Below are positions 1 to 64,000 of a stretch of DNA of 64,000 bases, piece by piece. The stretch's first letter is position 1, and each line of letters starts with the position of its first letter. The stretch spans positions 310,001-374,000 of the forward strand of contig JACEFZ010017893.1 in assembly GCA_014155875.1 (NCBI GenBank), written 5' to 3'. Under the pieces are notes generated by a model, which did no database searches, had not been told where the DNA came from, and saw only the letters and a program-made list of their open reading frames with translations. Both the position numbers and the translations under genes were made by a program. This stretch comes from Cepaea nemoralis (taxonomy: Eukaryota > Mollusca > Gastropoda > Stylommatophora > Helicidae).

Positions 1-141
1 TGGTTTTTATAAAATGGTATGAGTGCCGATCGTTCACAAAGCAATGGTAAACTACTGAACGTAAACTTGCCAAGGAATCACAAACAACCCAAAAATGCTG
101 GGGTTGACTGCAACGTCCTGTAAATGATATGCAACTAACTT
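1..141 (+). mobile_element. SINE-A copy, 3' part, cut by window edge
   Basis: The sequence matches the 3' two thirds of the full SINE-A at 17677..17918: a GGCAAACTACTGA-like block, then CTTGCCAAG, then a block ending GGATATGCAACTAAC. The tRNA-like head lies outside the window. About eight pieces of this family occur in the window on both strands. There is no coding content. Confidence 0.75.
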
Positions 142-760
<619 letters not shown>

Positions 761-875
761 ATGATAAAAGTAATAACAATAACTGTAGATTCTGTAAGAG
801 TGTCTAAACACAGTTATCCTCCATATGTGTATAAGTTGTTTTTACATTAATAAGTCCGGTTCCGTATCAAAGGTG

Positions 876-1062
876 TTACAGACGAAGTTCGTAATCTCGC
901 ATATCCGCGTTCAAATCACAGCTGCAGAAAATTTGGCAGCATACCGCCTTGCGCTGTTTTTTAACGAAATGGAATGGGTGCAATGGCAAACTTGCTAAGA
1001 GATCATAACAGTAAAAATGATGGAGCTGACTGCGACGTCCTGTAAAGGATATGCAACTAACC
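876..1062 (+). mobile_element. SINE-A copy, degenerate
   Basis: Contains a degenerate B box (CGTTCAAATC near 908..917) and the SINE-A 3' block ending at GGATATGCAACTAACC. The middle is shortened relative to 17677..17918. Confidence 0.65.
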
Positions 1063-1331
1063 TTTTAACCGTAAAAAGTGCACACAACAAACAATATTTA
1101 AAAGCTAATATTTTGTTTCGTGCAGTGTTTGTTTTCTTTTGTTGGTTAATTGGTTGTGAATCCGTTGGAAGACTTTGCGTTTTAATCCTCAAGTTCTCAA
1201 CATCATCATCTGTCGCTTGTCGTCCCTGGGGGGTAAGTGGAATCAACAAGCACACCTGTAAATATCCTATTTCTCAGTTTCTCTCTGCTGGTGGACCTTT
1301 GTCTACATACCCCCCTTATTTAAAGTCTCTT

Positions 1332-2037
<706 letters not shown>

Positions 2038-2645
2038 TGTCAGCGACTTGCTCGCTACAGGGTTTTCAGGACTTCCCTACTTTTGCACCGCACGAAATAA
2101 CAACTCGTGACATTTGCAAAAGGAATGCAATTTATTTAGAGCTGACAATTTAATGGCTCTGCGAGCGGTATGCTTCATTATCATTATACAACATGAATGC
2201 AATGAAGTGGTGAGAAATGATGCTAGTAATCACAATCTAAATCTACAGCCTAATATTTGACTATTGCCTAGAAACTATAGCATTTGTCAAGAACACGTCT
2301 ACTCTCTACCGTCTCCAGTCGGGTCTGTCCACACGCTACACATTGCATGGTCAAGCACGGACGCTGTCCCCTCCGTGAAGTAGCTAGTCTTGCGTGCATG
2401 GAGTCCCAAGCACGCTGGCTTGTGAGCTAGAGTAACCGGGCACTTCACGGTTACTCGTAAGGCCAAGCTTCCCAATGGCTTGGGGGAAGCCCTCGCTCAC
2501 TTGTACTTATTGGCCCCTTGGTTGACACTAATGTGTCCCCTTGTGAAGCTATTTATAGCGCTGGTGTCTCTCCTGTCTGGTGTCTCCCTACTAGACTTGT
2601 GTTAACTCTTATCAACTCTCTAAAGCCTGATTGGAGATTCTGACA
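2038..2645 (-). repeat. 3' LTR, complete
   Basis: 608 bp beginning TGTCAG and ending CTGACA, a perfect 6-bp terminal inversion of the TG...CA class. Its first 559 bp recur at 5820..6377 with only scattered differences. Confidence 0.88.
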
Positions 2646-2664
2646 GGCTCCCCTCCTCTCTGTG
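2646..2664 (-). promoter_or_regulatory. polypurine tract of the LTR element
   Basis: Read on the minus strand this is AGAGAGGAGGGGAGCC, abutting the 3' LTR. This is where plus-strand DNA synthesis is primed in LTR elements, and it fixes the element as minus-strand. Confidence 0.7.
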
Positions 2665-4589
2665 AAGTGTTACTTCCCTTTAACTCATGTTTGTAACACG
2701 TCTGGTCACAAAGAAAAATTGGCTGCTCCAATTTTGTCAGATATCCAATAAGTTATAAATATCTAGTTTGGGGATAGAACAACTCTCTTCTTCCTTTACT
2801 CACACTGTTCTATCTCTTCACTCGGCTAATTAAGTAGCCTATGTATCAGTATAGTTGGTTCTATAGATATCTTTGGGAATTGTTTTGAACCGGAACCGTT
2901 ATCTTATGACTTATGTCCTGGCTTCCGTCGTTTGACCCTATGTCTTTTGACTTTCACCCATTGACTTCTGTCTCGACCTGTCCTCATATTGCCCGAAATG
3001 ACAACCCAAATACAAGTTGACTCTGTTATGAGTGCAACACATGAGCATAAAATGTTCATGTTCCCATTAATATCCCCTCCAACTCATATACACACAGTTT
3101 TACTTTTCACCTTCTCGCTTCCGCTTGTGAAAAGCTATTTTCAATGTTACATTAAGGTTTTTAAGAAGTTATTGTGTCCCCTGAATTAAAGTTGTTGTTC
3201 TTTGAACCAAATAGTGTGTGCAACTTTTATGTGTTTGTTTTCCTGTTTGTTTGTGTGTTTACTAATAAACTACAGTGTACTTAATTCTCTAACCTGTGTA
3301 TGCGGTAGTGTATTAAATGTGTGTGTTCCTTCGAGCGCCGTAAATCGGTTTATTGTGGTTACAAACGTTTGTTATTCTTATTTATGACTACAACTCCGCT
3401 TTCTGAAGCTCAAAGTACATTCCCTATCTAATCTATTAAAGTATGGCAGTAACACACATAAAAACTTGACAACACATGGGTTACACAGATGACACAGACA
3501 AGTCAAAATAAGACGTTTCCAGCGGTGGAAAAATTTTCCGCTTTCTTTCTATCTCGCTCTCTTTCTTTCAACGTTTACTAATTTTCACATTCTCTTCTCT
3601 CATTTATAACTCTTTCATACATCTTTCACTCGCTTTCATACTCTCCTTTTGCTCAAATATTCACTCGTCATTAAAATATGTTTCATAGCATCAAATACAT
3701 GAACATTACATATTTACAATAAACGATTGGCTGAATTATAACAATATTCACGCCCAATGACTGTGCGTTTTGTTTGCACGTGTCATGTCTATACATAATA
3801 TACACGGTTATGAGGATGGTTTGTCACCGATCCTGTAATAGTAACTAATATGATTTGGTGTGCTGTCCTACATTATCCCCAAGGGAAATAAGCTAACTAA
3901 TTACTTTCATTTAAGAGAATTGGGTTAACTACCTTAAAGTGTTATTTGTAACAAAAGATGATGTTAATTCCTAAATGGTTAGGTTAGTTTAGAAATGATA
4001 TTCTAGATAAATGAATTTATAAATGATTATGATTATGCGATGATAAACTAATGTAATATCTCACAATTGTATTTCTATCATTGGTGTTAACTTAAATGGT
4101 TTATTAACTAAATGATGGTGATTTCTAACTACCACATGACATAAATAAAGTTATATATGCATTTGAACATTTTGCAATTCACTTATTTATAGAAAAAATG
4201 AAGTTATGTGTACTGTTAATAAAATAATAATATACATATATCACAGTTACATTTCTATATCTAATTACACTAACTGAAGTCCTCCTTTCCGTTGTGAAGA
4301 TGGAGCAATGTTCTTTGTAGACTATTATAACATAGTTCATTTCGGCAAAGTCTTCTATGCTCTCCTTCATGCATAGTGTATAAATATAGTTCCCTACTAA
4401 CTTATGTAGGTTCATAGCTAACACATCAATGTTCCTCTAGCTTATGTGTGTGTCAGCGCATGTTACTTCTGCGTCTGTTCGTTACACTTCTCATAGCACT
4501 GTTACTTTCACACAGTTTACATGTTTGGCGATGATAACGCACTTACAGTGTATATTAATCACCACATACGGCACTGAGTTATCTAACAT
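2665..4589. other. non-coding interior of the LTR element
   Basis: Nearly 2 kb of AT-rich DNA between polypurine tract and RNase H. On the minus strand an intact element would carry integrase here; I see no zinc-binding or catalytic integrase motif. Confidence 0.5.
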
Positions 4590-5087
4590 TTACAGTGTCA
4601 CTGTTTCTGGTGATCTGTGGTCGATCCCTTCCTGCAAATCAGGTATTTCAATGGATGATGGTCGACTAAAAATGTCTGCAACAGTGTTAAATCTTCCCTT
4701 TAAGTGCTGGATGGTAAATGTGTAATTTTGAAGAATCAAAGCCCACCTGTAGATTCTGTTGTTGCTGGGAAGTCCAGACTGCATCACAGACAACGGAGAG
4801 TTATCGGTTTCGATCACAAACTGTGCTCCTGCCAAAAATCTATGACATTTCTTAACACAATAGATCAAACTGAGGCCCTCCAATTCTGATGCTGAGTATC
4901 TAGCTTCAGCGGGGCTAATCTTCCGACTTATGTACATTACTGGGTGGAACTTCCCTTCGTAGAACTGTCCTAGTATCCCAGATATGGAGATGGCACTCGC
5001 ATCTGTGCCTAATTCTTTGGAAAATACGGTTCTTTGGATGTTCCACCGCTGTCTTCCACACTCACAAAATGATTGACTTGATAACAC
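4590..5087 (-). pseudogene. Ty3/gypsy RNase H domain fragment
   Basis: A 165-codon open frame. RNase H landmarks in order: GTDAS near residue 27, YISRKISPAEARYS near 52, the ELEGLSLIYCVKKCHRFL helix, FVIETDNSPL near 91, then RRWALILQ-like and HLKGRFNTVADIFSRP. This order is typical of the RNase H that follows RT in Ty3/gypsy pol, where it degrades the RNA strand of the RNA:DNA hybrid. The first 25 or so residues do not read as RT, so the domain is cut off from its polymerase by decay or a frameshift. It may be the only readable part of pol in this element. Confidence 0.85.
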
Positions 5088-5682
5088 AATGGATGCTTCT
5101 GTTTAGTAGAGCATCAAAAATTAGACACACGCTTATGTTGTAAATACAAACTTATCTTTCATGCGAATGATGAATGAAAAAAATGTGAGAGATAATGATA
5201 AATGGTGTTAATGAATGAATGATATGATCGTCTGAATGATTGTTATGATATGTGAGATGATTCGTCGTATGACAGTCGATGTCGTCTTGTCCTCACTTAC
5301 TGACTAGTTTGGTATAACTTCCTCTAGGCTTCAGTTCAGTCGCTAATCTATTTATTGACTCTGTAGAATGGTGACATTGATGGCTGTATCACACAAAATG
5401 AAATGTACACGATGGATAAGTTGGTAATATTCACTGATGATTGTATACATTTCTATTGATTTCTGTATAATAACACACTTTCAAATTAATTTTCGTAGAA
5501 TTTCACACTTTATCGATTACTTTGGCTTCATTGTGGTTCACGCTCCACAAATGGTATGATCGTATAATTCACCAGAGAAAATTATTTCTGCCATATATGG
5601 AAACAAATTTACATTACTTTCAAATATTTAACACAGCAATGATGTTGAATCGTGCAATTGGATGCTGCTAGTTCAGAACTTT

Positions 5683-5815
5683 CTGATACCAATTGATAGC
5701 TGGCGTTGGTTCAGTGGTTTATGGCACCAATAGACTGTTGGCGTTGGTTCACTGGTTTCTGACACCAATTGACTGTTGGCGTTGGTTCACTGGTTTCTGA
5801 CACCAATTGGGGTCA
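5683..5815. repeat. 38-bp tandem repeat next to the 5' LTR
   Basis: Units start at 5702, 5740 and 5778, preceded by a partial unit. Each contains TCTGACACCAATT or a variant. On the minus strand this reads AATTGGTGTCAGA, which resembles a primer-binding-site sequence. The last copy ends about 11 bp from the LTR, so the likely primer-binding region has been multiplied. Confidence 0.75.
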
Positions 5816-5819
5816 TGCC

Positions 5820-6377
5820 TGTCAGCGAATTGCTCGCTATAGGGTTCTCAGGACTTCCCTACTTTTGCACCGGACGAAATAACAACTCGTGACATTTGCA
5901 AAAGGAATGCAATTTATTTAGAGCTGACAATTTAATGGCTCTGCGAGCGGTATGCTTCATTATCATTAGACAACATGAATGCAATGAAGTGGTGAGAAAT
6001 GATGCTAGTAATCACAATCTAAATCTACAGCCTAATATTTGACTATTGCCTAGAAACTATAGCATTTGTCAAGAACACGTCTACTCTCTACCGTCTCCAG
6101 TCGGGTCTGTCCACACGCTACACATTGCATGGTCAAGCACGGACGCTGTCCCCTCCGTGAAGTAGCTAGTCTTGCGTGCATGGAGTCCCAAGCACGCTGG
6201 CTTGTGAGCTAGAGTAACCGGGCACTTCACGGTTACTCGCAGGCCAAGCTTCCCAATGGCTTGGGGGAAGCCCTCGCTCACTTGTACTTATTGGCCCCTT
6301 GGTTGACACTAATGTGTCCCCTTGTGAAGCTATTTATAGCGCTGGTGTCTCTCCTGTCTGGTGTCTCCCTACTAGAC
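5820..6377 (-). repeat. 5' LTR, lacking its outer end
   Basis: Matches 2038..2596 over its whole length, then stops at CTAGAC, where the C/A-rich minisatellite begins. The outer CTGACA end is missing. Confidence 0.88.
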
Positions 6378-7870
6378 ACACTTCCCTCACCTGTTCTCCC
6401 AACCAAAACACATTCGCCACCCACAAACATCCCCCACCAACCCACACATCACAGGCCCACCCACATACACATCCTAACCCACACATCCTATCCCCCACCC
6501 ACACCTCCAACCACCCATCCCCCAGCCACATCTCCATCGACCACATATTCCCCACCCACGCACACACATCCCCCACCAACCCACACATCGCACATCCACT
6601 CAAACATCCCCAAACCATACACACACATTCCCACCAACTGACATCTTCCTACCCCGACACACACACACACACATCTCCCTAACCACATATACATCCCCAA
6701 TCCACTCACACACACCCCAACACCCACACATACATCCTCCACCCACCCACACATGCCCTAACCCAATCCCCCACCACACACACCCCCACCCGCACATCAC
6801 ATAATCCTCTACCACGCAATATTCCCAACCCACACACCGCACACATATCCCTCACCAACACATCCCACACCCACATACCACCATGAATCCCCACCTACAC
6901 ACCACACAATATTCCCACCCACACAGATACCCTGACCTACACCCACCCCACATACCCCCACCCACACACACCTACCCCACGCACACAATATCCCCAACCA
7001 ACACACCACGCACCTCTCCCCACCCACACATGCATTTCCCACTCATCCACCAACACACACACACACTCACGCACCCTCCACTTCGCACCCACCCACCCCC
7101 AACCAAACATCTCTCGATCATAATACCCATACCCACACACATCCTCCACCCACTCACGCATCCCACCCCGACACATACACAGCCCTCACCCACCTACACA
7201 TCCCTAAGCCACTCACACACCCCCACCCACACATTCTCCATCCACGCACACGTCTCCCACTCACACACCCCCACATACTTCTCACAACCACCACACACCC
7301 CCTACTCACCCACACATATCTCCCACCCATACACACATTCCCTGCACCCATCACACACATCCCCACACCACACACTATCCCCCACCCACACACACATCAT
7401 CACCCATACCACCACAAACATACCTCCCATAGACACACCATGCACACATCCCCCACCAACACACCGCACACATATCCCAAACCCACACACCATACACTTC
7501 TCCCCACCCGCCCTTACATCCCAAATCCACCCACACAATCCCCTACCCACACAACCCCGCCACCCACACATACTTTCCCAAACCATCCACACATCTTCAC
7601 CCACCCACACATATTCCCCACCCAAACACACATCCCCCGCGTCCGTCCCATACACATATCCTCCACTCATACACACATCCCTCACACCCATTCCCACACC
7701 CCTACTTTCACCCCCACACATCCATCCACACATCCCACCAACACCCACAAATATCACTACCCACCAACACCCACACACCCCAACCCACATTCCCCCACCC
7801 ACACATAGCCACACACTCACACACATCCTCCACACACACTCACACATCCTCACATCTAGACACATACACA
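6378..7870 (+). repeat. G-poor (CCCACACA)n-type minisatellite, 1.5 kb
   Basis: Irregular short modules of CCCACCCACACAT, CCCCACCAACACAC and similar. The plus strand is almost free of G for 1.5 kb and the minus strand is G/T-rich with many GGG runs. It keeps several overlapping frames open on both strands (one of 335 codons at 6883..7890); these are low-complexity artefacts. Confidence 0.9.
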
Positions 7871-10865
<2,995 letters not shown>

Positions 10866-11400
10866 CTTATAAAAAATGGGAAAACTTGTTAGCCAAAATC
10901 GGAAAAAGATGGCCAAATCACAAAATTTCTCAACCAAATATTTATAAAAATTAGGAATCTTTGTTAGTCAAATGGGAAAAATACGGCCAAATCACGAAAT
11001 ATCTCGTCCAAACTTATGAAAAATAGGAAACTTTGTTAACCATATGTGAAAAAATATCGGCCAAGTGGAGAAATATCTCACCCAAACTTATACAAAGTAG
11101 GAAAATTTGTTAACCTAATGAGAAAAAATATGGACCAAGTAAAGAAAAATTTACACGAAACTTATAAAAATTAGGAAAATGTGTCGACCAAAGTAAGAAA
11201 ATATATTACCAAAACTGAGAAAGATATTAAGCAAAGTCAGAAAAATATCAACCAGCGAAGAAATATGTATGGTAAAGTATGAAAAAAAAAAGTTGGCCAA
11301 AGTAATAAATACGTTAGCCAAATGAAGAAAATGTTAACCAAAAGGAGAATAAAATTAAAGCCAAGTATGAAAATTGCTCTCTCAACTTGTCGACGTGCCC
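10866..11400 (+). repeat. AT-rich tandem array, left arm, about 73-bp period
   Basis: CTTATAAAAAT(T/G)AGGAAA-like words recur near 10866, 10941, 11012, 11086 and 11160. They alternate with TTTGTTAACCAAA and GGCCAAAT words, then degrade into shorter units. The same words occur in reverse complement at 12700..12760 and 13283..13990, so the two arms are inverted. Confidence 0.8.
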
Positions 11401-11678
11401 TAGCAACTACCTCATGTTCTCTCATAACTTAGCGAATCGTCCTGTCAACTTGACCAATTAACTTCATAAATTCCCCACTGACTCTCATAATTTGGCCACT
11501 TGCTATTGCAACGTGTCGACTCCCTCTCACAATTTACCCACGGGGGTTTACTATAGGTATTATATAGCCACAATCAAGCGCTCTCACATTCACAAGAATA
11601 ACGAAATACTGAGATTTAAGCCTGTTTTTATTTAACTTCATTGTTTGCATTCAAAGTATAGAAATTCTGCCAACCACA

Positions 11679-11732
11679 TTGTTGTTGAACTTTCCAATGA
11701 ATCAGTTGTTGTTGAACTTTCCGATGAATCAG
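11679..11732. repeat. 27-bp tandem duplication inside Bcl-2 relic A
   Basis: Two nearly identical 27-bp units (11679..11705 and 11706..11732, one mismatch). The length is a multiple of three, so the BH2-side frame is kept. Confidence 0.9.
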
Positions 11733-11741
11733 TTTATCAGC

Positions 11742-11743
<2 letters not shown>

Positions 11744-11804
<61 letters not shown>
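11744..11804 (+). repeat. (GT)n microsatellite inside Bcl-2 relic A
   Basis: About 30 GT units lie between the BH1-side and BH2-side homology. In the relic's frame they read Thr-His repeats and end in a stop. Confidence 0.97.
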
Positions 11805-11806
<2 letters not shown>

Positions 11807-12489
11807 TCGCTTACAGAATTAGCGAAGCAATCTTCCAGGTCTTGGACATTCACATCGGCATTGTAAGAACTATCAGCCAGATGCTTATCCAGACGCATGC
11901 CAAAAATAAACAGCATAATTATTCTCCCATTGTTGATGATATTATCGCCAAAGAGTTCATCATTGACTGAAACAAAGACTTGGAAAACATGTTCGGGCAT
12001 GATACTGCCTTCTAGCCTCGTGAACAGAACATCATGTTGTTTGGCTATTTGATCTACTAAACTAGACAACGTCGAATTAATTGCCTTTGTAGAGTTGTAG
12101 GAACTAATAATAGTCAGTGCCATATTATCATCTCGTAGTGAGCTTGTTTCAAATCGACCGTTGCTTGTGTCAATTATTATACTGATAGCTAACGTTCATC
12201 AAAAGATGTCTAGCAGTCAACCGCTGAACCACTAGTGTGAAACTTGGTGCAAAGTGTTCAAAACGGTTAATATCATAATACTTGTAAAAAGTGATGGACT
12301 CGTCTATTCTATTTGGTCAAATTTCGCAACCTACTGGAGATAAATCGGTTGTCATCGAACACACTAGACGCATGTTTTAGACAAGGAATATGGTTATCGT
12401 CCAGTATGGTCACTGTTAATCACCGAACCCACTAGATGCGTGATTTAGGCAAGGAATGTGGTTATCGACCAGTTTGGTCCCTGTTAATT

Positions 12490-12690
12490 AACATGTAAAA
12501 ATTAAATTTCGACAATAACATTTTAAAATTTAATTTCGACAATAAAATTTAAAAACTAAATTTCTATTTATTGTTTCCAATTTGACTTTGTCATGTAAAA
12601 TTTATTTTTCACATTTTATTGTCGAAATTTAATTGTTAAATTTTATTGTTTAAAGTTAATTTTTAAATTTACTACTTGTTATAAATTTGG
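12490..12690. repeat. AT-rich imperfect palindrome
   Basis: TTAAATTTCGACAATAAAAT on the left faces ATTTTATTGTCGAAATTTAA on the right across about 90 bp. This could extrude a hairpin. Confidence 0.6.
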
Positions 12691-12699
12691 TTGCGAAAT

Positions 12700-12760
12700 T
12701 TCGTGACTTGGCCATCTTTTTCCGATTTTGGCTAACAAGTTTTCCTATTTTTTAAAATAA
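12700..12760. repeat. inverted partner of the left array start
   Basis: The stretch ATCTTTTTCCGATTTTGGC plus GTTTTCC is the near-perfect reverse complement of 10870..10925. The pair brackets a 1.9-kb segment that includes Bcl-2 relic A. Confidence 0.75.
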
Positions 12761-12961
12761 ATATGAATTGCAAACAATTAGGTTTATTTAGCTCCTGCGA
12801 AAAGACGAGACAAACTAGACACAGACACGGTGTACGTACTTTACAGAGACCTCCATCTTACACAGATGAAAACAATGTGTGACTTAACAAAAAACATAAA
12901 CAATCAATAAATATATAAAGTATAAAAATAAAACAATAAATATATATAGGACAACAAGGCA

Positions 12962-12995
12962 CGATCGACGTTTCGGTTGTACGACCTTTGTCAAG
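12962..12995 (-). ncRNA. Penelope-type hammerhead-like motif, degenerate
   Basis: On the minus strand: CTTGACAAAGG, loop, CCGAAACGTC. This resembles the CUGANGA / stem II / GAAAC arrangement of hammerhead ribozymes in Penelope-like retroelement LTRs. The first core block is off-consensus, so self-cleavage is doubtful. No Penelope RT was seen nearby. Confidence 0.3.
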
Positions 12996-13282
12996 AACAG
13001 GACGACACAAACAGATAAAAAGCTAAATAAGACACAAAATAAAAATTAAATTAAACACAGTTTTATATGACACGGGAGAAACGAAAATGGTGGTTAGAAA
13101 CGGTTTAGAAAGGTGCTCTTGGGTTACAAAAGTTTGTGTTGCCAAATGGTGTGCAAACAGTCCGATATGAGTACAATACAAGGAAAATGGCATAGTTATA
13201 CCGTGGCATCAACAACAGTATTGATTCCTGCTGGATGAATGTTTGGTTGAAATATTTCATTACTTTGCCCAACCTATTTTCC

Positions 13283-13990
13283 AATCTGGCTAACAAGTTT
13301 TCCTATTTTTCATAAGTTTGGATTAGATATTTATAAGTTTGGTGAGGCTTTTAATTGATTAGGCTAACATTCTTTCCTACTTTTTATAAGGTTGAGTGAA
13401 ATATTTCTTAATTCGGTCAACCTTTTCCCCTACTGTTTATAAGTTTGGTCGAGATATTTATAAGTTGGTTGAAATATTTCTTTACTTTGCCCAACCTTTT
13501 TTCCCGATCTGGCTAACAAGTTTTCCTATTTGTCATAAGTTTGGATGAGATATTTATAAGTTCGGTCAGACTTTTAGTTGATTTGGCTAACACCTTTTCA
13601 TTTAAAAAAAAAAAGGTTGAGTGAAATAATTCTTAATTCGGTCAACCTTTTTCCTTACTTTTTATAAGTTAGGTCGAGATATTTATAAGTTTGGTTGAAA
13701 TATTTCTTTACTTGGCGGATATTTTTTCACATATAGTTAACAAGGTTTCCTATTTTTCATACGTTTGGCTGAGATATTTATAAGTTTGGTCAGCCTTTTA
13801 GTTGATTTGAGTAACATTTGTCCTACTTTTTTTTATAAGGCTGAGTGAAATATATCTTAATTCGGTCAACATTTCCCCCTACTTATTATAAATTTGGTCG
13901 AGATATTTATGTAGTTGGTAAACATTTTTTTCTCGTAATTTGGCTAGCATCTTTTCTTAGTTTGACTGAGATATTTCTTGACTTGGCAAT
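13283..13990 (-). repeat. AT-rich tandem array, right arm, about 225-bp higher-order unit
   Basis: CTGGCTAACAAGTTTTCCTA or variants start at about 13286, 13509 and 13734, giving units of about 223-225 bp. Each is made of about three 75-bp subunits built on TAAGTTTGG(T/A)..GAGATATTTATAAG. Orientation is opposite to 10866..11400. Confidence 0.8.
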
Positions 13991-14432
13991 CAACTACATA
14001 CCGCATATATGTACTGTCAACACTAAAAACCAACAAGCGACGCACTTATAATGCATATAATTATTTTACAATATTTCCAGTACATTTTACATACATAAAA
14101 AACAGCATAACATCAGTATACCAAATAGTTGTTGTAACATGGGCTGTTATACATAATATGATAATATACTCACCATGCATAGTGGTGACCAATGTTGGTC
14201 ATAAAAGGGTTGCTATTTATTAAACAACCCGGAATTCTGAAATATGATAGAGATAAAAACTTATAACTGGAATCGTCTCTGTAGTGTATTTGGTATGTTG
14301 ACTTTGTTGCATAGCGTATGTAAGAATATCGTGTTCGTGTACTGTTTTGATAAAGTCGTCAAACTTATGTCTATTTTTGATTAGTTGTGTTCTAAGACAG
14401 AAGTGTTATTGGAAGATGAGTGAAAGAAAAAA

Positions 14433-15035
14433 TCAAAGAGCTTTGGTTTCGCCGTGCCTAAGGACTACATGATAACTAAAGTTGATGTTGAATATGCTCT
14501 TTTGAGTGTTAAAGATCTTGTACAAATTCTCTGTCCAGTCATTAGGGTGTTTTGTGTGTCGACTAATAAAAAAATTAAAAAGATGTATAGACAGACATAT
14601 ATTTGTTGATCTTGTGATGTGTTTTGATACTACTCTATTTGTCCGTATATACTTGTCTGACATCATCTGGTAGGGTGTGTAGAGAAGCCACTTCATCCCT
14701 GGGGTGTGTGTCGCTAACTCAATAGAAGTTTTCGTCTTATTTAGTGTTCTTCTCACTGACTGCCACCTCGCTATTAGTAGCCACTGGTCTCTTACGTAAT
14801 GTGTCTGAAAAAGGTGCTGACGTTTCTGTTGGTATTACACTGGATGCTGATCCTGGTGTTATGTTCTTTTTAATGTGACTTTGTAGATTGTATTTACTGT
14901 TAAAATGATGACCACAAGTTTGACACAAAAATACATGGGTCTTGGTACTGTAACTGGTCCGAATATGACGACGAAGATTACTTGCATCAGTGAAACCCTT
15001 CCCACAAGATGCACATAAGTGATTCTCAGATGATT
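14433..15035 (-). pseudogene. C2H2 zinc-finger protein, Polinton-2 associated
   Basis: Reading right to left, two adjacent zinc-finger units are visible: CASCGKGFTDASNLRRHIRT, then CQTCGHHFNSKYNLQSHIKK. The last zinc ligand is Tyr in the first finger and Asn in the second, so neither is canonical. A Ser/Thr-rich tail follows to a stop at 14737. A second minus-strand frame (14433..14756) continues the homology to the corresponding region of 31530..32290, suggesting one longer gene with a frameshift. Two-finger proteins of this kind are plausible Polinton accessory regulators, but the function is unknown. The frame starts about 70 bp from the divergent Bcl-2-like frame. Confidence 0.6.
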
Positions 15036-15099
15036 GCTAGTAGACCTCTTTTTATTTTAAGTCACGTTCGCTAACGAATTGATAGTGAGATAATCAACA

Positions 15100-15408
15100 C
15101 TCGACTTGAAACCTGTTCACATCGAGCCTCTGAATATAAACCGTATCAAATACGAACAAGTTGTACCAGTCTTTATTTCAATCGGTGATGACATCTTTGC
15201 AGATGACGTTGTAAACTATGGCAGAATAATGATGTTGTTTACACGTGGGATGCGTCTTGGTAAGAAGCTGGTTGATAATTTTTACAATACAGGCGTGAAT
15301 GTCAAAGAACTGGAAGAAAAATCCGCTAAATCGGTTTGTCCGTATATGGCTGATAGTCCGTGGGTACTGAGACAACAAGGTGCCTGGCAACCTTTCTACA
15401 CTTAAAGG
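15100..15408 (+). pseudogene. Bcl-2-like protein relic B
   Basis: About 100 codons, bounded upstream by a TAA and without an ATG, so it is 5'-truncated or missing a first exon. BH1-like DDIFADDVVNYGRI lies near residue 25, followed by a hydrophobic segment with Gly-Met, an amphipathic helix, and BH2-like SPWVLRQQGAWQPFYT at the end. Spacing between the two motifs fits Bcl-2 family proteins, which bind BH3 helices and block or promote cell death. It is homologous to relic A but lacks its microsatellite. It lies head-to-head with a zinc-finger gene and 1.5 kb from the Polinton-2 terminus, so carriage by the mobile element is inferred. No membrane anchor follows before the stop. Confidence 0.65.
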
Positions 15409-15494
15409 CAAATAGCAGTTTAATAACCATAAAACTGAAGACTCAATCTTTCGTCGTTTTTGCGTAAAGTACAAAGTGAGTGAGAGGTTATGAG

Positions 15495-15610
15495 TTGGTT
15501 ATATATTATATAAATAAGCCCCGCCCACAGTATAGAGAACAGCCAATCGGTGCTTGTCTAACACAAAATGTTGACCAATTCTAAGACCAACACCCTGATT
15601 GGTTGTAAGT
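15495..15610. promoter_or_regulatory. promoter-like cluster: TATA, GC box, three CCAAT boxes
   Basis: TATATAAATA, then CCCCGCCC, then AGCCAATCGG, GACCAATTC and GATTGGTTG lie within about 110 bp. Read on the minus strand the order is CCAAT, GC box, TATA, pointing toward the zinc-finger gene about 450 bp away. Bcl-2 relic B lies antisense between them. Confidence 0.4.
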
Positions 15611-16296
15611 CACAAATCGGTTTGTGTGCTTTACAAGTCATTCTGCTGACAGAAGCATCAATCAGACTCATCTCAAAGGATGGAGGCCTGCACATAGTTT
15701 GGCAGCAATATAGAACAGATAGTGGCCATGTTTTTTAAGTGTTATGACATTACGCTGCCATCAGGGGCAATCTTGTTCGGGCCCGACACCCACGACGACA
15801 TGGAGGGCCACCTTTACATTTTTCCTTAAGGATTTCCTGTAACGATCTGAAAATTATGATGATACTGTTTCGGATGCATTTATCTACCCACTTCTCCACT
15901 CACCCACCCCTTAACAACGAATATCACTAAGCCATACTCACCACAACCAGTACTAGCCGCCGCGGTCTTTACTTTTTTAAGGTTTTCATTTATACTGTGT
16001 GATGATAGTGTATAAACCACTACAAGTCTTTACAGATCACTAATAACCTCTATTGGAAAACTTGCGCATGGACATTACAGAGTAAATCGCGGGTAAGGTA
16101 ACCTCTCCCGCCTAGGTCGACACACGATTTAATTGATCCTCCCTTTGTTAACATATAACGGAGCTCTGATTAATAATACCATATGTTACCAGTTCAGCTA
16201 ATTTACAATATTAATATTTCCACCACACATCCCTTATGGAAACCGATGACTTAATGGTCTATTCAATGTTACATTAAAAGACCCTGACACCGCGGG
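15611..16296. other. no gene; Polinton-2 subterminal region
   Basis: No reading frame or recognised motif. It leads into the tandem repeats of the presumed right TIR. Confidence 0.4.
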
Positions 16297-16300
16297 ATTC
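16288..16300 (-). other. B-box-like tRNA motif in presumed Polinton-2 TIR
   Basis: GGGATTCGAACAC on the plus strand is a B-box-like TGTTCGAATCCC on the minus strand. A comparable motif lies in the right TIR of Polinton-1 (37811..37824). Confidence 0.4.
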
Positions 16301-16309
16301 GAACACTTG

Positions 16310-16650
16310 ACCATCCCATGATCACTTGCCCGCCTCTTGATCACTTCCTTCATCGTTCACCTTAACCACCACCGTATCACTACACTACATTCCCCTCCAA
16401 TTTACGGGGTCACTTGACCACCGCTTGACCACCTCTTGACCACATCATCGTTCACTTTAACTACCATCACGTCACTACAGTACCTTCCCCTACAATTTAC
16501 GGGTTCCTTTGACCACCACTTGACCACTTGTCCATCACTTGACCACCTCTTGACCACGTAAACGTTTACTTTAACTACAACCACGTCAATACACGCACCC
16601 TCACTTACAATTTAATAGGTCACGCGACCACCCCTTAACAAGGAATGTCC
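16310..16650. repeat. about 100-115-bp tandem repeat, three copies
   Basis: Blocks with (T/C)TTGACCAC, TTTACTTTAACTAC-like and CAATTTA(C/A) words recur with TTCACCTTAAC-type anchors near 16354, 16451 and 16566. Tandem repeats near the ends are common in Polinton TIRs. Confidence 0.7.
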
Positions 16651-16689
16651 CTAAGTCATAACTTTAAGAAATTAATTAATTAATTTTTT

Positions 16690-16871
16690 AAAAATTAATA
16701 AAAGGAGCGATAACAGTGCAAAACACAATCGATTATTTATTCATGGGTTCTATTCCGGTCCTCCATTGCGCTTACTAAAAACGCGGGGCCTCCCGGTCCT
16801 TCTTCTTTATTCTTAGTATATTATGCCTCATTCCTCCATTTCCGACTCGTATACACCCTGACATACTACTC
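16690..16871. repeat. right terminus of Polinton-2
   Basis: The stretch starting ATAAAAGGAGCGATAACAG and running through TTATTCATG matches the Polinton-1 right TIR at about 37917..37970. The end reads ATACTACT, as in Polinton-1, and RTE-like LINE sequence begins immediately with CATACAGCAAAAC. The next 6 bp (CATACA) would be the target duplication. The left end is not in the window. Confidence 0.6.
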
Positions 16872-17594
16872 ATACAGCAAAACTGGTTCTGTATAGCATG
16901 TTAGCACTCTCTTTCTTATATTCATTGATAGCGACTTATTCCATAAGATACTCTTCATTTTACGAAATACGGCTTTTACTTTTCCTATTCTGCTCTTAAT
17001 CGCTTTTGTACATCTTCCATCTGATGTTATAAGTGCCCCTAGGTATGTTAAACTATCCACTTGGTTGAGAATTTCCCCTTGTATTTCTATGTCACATTTT
17101 GTTGTCCCCATTTTCTGTGATATCACCATTATTACTGTTTTCTTTATATTCAAGAAGAATCCTTTCTGTGCACTCTCTGTTACTACAATGTCCAACAATT
17201 GTTGTAGGTCTGTTGCATTATCTTCCCCCAATATTGTGTCATCTGCATAGCATATATTGTTTATATTATATCCTCCGATTAGTATTCCTGGCTTCTCTTT
17301 GATCTCTCTCATTATTACTTCGCTATATAGGGAGAAGAGATCGGGTGACAAGACACACCTCTGTCGTACTCCTAGCTTTATCTGTTCGTAACTGCCCTCT
17401 TTATTTCCCATTTTAATTGCGGCTACTTGGTTCCAGTGTATATTCTTTATTAATCTTAAATATTTCCCATCAAAGTTGATATCTTCCAACATTTTAATCA
17501 ACTCATCATGTTGTTTATCAAATGCCTTAGTATAATCTATGAAGCATAAACATATGTCTCTCTGTTTCTCTATTGACCTTTCTATTAGTGTTCG

Positions 17595-17596
<2 letters not shown>
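16872..17596 (-). pseudogene. RTE-like LINE RT, palm to thumb
   Basis: A 211-codon frame (16866..17501) and its upstream extension. RT motif B-like region RQRCVLSPDLFSLYSE has lost the usual Gly-Cys. Motif C ICYADDTIL keeps the catalytic Asp pair. FLNIKKTVIM, then YLGALITSDGRC and the thumb follow. BovB/RTE-type RTs copy their RNA at a nicked target. The frame is cut at its 3' end by Polinton-2, so it cannot be functional. Confidence 0.85.

Positions 17597-17676
<80 letters not shown>
17597..17676. repeat. (AT)n at left edge of SINE-A
   Basis: 80 bp of AT directly joining LINE RT to the SINE head. Confidence 0.95.
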
Positions 17677-17680
<4 letters not shown>

Positions 17681-17918
17681 GCTTCCTGGCCTAGAGGTTA
17701 GCGACTTTTCTCCGTAATCTCGTATACTCTCGTAAGTAACGTGACGACGGTGAGAATAGCAGTGGTTCGAATCGCGTCGGTAACTCACGGGGTATGTGAG
17801 CCGGCCGCTCAGAAAACAATGGCAAACTACTGAGCGTAATCTTGCCAAGAAATCAACAATCATCTGAAAGATGCTGATGTTGATAGCAATGTCCTGTAAG
17901 GGATATGCAAACAAAACA
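17677..17918 (+). mobile_element. SINE-A, full-length copy, tRNA-derived
   Basis: The head GCCGGCTTCCTGGCCTAGAGG contains an A-box-like TGGCCTAGAGG at 17687..17697. A near-perfect B box GGTTCGAATC lies at 17764..17773, about 67 bp later, longer than in a normal tRNA. The tRNA-unrelated body and 3' end GGATATGCAAAC follow. Transcription would be by RNA polymerase III and mobilisation by a partner LINE not identified here. The copy sits inside an RTE-like LINE and is bracketed by AT tracts that hide any target duplication. Confidence 0.85.
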
Positions 17919-17919
17919 A

Positions 17920-17945
17920 GATATATATATATATATATATATATA

Positions 17946-18014
<69 letters not shown>
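17920..18014. repeat. (AT)n at right edge of SINE-A
   Basis: About 95 bp of AT with one TC interruption, ending exactly where LINE RT sequence resumes. Confidence 0.95.
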
Positions 18015-18016
<2 letters not shown>

Positions 18017-18731
18017 CATTGTTTGTACCCTTTCCTTCCATAAAACCAGACTGTTCTTCACTTATTTCCATTTATATTTTCTTTCTTGTTCTTCTCATTA
18101 TAATTCTGAGTAGAAGCTTAGTGACATGGTTTATAAGGTTAACTGTACGAAAATCTTCGCATTCAATTGCACCTGATCTCTTTGGTATTGCTATAAATAC
18201 AGATTTCAGCACATCTCTCGGCAAATATCCAATGTTGTAAATATCATTCAGTATTTTGGTTAATATACCTACTCCAAATTCTCCCAATACTTTTAATTCT
18301 TCTACTGTGATTTCATCTGGTCCAGCTGTTTTTCATTTCTTCATATGTTTCATAGAGTCAGCGACTTCTTCTTTTAGAATAGGTGGGCCTTCTAAGTTTC
18401 TTTCTTCTGTTAATTCTTCTCTGTCTCCATTATATAATTCTCTTATATACTCATTCCACCTCTTCATGGTAACACCTTCCTCCAATAATATCTTTCCTGT
18501 TTTTGATTTCAAACACCCTGTATTTATTCATATGTTTCTTCATGTGAGCTCACTTATTTGTCTTGCATACTTATTTGATCATTAATGGAATTTAATTAAT
18601 CTTTTGTTTGCATTGCTCGTTTAACCAACTTTCTTTTGCCTTCACACATTTATCTCTTATTTCTTTATTTATCTTAGCATACTCTTGTTTGTCATTTTAT
18701 TCTGTTTCCTTTTGTCCATCAGAATTAAGAT
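18015..18731 (-). pseudogene. RTE-like LINE RT, N-terminal part
   Basis: Readable pieces include GVGILTKILNDIYNIGYLP, then SVFIAIPKRSGAIECEDFRT and [12 protein letters not shown]. These are the fingers region that precedes catalytic motif A in RTE-type RTs. The frame joins 16872..17596 once the SINE and AT tracts are ignored. Stops and frameshifts are present upstream. Confidence 0.8.
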
Positions 18732-19699
18732 TGTGGTATATTTTTTCGCAAGCTGTCAACGTCACTGTGAATATTCCCCGCAATAGCATTTCAAGATTAC
18801 CACCGCAACAGTGCTGGTTTGTTTCCCACTTCTAAAATCCTATTTTTACAACCGCAGACTCATTATCGACGTGATAGCCAAAAACTTGGATGTGAAAAGC
18901 TTATATAAAACAGCAATAACCGGCTCAAGGCCTCATTGTACATACCATAAACACGTCGTCACTAGATGAGGGCCGACTGTGAATGCAGGAATTGGTAGCC
19001 TCGAAAATCTCTACGAACGCAAGATAGAAAAGCAAGTCGAGGGAGAAAAGAAGGACCAACAAACCAGCAGCCAGTGTATTTAGAAACCCAACCAAAATCT
19101 AGGACCTGACATCTTGGTGTTGACATGTGGTGTGGGAGTCATTCAAAAGGAATGAAGGTAAACGCAATGATATAATTTATATTAGGCTAGTTAGTGATCC
19201 CTTTTTCAAGAAGTCGGTGAGTCAGTGTGTTGTAAACCTCTTTATTAGACCTTAAGGAAATTAATTTAGTAGAAACTAAATATTACATTCAATTATCATA
19301 GTCATGGATAAACTGTACTTTAGGATAAACCACAGTAAATGTCTTTTTCTCCCAGTTAAACAACTTAATGTATTGTGTAAGCATTAGACCTAGGTTGTAC
19401 ATTTTATTTCTTGAGTAGTTAAACTAAATCATCAGTGATTTAGAAGGTGAGTAACTTACCATTTAGAAGGCTAAGAATACTTAGTGCAGTGGTAAGAAAA
19501 CTATTTTGAATGTGCAAACACTGGTAAGACAAATTAGTGTAATGTGTAATAGTCAAGCAGATTGTTTTTTATATGAGCACATTGGAAGTCAAGTTTTTTT
19601 TCCATGAGCAAATACGAGCCAAATAGATTTCTATAGAGATCATGACAAACATGTGGAATTAATATTTGTTAGCCACATAATAATGCTTAATCAACCGCC

Positions 19700-20160
19700 A
19701 TGCAAGAATGGTTAGGATTCATAATGAATGAATGTGGATTGAGTATATCACATAAATCTATGTAATTGATGAGAGCATGCCTGTGGTGATTCATGTGTGA
19801 TTTCATTATTGTTAAACAGATGTGAATGTATCATTTGTGAACCACATCAATATGACTAATTATCATCCAGGAAATATTATAATTTCTGATGAATGATTGT
19901 GGAATGATTGAGATTTCATTATAATGTCATTGTTGATGAATCTGTGAGTTTATCCATTGTAAAGCACGTACATATGCTTAATTGTCATCGATACAGTTGT
20001 GATTGTGTCTGATGAATGAATGTGGAATGATTGAGATTTGATTGTGATGTGAATGGTGTTAAACATTTAAAGTTATCTTTGGCAAATCACATAAGTATAA
20101 TTACTTATCTTACATGCAAGTATGAGAATGATTTCTGATGAATGAGTGAAGAGGAAGTGA
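19700..20160. repeat. diverged tandem repeat, about 123-bp period
   Basis: CTGATGAATGA(A/T)TGTGGAATGA-like words start near 19886, 20009 and 20132, with an older unit near 19720. Confidence 0.6.
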
Positions 20161-20299
20161 CATGCTAAGAAGGAGTATAAGCTAGCAATCAATTTCATGA
20201 TAGAAGGCAACTTTGACATGTAATGTCCTGTCTATCAGAAGAGAACATGTTCGGCATAACCCATACACTAATTAATAATTTAGTGCACTCCGACGCATG

Positions 20300-20470
20300 A
20301 CAGCACTTTGTATTATATATCACTCATGTTACCATCATCTGGTTTTGTGTCTTAAGCATGACACCAATCTGTATTACATATCACTCATGTAACAATCATA
20401 GGGTTCTGTGTCCTGAATGACACCACTCTGTATTACATATAACTCAGGTTACAAACATATAGTTTTGTGT
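20300..20470. repeat. about 60-bp tandem repeat, three copies
   Basis: CTGTATTACATATCACTCA-type words at about 20309, 20370 and 20429, each followed by GGTT(T/C)TGTGTCTT-like sequence. Confidence 0.75.
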
Positions 20471-20477
20471 GTCTTGA

Positions 20478-20600
20478 ATGATGATGATGATTGTAATGAA
20501 GATGATGATTGTAATGCTGATGATGATAATGATATAATGATAATGATGAGAATGATGATGATGATTGTAATAACAATGATGACGATGATGATACATGAGG
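20478..20600 (+). repeat. (GAT)n-rich tract
   Basis: Interrupted GATGATGAT runs, similar to the 3' tail of the RTE-like LINE at 61823..61845, so it may be a relic tail. Confidence 0.8.
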
Positions 20601-22015
20601 TAAAAACATATTACAGACACTGTGAAAAGGAGGGAATATACTCTCCTTGAAAGCATTTAGATTAGAAAGAATTCACCTGAACTACTATACAAGAATTGAT
20701 ACCATGATGTACTTATATTGTTTATAAGCAAATACTCATTGCAATGGGGAATGATTTAAAACCCCTTAATGTATGAGGCCCTTTTCTTTAATGGAAGAAG
20801 ATGTAGAGAAAATAACTAGGTACAGAAAAGGATGGTAACATAGTTGTCAAATGCCAAATCAATCAAGGTATTACTCAACCTGGAGACCATGATGACAGGC
20901 ATAGGTGAAGATGAAACTGCACATCTGCTAGTCTAAACCTTGAACACCTTATAATGGAAGATTGGATGGAGAGCTAACCAATTCTGTTGGTGATGACTCA
21001 TTGAGAACACCAAGACAATCTGTCTCCTATGTTTATTTTTCTCTAGGAACAAGATTCCTTTTATTGATTTCACTTGTTGTGTTCTTAGGAGTTTACAGCA
21101 TTTCATTTCTAATGTCATAGTGATGATATCATTAGATTTATGATTGATGCTGAAATTTCAGGTAGTGGCTAGGTACAGCTAGATCCAGACCTGACTTTGT
21201 GAATGTAACAGCTTGACTGAATGTAGCAGCTGGACTGAGTGAGGCAGCTGATATAGTGAGACCAAATACTAGTCCAAAGCACTTCCTGCAGATTTCTCTA
21301 CCATAGAGGACAGGTATCCTAGATAACTTAGTCTATATTTATCTAGGTGGAGAAACCCTTGAGCCAAATAAGATAAACTTATCCTGGATAAAGGAACACT
21401 CAAGAAAGTATAACATATATTCTACACTGACTGATTGCAGCAGAGATCCAAGAACGTGATGGTGGACCAATCAGTGTATACAGTTTTGTATCCCCAGAGT
21501 ATACCTAGGCCCGAAGAAGAGGCCCAATAACTATTATTGAAGACTGATACAGCACTGATGGCGATGGATTGTATAGTGAGCACAGCCAGGATATAGATAT
21601 ATATGTAGTAGAGATGTACATGATCTTGTTTTTTTTATGCTTTGAATGTTGTATTTTTATGACCTTACTGTTAAATAGCACCATCTAAGTGTAATAAATT
21701 TGAAAAATAAGGGTCATTGTCTCTTTTGAGAGTTCTCTTGTCGTAGTAAAATTGTTTTAGTTAACAACCCTAGATATTAATTATTTAGTTGGTAGAGGAG
21801 AGACAAGGAACCACCAAAAGAATATTTTGCGTATTCAGAGAAAACTTTTCATTGGTTACCTGGAGGTATTCCTTGGTTCTCCAAAACTCTATTTATGGTC
21901 TCAAGACTGAGCCAGTTACAGCTAAATTAATTATAATGGGCAGGATCACATTGAGAAAGAGGAACTTCGTATTCTTTCTCTCTTTGGGGTTGTCCCAACA
22001 ACCATACATGCGACA

Positions 22016-23390
22016 AAGATTTCTTCATTCGTCCATTTTTTTAAAAAGCTTTTTGGCTTCTCTCCGGTAATATTTCTTTGCTAGTTTGATGAATGGAGTC
22101 CCTTAACATTTCCCATTTTTAATTTATACTCTGTATTTTGGCCATTGCATTGCACCTATTTTTCACAGTCATGCTGTATTGTTCTTGAATTTCTTTATCT
22201 ACTTTCAGAACCTTTTTATTAAGTCTCAAGTTCTTAACCATTTTTCCCTCTCTTTAATCTTACTTTTATTTGTCCACATAGTGGTATTGATCACTATTAC
22301 CGTCAGCGCCAGGCATTGTCTTTACATTAATTAATGCATTTCTACATCTTTTATTAATAAGTATGTAGTCAATTTGGTTGCGTATTTTCATATCAGGGCT
22401 TTTCCATGTGTATAGTCGCCTTTTATGGTGTTTAAACCATTTGTTTCTAATTATCATCTCATTAATATTTGCCCATTCTATTAATATCTCTCCTCTTTCA
22501 TTTCTTGTACCTAAACCGTAATTCCCCACTATATCCTCTATTTTCCCTTTCCTACTTTTGCATTAAAATTTCCCAGTATTATTTGTAATTCTTGTGATCC
22601 AATTTGAGCTATTGCCATTTCTACTTCATCGTAAAAGTGTTGTATTTCTTCTTCACTACTGCTTGTTGTTGGTGCATATATTTGTATAGTATTTATATCT
22701 ATTGGTTTGCCTTTGATTTTGACCATTATATCTCTCTCTAAAATACACCAGTATCCATTCATAGATTTGGCTATTTTTTCATCAAATATTATTCCTACAC
22801 CTTTTTCATGTGTGTCTCCCCTCCAGAATAAATTATTGTGTGTTTGTCGGTTATAATTTTGCCAGATCCGATCCCTTCCATCTCATCTCATTTATGCCCA
22901 GTATATTCATTTTCATGTTTTCCATTTCTCTTAGAACATTGTTTACCTTTCCTAGCTCTAAATTCATTTAGTTTAGTTATAGTTTTAGTTTTGCCATCAA
23001 TAGCTGGATGAGGGTCTGGTGTCACCTGTGGCTCATGACTGTCCCTATCGGACGAGGATGTCATCGACAGCCATTAACGTCGTTCACTATTTCTGAAATG
23101 TATGTCGCCATGAAATCTAGGGAAGATAATGTGGTGGTTTCCCCTTGCCTTCCATATTCACACGGTGGTATTTTATCTCTGACTTTGACAGCCATTTCCA
23201 AATGTCAGGACAAGTGAGTGCCCTGCTCTGCTCAGCTGCAGAGTTGTCCACTTATTCCGGTGGATACTCGGTCCCCAGAGCTGTGTTTGAAATACCGTGG
23301 TGTATTTCCATCCTCTACCACGTGGAGGTGCAGTTGGGATTTCCCTTCCTATAGTTATGGTCTATGACCAAAACTCTCCAGTACTTTTAG
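22016..23390 (-). pseudogene. RTE-like LINE endonuclease region and 5' part, copy 1
   Basis: Two minus-strand frames (22538..22762 and 22266..22529) carry apurinic-endonuclease landmarks: the strand ending in IQIYAPT, LGNFNAKVGK (the N in the GDFN-type motif), WANINEMIIRNKWF, then YTWKSPDMKIRNQIDYILI and GADGNSDQYHYV at the position of the terminal SDH motif. AP-type endonucleases nick target DNA to start target-primed reverse transcription. Stops separate the frames. The segment 23010..23390 has no readable motif and is assigned as 5' region by position only. Confidence 0.8.
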
Positions 23391-23780
23391 AGATCTATAC
23401 ATTGAAAATCAGGTCGCCTGAACCTGTAAAAGAGTTTGTATTATCGGAGTGAGGTTGGTGTAGACTTGTCTCCCAACCACGTAGCACAGTACCATCTTGA
23501 CGGGAGCTGTATCGCAGAGCTCTTCTCCCCGGTTTCAATGCCAGGTAACTGCGAGGCGTGCAAGACAAGACTGGAACTTCACATCTGCAGAAAGACATAT
23601 GAGGACGATGTCAGCACAGCACACACGGACTGCCTGCGACTAGGCTTAGGATGGCCATATTTTTTTTTATTAGGTGACAGGTATTTTTCTGTGTCAGCCG
23701 AACGCAAACCAATGCCTTGAAGGATGTTTTGTTTAAACTATTGTCAGAAGTCGGCATGTATGACTTAGCATTATTCATTC
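23391..23780. other. no recognised feature
   Basis: Small frames on both strands without recognised motifs. Confidence 0.45.
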
Positions 23781-24092
23781 ACAATTCCAACAACCGGGGT
23801 TTGAATCCAGTAGCAGACGATTTGGGAGAAGATTGCCTTGAGCTGATTTTCACAATAGTATGAGTGTTGGCTGTTCAAAAAGCAAAGGCAAACTACTGAA
23901 CGTAACTTCTTCTGCTTCTTCTTCAGCTTTCCGAGCCATTGAGGTTCTTTGCTGCAAATACAATCCGTCTCCATTCGTCTCTCTGGTGGACCTTCTCTTG
24001 CCAGTCTGAACGTAACACTGTCTAGAAAATCACAGACAGCCAATATATGCTGGGTTTATTGTGACCTCGTATCAAGGAGATGCAACTAACTT
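23781..24092 (+). mobile_element. SINE-A copy split by a 99-bp LINE end
   Basis: B-box-like GGTTTGAATC near 23798, then the normal body to GGCAAACTACTGAACGTAAC. A 99-bp insert is followed by repeated CTGAACGTAAC and the SINE 3' block ending GATGCAACTAAC. Confidence 0.8.
23907..24005 (-). mobile_element. 99-bp GAA-LINE 3' end inserted in SINE-A with 11-bp TSD
   Basis: Flanked by CTGAACGTAAC at 23896..23906 and 24006..24016. The insert equals the 3' end of the minus-strand LINE at 35634..36892 (last RT codons, short UTR, GAA-rich tail). Truncation is within a few bases of that in the copy at 40128..40230. Confidence 0.95.
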
Positions 24093-25261
24093 GTTTAATA
24101 TCAACAGTCAAAGCTGAATGCCAGCAAATGTTCCCCGATCACCAACTTGGCGGTCATGCGAAAAAACATGGACAGGCACAGATAACAGCAGGTCGTTCTG
24201 CCTGTTGTACTTTGGATCATTTTCCAACAATTACATTCTTGTGTAAGCAACTTCTCAACTTGTTTCAAGCATTGTCTGTTTTGGTCTGAAGTTCTAGTCA
24301 CACATGCATATGTTTTTGTGTGTATCGTGTCTCCACAAGATCTAATATACATTTTTATTGTGTTTTATTTCTGGTTGGTCTATACAAATATGGGGCTAGC
24401 ACCTTATACACGGTGCGCCTCTTGGCGTGTATGAGGGTTCTTTACTTTTGTCGTTTACTACAAGGACAAATGCTTATGACATTTGAAAATATAGACTACA
24501 TAAAGTGTTTCATTTTAATAAATACAAAGAAAATTTGCCTATTTAATCTTGTTCCCCCCTCCCCCTCCTCCATTTTTCTGTCCTTTACTGCTGTGTGCCG
24601 TCACAGGCTTGTTTAATGTTTGATTTACGAACTAGGGCTCGCTCGGTCGCTTGGTATGCTGAGATGTTGTGGGTTTTTAAGGTATTGATCTCGCCTTTGA
24701 CCCGTCTTTTTCATGGTCTCCCCCTGCCTCTTGATGTTTCCAATTCATTTTTTATGTTCGTGCTGCTGGCGACATTCCCACTAGTGGCAGAGTGAGGGCC
24801 GGTCTGGTTCGCAAGATCAGTCCCGCGTCTAGCGTTCGTTGTCTCGGATGGCTGTGTGAGGTGCACCAAAATGGGATCTTACCAGCCAACGCAAGTTAGC
24901 GAGGCAGGCGTTTCGAGAATGTAACCGCACCGTGCAGCCAGGGTCGTGGTTTGAGCGGGCAAAAGAGCAAATTTGTACGACCGTTCGACAAAGTCTCGAT
25001 AAGCGCCCACTCTCTCTCGATGAGTAGTGGGCTTGCAGTCAGTAAGCTGGTATAGCTTTTCGGTCAGTCCTGCCGGCGTAGCTTGAAAGCTCGTCGGTAG
25101 GCGTCCAGTGGTTTTGCATGTATCACCTTGTACCGGGAGGGCGCGCTTTATCGATGCTACTCTTGGCCTGCGTGTGCGTGAATAGTCCGCAGAATCTCGT
25201 TGGCCGCATGTGTGTGTGTGTGTGTGGTCTATTCTGGCGGTCAATCTATCTATCTGACTGA
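24093..25261. other. no gene recognised
   Basis: Contains a short (GT)n at 25207..25226. A 121-codon minus-strand frame at 24879..25244 shows no motif I know. The sequence is more GC-rich than its surroundings. Confidence 0.45.
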
Positions 25262-25425
25262 TATCTGGTTGATCCTATCAGTATTCACACGCTTGTCGCT
25301 TGTCACTACCCTTGTCTTAAAGCTGAAAATTAAAGGAATTGACGGAAGGGCCGTTTGCGTGAGGCTCTCTAGAGCCAATATAAATAGGATAGGGATAACT
25401 GGCCGTGGCAGCCTAACGTCCACTG
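25262..25425 (+). pseudogene. mosaic of 18S and 28S rRNA pieces
   Basis: Three segments in rRNA transcript order. 25262..25302 resembles the 5' end of 18S (TATCTGGTTGATCCT, then GCTTGTC). 25318..25351 resembles a universally conserved 18S block (AAAGCTGAAA, then AAAGGAATTGACGGAAGGGC). 25389..25425 resembles a 28S peptidyl-transferase-region block (GGGATAACTGG, then GTGGCAGCC). The intervening hundreds to thousands of bases of a normal rDNA unit are absent. It cannot be a working rRNA. It is either a multiply deleted rDNA relic or an element assembled from rRNA cores. Confidence 0.8.
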
Positions 25426-25619
25426 CATCTGTGTCGTCTCCAGATGGACGCAGACGAGTGAGTGAGGTCGACGGAGTTGCGGAACCACTTCCTCACTATA
25501 ATCCAAACTAAAGCGCAAGTAATTCGTTCTTCATCAACAGATGTAATGAATGAATGGTCCTCATCATTCGTGATGGACGAACATCCATGGGTGGCAGAAC
25601 CAGTTAAGTCTTTATCTAT

Positions 25620-26465
25620 CAATGAATTTAATAACTAGTTTTACTCCAACTGTTTTATAGATCTCCTCGTTTCTAATATCCTTTCTTGATGTATTCGTTG
25701 CTTTTCGCAGGCATTTCAAAGTAGTGATGTTTCTTTCTCCTTCTTTCACTATCATCATCAAGTGCCATTCCAGCTGGCGTAGGCGTTCATGTCTCTCCAC
25801 ATATCTAGGTCTTTGATGTTCTGGATAGTGCTGATTTCTCCATGCGACCATCTCATTCCATCCAGCATAATTGCTCTTGGTCGGCCGCTGCCTCTCTTCC
25901 CCTCGATCTTTTCAGTCGTCAGATGTTCTCCAGTGCCTCTATTCTCATCAGATGGTCAAAGAAAATTGTTTATCTCTTTCTTATGGTTGTATTTATGTTC
26001 TAGTTTCATAGCCTCTTTCAGGCAATCGTCGTTAATTATCCTGGAAGTCAAAAGAATTCACAACATTCATCTTGGGAACCACATATCTGTTGCTTCCAAT
26101 TTTTTTCTAATTTGTTCATTTACATTCGAAGATTCACTGCCATACAGCAAAATAAGTTATATATAGCACTTTAGCACTATATTTTTACATACAATGATAG
26201 TGAGATATGAAAATACTTTTCATTTTCTGAAATGCAGCTTTTGCTTGCCCTATTCTGCTCTTAATCTCTGTTGTGCACCTCCCGTCTGATGTTTAAAATG
26301 ATCCACTTGGTTAAGAATTTTCCCTTCTATTTCCATTTCACATTTTGGTTTAACATTTTTCTTTGATATCACTATTGTTACTGTTTTCGTGATATTCAAG
26401 GATAATTCTTCTTTGCACCCTCCACATAGCATATACTGTTTATAGCGCAACCTACGATTAGTATT
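25620..26465 (-). pseudogene. RTE-like LINE copy 2, 3' half
   Basis: Minus-strand RT thumb and C-terminus. LNITKTVTIVISKKN and KILNQVDHFKH match copy 1 at 17050..17200, and DIRNEEIYKTVGVKLVIKFI is the C-terminal region of RTE-type RTs. The frame is broken by several shifts. It ends abruptly at 26465, where the Polinton-1 target duplication and TIR begin. Its missing 5' half resumes at 38132. Confidence 0.85.
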
Positions 26466-26471
26466 CCCAGC
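26466..26471. repeat. left 6-bp target duplication of Polinton-1
   Basis: CCCAGC; the right copy is CAAGGC (38126..38131). The uninterrupted LINE copy 1 reads CCTGGC at this position. Both copies have drifted, but each occupies the exact six bases. Confidence 0.65.
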
Positions 26472-26864
26472 AGTAGTTATCAAAGTTGTATTCAGTTAGC
26501 ATTTTAGATGCAGCATCTTAGAAGTCAATGAGTACATTGCTATATAAAACTACACAGAGCAGGTGTTCTACGTCACATAACTGCACCTGAAATCCGTTTA
26601 TAATTTGGGCTAGATCAGGGGATATAAATGATGAATAGTCACTCCACTGTTTTTGTTGTTGTTGTGTTTACAATGTTATTGACCTTTTATTGATTTGTTT
26701 ATTTATTTTAAATCGAAAATTAAAGCTGGTCTTGGTATGTGATTGGTAAGAGGATCCACCAGCGTTATTTGAAGGTGGCAGGTTCGAAGCCCAGGCAATC
26801 GCGGTGTGTGTTTGTGTGTGTGTTTGTGGGCGTGCGCGCGACGGGCGGGGTGGTTCAAACCCAT
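26472..26864 (+). repeat. Polinton-1 left TIR
   Basis: Pairs with the reverse complement of 37743..38125 from AGTAGTTAT through ATTCAGTTAGCATTT, GTTCTACGTCACA, AAAATTAAAGCTGGTCTTGG and GTTATTTG to a G-rich end. It also contains a tRNA-like B box GGTTCGAAGC at 26781..26790. Confidence 0.88.
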
Positions 26865-26989
26865 TAAAATACACGACGTAGGTAGTAAGGTGGTTATTAT
26901 TAGTCATGGATCCTCCGAGTCCGAGTCCATTGTGCGAAAAAAAATAAAAAACCTTCCACCAAATGTCAATCAGCATCTGTGGCATCGGT

Positions 26990-28585
26990 TATAATTTAGG
27001 AGGTTCAAGGTGTGGAATGAGTTTGTTAGCTTTCTCTGCGCCAGTGTTAGCTGGCTTATCGGTTGAAGAGTTTATACCTGTGACGTCAGCTGGGGAATTC
27101 GTTGGCCTGCAAGTTTTTCCTTTGAGTGGTTCTCTTTAGGTGGTTTCTTTTGTCAGTGTTGGCTTCTGGCTCGTCTTATGTGATAGGGCGCAGACCTTAT
27201 AACGACTCATCCTTGGGTTTGCTTGCTTTTGCTTTCTTGTAGTTGATCCTTGATGAAGTTGGCTGCCTTAACTATATCTTCTTCGGTCCAGTATAATATA
27301 CTGTCAGGTAATCTGCATTCTTCGACGGGTTTGATTGTCGCATCTAGGCTGACTAGGCTTGCGTCATATTTCTGATTGAAGACTGGTTTCCACTTGAACT
27401 TATTCATCAATGCGAATGGATTGCTGGCTTCATCCTGAGGTTTTACACTTGTCTTTGGCTTGGCTCCATCATGCGTCTTTTTGCCTCCATTTTTGTGTAG
27501 TGTCTTTAGAAGCTTTTCGATGTTTTCTTTGTGGTTTTCATCGTGTGGTTTCTCTATGTTCTTTTCAGTGTCTTCTGCTGGTTTGATTTGGGTTGGAACC
27601 CTTTCAGTTTTTAGCAGTTCTCTCTCGGCTTTTATTGCTTGTAGGATCTCTTCGTTCTACTTTGTTGTCTGGATTATGTGCTCAACATCTAGTTTGATGT
27701 TTTGCTGGATTTCCTTTATTTCAGCAAGCAGCTTTTCATTGTCGCTGGTCAATGCCGGTGTTTGTAGTAGCTTGACTTGTTTCTTTAACTCGTTAGTCTG
27801 GCTTTGTAGTTGTGCTCTTTCAGCTTGCGAGATGCACGTGGCTGTCTTGCACCTCCGCATTGCTTATATAGTGTCTTTGTGGTAATGCCAATATTTAAGA
27901 CGTTTTGGATGTACGGACAGCCCAAGTATCTTGCTCCGTGCTTACCTAGGCAGTTGGCGCACCTTGTCGTGTTGTTGGGTGCTCGGAAATCCGTGTCCTG
28001 TTTGGCCAGCGGACACTCATTAAAGGCGTGGTGATCGGCAGATTTCCGTTTTACTGCGACATTTTGCTCTGCTGTGGCCGGCCCTCTGGCATCTGGAACA
28101 TTGGGTGATTCTGGTATTAATCCATCAGGTTGTTGTATTTTTGGTTTATCGATACCTGGCATGGTATCTCGCTGCCCTCAGTCGTCACCACCACCACCGT
28201 AGTATGGATCTTTGAGTATATCATGATCCTCTCCGCCTTCAAGATTCGGATGTGGTGATTCTCTTCTTGAAGCTGCTTCAGGATTTCTTCGCCTGACAGC
28301 TCTACTTAAATACGATTGACAACCCATCTGACTGTTTTTGAGTCGGTGTTTCCGATTCTGGTGTCTTTCTCCTCCCTCTTCTTCTTAGCTGTCTTAGCTC
28401 TTTGTCATTTGTGGGCTGTCGTCGTTCTTTACTGTGGTAGCTTCAGTAGTATCTGTAAGTTCAGGTACATTGTTGCAGCCCGCAGGCAGGCTCTCCACGT
28501 TGGTCTTCTTCGAGGTCTTGGCGGCTCCCACGCTGCATATCTTGTGAGTCTGTTGTTTCTTTGTGTTGGACTTGCCACGTGACAT
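26990..28585 (-). pseudogene. RH-LINE ORF1 (zinc-knuckle gag-like), copy A
   Basis: Starts at an ATG at 28585 (MSRGKSNTKK). The fullest surviving knuckle is CANCLGKHGARYLGC, near 28040. A Gln/Leu/Glu-rich coiled-coil-like frame (27657..27860) and a C-terminal piece with YWTEEDIVKAANFIKDQLQE follow. ORF1 proteins of I/LOA/Jockey-type LINEs bind element RNA in ribonucleoprotein particles. Frameshifts split it into at least four frames. Orthologous pieces are at 46440..47982 and 52030..53988. It sits just inside the Polinton-1 left TIR, so the insertion is younger than Polinton-1. Its left boundary is approximate. Confidence 0.75.
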
Positions 28586-28639
28586 TGTCCTCTCCAGTAT
28601 CAAGCAAATGCAAAAAGTCCTGGTAACCGAAGATCTACC

Positions 28640-28970
28640 ACCCGCGGGGATAATGCTAGAGTGTATCAACAGACCTTGCAGCGGTATCTGAATCGACTCT
28701 ATCAGTGCATACAGAAGTCCTTAGGCATAGTGGATATCAAGGTGCCGCCTCCGGTACAAAGACGCGAAGTCAGCAGTTTACCGGTAACAGTAGTCTAGAC
28801 CCCAGCCAACTAATACCTACTCAAATAATACCCAAGAGTCAACTAGTCGAGACAACGTCGCCGTATAAACTCAGGAGAAAGAAGAAGAAGAGTAAGATAC
28901 CTACATCCAAGTGTCTGATGGTTCGCATCACAGAAGTATTAGCATGGCGCCCATGCTAGTAAACTGCAAT
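28640..28970 (+). pseudogene. possible Polinton gene remnant, unrecognised
   Basis: A plus-strand frame reads YQQTLQRYLNRLYQCIQKS, then VPPPVQRRE, to a stop. After a frame change a basic KLRRKKKKSK stretch follows. It lies between the LINE ORF1 and the integrase relic. I do not recognise the protein. Its amphipathic character and position suggest an original Polinton gene. Confidence 0.35.
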
Positions 28971-29080
28971 AATCAAAAAGAGGTGTGGAATAATTTGCAC
29001 ATGAAGACAGTCGTGTTATGAAGAGTCAGTTTTACAGAGGGGGTTCGATTCAGGCTGGCTCAACCCAAACAACCTTTTAA

Positions 29081-29365
29081 AGGGGTTATATGCCATCGTG
29101 GACAGAAGAATTGTTTACCTTCAGCCGCATAAAACAGACCATTCCAGTGACGTATGTGCTAAAAGACGATTCGGGGGAGGAACTACAAGGTTCATTCCAC
29201 AGGGAAGAGATCCATCTAGTTGGAGATAAACAAGTGTATCGAATCGAAACAATCTATCAAAAAAGATGAAAGAGGGGTGTTAATAAAGAGTATTTAGTGA
29301 AGTGGTTAGGGTATAATTAGTCATTCAAGAGTTGGATTTCAGACCTAACCAGATACCGGGACTAA
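29081..29365 (+). pseudogene. Polinton-type integrase C-terminus with chromodomain
   Basis: Reads GYMPSWTEELFTFSRIKQT, VTYVLKDDSGEELQGSFHRE, then, after an in-frame TGA (about 29267), KEYLVKWLGYN, a TAG (29318..29320), and SFKSWISDLTRYRD with a final stop. The order is SH3-like integrase tail followed by a chromodomain (YLVKWLGY...SW). This is characteristic of Polinton/Maverick integrases, where it binds DNA or chromatin during integration. The catalytic DDE core upstream is not visible. At least two nonsense codons make it dead. It reads inward from the left TIR. Ty3/gypsy chromointegrase is the main alternative, but the TIR context favours Polinton. Confidence 0.75.
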
Positions 29366-29487
29366 AGGAAAAAGTCAAATGATCAAGCATCCTTCTCACC
29401 AAGTTCCGAGGATCACCTGCTGTTATGAAGCAGACAGGGTCCCCGAATTCTCGGACATTAGAAACCACTAAACATCTAAGGGGCAAG

Positions 29488-29507
29488 GAGGGGGGGGGGG
29501 GGGGGCA
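29488..29507 (+). repeat. poly-G run
   Basis: About 18 G in a row after AAGGA. Similar G runs occur in the hAT MITE at 44.3-44.65 kb and in the SINE at 58.48 kb. Confidence 0.95.
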
Positions 29508-29545
29508 TGTTTGCCTACATATTTTGTGGACTTGTTTTTTATTTA

Positions 29546-29643
29546 TGTTGCATATCCTTTACAAGACGTTGCAGTCAACAACAGAATTTTTTTCAGCTGC
29601 TGTTGATGTACTAGGCAAGTTCAGTAGTTTGCCATTACTTTCT
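29546..29643 (-). mobile_element. SINE-A, 3' half
   Basis: Minus-strand copy: GTTGCATATCCTTTACAAG on the plus strand through GTAGTTTGCCATTACTTTCTG, then cut by an RH-LINE. The 5' half resumes at 31106. Confidence 0.85.
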
Positions 29644-31105
29644 GCAGTCTCACCGGTGCTCTTTAACATGTATACGAGCAAAATTGCAAACCTAGAAGCA
29701 CCAGGGGTTGGAAGAATACTAACATTTGCAGATGATATTCTTGCATATAGGCAGGGGAGAGATAGGGAGAAAACAGCCCAGGAGCTACAGGCGACAGTAG
29801 ATAAAGTGATTGACTGGTGCACAGAAATGAGTGCTGTCATCCATCAGGAAAAGGCGGCTATTTCGGGTGCTCTCTGGACAACAGGATTGTGAATCATCAT
29901 GTCCCAAGCCTCGGGATAGATGGTAGAAATGTCAGCAGAGAGAACAAACTGAAGTATCTGGGGATCACATTTGACAGGAGCCTATCCTACAAGGACCATG
30001 TGGAGACGGTTGTGACAAGATCTCAAAAGGGACTCAGTGCACTTAAAACTATGGCTGCAATAGACACAGAGCAGAGAAGCTTTTCACAGTAATTGATTAT
30101 GGATTAGGACTGCTCACTGTCTCAGAGAGTCAGCTGGTGAAGTTAGAGCGCATACAGAACGAAGCTATGCGGGTCATTCTGGGATGCACCAGAGACACCC
30201 CAGTAGTCTGTATGCGTTATCAGCGACTGATAAGAGGGAAATCATGGATGGCTCAGGTGGAGGATACGATCAGACAGGTGTGCCCCTTGGAGAACATTAG
30301 GCGTGGAGAGGAGTGGAGAGGAGTGCCAGCGGAGCAGTCAGACTTGTGCAGAGTTATAATCACATTAAGCCGGGAGTGCAGGGAGTGGCCAGCAGGGGCC
30401 ACGGAAGTGGAAATCCAGCAACTAATTCAGGACAATGCTAACTCGGGTGATGTGATTATCTACACAGATGGTTCGGTGTCAAGAGGTGAGAGAAGTGGCT
30501 GGTGGTTCATAGCCAAAGCTAATGGTCGACGTTTGGTGTAGGAGAGCCTGGCATATGATACTACAACATCCAGCTTAAGAATGGGGTGGAGGCAGTCACT
30601 GTGGCTCTCCGCTGGATGGAGAATACGACACACACGCACATCGTGATTGTAACTGACTCAGAAAGCATGCTGACGAGAGTGAGGAAGAGCAGGCTTCGTA
30701 CGGAGTGGCTTGCTTCGCTTCGGAGGTCACGGATGACAAGCATCGCCTGGATCTTTTCTCCAGGGCATGTCGGTGTGCTGGGAAATGAACAGGCGGACAG
30801 ATTGACTGGCTCTGCAGAACTTGGTGGAGTATTGATACATGACAAGGCAGACGTGGTTGCGGCCTTGTGGGAGCACGTGTACACCTCGGAGGAGCTAATG
30901 GATTACCATGGTCTGGCAAGAATGAGACCGCGAGGAGTGACGAGAGGATCTGGCCGACGCTCAACGCTCAGTGGAAAGGCGAGACGGACATATAATCAGA
31001 TTGCTACTGGTACTATTAGTGTTGGAACTCTTCGCTGGCTGCTGAGGATGGGGACGAATGTCCCGAATGCTGTGATGTCGATTCCTAAATCAATCAATCA
31101 ATCAA
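29644..31105 (+). mobile_element. RH-LINE, 5'-truncated copy in SINE-A
   Basis: Begins inside RT (VLFNMYTSKIANLEAPGVGR) and ends with TCCTAAATCAATCAATCAATCAAT. Target sequence resumes with TCTGAACG. A 4-bp TCTG repeat is the only possible target duplication. Confidence 0.9.
29650..31100 (+). pseudogene. RH-LINE ORF2: RT C-terminus plus RNase H, broken
   Basis: RT motif C is FADDILAYRQGRD, near 29725, followed by VIDWCTEMSAVIHQEKAA. A frameshift precedes the thumb (NKLKYLGITFDRSLSYKDHV). The connection reads RIQNEAMRVILGCTRDTPVV. RNase H has YTDGS near 30462, VTDSESM near 30652 and GHVGVLGNEQADRLTG near 30770, so acidic residues persist, but a TAG at 30539 and a frameshift near 30580 interrupt the domain. 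RT with a C-terminal RNase H marks the I/R1/LOA group of LINEs. Confidence 0.85.
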
Positions 31106-31240
31106 TCTGAACGTCTGGTTCACGTACCCCTGTAAGTTACCAGCGCGGTGCGAACCGCTGCCGATTATCGCAGCTGCTGTTTCACCTCGTGGATTTACGG
31201 GATTACAAACACTGTCGTTGACTCCTTGGCAGGGGCACTG
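31106..31240 (-). mobile_element. SINE-A, 5' half
   Basis: Minus-strand head of the same SINE: CTGAACGTCTGGTTCACGTACCCC, then a degenerate antisense B box GTGCGAACCG, through GGGATTACAAACACTGTCG. It completes 29546..29643 with no missing body. Confidence 0.85.
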
Positions 31241-31529
31241 GCTCGCATATCAAGTAACCTAACCCCAGGAAAATTATCTATTGAATTTATATTTTAGGAT
31301 TTCTGCCACTGGTTAACTAAACGTTCGGCGGGTGTCTTAAGATACCTCACAGGTTAACCTTTGAATACCACCAAGCATAGAAATAGGCAACAATTGTCGG
31401 TGTAATGTTTGTTGTCATATGTTGATACCCAAATTGTGTCTAATATGGTCTGAGATGTTATGTAAACAACGACCTATAGGATGTACTGTGATGTTGTATT
31501 TATAGAAGCTAGTCGCTGGTATTGTCTCT
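31241..31529. other. no recognised feature
   Basis: Short AT-rich stretch downstream of the zinc-finger relic; no motif. Confidence 0.5.
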
Positions 31530-32290
31530 ACAAAGCATTTAGTGTTGGGTTTGGTGTAAAGGGCGTATATTAAACTTTCCCTGAACTAATGTCACAAAAT
31601 CGTCAAAGTCTTGTCGGTTGTTGACTATTTTGTTGACGTCTAATTTGCATGCATGGTTGGATGATACGTGAACAATATCTAAGTTCGTCCGTCTCTCTAT
31701 GTCTGAGGATTTATGATGGTTATAGTTAATTTTGAATCTATTTGTCTGACTAGTAAATAACATCACCTAATTTCTTGGTTCAGTCTACTGGTTGTACTGT
31801 ATCCGGTCGATAAAAAAATTGTAGGTAGATAAATGTCTGTGGAATATTGTGGTATGTCCTGAGGACTGTCCAGTTATCCCTATATGTCTACTGTATGTCA
31901 CTGTCACGGGTGTGTATAGTCTCTGGATCTTCAGCTAACAGTATGTCCTCTTCCTCTGCTACCAATTGATCATGCATATTGGTGTGATTCTGATTTTTAG
32001 AGGTGTGTGTAGTCGATGGTGTTTTACTTTTTCTTGATGAGGATGTAGTGTCCATATTTGATGATACGGTTGTTGTGTTCATATATGTTGATGCTGTGGG
32101 TGTCTGGTTATGTGATCTGATGTGATGTTGTAAGTTGTATCTTCTCTTGTATAAATGACCACAGATGTGCCTTGTGTTAACTTTGGTGTTGTGGATTGTA
32201 TGAATGTGACGTGTAAGACTACGGTGTTCAGTGAAGACTTGGCCACAAATAGACACAGATATACGGATTTGTTAGTAGTGGCCATGATGA
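31530..32290 (-). pseudogene. C2H2 zinc-finger protein relic in Polinton-1
   Basis: Two finger-like units: ICGQVFTEHRSLTRHIHTIH and HICGHLYKRRYNLQHHIRSH. Each keeps the second Cys and both His but has lost the first Cys. A Ser/Thr-rich tail and an acidic end (EEEDILLAEDPET) follow. A further minus-strand frame (31539..31766) contains DFDDFVTLVQGKFNI, matching KFDDFIKTVHEHDI downstream of the Polinton-2 zinc finger. Finger spacing and the ...YNLQ.HI... helix match the Polinton-2 gene. Several frameshifts are present. The role is unknown; DNA binding is inferred from the fingers. Confidence 0.6.
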
Positions 32291-33269
32291 TAGAAAAAAA
32301 ATCAAGTGATGGGGATAATGCAAAGTGAACTAAAAGCTGTTATTAAGTTTCTGTAATTGCCGACAGTTCCACACTTTAAAGTTATGGTATAAGCACTGTC
32401 TTTATATAGCATCAACGACCACGTCAAATAGCTGTGAAGAGAGCCAAACAATTTAGAGTCCATTGCCAACGTCTCCTTGTGCCAAAAGAGAGTGACAATA
32501 GCTCTTTGTACCAATATTTCTCCTTGTTAGCAAAATCACTAGCTGTAGAAAAGTTATATTTATAGGCGATATGAAATTAAAGAAGATTAAACAAGTAACA
32601 TCACATGTACATTGTAAAAGTCCACATAAAGGACTAGATTTGTTGTAGTGTAAAAAGTCTCAGAAACTATTTATGCAAAGAGACAACAGAAACAGGGACT
32701 TGTGCAACCTGACAGAGCATTTGAAAAATTAGCGATATAATGATGTTTCATTTAATACATTAAACAATCAGTGGGGATACACCATTGGTGAAATGAAAAC
32801 TTATCATGCATACCAACATTTGTGACAATCGTCCAGTTGTGTCGAGATTTCCCTGGTTAAACACAGCTCGAGAATCTGAACAGAGCTCGAGGTGCTTCTT
32901 CACGTGTTAGCAAAGTGTCAATCTATAGAAATAAATCAGAATACTTTAGTGACAAAAAGATGGAAACAATTCATATCTAAAGAAATAAGACACTTTATTG
33001 ATCAGAAGAATACCTACCCATGATACAAGACTGGTGTTTCATGAAACAATATGCAACACATCAACAAGATTAGACGATGCATAGATGTGGTGATATGACA
33101 GAATAAGAGAACCAACCTGTGTGTGCGTGAAAACGTCCACTTGTTGCCCGGAGTGAGTGGCAATATAGCAGTTGTGAAGAGCTTTCCAATGTTAGCAAAG
33201 TTTTCTATAAGACAACAAAACAAACACTTTAGCGACCAGAAGAAGGGAAACGATTTTAATTCTCTAATT
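32291..33269. other. no recognised gene; Polinton-1 interior
   Basis: Minus-strand frames at 32302..32514 and 33014..33346 have no known motif. Confidence 0.4.
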
Positions 33270-33508
33270 TTAAGTTTACGAATTATTAAACTTTTACACA
33301 ATTGTGAATATTTTAACTTTTTAAACTTTTTAAATGTTTTAAACATTTTAAACTTTGTACTACTTTAACTTTAACTTTCTGAGTAGTTTAACTTGTTAAA
33401 TTTTGTAACTTTTTAAAATAATAATTTTTTAAAACTTATTGTAATTTAATTTTGTTAACTTTTAAATTTGGTTATTTAAAAATTATTAAACTGTTTAAAC
33501 TTGATAAC
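33270..33508. repeat. AT-rich tandem array, left part
   Basis: Words such as ACTTTAACTTTCTGAGTAG and TTTTTAAACTTTT occur here and again at 34967..35430. The array is interrupted by the GAA-LINE. Confidence 0.7.
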
Positions 33509-34960
33509 TCATTGAGGTTCTTTGCTGCAGATACAATCCGTCTCCATTCGTCTCTCTGGTTGACCTTCTCTTGCCAGTCATTGATTCCAAGTGCTTGTAG
33601 GTTTCTATATATATTATCTCTCCACCATCTTCTTGGTCTGCCTCGGGGTCTACGGTCATTTATTTCTTCAGGGTAAGCGAGTTTTGTTTCCCTATTATCT
33701 TCCATTCTTTCTATATGCCCCAGCCATTGTAGTCTATTAGCCTTCATGAAACCAGTGATTAGCGGGGACTTAAACATATCATAAATGTCTTTGTTACTTC
33801 TTCTTTTCCACTCTCCACTTTGTGTATCCCTAATGGGTCCAAAGATGCGTCTTAAAACTTTGTTCTCAAAGGTTTGTAACAAGGCTTCGTCTCCTTTCGT
33901 TGTACTCCAGGTTTAAGAGCCATACAGCACAACTGGTTCTGATCAGTGTTTTGTATATTGTGATGTTGGTGTTACGAGATAGCGCATTTGATTTTAGTAG
34001 ATGTTGTAGTGCATAATATATCTTATGTCCAGAATTGATTCTAGTTTGTATTTCTTCCCTTATGATGTTGGATCAGTTGAAGATTGTACCCAGTTATTTG
34101 TATGTTTCCGTTCTTTTAATGGTCATATTATCTATTTGTATGTGGCCAGAGTTTTTATCCGTAGCTTCTCTTGAAATTACCATATATTCTGTCTTATCTT
34201 GGTTGATAACCAGCCCCATCTGTTGGGCTTTTTCCTTTAAGTGAGTCAATATTTCCAATGTCTTTTGTTCATTTTCCCCTATAATATCTATATCATCTGC
34301 ATAACCAAGCAGCTTGGATGTTCCTCCAATATCACATTCCTCCTTTACCTTCCTTACAACTTTCTCTAGAGCCAGATTGAAGAGTAGCGGCGATAGTGCA
34401 TCACCCTGTTTCAAGCCAGATGTTATTTGGAAAGGGTCTGATTTCCTGCCTTTATATGTTACTATATTATAAGTATCTTCCATGCATAGTCTGGTCATGT
34501 TGATTAACTTCCTTGGTATTCCAAATTCCTGCATAGCATTCCATAGACTATTCCTATGTACACTTATCATAAGCCTTTTTATAATCCACAAAAAATGTTA
34601 TGGAGATCTCTTTTATATTCCCAATTTTTCTCGGCTATTTGTCGTAAGATAAATATCTGATCTATTGTTGATCTGTTTTGTCTAAAACCCGCCTGGTAGT
34701 CACCTAATATGTTTTCTGAATATGGTTTTAGTCTATTTAGTAATACTGCGGATAGTATCTTATAGCTTGTGGACAGTAGTGATATTCCTCTATAATTTTC
34801 ACATTGGAACTTGTCTCCTTTCTTAAAGATAGGTATCAATAATGACCGTTTCCAGTCATGGGGTAATTCTTCTGTCCTCCAGATTTTTATTATTAGTTCG
34901 TATAACTTTAGATGTAATGCATGGCCACCTGCCTTTATAAATTCAGCAGCAATTCTATCA
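33509..34960 (-). pseudogene. GAA-LINE reverse transcriptase, copy 1
   Basis: Order from 5': AEFIKAGGHAL, IPIFKKGDKFQCENYRGISLLS, FRQNRSTIDQIFILRQI, then motif A with the catalytic-region DF.KAYDSVHR lost to a frameshift at 34580. TSGLKQGDALSPLLFNLALE is motif B and LGYADDIDIIGE motif C. GLVINQDKTEYMVI follows, then a further break, then RIFGPIRDTQSGEWKRRSN and GHIERMEDN...RPRGRPRRW. An AP endonuclease is expected upstream but absent. The clade is not assigned; RTE- or CR1-related is likely. Confidence 0.85.
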
Positions 34961-34966
34961 GCATTG
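33509..34966 (-). mobile_element. GAA-LINE copy 1, truncated at both ends
   Basis: Very similar to 35634..36892 over their shared part, but extends further 5' (to NADRIAAEFIKAGGHAL) and lacks the 3' tail. It interrupts an AT-rich array. No convincing duplication was found at its ends. Confidence 0.85.
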
Positions 34967-35430
34967 TAAAAAATGTTAAACTATTTTTTCAAATTAAAAA
35001 ATGTTTTACTGTAAATTTTTCTTAACTTCTTAAACTTGTTACTTCTTTAATTGTAACTGTCTGAATTTTTTAACTTTGAAAATTATTTACAATTTTTAAA
35101 TGTTTTAAAAACTGTTAAGTCTTTTTAAAACTTTTACTTCTTTAATTTTAACTTTCTGAATTGTTTATTTGTTAAATTGTTTTTAAAAATTGGTTAACTT
35201 TACAAAATGTGTAACTTTGTAAAACTTCTTAAACGTTTAACTTGTTTAATTTTTAAATTCTAATGTGTTTTTAATTTTTGAAAATTGTAATATTTTTAAA
35301 ACTTTTAAAACTTCTTAAACATTTTACTTCTTTAATTGTAACTTTCTGAGTTTTTAACTTTGTTAAATTTTTAATGTGTTAACTGTAAAATCATTTTGAA
35401 ATTTTTAGTTATCTGATAAGTTTTTGTCAG
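34967..35430. repeat. AT-rich tandem array, right part
   Basis: ACTTCTTTAATTGTAACT(T/G)TCTGA anchors near 35041, 35128 and 35325 give spacings of about 87 and twice 98 bp. Confidence 0.7.
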
Positions 35431-35624
35431 CACGGAGCTAGATGGTGCTAATGAATATTACACAAACCTAAATGTGTCGGTAACACTATTCAGAATATGT
35501 GATAATGTTATCCACTGTTTACCATAATGAAATACCACCATGTAAAAAAAAAGTACACGGGAACATTCTTAAACGATTGAAGCTGTGCATTCATACCATA
35601 TAATGTCTTAAGAGATAGAATAAG

Positions 35625-36901
35625 AATCGCCTTCTCTTCTTCTTCTTCTTCAGCATTCCGAGCCATTGAGGTTCTTTGCTGCAAATACAATCTGTCTCCA
35701 TTCGTCTCTCTGGTGGACCTTCTCTTGCCAGTCGTTGATTCCAAGTGCTTGTAGGTCTGTATGTATATTATCTCTCCACCGCCTTCTTGGTCTACCTCGG
35801 GGTCTACGGTCATTTATTTCCTGAGTGTAAGCGAGTTTTGTTTCCCTATTATCTTCCATTCTTTCTATATGCCCCAGCCATTGTAGTCTATTAGCCTTCA
35901 TGATACCAGTGATTAGCGGGGACTTAAACAAATCATAAATGTCTTTGTTACTTCTTCTTTTCCACTCTCCACTTTGTGTATCCCTAATGGGTCCAAAGAT
36001 GCGTCTTAAAATTTTGTTCTCAAAGGTTTGTAACAAGGCTTCGTCTCCTTTCGATGTACTCCAGGTTTCAGAGCCATACAGCACAACTGGTCTGATCAGT
36101 GTTTTGTATATTGTGATTTTGGTGTTACGAGATAGCGCCTTTGATTTCAGTAGATGTTGTAGTGCATAGTATATCTTATTTCCAGAGTTGATTCTAGTTT
36201 GTATTTCTTCCCTTATGATGTTGGAGCAGTTGAAGATTGTACCCAGGTATTTGTATGTTTCCGTTCTTTTAATGGTCATATTATCTATTTGTATGTGGCC
36301 AGAGTTTTTAGCCATTCCGTCTCTTGAAATTACCATATATTCTGTCTTATCTTGGTTGATAACCAGCCCCATCTGTTGGGCTTTTTCCTTTAAGTGAGTC
36401 AATATTTCTAATGTCTTTGTTCACTTTGCCCTATAATATCTATATCATCTGCATAACCAAGCAGGTTGGATGTTCCTCCAATATCACATTCCTCCTTTAC
36501 CTTCCTTACAACTTTCTCTAGAGCCAGATTGAAGAGTAGCGGCGATAGTGCATCACCCTGTTTCAAGCCAGATGTTATTTGGAAGGGGTCTGATTTCCTG
36601 CCTTTATATGTTACTATATTATAAGTATCTTCCATGCATAGTTTGGTCATGTTAATTAACTTCCTTGGTATTCCAAATTCCTGCATAACATTCCATAGAC
36701 TATTCCTATGGACACTATCATAAGCCTTTTTAAAATCCACAAAAATGTTATGGAGATCTCTTTTATATTCCCAATGTTTCTCGGCTATTTGTCGTAAGAT
36801 AAATATCTGATCTATTGTTGATCTGTTTTGTCTAAAACCCGCCTGGTAGTCACCTAATATGTCTTCTGAATATGGTTTTAGTCTATTTAGTTAATCGCCT
36901 T
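35625..36901 (-). mobile_element. GAA-LINE copy 2 with 9-bp TSD
   Basis: AATCGCCTT flanks the insert at 35625..35633 and 36893..36901. The 1259-bp element is 5'-truncated and ends, on its own strand, in a GAAGAAGAAGAAGAGAAG-type tail. Confidence 0.95.
35650..36892 (-). pseudogene. GAA-LINE reverse transcriptase, copy 2
   Basis: Two frames (36408..36740 and 35650..36402). Motif A is DFKKAYDSVHRNSLW, motif B GLKQGDALSPLLFN, motif C LGYADDIDII. A frameshift follows at about 36408. Then comes a 250-codon intact C-terminal part ending GRPRRRWRDNIH, WQEKVHQRDEWRQIV, AAKNLNGSEC and stop. The catalytic Asp residues are kept; the 5' truncation removes the N-terminal part. Confidence 0.9.
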
Positions 36902-37742
36902 GGTGAAGCAAAATCGAAAACATACTAAGCAATAAATAAAGATTTCAATTACAACTAGAGTGTTGAAGTCCTTCACAAAATGCAAAGAATGCCATAGCCA
37001 GACCAAAAAAAAAAAAAAAAAAAGGAAGAAAACTGTTTAGAGAAATTAGCCAGTCATAAAGAGGGAGGAAATAAACTTGAAAATCAGCTCAACGTAGCTG
37101 GTGAAACATAACGACGACATGGCGTATCACAACATCGAACTCACCTGTTGAAACCGTAACTGAATCGTCGGAGTTGAATGAATTGACACAGCAGTACATT
37201 GTGTATTTATATAACTTTTAAGCCCTGTCAGCTTTCTGGTGGTACGTCAGCGTTACCTTGGCAAAGTTGTTACACAAAACAACGTAGAGGACACTCAGTA
37301 CTAGTGGGCTGTTTGTTCCCTGACAAGTTTAAGTGTCACGCACTGGAACCTCTGAATTGTCACTTACCCTTGACAATGTTATGTTAGACAAAGGTTTACT
37401 TCAAAGATTGTTACACACAATAACCTGAATTGTCACGTAAGCGAAGGTTACGTCACGCGTTGGAAACTGTCCCCAACTGATAGCACGCACTGACAATGTC
37501 TGGTCATGCCCCATCAAACGTCGCAAGGTCGCTCCGGGGTCACACTGATATCATCCACTGAACATGTATGAACATGCATTGTCAGACGCCGCAAGGCTGC
37601 GCCGGGGTCATCAATGCTATCACGTACTGAACGTGCCTGAACATTTTACATGCGACAGGTCACGGCAAGGTCGGCCTGGCGTAGTCCTGTGTCTGCGGGT
37701 CGTGATCAATATAGCGTGACAGGTAAGAGGACTCTTAAACTC
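36902..37742. other. no gene; A-run at 37004..37023
   Basis: Contains a 20-base A run and two similar GTCGCAAGG(T/C)(C/T)GC..CCGGGGTCA stretches near 37520 and 37590, a local duplication of about 80 bp. Confidence 0.5.
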
Positions 37743-38125
37743 GGTGGGTTCTCCACCCGCCCACCCGCTGCAGGTCTGCGCGTGCGCAAACACACACACC
37801 ATGACCACCTGGGATTCGAACCTCGCCTCCAAATAACGCCGGTGAATCCTCTTTCCAATCACTTACCAAGACCAGCTTTAATTTTCAATTAAAAATTAAA
37901 TAAATAAATAAATAAAATAAATAAAAGGATGGTAACACTGCAAAAACCAGTAGAATGGTTATTCATGATTTATATCTCCTGAGCTAGCCCAATTTATATA
38001 CGGATTTCATGTGTAGTTTTGTGACGTAGAACACTTGATGTATATAGTTGTATATAGCAATGTACTCAGTGACCTCTAAGGTGCTGCGCCTGAAATGCTA
38101 ACTGAATACATATTTAATAACTACT
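37743..38125 (-). repeat. Polinton-1 right TIR
   Basis: Reverse-complement partner of 26472..26864, ending ATAACTACT. Includes GGGATTCGAACCTC (37811..37824, antisense B box) and (AAAT)n at 37894..37924. Confidence 0.88.
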
Positions 38126-38131
38126 CAAGGC
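38126..38131. repeat. right 6-bp target duplication of Polinton-1
   Basis: CAAGGC, directly followed by TTCTCTTTGATC of the interrupted LINE. Confidence 0.65.
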
Positions 38132-39519
38132 TTCTCTTTGATCTCTTTCATGGCTACTTTGCTATAGAAGGCATAGAGATCCGGTGACAAAACACATCTG
38201 TAATTCTCCTAGCTGTATTTGTTCATACTTGCCCTCTTTATTTCCCATTTTAATTGCTGCTACTTGGTTACAGTAAATATTGTTTATTATTCTGAGATCG
38301 TTCCTATCAAAGTTGACATCTTCCAACATTTTAGTCAGGTTATCATGTTTTACTTTATCAAATGCCTTAGTATAATCTATGAAGCACAAATATGTCTTTC
38401 TGTGTCTCTATTAATCTTTCAATTAGTGGTCGTGATGTTTGCATTGTTTGTACCCTTTCCTTCCACAAATCCTTCACCAATTTCCATTATTTTTCTTTCT
38501 TGTTCTTCTCATTATAATTCTGAGTATAAGCTAAGTGACATTATTTATGGGGTTAATTGTACGAAAGTCTTCGCATTCAATTGCTCCTGGTCTTTTTGGT
38601 ATAGCTATAAATATAGATTTCAGCATATCACTTCGTGAATATCCACTGCTGTAAATTTAATTCAACATGTTAGTTAATATATTTACTCCATATTTTCCCA
38701 GTACTTTTAATTCTTCTATTGTGATTCCATCTGGCCCAGCTGTTTTTCATTTCTTCATATGTTTGACAGCGTGAGACTTCTTTTACTAATAGAATAAATG
38801 GACCTTCTAAGTTACTTTCTTATGTTAATTTTTCCCTTTCTCCATCAAATAATTCTCTTATGAACTAATTACACCTTGTAATTATAGCCTCTTCCTCCAA
38901 AAGTATCTGTCCTATTTTTGATTTGAAACACACTGTATTTACTCTTATTTTTCTTCCTGTGAGCTCACTGATTTGTCTGTGCATATATTTTGTATATTTA
39001 ATAGAATTTACTTCAATTTTCTTGCACTGCTAGTTTAACATACTTTCTTTTTGCATTCACACATTTATCTTTTCTTTTTATTATTCATCTTATCATACTC
39101 TTGTCATGTTTACTCTGTTTTATTTTGTGCACCAACCTTAAGATTTCTTCAGTCATCTTTTTTTTCCCTGAGCTTTTTGGCTTTTCTCCGTGGGAGTTCT
39201 TTGCCTGTTTGATTAATGAAGTCCCTTAACATTTCCCATTGTTAATTTGCACTCTGTATTTTAGCTATTGTATTTTTCACAGTCACTCTGTATAGTTCTT
39301 GAATTGCTTTATCTGCTTTCAGATCATCTTTATTAAGTCTCATATTATTAGTCACTGTTTTCCCTCTCTTCAATCTTGTTTTCATTTGTCCACAAAGTGG
39401 TACATGATTATTATTACAGTCAGCACCATGCATTGTCTTAACGCATTCACACATTTATATATCTAATATTAATAAGTATGTAGTCAATTTGATTGTGTAT
39501 TTTTTTTTATCGGGGCTTT

Positions 39520-39940
39520 GTTGTCTCTGGAGCTGTCTCGGCTGGCAAAGATTAGTTTCATCTTCGTGCAAGGGCATGCGGGAGTACAAGGAAATGAGCG
39601 GGCTCACAAGCTCGCGGGTAAGGCTACTGTGGAGGGCGGACGCGCCATGGACCAGGCTGATATTCTTAATTCTCTAGGAGAAGTAAGACTTTTGCGAGAA
39701 CCAAGTGATGACTGTGAATCTACAACCATTGTCAGACTGCGAGAACAGCAAATTAAAAGAGGTGTTGTCCAAACAAGAACACTACGCAGGAAGCCAAAGA
39801 AAATTGATAAACCAGCACAGAACTTGTGTCGTGAGCCGCTACAGTGCTGCGGGATTTGCTAAGGAGGGGATCCAAGCACTTATGGACTGAAAGGTTCGAT
39901 GTGCAATGAGGATGATCTGTCGACTGACTAACTAACTTAA
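39520..39940 (+). mobile_element. 421-bp RNase H-LINE fragment with 9-bp TSD
   Basis: CGGGGCTTT at 39511..39519 and 39941..39949. The insert encodes FIFVQGHAGVQGNERAHKLAG, the last RNase H motif, and a C-terminal tail, ending with GACTGACTAACTAACTTAA. It belongs to a different family from RH-LINE (other tail and protein). Confidence 0.9.
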
Positions 39941-40127
39941 CGGGGCTTTTCCACGTGTTATGTCGTCTTTTATGGTGTTTAATCCAGGTGTTTCCAATTA
40001 TCATATCATTGATATTTGCCAATTCTACTAGTTTCACTCCTCTTTCATTTCATGTACCTAAACCATAATTTCCCACTACATCCTCATTTTTTCCCGTTCA
40101 GACTTTTGCATTAAAATCTCATAGTCT

Positions 40128-40230
40128 TCTTCTTCTTCAGCATTCCGAGCCATTGAGGTTCTTTGCTGCAGATACAAAGCCGTCTCCATTCGCCTCTCTG
40201 GTTGACCTTCTCTTGCCAATCGCTAGTATT
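40128..40230 (-). mobile_element. 103-bp GAA-LINE 3' end in RTE-like LINE
   Basis: CTTCTTCTTCTTCAGCATTCC through CTTCTCTTGCCA replaces nothing in the host LINE, which continues with TAGTATTATT as at 22570. TAGT is the probable short duplication. The 5' truncation is almost identical to that at 24005. Confidence 0.85.
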
Positions 40231-40744
40231 ATTCTTATTTCTTGTGATTTAATTTGAGACATTGGCATTTAAACTTCATCGTAAAAGGGTTGTATTTCTT
40301 CGTCATTACTACTTGTTGTTGGTGTTTATACTTGTATAATATTTATATCTATTGGTTTTCCTTTCATGTTGACCATAGCAACTCTATCTGAAATACGCCA
40401 GTAACCATTAATTGACTTGGATGTTTTTTGTTTTCTTTAAAATCAAATAGTAGTCATACTCCTTTCTCGTGCGTATCCCCTCCAGAATAAACTATTGTGT
40501 GTTTGTCGGTTATAATTTTTCCTGATCCCTTATATCTTATCTCTCTTATGCCTAGAATATTCATTTTCATGCTTTTCATTTCTTTTTTAACATTGCTCAT
40601 CTTCCCCAACTCATTTAATGTTCTAACATTCCATGTTCCTATTTTAAATTTATTTCCCATTTTAAATTTATCGTTACGATTTTGCCATCAAGTACAGTTG
40701 AAATTTTCCCTTCCTTAAGTAATGGATTATTATGGCCAAAACTC

Positions 40745-40925
40745 TCGAGTACTTTTTAGAGGACTATTGTTCTTTAGTTGGTTAAATTCGTGTACTTGTT
40801 TTAGCCTTTGTTCGTTTATCTGTAGTATAATTTCGTAATTGTCTTTACTTATATTCATAACTTTTGTTTTTTCTATGTTGATGTTCATGTTATGCTCTGT
40901 GCAACTATTCTGGAGTAAATTTAAG
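40745..40925 (-). pseudogene. LINE RT fragment
   Basis: Minus strand reads NINIEKTKVMNISKDNYEI and INEQRLKQVHEF, the region after RT motif C in AP-type LINEs. It is a separate fragment joined to the 5' end of copy 2. Confidence 0.6.
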
Positions 40926-41163
40926 TGTTCCTGCAGTTCACTACTACTACTTCGGAAGAATCAACGATCCTACTGACTTCAGCCAGGACACTCGGCGAGG
41001 ACGCGTCAATAGGTCTTGGCCAGTATAGAACCCAGCCCTGGTGCTTTGGAAACACCTCTGCGTCCCTTTTCTGGTCCTTTGTTTCCACAAAGAAGTACTT
41101 TACTCCCCATTTTTCATTGAAAACGCGACACTCGGCGTCTACTTTTCTGTTCTTAGTGGCCAT
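40921..41163 (-). pseudogene. hAT transposase N-terminus (ZBED/Charlie-like)
   Basis: Starts MATKNRKVDAECRVFNEKW and continues KYFFVE, the start seen in many hAT transposases and their domesticated ZBED/GTF2IRD2-type relatives. The BED zinc finger that should follow is absent. Instead about 50 residues of unrelated sequence lead to a stop, so the frame is shifted or rearranged. On the minus strand a TTTTTCATTTTCAG acceptor lies about 30 bp upstream of the ATG. Confidence 0.65.
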
Positions 41164-41191
41164 AATGAAGGGTGAAGTAGATACACGGGAT

Positions 41192-41753
41192 CTGAAAATG
41201 AAAAAGCTATTGAATTAAAAACATAATTAAAATCCTATTGAAATGCAAGAAAAGCACAGGACTTGGGGTCACTGGTGAAGCTACGGCTCACCAAAGTTAC
41301 ATATACAGTTTATAGATACCTTTGATAATAGAATATATCTCATAATAAGGTTTGCGAAAAACATAAATAGGACGGCCTAAACAAACAGCCCAGAGCAGTG
41401 TTTTTCAACCAGGGTTCCGAAACAGACCGAAATCGCCTAAATGCAACATATCTGCCCATCTGGTTTATTACATAAAGTAGGACAGACACTTGGATCATCG
41501 CACAGAGTTCCTTGAACATCGTAAACATTTGCGTAAGAAACTGCTTCAGCATAAAGGTTGAAAGACACTGGCCTAGAGACCAGCTCGAGTAACACCTTGA
41601 CCGGAGAATTCTTCTGAGTTGGGGGTAATATTTTCGTAATAACACTAAGCCTTCTAAGGCATTTTTATGCTATGTTTGCTACTTTATTGCCTCTATTCAC
41701 ATTTGTAGTTCACTCACCTATCACTGTCAAACAAAGAAATCCTTGTTACTTAC
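41192..41753 (-). other. predicted 5'-UTR intron of the hAT gene
   Basis: Donor ATAG|GTAAGT at 41753 and acceptor TTTTTCATTTTCAG| ending at 41192, both strong by eye. The intron of 562 bp contains a hAT MITE. Confidence 0.45.
41396..41570 (+). mobile_element. 175-bp hAT MITE with 8-bp TSD
   Basis: TIRs CAGTGTTTTTCAACC and GGTTGAAAGACACTG. Flanks GCCCAGAG (41388..41395) and GCCTAGAG (41571..41578) agree at 7 of 8 bases, the hAT duplication length. Confidence 0.9.
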
Positions 41754-42294
41754 CTATAAAATGGATGACTGGCAAAAAGAAGTAAATATTTCTGGAGCAT
41801 CGGACCTGTGATGACAGCCGGACGCATCTGGGGAAGGAAAGATGCGTGTGTATGTTTGTTGCCATGGAAACCATGGTAACGTCAGAGCGTAGGCGGCGCT
41901 ACCGCGAACCTAGGGAATGACTTAGGGATGGCGCGAAATAAGCAAACATTACAATAAATAAGAAAATCTAGATATAATAATTTATAATTGAAAATAGTAA
42001 ATTAAAGACACATAGCAGCCTCGTGGTTTCCGCACTTGTGAAGATCTCCTATTATTGTAAACATAATATTTACGTTTAAATTGTATCACAACGTCTCGTG
42101 TTCCATGCGTTATATCAAGTAAGTTCGAGTACCGTCGGCGGGCCGGATGAAATGATGTGGCGAGCCGGGTCCGACCCGCGGGCCGTAGTTTGGTGACCCC
42201 TGCAGTAGACAATGGTTATCGGCGAAGAGCAGTACGTACACTATGGATACTCGCTCATCATCTGTTTGATTTTTATATTTTAGTGATGCTATCC

Positions 42295-42409
<115 letters not shown>

Positions 42410-43780
42410 GAAAAGAAGTGGTGACAGAACGCATCCCTGTCTAATTCCAGTTTCTTTGGGGAACTATATTGTGAGTCGAACTCTTATTTTGACTGCGCTT
42501 TTGCTCTCTCTGTAGATGACTCTTACAGTCTAGTAGTTGACCTTTTATTCCGTAGTTTGCAAGCTTTTCCCAGAGTATATCTTTGCTTACTGTATCGAAA
42601 GCTTTCTCTTGGTCTGTGAAGGCGATACTGATTTGCTGTTTATGTTCTACCCCCCCCCCCCCAACCCAAATTTGTCGTAAATCGAATATTGTATCTATGC
42701 ATCCTCTATCCTTTCTGAGCCCAAGTTGTTCTGGGTTGAGTATGCGGTTCCACGATAGGTCTCATACGTTGTTCAAGAATCTTTGCAAACATTTTACACA
42801 CATGATTGAGGAGGCAAATGTCTCTGTAGGTGCCACAATCTTGTTTAATTCCCTTTTCCTCCATATTGGTTCAAAAATGGCTTTCTGTCAGTCCGCTAGA
42901 ACAGTTCTTTCTTCCCATGCCTTTAAAAAAAATATGGAGCATTCGTGCTACTCCTATTTCTCCGCATACAATCATTGCTTCGGGTGTTATTCCATCGATT
43001 CCTGCTGCTTTGTTCTTCGGACTGTTCCTTATGACTTCTTTGACCTCCTGCTCAATCATTTCTGGTTCATCCTCATTTGCAAATCTCGGTTCGAATGGTA
43101 CTGTTTTACCAATGTTTGGTTATTTTGAAAAGCTTTAAAATACTCTTCCAATCTATTTTTAATCTTTTCTTCTTCTTGTATGGGGTTTTCCTGACTGCCA
43201 TTTATATAATCAGTGGGATGTAACTGGTCCTCTCTCATTCTCATTTGTATGCAAAAAAAAAAAAAAAAAAAAAAAAAAACTACTGAGGTTTTCTCCGTAC
43301 ATTATCCATAACTTTACCTTAGCTAGTTTGATCACTCTTATAGATTGTCGCCTTGCCAGTCTGTATTGGGTATAATCGTCGTTGGTTCGGGATCTTAACC
43401 AGGTCTTACACTTCTATTTTATTATTCTTACCGAATCTTTAACTTCTTCATTCCACCAGCTTGTTTTCTTCTTCACATTTCCTCCTGTGAGTCTATTACA
43501 ACACATTGTGTTGTCATACAATTTGTAAGAATGCTCATACATTTTCCCCATGTTGTTTCTATGTTGTCATCAGGTGTATAAGTTCCTCTAGGGCTTTTGC
43601 CATTTCCCTCCTATTCTTGTTTGCATGTCTTCATCGTTTAATTTTCTTGTGTTAATAATCTTAGCCTTTCTCGTCGACTTTTGGTTTATAATTTGCGCTG
43701 TTTCGTTAAGATACACAATGAGAACCAAGCTATCAAGAAATTAACTATCACATTTATTCTATATATGTTAATCTTTTTTT
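42410..43780 (-). pseudogene. RTE-like LINE RT and linker, third family
   Basis: Minus strand: KTSWWNEEVKDSVRIIK and YTQYRLARRQSIRVIKLAK (linker before RT), EVKEVIRNSPKNKAAGIDGITPEAM (fingers), LGLRKDRGCIDTIFDLRQI, then FTDQEKAFDTVSKDILWEKL (motif A region). It ends near a degraded motif B at the AT tract. A 27-base A run (43253..43279, plus strand) sits within it. No endonuclease is recognised. Stops and shifts are frequent. Confidence 0.75.
43253..43279 (+). repeat. poly-A run inside LINE
   Basis: 27 A on the plus strand inside an antisense LINE, so it is not that LINE's own tail. Confidence 0.95.
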
Positions 43781-44002
43781 TTCTAAGCAGATAGCTAAAA
43801 CTGTAAAGTTTACACCCCATAACTAACACCACACGTCTCATCATCATCGTGTGATATGCCGGTAAGCGTCAAGTGACAAGCTATCCAGACAGCTATCTCT
43901 CTACTTTCCCCTTGCTCTTTTCCCAGCAATTGTCATTAAGTTTTCCAGTTAATTTTCCTTCAACGTGTCCTCAAAAATATTGACTGTCTATACTTTTTTT
44001 TT

Positions 44003-44242
44003 TAAAGTTGCATATCCATTACAGGGCGTTGCAGTCAACACCAGCATGTTTCAGCTGTTGTTGATGTTCTTGGCAAGATTACGCTCAGTAGTTTGCCATT
44101 GCTTTCTGAGCGACCGGCTCACATACCCCTTAAGTAACCAAAGAGACGCGATCCGCTGCCGAATCTCGCGCAGCTGTGTTCCTCACGTGGATATAAGGGA
44201 TTATGGAGAAAGTAGTTAACACCCACGACAGGAAGACCGACT
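44003..44242 (-). mobile_element. SINE-A, nearly full-length copy
   Basis: Plus strand GTTGCATATCCATTACAGG through GTAGTTTGCCATTGCTTTCTG and GACCGGCTCACATACCCC to a head GACAGGAAGACCG. The B box is degenerate. The head abuts a hAT MITE. Confidence 0.85.
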
Positions 44243-44250
44243 GTCTACAC

Positions 44251-44708
44251 CAGTGGTTCTCAACCGGTGGGGAATTCCCCCCCCCCCCCAGGGGGAATTT
44301 TAGGGTTTCCAGGGGGGGGGGGGGAATGAAGGCCATTTCAAGATCGCATTAATACAAGAACCGATTACTTGATATTGTTTTTCCCTTCATACTTTACAGT
44401 TAAGTACCTCTCATCCTTCTAAAATTCATTTTATAAAGTCAGTAGACCCACAAATCATGTTTTATGTGGATGTCTAGACTTGTTTTAGTATGTGCTATTA
44501 AATTTACCTTACATTTTTAGGTATACTGTATAGGGGGGGGGGGATTTTTAGATAGGAAATATGAAAGGGGAGAATGACGTTCTGAAAATACGGTGAAGGG
44601 GGGGGGGGGAACGGGCCAAATTTTTTATAAGAAGGGGGGGGGGGGGGGGAATGACGTTCTAAAAATATGGTGAAGGGGGGAACGGGCCAAAAAAGGTTGA
44701 AAACCACT
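44251..44708 (+). mobile_element. 458-bp hAT MITE, G-tract rich, 8-bp TSD
   Basis: TIRs CAGTGGTTCTCAACC and GGTTGAAAACCACTG. Flanks GTCTACAC (44243..44250) and ATCTACAC (44709..44716) match at 7 of 8. The interior has several runs of 9-16 G and a repeated GAATGACGTTCT(G/A)AAAATA block. No transposase. Confidence 0.92.
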
Positions 44709-44759
44709 GATCTACACTTACCTTCTCCAATCTGTTTCCGGTTTTCATTTATTTCATAG

Positions 44760-44990
44760 CCAGTTGCAAGTCCTTCGCAGGACTTGGGAGTCACCACCAG
44801 CAGTATCTCTGCTTTCTGTGACTTCTTGGTTGGTTTGCATGAGGTCGTTTCTCATTGCGTTCTGAACTACCGTCACTTGTGCTACCTTTTGATAGCAAAC
44901 GATTGCTGGCCTGCACATATATTGCCCACAGCAGCGTTTCGAACTTGGCGGAATTGTGTACTGCACCCGTTACATCGCCTCAGAGTGACA
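44760..44990 (-). mobile_element. possible diverged SINE-A relative
   Basis: GTTGCAAGTCCTTCGCAGG, GTCACCACCAGCAG and GCTTTCTGTGACTTCTTGG echo the SINE-A 3' end on the same strand, with much divergence. Confidence 0.35.
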
Positions 44991-45246
44991 GATCCATATT
45001 TTTCCATTCGCTCTCCTGGCGCACCCCGATCCCCCTAACGCGGGTTTCCCTCACCGGTTGAATTAACCAATCACCGAGTTTCTGGCTGTACTGACCTTTA
45101 GGCAGTTGACCCCTTTTACACAACATCCGTTCCATTCCAGCCATCGATAGCCGTCTAAAGCTTGGACACAGATGAGTTGATATTTAGACATTCATGTATT
45201 GTTGATCGTGTATTAGTTTAATCGATTTTTGTTTGTTTGTTTTGTG

Positions 45247-45270
45247 CTGACGAAGGCTTTGGCCGCAACG
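45247..45270 (+). ncRNA. Penelope-type hammerhead-like motif
   Basis: CTGACGAAGGCTTTGGCCG followed by CAACG. CUGANGA and a GGC/GCC stem II are as in hammerhead ribozymes, but the expected GAAAC is GCAAC, so it is probably inactive. Confidence 0.35.
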
Positions 45271-45339
45271 TTCATTGTTTTTTGTAGTTGTCTTTGGTAA
45301 AGCTCTCAACCTACTTCTCGTTTTTCAGTGATTCATTCA

Positions 45340-45600
45340 TTTATTTCATGTAGGACTTGGTAATTGGTTTTTAACGTCCGCCCATTGTATTCTTTGCAAT
45401 TTCTTTAAAAAAAAAAAAAAAAAAAACACATTGCCACTGCAAGTAGATGTTTCTCAGCTTGAATGTCTATTGTCCAATTTTCGCATGCATATAATAGTAT
45501 AGGTCACTTCACTTAACACTCTTGTACTAATATTGTTCAGTATGTTTTCTATCCTGCAGAACAATCTTTGCCATTGTAACATGACCACCGGTGGGGCTGA
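45340..45600 (-). pseudogene. RTE-like LINE RT C-terminal fragment
   Basis: Parallels 57815..58130 and 62830..63070 (same order of TTCTTTGCA, CATTG/CACTGC and GTATG(T/A)TTTCTAT words). These encode the C-terminal thumb region on the minus strand. A roughly 20-base A run at 45407..45426 interrupts it. Confidence 0.6.
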
Positions 45601-46439
45601 CTCGGTAATGTTACGCTTAGACCTTACCGCCCTGTACTGACCCCAACCCACGTATCATTCATCTACTTAACCCCAGACCAACTCTGGACTTCATCTGTCT
45701 CTCTCACTAGTTCCCCCCCTCCCCCTCCCCCCTGATGGACACCTTCCCTCAGGGAGCTCAGTCCAGACGACACACATCACATCAAGTAAAGATGTGCACA
45801 TTCAAGCGCACATTGTTCGTCCCCAATTTCTGGTTGTATTTCTTCCTCACAACATACGATGGCATCGTTCTGGGAATAAAGACTAACGTTGTGATATTTA
45901 CGTCAGCATCTACGGAGATCTTAATGGTGTATACAAATATGGGGTTAGCACCATAAGCTCAATACGCATCAAGGCACGCGAAAAGGGGCCTTTACTTTTA
46001 AACGGGGACTATGAAGGAATGACTGTGAGATTAAGGTGGAGAATATTAGACGGGTTCGGTTCGGTTCATTTTAGCTGAGACGAATGGCCCCGTTCAACCA
46101 TCGACTGCATCGATGTAGTTGTATTTGGAGCCCTTATGTTGTCTCTCGTTCTTCTTTCATATATGATGTTGCTTATATCTGCTTCCTTGAAGATGTTTGC
46201 GTTTCTGTAATTGTGTTCGTTTCATCCTTGTGGTTTTACATGTCTGAACAGAGTAGCACACTTGTTAAGGCCTGGAGTAATTGTGTACCCACTCCGTCGT
46301 ATGGTGCTGTTTCCTTCAGGTATGATTACCGGTAGTCGTCTCTCCTGGTGTTCCACCTATTTCCCCATCTTGGGGTGTCTTCGAATCTTCTCGTTCTTCT
46401 TTGATTTCGTGTATCGTCTCGATAGTTCGATCTTGGTGT
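45601..46439. other. no recognised feature
   Basis: C-rich stretch at 45714..45732; small frames without motifs. Part of 46100..46439 may be downstream sequence of the adjacent ORF1. Confidence 0.45.
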
Positions 46440-47982
46440 AGAGCGGAACCGACTCATGACTGCCCTTGCCACTTGTTTTTGGTCTGGGTAGCCATTTTCA
46501 TCCAGTTCTAGTTCTTCTTCTGTTGATTCCCTTCTGTCTGGGTCTTAGCATTTTCTGTTTCGAAGTTTCGTTCTGTGACTTGAGAAGTTCTATCTGTTCT
46601 CTTTCTTTTTGAATCTGTTTAAGTTTCTTCTTTCCTTTATTCTTCTCTCTTCTTGAATATTTGATAGAGTTTCGTCTGTCTCTGCCTTTTATAGCAAACA
46701 TTCGGGCGACATCCTGCTCAATCTTCTGCTGAGCTTACTTCAGTTCGTCCAGGAAGCACTGAACGGCCGTTATCCTGTGTTTCTTATGTCTTGTCTTTTC
46801 CTTACTCCATGCTTTTGAACTGTGATCTCAGGTCCATTCAGTTGGCCTTCCAGTTGCGCTTTGTCACTTTTTGTAAGTCGATTGGTCGCCTCGTACTGCC
46901 TCCTAGCCTCTTTATAAGCTAGGTTGGACTTGATGGCGATCTTCATGGCTTCCTTGCTGTCTTGGTGGCAGGGGCATCCGAGGTACCTGGCACCGTGGTT
47001 GCCGAGGCAGTTGGCGCACTTTCTGTTAGGGTTAGGCCTCCTGAAGTCCTTGTCGGTCTTAGCTTGCTGGCACTGGCTGTATGGATGGGGTCCAGAGCAG
47101 TATCTACATACCTCCACCTCACTCCTGCAGGTTGCACGGGTGTGCCAGAATTTCTGGCACTTAGAGCACTGCAGCACTTTCGGTATGTAGTGCTCTAGAA
47201 CTTGATCTGTTTTGTCCCATCTAATGACTTGAGGGATCACTCGGTCCTCCGATGTTACGATGACGACCGTGGAGGGGATGTTATTCTTGCCGATGATCCT
47301 CTCAGCACTGGTGATCTTGAGTTTCTTGTATCTCCCTCGTCAGGATCTCCCTGATCTGGTCGTTGGTGAGATGTGTCTTGACTCGTTTAATGACCCATCG
47401 TTTACTTGTGCGGTGCCGGGTGGCTTCCAATAAGATGCCGTGGTAAAGCTCGATGGCGCCTGTCTTTTCTTGTGCAATATTCTGCATAAGTGCGTTGGTC
47501 TTTGGGTGTTTGTTTATGGAGATCACTACTCCATCAGGTGTCTTGCGCAGCTGGTAGATGTTTCTTCCCAGCTCGTTTTCCAACAGACTGAGTATCTTGC
47601 CTGTTGTTAGCTCCAACAGTTTGGCTTCTCCAACGCTTGTCTATGTTAGCAGTACTTTGCCGGTGAAGTCCTCCGTTGTTGTTGTTTCCTCCTGTGTGGA
47701 GGTCTTTGGTGAGCTGCCTCGCTGCTTCTCGTTAGTATTGCGGGCTTCACCGCTGTTGCTAGCTTCAGTTGTAGTTGTAGTCTCTAGCGTCGGTTTAGCG
47801 ACGGGAGCGGCTTTAACTGGTGTAGAGGTGGCAGCTTCCTTTGAGGTTGTTTCAGATTCTGGGGTTTCACTGCAGCTCGCAGGCAGGTTTTCTTCTTGCA
47901 TCTTCTTGATAGTCTTGGCGGCTTCAACGCCGCTCATCTCTAATGTCGTGTATCTTCTGGAGTTATTCTTGTCATGTGCCAT
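46440..47982 (-). pseudogene. RH-LINE ORF1 (zinc-knuckle gag-like), copy B
   Basis: Best-preserved ORF1. It starts at an ATG at 47982 (MAHDKNNSRRYTTLEMSGVE). A low-complexity Ser/Thr/Glu region comes first, then an RNA-binding-like segment (47302..47616) with LENELGRNIYQLRKTPDGVV. Three CCHC-like knuckles lie in 46770..47240: CSKCQKFWHTRATC, CRYCSGPHPYSQC, CANCLGNHGARYLGC. A basic Lys/Arg/Gln coiled-coil-like end follows (46498..46701). Such proteins package LINE RNA. Frameshifts separate four frames. It is head-to-head with a plus-strand RT at 48040. Confidence 0.85.
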
Positions 47983-48039
47983 TTCCTAGCACGTGTCAGG
48001 CTTCAGATTAGGCGACTTGTTCTCGATAGCGCGACGAGT

Positions 48040-50375
48040 CGACTGTGTATTAGACGGGTATTTAAGCTGGCTAAAGACACAGCGCCGGGTCCGGATGGGG
48101 TGAGGTACACCAATATGAGTAACATGAATGATGGGGACTTGGAGGAGATGGCTCTTTGTTTCAACCTAAGCATCAATACGGCGGAAATACCCCACGATTG
48201 GCTGCATAGCTACATGGTCCCACTACCAAAGCCAGGTAAGGATCACTCCAGACTGATTGGATACTGAATCATAACCCTGCTAAACACGTATGGCAAAGTC
48301 CCCGAAAAGATAGTAGCACGCAGGTTCCAGCGACATTAGAAAAGTCGTAATCTGCTTCCCAAAGGGCTCGGGAGTTATCTGCCTGGGAAGAACACCTGGG
48401 CCAATACTGCAACTTTTGCATTTGATGTCAGCCAGGGCTTCCAGGATAAACAAGAGACAGTGGCGGTAGCTCTTGACCTGGAGGATGTCTACGAGGGCTT
48501 CCAGGATAAACAGGAGACAGTGGCGGTAGCTCTTGACCTGGAGGATGTCTATGAGGGCCTTCAGGATAAACAGGAGACAGTGGCGGTAGCTCTTGACCTG
48601 GAGGATGCGTATAACAGGGTCAGGTATGATCGGTTGATATACACACTGTTTGACATGGAAGTCTGCCCTTGCCTTGTTAGATGGATTGCGGCGGTCCTTT
48701 ATGAGCGTAAGGTTGCACTGCGCATGGGTTCCTGGACTTCTGACCCCTGTACTATTACACCTGGGTTGCCACAGGGATCTGCCATGTCCCCGGTGCTCTT
48801 TAATGTCTACACCAGCAAAATTGTAGCTATTGAGACACCAGGTGTGGGTAGAATCTTGAAATTTGCAGATGATGTGCTGGTGTACAGAAAGGACAGAGAC
48901 AGGGCCAGTTTGGCGGAAGACTCATATGTGGCAGTAAACAGGGTGGCAGGAGTGATGCAGGGACGAAGGGCCGTTATAAACCCAGACAAGGCATCGGTTG
49001 TGTGTACTCCCTGGATAACCGGATCGTCAAGGCAGATGTCCCAGGTATTATGTTGAATGGATGTCCTCTTAGTCGAGAAAGTAAATTGAAGTACTTGGGT
49101 ATCACCTATGACAGGTGTTTGTCTTTTAAGGATCATGTGTAGGCTTTGGTAGTGAAGTCTGGTAGGGGACTTAATGCATTTAGGGCGATGGCAGCAACCG
49201 GGGTAGATCGGATGATGCTTTACAGGCTCTTTCAGCAGTTAATAATTTCTGTCATTGAGTATGGTTTGGGGCTGTTGACAGTATCAAATAGCCAGTTTGA
49301 AAGGTTGGAGCGCATACAGAATGCTGCCATGCGGGTAATCATGTGGTGCACAAAAGACACACGAATTATATGCATGAGGCATATCATGCGCTACCAACAA
49401 TGACGAATAGGCATATGGTCTTTCAGGCCAAGTGGTACCTGAGAGTTGCTGCACATAGGGATCACCCCCTGCATGAAACCATGGATATAGTCATAGACTA
49501 AGACGAGGCAGGTTCTAGATGGCACAGGCAGAATTATCTATACGTCAGGTGTGTGATCTAGAGACCATCAATTGTGAAAAAGATTGGGTTGAAGTTCCGG
49601 AAGACATGACGGACTGGCACAGTGTAATAGTAACACTGGGTTGTGAGCGCAGAGAATGGGCAGCGGGCCGCACTGAGTTTGAAGTGCAACAACCGATCTA
49701 GATTAACACACATCAATGTGACATAGTCATCTACACCGATGGGTCAGTGGTGAGAAACAGACGTAGTGGTTGGGGTTTTATTGCAAAAGCTAATGGACGA
49801 GTCTTGAAAAAGGAGAGTCTGGCATATGAGACCACGACTTTCAGCATAATAATGGAGGTGGAAGCAGTAACAGCGGCATTCCGTTGGTTAGAGGAGACTA
49901 CTGCAACACACATTGTATTCATTACGGATTCAAAGAGTATGCTTAGTAAGGTGGATAAAGGAATGTTTTGTGTGGAATGGGTATCGTCTCTTCAGAGGTC
50001 ACAGATTGAGAGAATTGTATGGATATTTTGCCCTGGCCATGCGAGGTTACGGAGGAATGAACAGGCTGACAGACTAGCAGGGAATGCACCTCTTGGTGGT
50101 AGATTGTATATGTACAACGGGGAGGTGGTCATGCGCATGTAGGACCAGGTGGAGAAGGCGGAGGAACAGATTGAGAACCCGTATGTGGAAAGAATGAGAT
50201 TGAGGGGGGATCGGCATGGGTTGTGGAAGAATCTCAAAACAGAGAGGGAAAACCAGGAGAACTCTAAATCAGATAGCGGTGGGAATGATTAGTAGTATGA
50301 CTCTTCGCTGGCTGTTGAACAAGCGGACGGAGCACGCATGGGAATGGCCTGTGTGCAGTGATGTCGGTTTTTAAC
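48040..50375 (+). pseudogene. RH-LINE ORF2: RT and RNase H, variant family
   Basis: RT starts at LAKDTAPGPDGVRYTNM and continues with HSYMVPLPKPGKDHS. Motif A ALDLEDAYNRVRYD is preceded by two extra copies of a 20-residue unit. Motif B is GLPQGSAMSPVLFNVYTS and motif C KFADDVLVYRKDRD. The thumb and RIQNAAMRVIMWCTKDT follow. RNase H has YTDGS (near 49737), MEVEAVTAAFRW, FITDSKSML and GHARLRRNEQADRLAG, so its acidic set is present. Stops at about 48268, 49056 and 49699 break it. It ends WPVCSDVGF with an AACTCAACTC tail. No endonuclease is present, so it is 5'-truncated. Confidence 0.88.
48435..48609 (+). repeat. exact 60-bp in-frame triplication in RT motif A
   Basis: Units start at 48435, 48495 and 48555 with very few differences. 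Each encodes GFQDKQETVAVALDLEDVYE or a variant; only the last continues as ...EDAYNRV. Confidence 0.97.
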
Positions 50376-50579
50376 TCAACTCAACTTCGAGAGGACTTCA
50401 AATGAAAACCTTAAAAGTATGACATAAATTAAGCAACCAAGCCATTAGCTTGTATCTTCTCATTATTGTTGTTAAAGATGTCAAGAGGGTTAAGCACGTG
50501 ACATCACGGTGCAGACGAACACGGCGACGTCATAAGGACAGTTTAAAGATGGGTATCCCCTTTTGAGATGAACCAAACA
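50376..50579. other. no recognised feature
   Basis: Short spacer between the RH-LINE tail and the mariner-like fragment. Confidence 0.5.
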
Positions 50580-50800
50580 GTAGCAGTGTTCTGTTATCCG
50601 TGTTTTGATCAGTGAAGGGGTGAAACCTATAGAAATCCATCGGCGAATGAAGGTCCTGTATGACAATGCATGCCTGTCAGTCCAGCAAGTATATGAGTGG
50701 AGTAGGAAGCTTCAAAACGGCGTGACTTCTGTGACACACTGTTCACGACCGGGTCAGGTACACCGAGAAGTGACGCCAGAGGGGTTACACACGCGACCAA
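50580..50800 (+). pseudogene. mariner/SETMAR-type transposase N-terminal HTH fragment
   Basis: EGVKPIEIHRRMKVLYDNA, then LSVQQVYEWSRKLQNG and RPGQVHREVTPEG. This is the first helix-turn-helix of mariner-like transposases and their domesticated derivatives, which binds the element's TIR. Only about 65 residues survive and the DD(E/D) domain is absent. The downstream sequence is interrupted by an RH-LINE at 50857. Confidence 0.7.
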
Positions 50801-50856
50801 GAAACATTTTTTTACAGGAATCCAAGTATTTTATCGGCGTTGGAGATCTTGCATTG

Positions 50857-51633
50857 ATTGATTGATTGATTGATTTAGGAACCGACATCACAGCATTCTG
50901 GACATTCCCATAAGCGCTCCGTCCCCATCCCCAGCAGCCAGCGAAGAGTTCCAACACTAATAGTTCCAGTAGCAATCTGATTATATGTCCGTCTCGCCTT
51001 TCCTCTGAGCGTCGAGCGTCGGCCAGATCCCCTCGTCACACCTCGCTGTCTCATTCTTACCAGACTATGGTGATCCATCTGCTCCTCCGAGGTGTACACG
51101 TGCTCCCACAAGGCCGCAACCACGTCTGCCTTGTCATGCATCAATACTCCACCAAGTTTTGCCGAGACAGCCAATCTGTCCGCCTCTTCATTCCCCAGCA
51201 CACCGGCATGCCCAGGAGAAAAGATCCAGGTGATGCTTGCTACCCGTGACCTCCGAAGCGAAGCAAGCCACTCTGCACGAAGCTTGCCTGTTCTCACCCT
51301 TCTCAGCATGCTTTCTGAGTCAGTTACAATCAAAATGTGTGTACGTATCGTGTTTTCTATCCAGCGGAAAGCTGCACTGACCGCCTCCACCTCCATTCTT
51401 AAGCTAGATGTAGTGTCATCATACGCCAGGCTTTCCTGCACTAAACGCCGACCATTAGTTTTTGCCAAGAACCCCCAGGCACTTCTCCTACCTCTCAACA
51501 CTGACCCATCCGTGTGGATAATCACACCACCCGGGCGAGAATGTTCCTGAATTAGTTGCTGAATTTCCACTTCCGTGGCCCCTGCTGGCCACTCCCTGCA
51601 CTCCCGGCTCAATGTTATTACATATCTTGCATG
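50857..51633 (-). mobile_element. RH-LINE 3' end with 10-bp TSD
   Basis: TCTTGCATTG at 50847..50856 and 51634..51643. The 3' tail on the minus strand is (AATC)n. The last 15 or so bases at the 5' end (51618..51633) do not match the LINE and partly repeat the target sequence. Confidence 0.9.
50878..51633 (-). CDS. RH-LINE RNase H domain, open frame
   Basis: An uninterrupted minus-strand frame with IHTDGSVLRGRRSAWGF, MEVEAVSAAFRWIE, IVTDSESMLRRV and GHAGVLGNEEADRLAV, ending LWECPECCDVGS and stop. All four acidic positions of RNase H (Asp, Glu, Asp, Asp) are visible. The domain removes the RNA strand during element integration. There is no RT upstream, so the copy is 5'-truncated. The open frame may only reflect a young age. 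Confidence 0.8.
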
Positions 51634-51944
51634 TCTTGCATTGAAAACAGTGGAAACGACATCGGAAAATGATACATTTGTTCTGTACTTTTTCAGAATA
51701 TATTCATGAAGAAACAACATTTAAGGCTTTCATTCGAAGTCCCTTCGTGCTTACCATGTACCAAATATGCTTCAAGGCGAGAAAAATTGCCCCTTACGTA
51801 TATGCATGTCCATTACACCCGAATGAGAGCAACAGAATGCTTTGCTTTTACTTTTGTGTACACAGATGGATGAGCACAGAAAACTTACAAGAAATGGAAG
51901 GTGTCATGTATATATACAATACGCATACACATTTTGTGTTACTT
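51634..51944. other. no recognised feature
   Basis: Downstream flank of the RH-LINE insertion; no motif. Confidence 0.5.
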
Positions 51945-52030
51945 GCAGGATTAAAGTTAGTTACATATCCTTCACAGGACGTCGCAGTCAATTCCAGCAT
52001 GTTTTGGCTATTTGCGATTCCTGTGCTCTT
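51945..52030 (-). mobile_element. SINE-A 3' fragment
   Basis: GTTACATATCCTTCACAGG through CCAGCATGTTTTGGCT, as in 58432..58500. Confidence 0.7.
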
Positions 52031-52274
52031 TCTTCTTGGATGGTTACAAGTGCTCCCTCCGTCTCCGCCTTGATTGCAGCAATTCGAGCCACATCCTGCT
52101 CGATCTTCTGCTCAATAAGCTTCAATTCGTCCAGGATGCGTTTAACAGTTGTTATCTGTGTTTCTTGAGTCTGGTCGCTTCTCTCCTCCATGTTAGTTAA
52201 TTTTGACTTTAGGTCCTTCAGTCGGCCCTCCAATTAATAGACGGGTAATCACCTCCTGGCCATTTTATAAGGTA

Positions 52275-53027
52275 TGCTTTATTTCACAAATGGCAAATCA
52301 GAAGACGAGATCGAAAATAGATGCAATAAGGAAAACCAACTCATGGGACAACTGGCACCAATACTAAAGAACTTCTTCTTCTTCATCCGGATTTTTTTTT
52401 CCGGACGTGACTGCATTGTGCCTGTTTACAGCAGAGCTGCATTCTTGCGCCGTTAGGCCGACACATCCGACTTCTGCGGGCATTTGTTGACCGGGTTAAC
52501 CTTCCCGGGGATACTAAAGAACAAACGTGTATCAATAACTACTAAGAAAGCACTTCACAACACAATCATCCTACCAACTCTATATTACCAATGCCAAACC
52601 TGGACAATGACAGAAAAAGCGAAAAGAAAAATCACAACAACAGATATGAGATTCCTGAGAAGAATACTCAATGTATCAAGAAGAGATAAGATCAGAAATG
52701 AAGAAATCAGGACTAAAGTGGGGGCTATAGCTGTACTAGATTTTATTAGAAGGCAGCAAGTCGGTGCACTTTCTGTGGTTTGGCCATGCAAGTAGGTTAC
52801 CAACTAACAGTATTCCACAACAAGCAGTGATGTACAGACCAGAGGGAATCAGAGGAAAAGGCCTACCACGTAAACGATGGACGCGGGGAATAACAGAGTC
52901 CATGGGAATATCGATACATGAAGCCCATAAGAGGGCACTATCGCTGTTTATACTTCACCTCGACACCGCAAGGTACAAGAGGAACATGATGAGATGAGAT
53001 GAGTTGATGAGATGAGATGATAGTTTG
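52275..53027 (+). pseudogene. RTE-like LINE RT C-terminus inserted in ORF1 copy C
   Basis: Reads LAPILK (interrupted by a 138-bp insert), NKRVSITTKKALHNTI, YQCQTWTMTEKAKRKI, DMRFLRRILNVSRRDKIRNEEI, then WFGHASRLPTN and RGKGLPRKRWTRGI. This is the thumb and C-terminal region of an RTE/CR1-type RT. It ends with GATGAGATGAGATGAG repeats. Confidence 0.85.
52373..52510 (-). mobile_element. 138-bp SINE-like insert with perfect 12-bp TSD
   Basis: ATACTAAAGAAC at 52361..52372 and 52511..52522. On the minus strand the insert starts CCCGGGAAGGTTAACCCGG and ends in an A run, ATCCGGAT and a GAAGAAGAAGAA tail like that of the GAA-LINE. No A/B box is obvious. The body is not repeated elsewhere in the window. 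It may be a SINE mobilised by the GAA-LINE or the 3' end of an unseen LINE. Confidence 0.8.
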
Positions 53028-53988
53028 ACTTTACGATTAGCTTCATCACTTCCTTGGTGACAAGCAGCCGATGTATCTAGCGCCGTGGTTGCCGGGGCAG
53101 TCGGTGCACTTTCTGTTAGAGGCTTCTGTTGGGCTTCCTGAAGTTCGTGTCGATCTTGGCGTGAGGGCACTGGTTGTGCGGGTGAGGTCCAGAGAAATAT
53201 ATGCAGACCCCCACCTCACTTTTACAGTTGGCACGGGTGTGCCAAAACTTCAGGCATCTGGAACACTGAAGCACTCGTGAAGTGTAGAGCTCAGGGACTT
53301 GCTATTTCTTGTCACATCTGATGATCTGTGGCATGGTTCTGTCCTCCAATGTGATGATGACGACAAGCGTGGACGGTGTGCTGTTTTTGCCGATTATTCC
53401 GGTCATCTTGCGGGTCGAGGTTTCTTCCGATAGCATCTCCTTAATTTGCTCATTGGTGAGATAGGTCTTGACTCTTTTTTTTTAAACACAACGTTTAATG
53501 ATGTGTCGGTGTCGGATGGTTTCCACTGTAATACCGTGGGGTAGCTTGATGTCAACTTTTTCCTCTTGGGTGATATTTCTGAATAATGCCATGGTTTTGT
53601 CCGTCTTGTTGATGGAGAACACGACTGCATCTGGTGTTCTGCGTAGCTGGGAGATGCTGTGTCTCCCCAGCTCGACATCCAACAGATTAAGTATCTTGCC
53701 TGTTGGTAACGCCGATAGCATTGCCTCCCCAACGCTTGTTTGCTTCAGCAGGAATTTTTTTTCGGCGAAGCCCTCTGTTGTGTTGTCCTCCTTTGAGGGG
53801 GTCGTTGGTGAGCTACTTGGCTGCTTCTCACTGGTGATTATGTTGGCTTCTCCGCTGCTGCTGGCTTCAGCTGTAGTTTCTGGTGCATGTTTGTTGCAAT
53901 CGGGAACTGCTGTAGATATTGGACTGCTGTGTGTCTCCACGGGTTCAGCAGTCCTACTGATCATCCTCACCTCTGCTTTCTTCTTCAA

Positions 53989-54469
53989 TTATTCACATCA
54001 CCTTTCATTTGACAGTGTGAAAGCCAGCTCCTTTCCCCCAGCCGTTTTGCCGCTCTCGTCGCCTCCACAGTTTGTTGTACCCGAGTGGACGTCCTTGTCA
54101 CCACTTACCTTCTTCACACCCTATCCACAGCTGAATGGACACCACTCTCGCACGCACCAAAGGAAAGCCAGCTTTTCATCTGGGATAATTAATTCAATCT
54201 GCTGCGGGCTTGGACTTACTTCCCCTCGCTATGTCTGCTGCGAAGATAGGCTCACACAAGACGTCTTGTACTGCCGCCTGCAATTGCTGTCCCCATGACT
54301 ACACAGATTGAAGTTGAACTGCGGACGAAAATTTCTCGATTCTAACGATCGTTGGTTGCGATCTGTCCACCACTTACTAGCATCCTAAACTCAAGTGTAC
54401 TGTTCGTACTTGGCGGGGCGGTTGTTTAGTCGGCACGAGACAGCAACGGTTGTTTCTCTTGGGTGAGAC
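53989..54469. other. probable 5' region of RH-LINE copy C
   Basis: By position this is upstream of the minus-strand ORF1 start; no motif was recognised. Confidence 0.35.
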
Positions 54470-56130
54470 ACAGGTTAGACTTTACTTTGTAGGCAGAGAC
54501 ATGTGCGATCGTACTGTCTTTATTGGTCCCACTCGTCGTTCCAATTGTTCCAGAGTCAGTACGGGGCCTTCTCTGCAATGTCCTCCAGTCGGTTTAGTGT
54601 CCGAGCCTTCGACTGTTATTGATTAAGCACATTGTACGCGGTATTCGCAACCAGACCTATTGCGCCTACCTCTGCAACGAATAGCCTGACTGTATAACCG
54701 TTAGCCTATGTCTCAGACTGGTGACATGGTACTTTTCTATCTTGATGGTGTTTGAGCCTCAATTCTCGATTGAAAGGGGCCAATCAATTCTTTCAGAGTT
54801 ATCTACCAAGTCGACAAGGAATGCACCACAATCAGGTCGTTTCTGAAGTTTCCGGGTGACTTCAGGGTATCTGCCATGACCGCTTAGGTCTACACCACTT
54901 GCTCCCGTGTCTCGCGTGCCATCGAAAATGGATGGCAAGTTTCAGAGCAGTCAACTCTATTATCTAGTTTCTGCCCAGCCTTAAGGAAATATATCTGCTC
55001 GTCTCTGACAGTCGTCCCCCTATTCGCTTGCATTTTTGATAATCGACTAAAGCTATCAATTCAATGAGTACTTTGCAATGGCGTCACATGAATGAGCTCT
55101 CCAGGGCTAGCTTGACAGCGGACAGTACGAGTACGAATGTCTGATTATTTAGACACAGGGGACATGACACGACATCAGACCAACTCCAATTGATCAGATT
55201 GGCAGCTGATGGTAGGACATTCTAAGGTGATCTGTCATCGAAGCTTAGTCATCACGTGCCATATATGGTTTCACATTAGTGACCATTGCAGTTCCCTTCC
55301 CATGACACTCACTGGCCTTGTGATTGTTGCAGACACTTTTGCACTATCTTGTCGCCTCTTCCCCCCCCCCCCCCCCCAACGAATTTCTTGGACCACCACG
55401 CCTCTACATTCGCTTGCCGAAGCTCTGGACCACTAGTGGACGTTGTGTTGATGGCCGAAGCCTTGTCCGTTGGACTGTTTATGCCCCATCATTTCTTTTA
55501 GTATATACCATCCCTGGGTAGAATAGACTGCTTTGCAAGTTTTCCTTTTCCTCCCTGTTCTAATCGCGGGCTGAGAGCCGCAGACTGTTTTGTCTGGAAG
55601 CTCGTGTAGCATCATAGCGAATCTGGTTTTTACGACTTTATATGTCGGAATGTTGGCACGAGCTTTGCCTTATTGCAGTACAGCGTTACGTACGAGTAGA
55701 CCAAGCGCTCCTGTAAGTGTGGCTATGCTAACCTTACTATATATCTCCTTACTATATATACTTCTCTGCTGTTTCGTAATCGAGCAAGGGCCATAGGAGT
55801 TTGTGAATTAACATAAACTGGAGATACCAAATCTGTAACTTTCCAGTCAGTCTGCTCTTGTGGAAAGCCCGCAGACTGCTTTCCGTTGTCTCGCAAATAT
55901 CCTCTATTGCGTTCTTGTCTGTCAACAATGCATCGTACATTCGGCCGAGACTTTTAATGGGTTCCTCGGTAACTTTAGGAATAGCATGCTCGGTCACCGT
56001 GAATCATCAGAAAAATCAAGAAAAGTACTGCATTTGCATTATCGTCCAAGTCCAACCATATCCTGTAAGTTTTGTATTGCCTGCATTTGCTTTCTGGATA
56101 ACTGCCCAGATAATGGTCCAATGTTGAACA
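54470..56130 (-). pseudogene. relic of a LINE with restriction-like endonuclease (R2/NeSL-like)
   Basis: Right to left: EEPIKSLGRMYDALL and GKLQIWYLQFMLIHKLLWPL (RT C-terminal region, 55752..55997), FAMMLHELPD and RTGRKRKTCKAV (55433..55615), then VSCPLCLNNQTF near 55160 (remains of the CCHC motif before the endonuclease), and VEVGAIGLVANTAYNVL near 54660 (C-terminal region). The order fits RLE-type LINEs, whose C-terminal endonuclease nicks the target. Stops are abundant and the endonuclease active site is not recognisable. The assignment rests on remembered family character, not a search. Confidence 0.5.
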
Positions 56131-57149
56131 TATTGAGATAACCTTTCCTCTCAGTTCTGTCGACTTACTTCTTCTTCGTTAATTATGATTGTGACGCTTA
56201 CCAACGACTGGAAAGAATAACCTTTCCTCCATGCTCAGAAGAGAGATCGGCCTGAATTGAGTTGATCCTCTCTCTCTGGACAAATGGGTAAACATTCACT
56301 AGGTGCTCCTCCACGTCTTCTTCCATGATGTCGAAGCTGCCAATTAGTGTCTGCTCGTGCACATTTCCTCAAATTGGAATGGCTCTCTTCAAGACAAACT
56401 CTAGGTGAACAGTAAAGACTTCAATGTGAAGCGTCCTGTTCGTGACCGAAGCTGAATAGAGTAAATGTTAATCATGATTCTTAATGACTATAGACGGAAT
56501 TATGAAGACAGGCATTGTCAAAAATATAATTCAACATAACATTGTCTGTCCTAAATAATCTGTTAACAATAAACAATGCAACATAATATGACGGGTGACG
56601 TAGTTTCTAACAAACACATAAATGCTATAAATAACAGTGGGAACTCCTATGCGACCACTCAAACTAAGCTTTATTAACAGCACAGTCGTTATAGATAAGG
56701 AATTAACGTTTCAAGGGCATGGCATCCTAAATGTTAGCAATGTAAAATTATAAACAGGTAAAATATCACCTTCCAAACCTAACTGACCTAGCCTCAGCGT
56801 TCCGACCATCTCTGCACGTTGCCTCTAATGCATGAAGTCGATAAGCATTCTTACAGACTTAACGCACATATCAATTAATAAATAACTTACGTGACATAAC
56901 ACTGAAACACAAAGGATTGGTTCCTAAGCTAATAACATGGACTTGTGTAAAACACTACCAATGTCGCTGCTATAATATAGAATAACACCCGATCTGCTAT
57001 CTAACATTTAACTGCAAACTAGCTCTAATACATGTTTCTATCACTATCCATTTTTAACTCAAACTCCTTCTTTCTGTTCTTTACACTGCTGGGTTTTTGC
57101 GCACCAAACGATTAATGCACATAATAAGCACATAGTAAACTATTGAGTG
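56131..57149. other. no recognised feature
   Basis: AT-rich, no motif. It could be the decayed 5' RT part of the RLE-type LINE. Confidence 0.4.
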
Positions 57150-57815
57150 TAATGTTAGTTGTGTGTTACGTGTCTGGTATTTGTTGGGGTATCGTCCTTG
57201 CAATGCGGACAAGTTCATAGATGCTCAGCATAACATATGCATCAGCGTCCGGAGACTAATTAGTAATAGTGCCAGTTCCGTGTGGTTGACGAAGTCCCTC
57301 GCTCTTGGTAAGAGTATGGACCTGGATGACGACATATCCCTCTCGACCCATGTATGATTTGCCCCTCTTTAGCTTGTCACCCTTTTCTTTGAATATAGCG
57401 TGATACCGAGGGTGCTGCTAATCTGCACTTATTTTCAAGTATACACGAGCCATCCAGATCTTGATCCCGTGGTTCATGGTCGGAATGTCATTGCTGCAAG
57501 CATGTGTCTCTCGTACAGCTAAAAATAGTTCGCATGGCTTCATTTTGTATCTTTTCAAATCTTCCAATCTGTGCAGGAGTGACAGTGCACATAGCATACT
57601 CGATGGGTGAAAGTACCAGTCCTTGGTAGTATTAACAGTCTTTGCTCGATATTGCCATGACTCTCATTGCTGACAGATCATTTCGAGGTTTTTGTTATTA
57701 CATAATGGACATGTCACTATCAAATATCATGCCCAGATATGCCATTGATTTGGTTCTGATCATAATGTTCTCGTCCATTCCCACTGCTAGCAGGCCAGTT
57801 TACAATTTTCATCTG
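57150..57815 (-). pseudogene. RH-LINE-related RT C-terminal fragment
   Basis: Minus strand reads YQGLVLSPIEYAMCTV and IGRFEKIQNEAMRTIFSCTRDT, parallel to LERIQNEAMRVILGCTRDT of RH-LINE. Heavily diverged; no RNase H found. Confidence 0.65.
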
Positions 57816-58130
57816 CTTCTTGTAGGGCTCGATAGTTGGTTTTCTGTATGTTCATGGCATTCTTTGCATTGTCTTCAGAAACCAAATTTCCACTGCCATT
57901 AAACGTTGTTCAGCTTGTCTGTTCATTGTCAAGTCTCACATCCATACGCAAGTACAGGTTCTATGTATCACTTCAACATCCTTGTTCTCGTTACAATTGG
58001 AATCTTTTTATTGGTCAGTATGTTTTCCATCTTGCAAAAAGCTACCTTCCCCAAAGCGATTTTTTTCTAATCTCTTCAATGCACCTCTTTTCAGATATTA
58101 TGACTGTTCCAAGATAGGTATATGATACTG
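57816..58130 (-). pseudogene. RTE-like LINE RT C-terminal fragment
   Basis: Minus strand reads FNVEVIHRTCTCVWM and AEQRLMAVEIWFLKTMQRMPW, the conserved helix near the end of RTE-type RTs. Matches 45340..45600 and 62830..63070. Confidence 0.7.
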
Positions 58131-58431
58131 GAAATATAACTCCTGATTTACGTAAGTCAATATGTATTGCAATCCCAAAGAAATCAGGCGCCTTGAAGTG
58201 TCAACAAAATCGAACAATTAGCATAATGAGCCACGTCACGAAGATTATGCTACAACTCATAATGCAAAGAAGTAGGAAAAAAATGCAACCCCAAACAGGG
58301 GAAGAACAATGTCGTTTTATAAAAGGCAATGGTACAACAAATGCTGGGTAGTTGCTGAGAACCTTAATGGATCGTTCTATGGAGGTAAACAAAGACCTAC
58401 TCTCTGCATTATTGAGTACACAAAGTTAAGT

Positions 58432-58750
58432 TAGTTGCATATCCTTTACATGGCGTAGCAGACAACTCCAGCATTTTTTTGGGGTGGGGGGGGGGGGGGG
58501 CAGGGTGGGGTGGGGTATGGGCTCTTTGTGATTCCTGGACTTTAGAAAATTCAGTGGAAACAACTCGTTGTTTGAAGATTTATATTTACTTCGTAATCTT
58601 CAGTAGTTTGTCATTGCTTTCTGAAAGACCGGCACGCATACCATTGTATGGAAATTAACGCATAGCGGTTTGCTTTCAAATTTCCCGGAACTGTGTTTCG
58701 AATGCGGTAAGAGGAATTATGTCCGTAACTCCCTTCTCTGCAGAGCCTTT
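58432..58750 (-). mobile_element. SINE-A copy inside RTE-like LINE, with G-run
   Basis: GTTGCATATCCTTTACATGG through CTTCAGTAGTTTGTCATTGC and a head with antisense B-box remnant TGTTTCGAATGC. A GGGGTGGGG... run of about 30 bp at 58483..58517 replaces part of the body. Confidence 0.78.
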
Positions 58751-59186
58751 CAATAAAGTAATACTTGTCGATACAGTAAAGATGCTTGCAGATCTAGAAA
58801 ATAACCAGAAAGATCTTAGATATGTAAAACAAAAACATTGGTAAACAACAAGCTACCATAAATATCGATAATAAAGAAGGCCAATACTAGTCTATCAAGC
58901 GAGGTTGCGACAAGATGTGTAATGACTCCATATCTCCCCCACCCACCTCAGAATTATAATGAGAAATGTAGTTTTTCCTATGTAGTGATATTATAATTAA
59001 ACATTTAGTGGTTGTGAGAGGAATCGTCATCGGAGGACATAACATCAATATTATAAAGTACGCACATTATACAATATTGATAGCAGACAACGTACAGGAT
59101 CTACATCATTTAGTAGATGCAGCTATTGTACATAGTGAACAACTAGGGTTAGATGGTAAGAAAACATATTATGGTTGCCGTGCAGG

Positions 59187-60105
59187 ATTGGGTGCACATC
59201 TATCTCATTCCTCTCCCAAAACCATTCAAGGATCAATCAAAGCTTAGTGGCTTTAGGATCATCACCCTTCAAAATACATTTGGGAAGGTTCTAGAGAAGA
59301 TAGTCGCTGTCAAGCTGCAAGAGTTCTTGGAAAGGGGGAAGCTTCTTCCAAGAGGCCTGGGGAGCTACGGGCGAGGAAAAGATACCTGGTCAAATGCAGC
59401 CAATTTTGCCTTTGATGTTTATGAGGGGTTCCAGAGTAGAAAGGAAACGATGGCGGCAGCGCTTGATCTCGAGGATGCATACAATAGAGTTAGATATGAT
59501 ATTTTGATGACCGTACTGATGGAGAAGGGGGTCAATCCCTGGTTGGTGAACTTGATAGCAGCCGTCCTACATTCTCGTCGGGTTGCTCTCCGTCTGGGTG
59601 CATGGACCTCAGAGCCACATATTTTAACCCCGGGACTGCCACAGGGATCAGCAATCTCACCGCAGATGATATTCTTGCATATAGGCAGGGGAGAGATAGG
59701 GAGCAAACAGCCCAGGAGCTACAGGCGACAGTAGACAAAGTGATTGACTGGTGCACTGAAATGAGTGCTGTCATCCACCCAGAAAAGGCAGCTGTTTTGT
59801 GGTCCTCTCTGGACAACAGGATTGTGCGAGCTGATGTCCCAAGCCTCACGATAGATGGTAGAAGCGTCAACAGAGAGAACAAACTGAAGTATCTGGGAAT
59901 CACATTTGACAGGAGCCTGTCCTTCAAGGACCATGTGGAGACGGTTGTGACAAGGTCTCAAAAGGGACTCAATGCACTTAAAACTATGGCTGCAATGGAC
60001 ACAGAGCAGAGAATGCTTTTCACACTATACCAGCACTTGATCCTCTCAGTGATTGATTATGGACTAGGACTGCTCACTGTCTCAAATAGTCAGCTGATGA
60101 AATAA
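59187..60105 (+). pseudogene. RH-LINE RT with 73-bp deletion
   Basis: Motif A is AALDLEDAYNRVRYDI. Motif B GLPQGSAISP is cut and joined to ADDILAYRQGRD. Compared with 29646..29730, 73 bp between CTCACCG and CAGATG are missing, which shifts the frame and removes the Phe of FADD. The thumb continues through NKLKYLGITFDRSLSFKDHV to a stop near 60105. Confidence 0.9.
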
Positions 60106-60267
60106 GAGCGCATACAGAACGAAGCTATGCGAGTCATTCTGGGATGCACCAGAGACACCCCAGTTGTGTGTATGCGTTACATCCTCGGTTTGCCGACTGT
60201 CGCAGGTAGACTCAATGTGATGCAGGCGAAGGCATACCTCTGAGTAGCTGCAGACACAGATCACCCG

Positions 60268-61179
60268 TTGCATGAGGCGCTGGACGCCGTTAAGGGTCAG
60301 CGACTGATAAGAGGGAAATCATGGATGGCTCAGGCGGAGGATACGATCAGACAGGTGTGCCCCTTGGAGAACATTAGGAGAGGAGAGGAGTGGGTCAGAG
60401 TGCCAGCGGAGCAGTCAGACTTGTGCAGAGTTATAATCACATTGAGCCGGGAGTGCAGGGAGTGGCCAGCAGGGGCCACGGAAGTGGAAATCCAGCAACT
60501 AATTCAGGATAATGCTCGCTCGGGTGATGTGATTATCTACACAGATGGGTCGGTGTTGAGAGGTAGGAGAAGTGCCTGGGGGTTCTTAGCAAAAGCTAAT
60601 GGTCGACGTTTGGTGCAGGAGAGCCTGGCATATGATACCACAACATCTAGCTTAAGAATGGAGGTGGAGGCGGTCAGTGCAGCTTTCCGCTGGATGGAGA
60701 ATACGATACACACACACATCGTGATTGTAACTGACTCAGAAAGCATGCTGAGTAGGGTGAGGACAGGCAAGCTTCGTGCAGAGTGGCTTGCTTCGCTTCG
60801 GAAGTCACGGGTGACAAGCATCGTCTGGATCTTTTCTCCGGGGCATGCTGGTATGCTGGGGGATGAACAGGCGGACAGATTGGCTGGCTCGGCAAAACTT
60901 GGTGGAGTATTGATGCATGACAAAGCAGGTGTGGTTGCGGCCTTGTGGGAGCACGTGTACACCTCGGAGGAGCAAATGGATCACCATGGTCTGGCAAGAA
61001 TGCGACAGCGAGGGGTGACGAGGGGATCTGGCCGACAATCGACGCTCAGAGGAAAGGCGAGACGGACATATAATCAGATTGCTACTGGTACTATTAGTGT
61101 TGGAACTCTTCGCTGGCTGCTAAGGATGGGGACGGAGCGCTTATGGGAATGCCCCGAATGCTGTGATGTCGGTTCCTAA
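60268..61179 (+). CDS. RH-LINE RNase H-containing C-terminus, intact 303-codon frame
   Basis: Acidic residues sit in IYTDGSVLRGRRSAWGF (about residue 93), MEVEAVSAAFRWME (about 132), IVTDSESMLSRV (about 153) and GHAGMLGDEQADRLAG (about 195). It ends LWECPECCDVGS and stop, with a Cys pair. RNase H hydrolyses RNA in the RNA:DNA hybrid during retrotransposition. The first residues before YTDGS are connection domain. The ATG at 60268 is fortuitous, because the frame is the tail of a longer ORF2 interrupted upstream. Confidence 0.85.
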   Translation: MHEALDAVKGQRLIRGKSWMAQAEDTIRQVCPLENIRRGEEWVRVPAEQSDLCRVIITLSRECREWPAGATEVEIQQLIQDNARSGDVIIYTDGSVLRGRRSAWGFLAKANGRRLVQESLAYDTTTSSLRMEVEAVSAAFRWMENTIHTHIVIVTDSESMLSRVRTGKLRAEWLASLRKSRVTSIVWIFSPGHAGMLGDEQADRLAGSAKLGGVLMHDKAGVVAALWEHVYTSEEQMDHHGLARMRQRGVTRGSGRQSTLRGKARRTYNQIATGTISVGTLRWLLRMGTERLWECPECCDVGS

Positions 61180-61845
61180 ATCAATCAATCAGTCAATCAA
61201 TCTCCAAGAAGGAAGAAATACTACAATATAACAGCCAAGTAATTATGAAAATTCATAAACTTGTGAATCCGCACAACAATCTTTGAACTGTCTTGTCATA
61301 ACATCTGATGGAAGATGTCTTGATGAGAACAAGAATCGCTATGGCAACGTTGGGAATATTCTAAACAATAAAAAGCTGTTAATTGTAAAGAGAAAAAAGT
61401 TTTGAATTGTTATAGAGCATTAAGGTTATATGTATGTGAAACATGGATAAAGGCAAACATACCGAGAAAAATAGAATGGGAGTGGAAATTTAGTTTTGAA
61501 AAAAATGCAAAGAATGCCGTGGACGGACAGAAAGACAAACGAGCACGTTCTACAAGAAACAATTTAAAATTGTAAATTGTTTCGAGAAAATTAGACGTAA
61601 ACAGTCAACATTTTCTGGAACGCGTTAAGAGTTAAAAAAAAAAAAATTAAACAATTTAGTGACAACTGGTAAGGTTGATGGAGAAAGAGCTAAAGTAAAG
61701 CTGCAAGATAAACATCTGGATAATCTGGCTACATGGCATAATCGAGACAAGAACACAGAACTAATCCATGCCTCTGGAGATCGTGTGAGATGGCGAAACA
61801 TGACCGCCATCTCTTAACGGCATGACACATAATGATGATGATTAA

Positions 61846-62060
61846 GAATGTTTAGTAATAAAATTCGCTAATTTCAACATTTATTTTCAGCTCACAAAAT
61901 ATGATTTGGCAGAATAAGCAGAGAGCCAGCAATTTAACTATTAAGATCGGTTATTCACCCAAGACCGATGCGACTGTTGCCATTGTACAGGAATTAGGAA
62001 AACGATTGACCACAGGTCTCAAGGCTATTGCAGCGAATATGTTTTATTTTAGAGGTACAA
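61846..62060. other. no recognised feature
   Basis: Flank between LINE tail and tetranucleotide repeats. Confidence 0.5.
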
Positions 62061-62228
<168 letters not shown>

Positions 62229-62239
62229 TATTTATCCAA

Positions 62240-62560
62240 GGTCACTTTCCATCAGTACATAAAATTGCTAAAGTGTATCCTCATTTTAAAACTGGTTCAT
62301 TAGACGATGGTCTCATGACTAACTATAGGCCCGTTTCCATATTATCACCACTATCCAAACCGCTAGAAAAGCACATTCTCAAAACAACACTAAAATACTT
62401 AGTTCGCTACAAACTAATAATTGACAGTCAGTCAGGGTTTCGGCCAAAATATTCTTGTCATACAGCCCTAACTAACATGACAGAAAATTGGCATCAAAAT
62501 ATGAACAACAATACTTTATGTGGATCGGTGTTTACAGACTTTAGAAAGGCATTCGATATG
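62240..62560 (+). pseudogene. CR1/L2-type LINE RT fragment
   Basis: KVYPHFKTGSLDDGLMTNYR, PVSILSPLSKPLEKHILKT, SQSGFRPKYSCHTALTNM and VFTDFRKAFDMI (motif A). This is the RT fingers to motif A of CR1/L2-type elements, with no stop. It is cut on the right by a minus-strand RTE-like LINE tail. Confidence 0.85.
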
Positions 62561-63480
62561 ATCATCATCATCATGGGCCATGCTGTTAAGCGTAGGCGGT
62601 CAGGTTTCGCACCTCACGCGATCACCAGATTCGTGGATGAACTCAGTGTTCTTGCCTTGACCATACCACGTAGCCAAGCCATTCAAGTATTTACTTAACT
62701 GCCTTCTGGGTGTTATCTTCCCCCAATCTTGTCAGTTGTTAACAAGTTTTAAAAATTTATTTCTTCTCATAACATGTCCAAATAAAAAAACTGACTGTCT
62801 ACGTCTAATTTCTCTAATTAGTTAACGATTTTCATTTGTTTCTTATAGAACTTGGTCACTTGTTTTTCTGTCTGCCCATGGTATTCTTTGCATTCTCCTC
62901 AGAATCTATATTTCCACTACCATCAAATGTTTTTCAGCCTGTCTGCTTATTGTCCACATTTCACGCCCATACAAAAGTACAGTTTCAATGTAGCACTAAT
63001 TTCCTTGTTGAAAATGATCTTTTTATTCGTCAGTATGATTTCCATCTATTAAAAGGCTACCTTCGCCATGGTCATTTTTGTTCTAATATCTTCAATGCAT
63101 CCCCCATCAGATGTTATAACTGTTCCAAGATAATTGTACCGATTCATTTGTTTAAGAATATTCCCAGTTACGTGTATATTACATTGTGGTGTGTATTCCT
63201 TCTTAGCGACGACCATAATTTGTGTCTTCTTATAATTTAAATTTAACACTAGTTGTTCACTGTGTGCAAACAACCACATCTACTAAATGTTGAAGATCCT
63301 GCTCATTGTCTGCAATCAATACTGTATTATCCCCATATCTAATATTATTGATGTCACATTGCCCTAATGGTGATTCCTTTCATATCTTCTACATTTCTGA
63401 AAATATTTTCACTGTACATTTACAGTCTGAAGACATGACACATCCCTGTCGCACACTGTGACATATTATGTGTAGCCCCT
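62561..63480 (-). pseudogene. RTE-like LINE RT C-terminus, minus strand
   Basis: The (ATG)n tail is at 62561..62574. The minus strand reads SEQLVLNLNYKKTQIMVVAKK, NIHVTGNILKQMNRYNYLGT and VITSDGGCIEDIRTKMT. This is the region after RT motif C; the C-terminal helix (near 62950) parallels 57816..58130. It is 5'-truncated near a degenerate motif B-C region at 63300..63480. Confidence 0.8.
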
Positions 63481-64000
63481 TTTACATTTAGAAACCCAAC
63501 AGGATTACAGAATGAAAGATGCTTCAACGTTGAAAACTATTAAGGCAGGCCACACCTGCATTTCTTAAATCTTCTTATATATATAAAAAAATGTATGTAT
63601 GTATGTATGTCCTTTATGCGTTCGCGAACGGTCCATCCGATTGAGATGACATTTTCTACACGTCTTCCTCTCATTCTCGCACTGCCAACTGTCATATTTT
63701 TGTAGTGTAAAATCGGCTACTTACTTAATATTATTTAATATTTCATTTTTCATTATAATTTCGATATAGCAAGGGGACTTAACTCTAGAAAAGTTATTTC
63801 AAGGGGCATAACTTTTAATAACATTGCTATATAACTTATAGTCATATTGTTGCATCGTTTTCAAAGATTTATAAACTCTTTGTCTATAGTTATTTACAGG
63901 CATATGAGTTATAATAAATAATGATATAATCTTTAAGGCATTTTCAAAGTTTTCATAAAAATAATGCATAATGCATAACATTGTAACTCATCTTTTTATG
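63481..64000. other. AT-rich tail of window with (TATG)n repeat start
   Basis: At 63573..63612 TATATATATAAAAAA leads into (TATG)n and TCCTTTATGCGTTCGCGAACGG. This reminds me of dispersed arthropod or mollusc repeats that start the same way. No protein motif follows. Confidence 0.4.

What the first reader, a model, noticed from the sequence alone, without database searches (positions are those of the whole stretch)
26466..38131. An 11.65-kb Polinton/Maverick-like element precisely splitting an RTE-like LINE
Two inverted stretches of about 390 bp (26472..26864 and 37743..38125) start AGTAGTTAT and end ATAACTACT. Outside them the two halves of one minus-strand LINE continue as if never interrupted. 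The 6 bp at the insertion site (CCTGGC in the uninterrupted LINE copy near 17290) appear on both sides as CCCAGC and CAAGGC. Inside is an integrase/chromodomain relic. Long TIRs, AG-type ends, 6-bp duplication and this integrase together are the Polinton signature. The LINE interruption gives an independent proof of the boundaries.
Basis: partly seen in the sequence, partly recalled or inferred. Interest (0 to 1): 0.87.

Follow-up and report, generated by a model that had tools for sequence, protein, structure and literature searches.

The report
Decayed Polinton fossil inside a LINE
An old, broken virus-like transposon of the Polinton/Maverick kind lies exactly inside an older retrotransposon, so its edges can be read to the base; the fossil itself is ordinary, but its host genome also holds many much younger relatives.

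Summary
The inverted repeats are real (280/342 identical, E 6e-79; about 340 bp solid, not 390). They begin AGTAGT and end ACTACT. A coding LINE is interrupted between two adjacent codons (residues 102|103 of an uninterrupted copy), and the joined site has exactly 6 bp more than that copy. The two candidate 6-bp duplications agree at only 3 of 6 bases, by itself no better than chance.

The Polinton/Maverick reading is supported. The relic at 28605-29365 matches an intact rve+chromodomain integrase ORF of the same genome (85% over 62 aa). A zinc-finger ORF relic (minus strand, about 31463-32271) is shared with that family and with a third element. The one young copy read end to end has AGT/ACT ends, a perfect CAAGGG duplication, adenoviral-type protease and ATPase ORFs, and ORFs that look capsid-like by eye.

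The window copy is a fossil: no polymerase or capsid match was found in 30 pieces scanned, the integrase core is missing, and about 6.45 kb of 11.65 kb is later insertion. It is a new member of a known kind. Unresolved: whether the integrase relic is the element's own.

The parts
26472..26811 (+). left terminal inverted repeat, starts AGTAGTTAT
37792..38125 (-). right terminal inverted repeat, ends ATAACTACT
26466..26471 (.). left copy of the presumed 6-bp target duplication, CCCAGC (uninterrupted LINE has CCTGGC)
38126..38131 (.). right copy of the presumed 6-bp target duplication, CAAGGC
28605..28913 (+). integrase-gene relic, part 1: region before the catalytic core
   Evidence: 70.5% over 325 columns to L042 2762-2452; translated pieces
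28895..29365 (+). integrase-gene relic, part 2: segment after the core, C-terminal domain and chromodomain, broken by stops and a frame change; the catalytic core between parts 1 and 2 is missing
   Evidence: 78.3% over 451 columns, to 29344
31463..32271 (-). relic of a zinc-finger ORF shared with two other elements of the host (perhaps the start of the polymerase gene; inferred)
   Evidence: 59% DNA over 675 columns at 31582-32247; weaker collinear pieces down to about 31463; zf-C2H2 E 0.0011, below the curated cut-off
27210..28604 (-). nested fragment with a gag-like zinc-knuckle ORF (no curated Pfam match; named by eye); similar sequence recurs in other fetched loci (L022, L023, L024, L025); not part of the element
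29535..31205 (+). nested repeat of about 230 bp, itself split at 29644/31106 by a LINE with RT and RNase H matches (both just under the curated cut-offs); the same repeat is unsplit at 43995-44235
33510..36895 (-). nested block: two LINE copies 96% alike (33510-34744 and 35664-36895) with repeats between them; K2P 0.037, against 0.20 for the TIRs
26141..26471 (-). left flank: downstream part of the interrupted LINE (from the YADD region of its RT onward)
38126..40612 (-). right flank: upstream part of the interrupted LINE, itself with small later insertions

Best explanation
This is a fossil Polinton/Maverick. Its integrase once joined a linear TIR-ended DNA into a LINE by staggered cuts about 6 bp apart, splitting the LINE's reverse-transcriptase frame just before the YADD motif. 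Two gene relics remain: an integrase gene read from the left end and a zinc-finger ORF read from the right end, facing each other. Afterwards the element lost its middle (integrase core, capsid genes, ATPase, polymerase body), and a gag-like fragment, a short repeat with a LINE in it, and two LINE copies landed inside. Shown: ends, boundaries, 6-bp excess, the two gene relics, relatives in the same genome, and that the inner LINE pair is less diverged than the TIRs. Inferred: the staggered cut, self-replication through a protein-primed polymerase, the order of deletions, and that the zinc-finger ORF began a polymerase gene. The confidence is for the Polinton reading; that the integrase relic is the element's own is a separate, less certain claim (see the first rival).
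For: TIRs E 6e-79. Codon-exact interruption and 6-bp excess. Ends as printed for Mavericks. The TIR's inner part recurs in the host: 14 further partial matches, 5 of them only in the TG-rich tail; the other 9 are 8 distinct loci (two are 99.2% alike), of which 3 show a partner TIR within about 20 kb: C19819 4.2 kb, C25095 15.7 kb, C21269 9.5 kb. Of 12 fossil termini looked at, the window's two included, 7 read AGTAGT, 2 AATAGT, 3 neither. The integrase piece has 149 other scored places at E 3.6e-28 or better (1304 first-look candidates, 150 scored); the intact ORF carries rve (9.8e-12) and Chromo (4.7e-9), with Peptidase_C5 and Adeno_IVa2 ORFs in the same copy. The zinc-finger relic matches that copy (38% over 125 aa, E 7e-18) and the 15.7-kb element (E 1.8e-8). 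Its distance to its own end is 2.3 kb, 2.6 kb and, after subtracting the nested LINE block, 2.5 kb (arithmetic mine).
Against: The two duplications agree at only 3 of 6 bases, and for the three fossil relatives with both ends read I saw no 6-bp duplication. The window TIR does not resemble the young family's TIR beyond AGTAGT. In the young copy integrase and zinc-finger ORF are on the same strand, in the window on opposite strands. 0 of 30 distinct stop-free pieces matched a polymerase or capsid family. The integrase pieces found nothing in the 15.7-kb, 4.2-kb or 9.5-kb relatives. The 62-aa piece alone found nothing in Pfam, PDB, the protein collection, viral contigs or phage records, and its fold search was uninformative (pLDDT 62). 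The left LINE half is somewhat more diverged than the right. Size is below the printed range of intact vertebrate elements.
Confidence: 0.93

Rival explanations
1. The integrase relic is not the element's own: it is a later nested or rearranged fragment of the young, abundant Polinton family, lying in an older TIR element that is itself most likely a Polinton derivative. (This concerns the relic's origin and largely overlaps with the Polinton reading; its odds are not exclusive of it.)
For: Integrase DNA is 70-78% like the young family while the zinc-finger region is 59%; the relic is on the strand opposite to that expected from the young copy's layout; its left edge abuts another inserted fragment; no integrase was found in the three paired-TIR relatives.
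Against: Similarity to the young family ends with the gene (about 29344-29365) and does not run on into the next gene at the threshold used; modules on different strands facing inward are the usual layout of vertebrate Mavericks, with exceptions (PMC8097293 section 7).
Confidence: 0.2
2. A Ginger-type or other cut-and-paste transposon with an integrase-like transposase.
For: TIRs and an rve-type enzyme; Ginger2 enzymes tend to group with Polinton integrases (PMC2836005 passages).
Against: Ginger1 has 4-bp CCGG/CCGT duplications, TGT ends and 2.6-7 kb (Ginger2's duplications I did not read up). Here there are 6 bp and AGT ends, and the intact relative sits among adenoviral-type protease and ATPase ORFs.
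Confidence: 0.02
3. Two unrelated dispersed repeats that happen to lie inverted, flanking LINE pieces from two copies.
For: Six other inverted pairs of 150 bp or more (E 1e-20 or better) exist in this window; the LINE halves differ in divergence; five of the eight TIR-related loci showed no partner TIR in the stretches read.
Against: The break is codon-exact in one LINE frame, with a 6-bp excess and AGTAGT at both edges; partner TIRs occur at 3 other loci.
Confidence: 0.02
4. A chromovirus (Ty3/Gypsy) remnant that supplied the integrase and chromodomain.
For: Chromoviruses also end their integrase with a chromodomain (search listing with start of abstracts).
Against: No direct-repeat pair flanks the relic in the window self-comparison; the matching intact ORF lies among protease and ATPase ORFs.
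Confidence: 0.01

Closest known systems
Polinton/Maverick elements (vertebrate Mavericks, PMC8097293; passages and section 7 seen)
   Same: (AGT)2//(ACT)2 ends, TIR of a few hundred bp, 6-bp spacing, integrase gene read inward
   Different: decayed copy of 11.65 kb, about 6.45 kb of it later insertion; polymerase, capsid, ATPase and protease not found in it
Adintoviruses (PMC11071296, preprint; passages seen)
   Same: rve integrase with C-terminal chromodomain
   Different: defined by polymerase and hexon types, neither of which could be identified in the window copy
Maverick burst in the snail Potamopyrgus antipodarum (PMC12596079; passages seen)
   Same: about 13-kb Maverick with hundreds of additional copies, like the young family found here
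   Different: another genome; the window element is an old relative, not part of a burst
Ginger transposons (PMC2836005; passages seen)
   Same: TIRs and a Gypsy-integrase-like enzyme
   Different: Ginger1: 4-bp duplications, TGT ends, 2.6-7 kb

Membership tests
Polinton/Maverick | terminal inverted repeats of tens to about 1400 bp | tested here: met
   about 340 bp, 82%, E 6e-79; printed range 46-1447 bp
Polinton/Maverick | end motif such as (AGT)2//(ACT)2 | tested here: met
   AGTAGTTAT / ATAACTACT at the LINE-defined edges (motif)
Polinton/Maverick | 6-bp target-site duplication | tested here: inconclusive
   exactly 6 extra bp against the uninterrupted LINE copy, but the two copies agree at 3 of 6; a young relative has a perfect CAAGGG duplication; three fossil relatives show none
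Polinton/Maverick | rve integrase, here with C-terminal chromodomain | tested here: met
   relic pieces 85% (62 aa) and 58% (40 aa) identical to an intact rve+Chromo ORF; the catalytic core is missing in the window; that the relic is the element's own is likely, not shown
[quoted passage not shown]
   no polymerase match in 30 distinct pieces; a zinc-finger ORF relic shared with other elements may be its start, not proven; genome search for PF03175 did not complete
Polinton/Maverick | capsid genes, packaging ATPase, adenoviral-type protease | tested here: inconclusive
   not found in the decayed window copy; in the young copy Peptidase_C5 1.3e-5 and Adeno_IVa2 7.2e-5; its capsid-like ORFs were named by eye and had no Pfam match, and the largest no meaningful PDB match
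Polinton/Maverick | size 12.7-24.6 kb when intact (vertebrate elements) | tested here: inconclusive
   11.65 kb with about 6.45 kb of nested insertion, so about 5.2 kb remain; a decayed copy cannot decide this
Ginger | 4-bp CCGG/CCGT target duplication and TGT ends (Ginger1) | tested here: not met
   6-bp excess and AGT ends (definition)

The most novel reading that the evidence does not exclude
The host harbours several old Polinton lineages with this TIR type and one recently amplified lineage (149 other scored integrase places) that codes for integrase, adenoviral-type protease, ATPase, a Bcl-2-like protein and seemingly capsid proteins but, in the one copy read end to end, no recognisable DNA polymerase. 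It would be a capsid-coding Polinton that multiplies on a polymerase supplied in trans, and the window fossil would be one of its older relatives.
Probability: 0.3. Interest if true: 0.6.

Novelty: new member of a known kind. Interest (0 to 1): 0.35.

Why it matters
The LINE gives base-exact edges for a Polinton so decayed that its own genes would hardly reveal it, and the nesting gives a relative order of events (LINE, then Polinton, then inner LINEs). The relatives reached from it show old and much younger Polintons side by side in one genome, which helps in asking whether such elements persist by transposition or by repeated infection. The fossil itself is an ordinary member of a known kind.

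Tried and rejected
Family look-ups with the 62-aa integrase piece alone failed: Pfam, PDB, protein collection, viral contigs, phage records; the 41-aa piece in Pfam gave one match below cut-off, taken as noise. Two degenerate DNA patterns in viral contigs gave 9 and 2 contigs, none of which I judged an integrase. Fold prediction of the 62-aa piece was poor and its searches gave no match at E 0.001. Rfam found nothing in the window and ARAGORN nothing in the element; the B-box-like GGTTCGAANCCCAGG in both TIRs (42) was not taken further. The zinc-finger piece found no relative in the protein collection. Ginger, chromovirus and chance inverted repeats were considered and disfavoured. The capsid naming in the young copy rests on eye and recall, not on a family match.
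Full report
Observation. The two stretches are true inverted repeats: 26472-26811 pairs with 37792-38125 at 280/342 identities, E 6e-79. Over 345 alignment columns identity is 82.5% and K2P 0.20; past about column 350 it drops to about 50%. The outer ends are AGTAGTTAT and ATAACTACT.

Boundaries. A second copy of the same minus-strand LINE lies at 16869-17594 as an open frame with a reverse-transcriptase match (RVT_1 3.6e-20). Its residues through 102 match window 38407-38128 (the alignment runs four codons on into the TIR) and residue 103 onward resumes at 26467, so the element sits between two neighbouring codons, just before the YADD motif. The joined flanks carry exactly 6 bp more than the uninterrupted copy. 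The flanking hexamers CCCAGC and CAAGGC each differ from CCTGGC at two positions and agree with each other at three of six; alone that is no better than chance (P about 0.17), and for two copies that each drifted 8-12% so poor an agreement has a probability of about 0.05-0.13. I therefore rest the duplication on its length and place. The LINE halves have K2P 0.25 on the left and 0.17-0.19 on the right against the second copy, a weak point against one common LINE.

Contents. Between the TIRs are two decayed gene relics and three blocks of later insertion. On the plus strand, 28605-29365 matches an integrase gene: a region before the core (70% DNA identity over 325 columns), then, with the catalytic core missing, the segment after the core, the C-terminal domain and a chromodomain (78% over 451 columns), with two in-frame stops before the terminal one in its last 95 codons. 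On the minus strand, 32271 down to about 31463 matches a zinc-finger ORF (38% over 125 aa, E 7e-18; 59% DNA over 675 columns; weaker collinear pieces). The later insertions are a gag-like fragment (27210-28604), a short repeat split by a LINE (29535-31205) and two LINE copies 96% alike (33510-36895). They add up to about 6.45 kb (my sum), leaving about 5.2 kb. The inner LINE pair differs by K2P 0.037, the TIRs by 0.20, which is consistent with the order LINE, Polinton, inner LINEs. None of 30 distinct stop-free pieces of the interior matched a polymerase or capsid family.

Relatives found through the TIR. The host assembly is 3.47 Gb in 26,579 contigs. The left TIR has 16 matches: itself, its partner and 14 partial ones, none of which covers its first 143 bases in that search; a finer comparison extends some further out (to base 99 on L016, and to base 25 of the right TIR on L018). 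The tool skips very common words, so this is not a copy count. Five of the 14 touch only the TG-rich tail. The other nine are eight distinct loci (C21269 and C10210 are 99.2% alike). Three have a partner TIR within the roughly 20 kb read: C19819:1671309-1675507 (4.2 kb, TIRs 181/219 identical), C25095:105882-121546 (15.7 kb, inner TIR parts 64/95 identical, E 1e-7) and C21269:95944-105460 (9.5 kb, TIRs 75% over 458 columns). For the other five none was found. Of 12 fossil termini looked at, the window's two included, 7 read AGTAGT, 2 AATAGT and 3 neither; the ends on C10210 (a near-duplicate) and C5663 were not counted. None of the three paired relatives shows a 6-bp duplication that I can recognise. 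The 15.7-kb element carries the same zinc-finger ORF (E 1.8e-8), 2.6 kb from its end and pointing inward, as in the window once the nested LINE block is subtracted (2.5 kb). The integrase pieces were not found in any of the three.

The young family. The 62-aa integrase piece has 150 scored places of 1304 first-look candidates, the window included; identities of the others are 82-87%, no matched piece has a stop inside, and their open frames run from 93 to 524 aa, often 357. The copy on C22655:232890-244993 (12.1 kb) reads CAAGGG|AGTAGTATAGG ... CCTATACTACTACT|CAAGGG, a perfect 6-bp duplication. Its ORFs include an rve+Chromo integrase, an adenovirus-type endoprotease, an Adeno_IVa2-like ATPase and a two-zinc-finger ORF, a Bcl-2 family ORF (PF00452 1.9e-12), and ORFs that look like capsid proteins by eye but had no Pfam match (the largest no meaningful PDB match). 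None of the 14 ORFs scanned matched a DNA polymerase. Ten other fetched copies are 82-99% identical to it over 1.7-3.2 kb. For the second copy whose surroundings I fetched (C26339), the far end was not located. The only organism named among the 120 listed of 3439 protein relatives is the snail Littorina saxatilis (58%); a snail host is my inference. A 13-kb Maverick burst in the snail Potamopyrgus antipodarum is in print (PMC12596079, passages), so such bursts are not new.

Reading. I take the window element to be a fossil Polinton/Maverick. The motif, TIR length, 6-bp excess and integrase fit the printed description of vertebrate Mavericks (PMC8097293, passages and section 7); another paper gives 5-6 bp duplications for these elements (PMC8547959, passages). 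Two points stay open. First, integrase and zinc-finger relics face each other in the window but lie on one strand in the young copy. Modules on different strands facing inward are the usual vertebrate layout, with same-strand exceptions, but an inversion or a nested integrase fragment is possible; that similarity to the young family stops at the end of the gene speaks against a nested piece. Second, the window's TIR does not resemble the young family's beyond AGTAGT; the C21269 element's end (AGTAGTATAG...) looks intermediate by eye. The literature searches were not aimed at this locus, and I make no claim that it is unreported.

Noticed in passing
G000 C22655:232890-244993 (L042, L051, L053) and the places: Abundant young Polinton family in the host: 149 other scored integrase places; the one copy read has protease, ATPase and capsid-like ORFs and a perfect 6-bp duplication.
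   Followed up: partly
L051:745-1272 (+): Bcl-2 family ORF (PF00452 1.9e-12) inside the young Polinton, on the strand opposite to its integrase and protease ORFs.
   Followed up: partly
G000 C22655:232890-244993: No DNA polymerase match among 14 scanned ORFs of this copy.
   Followed up: partly
window 26781-26795 (+) and 37808-37822 (-): GGTTCGAANCCCAGG, like a tRNA/Pol III B box (name from recall), in the inner part of both TIRs and, by eye, in some relatives' TIRs.
   Followed up: no
TIRs of L014, L024, L030, L032: TGACGTCA-like and TATA-like stretches recur in TIRs of the relatives; a possible promoter, by eye only.
   Followed up: no
window 29535-29644 + 31106-31205, 43995-44235, 17682-17910: A dispersed repeat of about 230 bp; inside the element it is split by a LINE, with a 4-bp overlap at the junction read from the coordinates.
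   Followed up: partly
window 661-757, 1334-1435, 8483-8576, 17596-17676, 17921-18014, 42295-42407: Long perfect or near-perfect dinucleotide arrays (GA/TC, AT), up to 113 bp.
   Followed up: no
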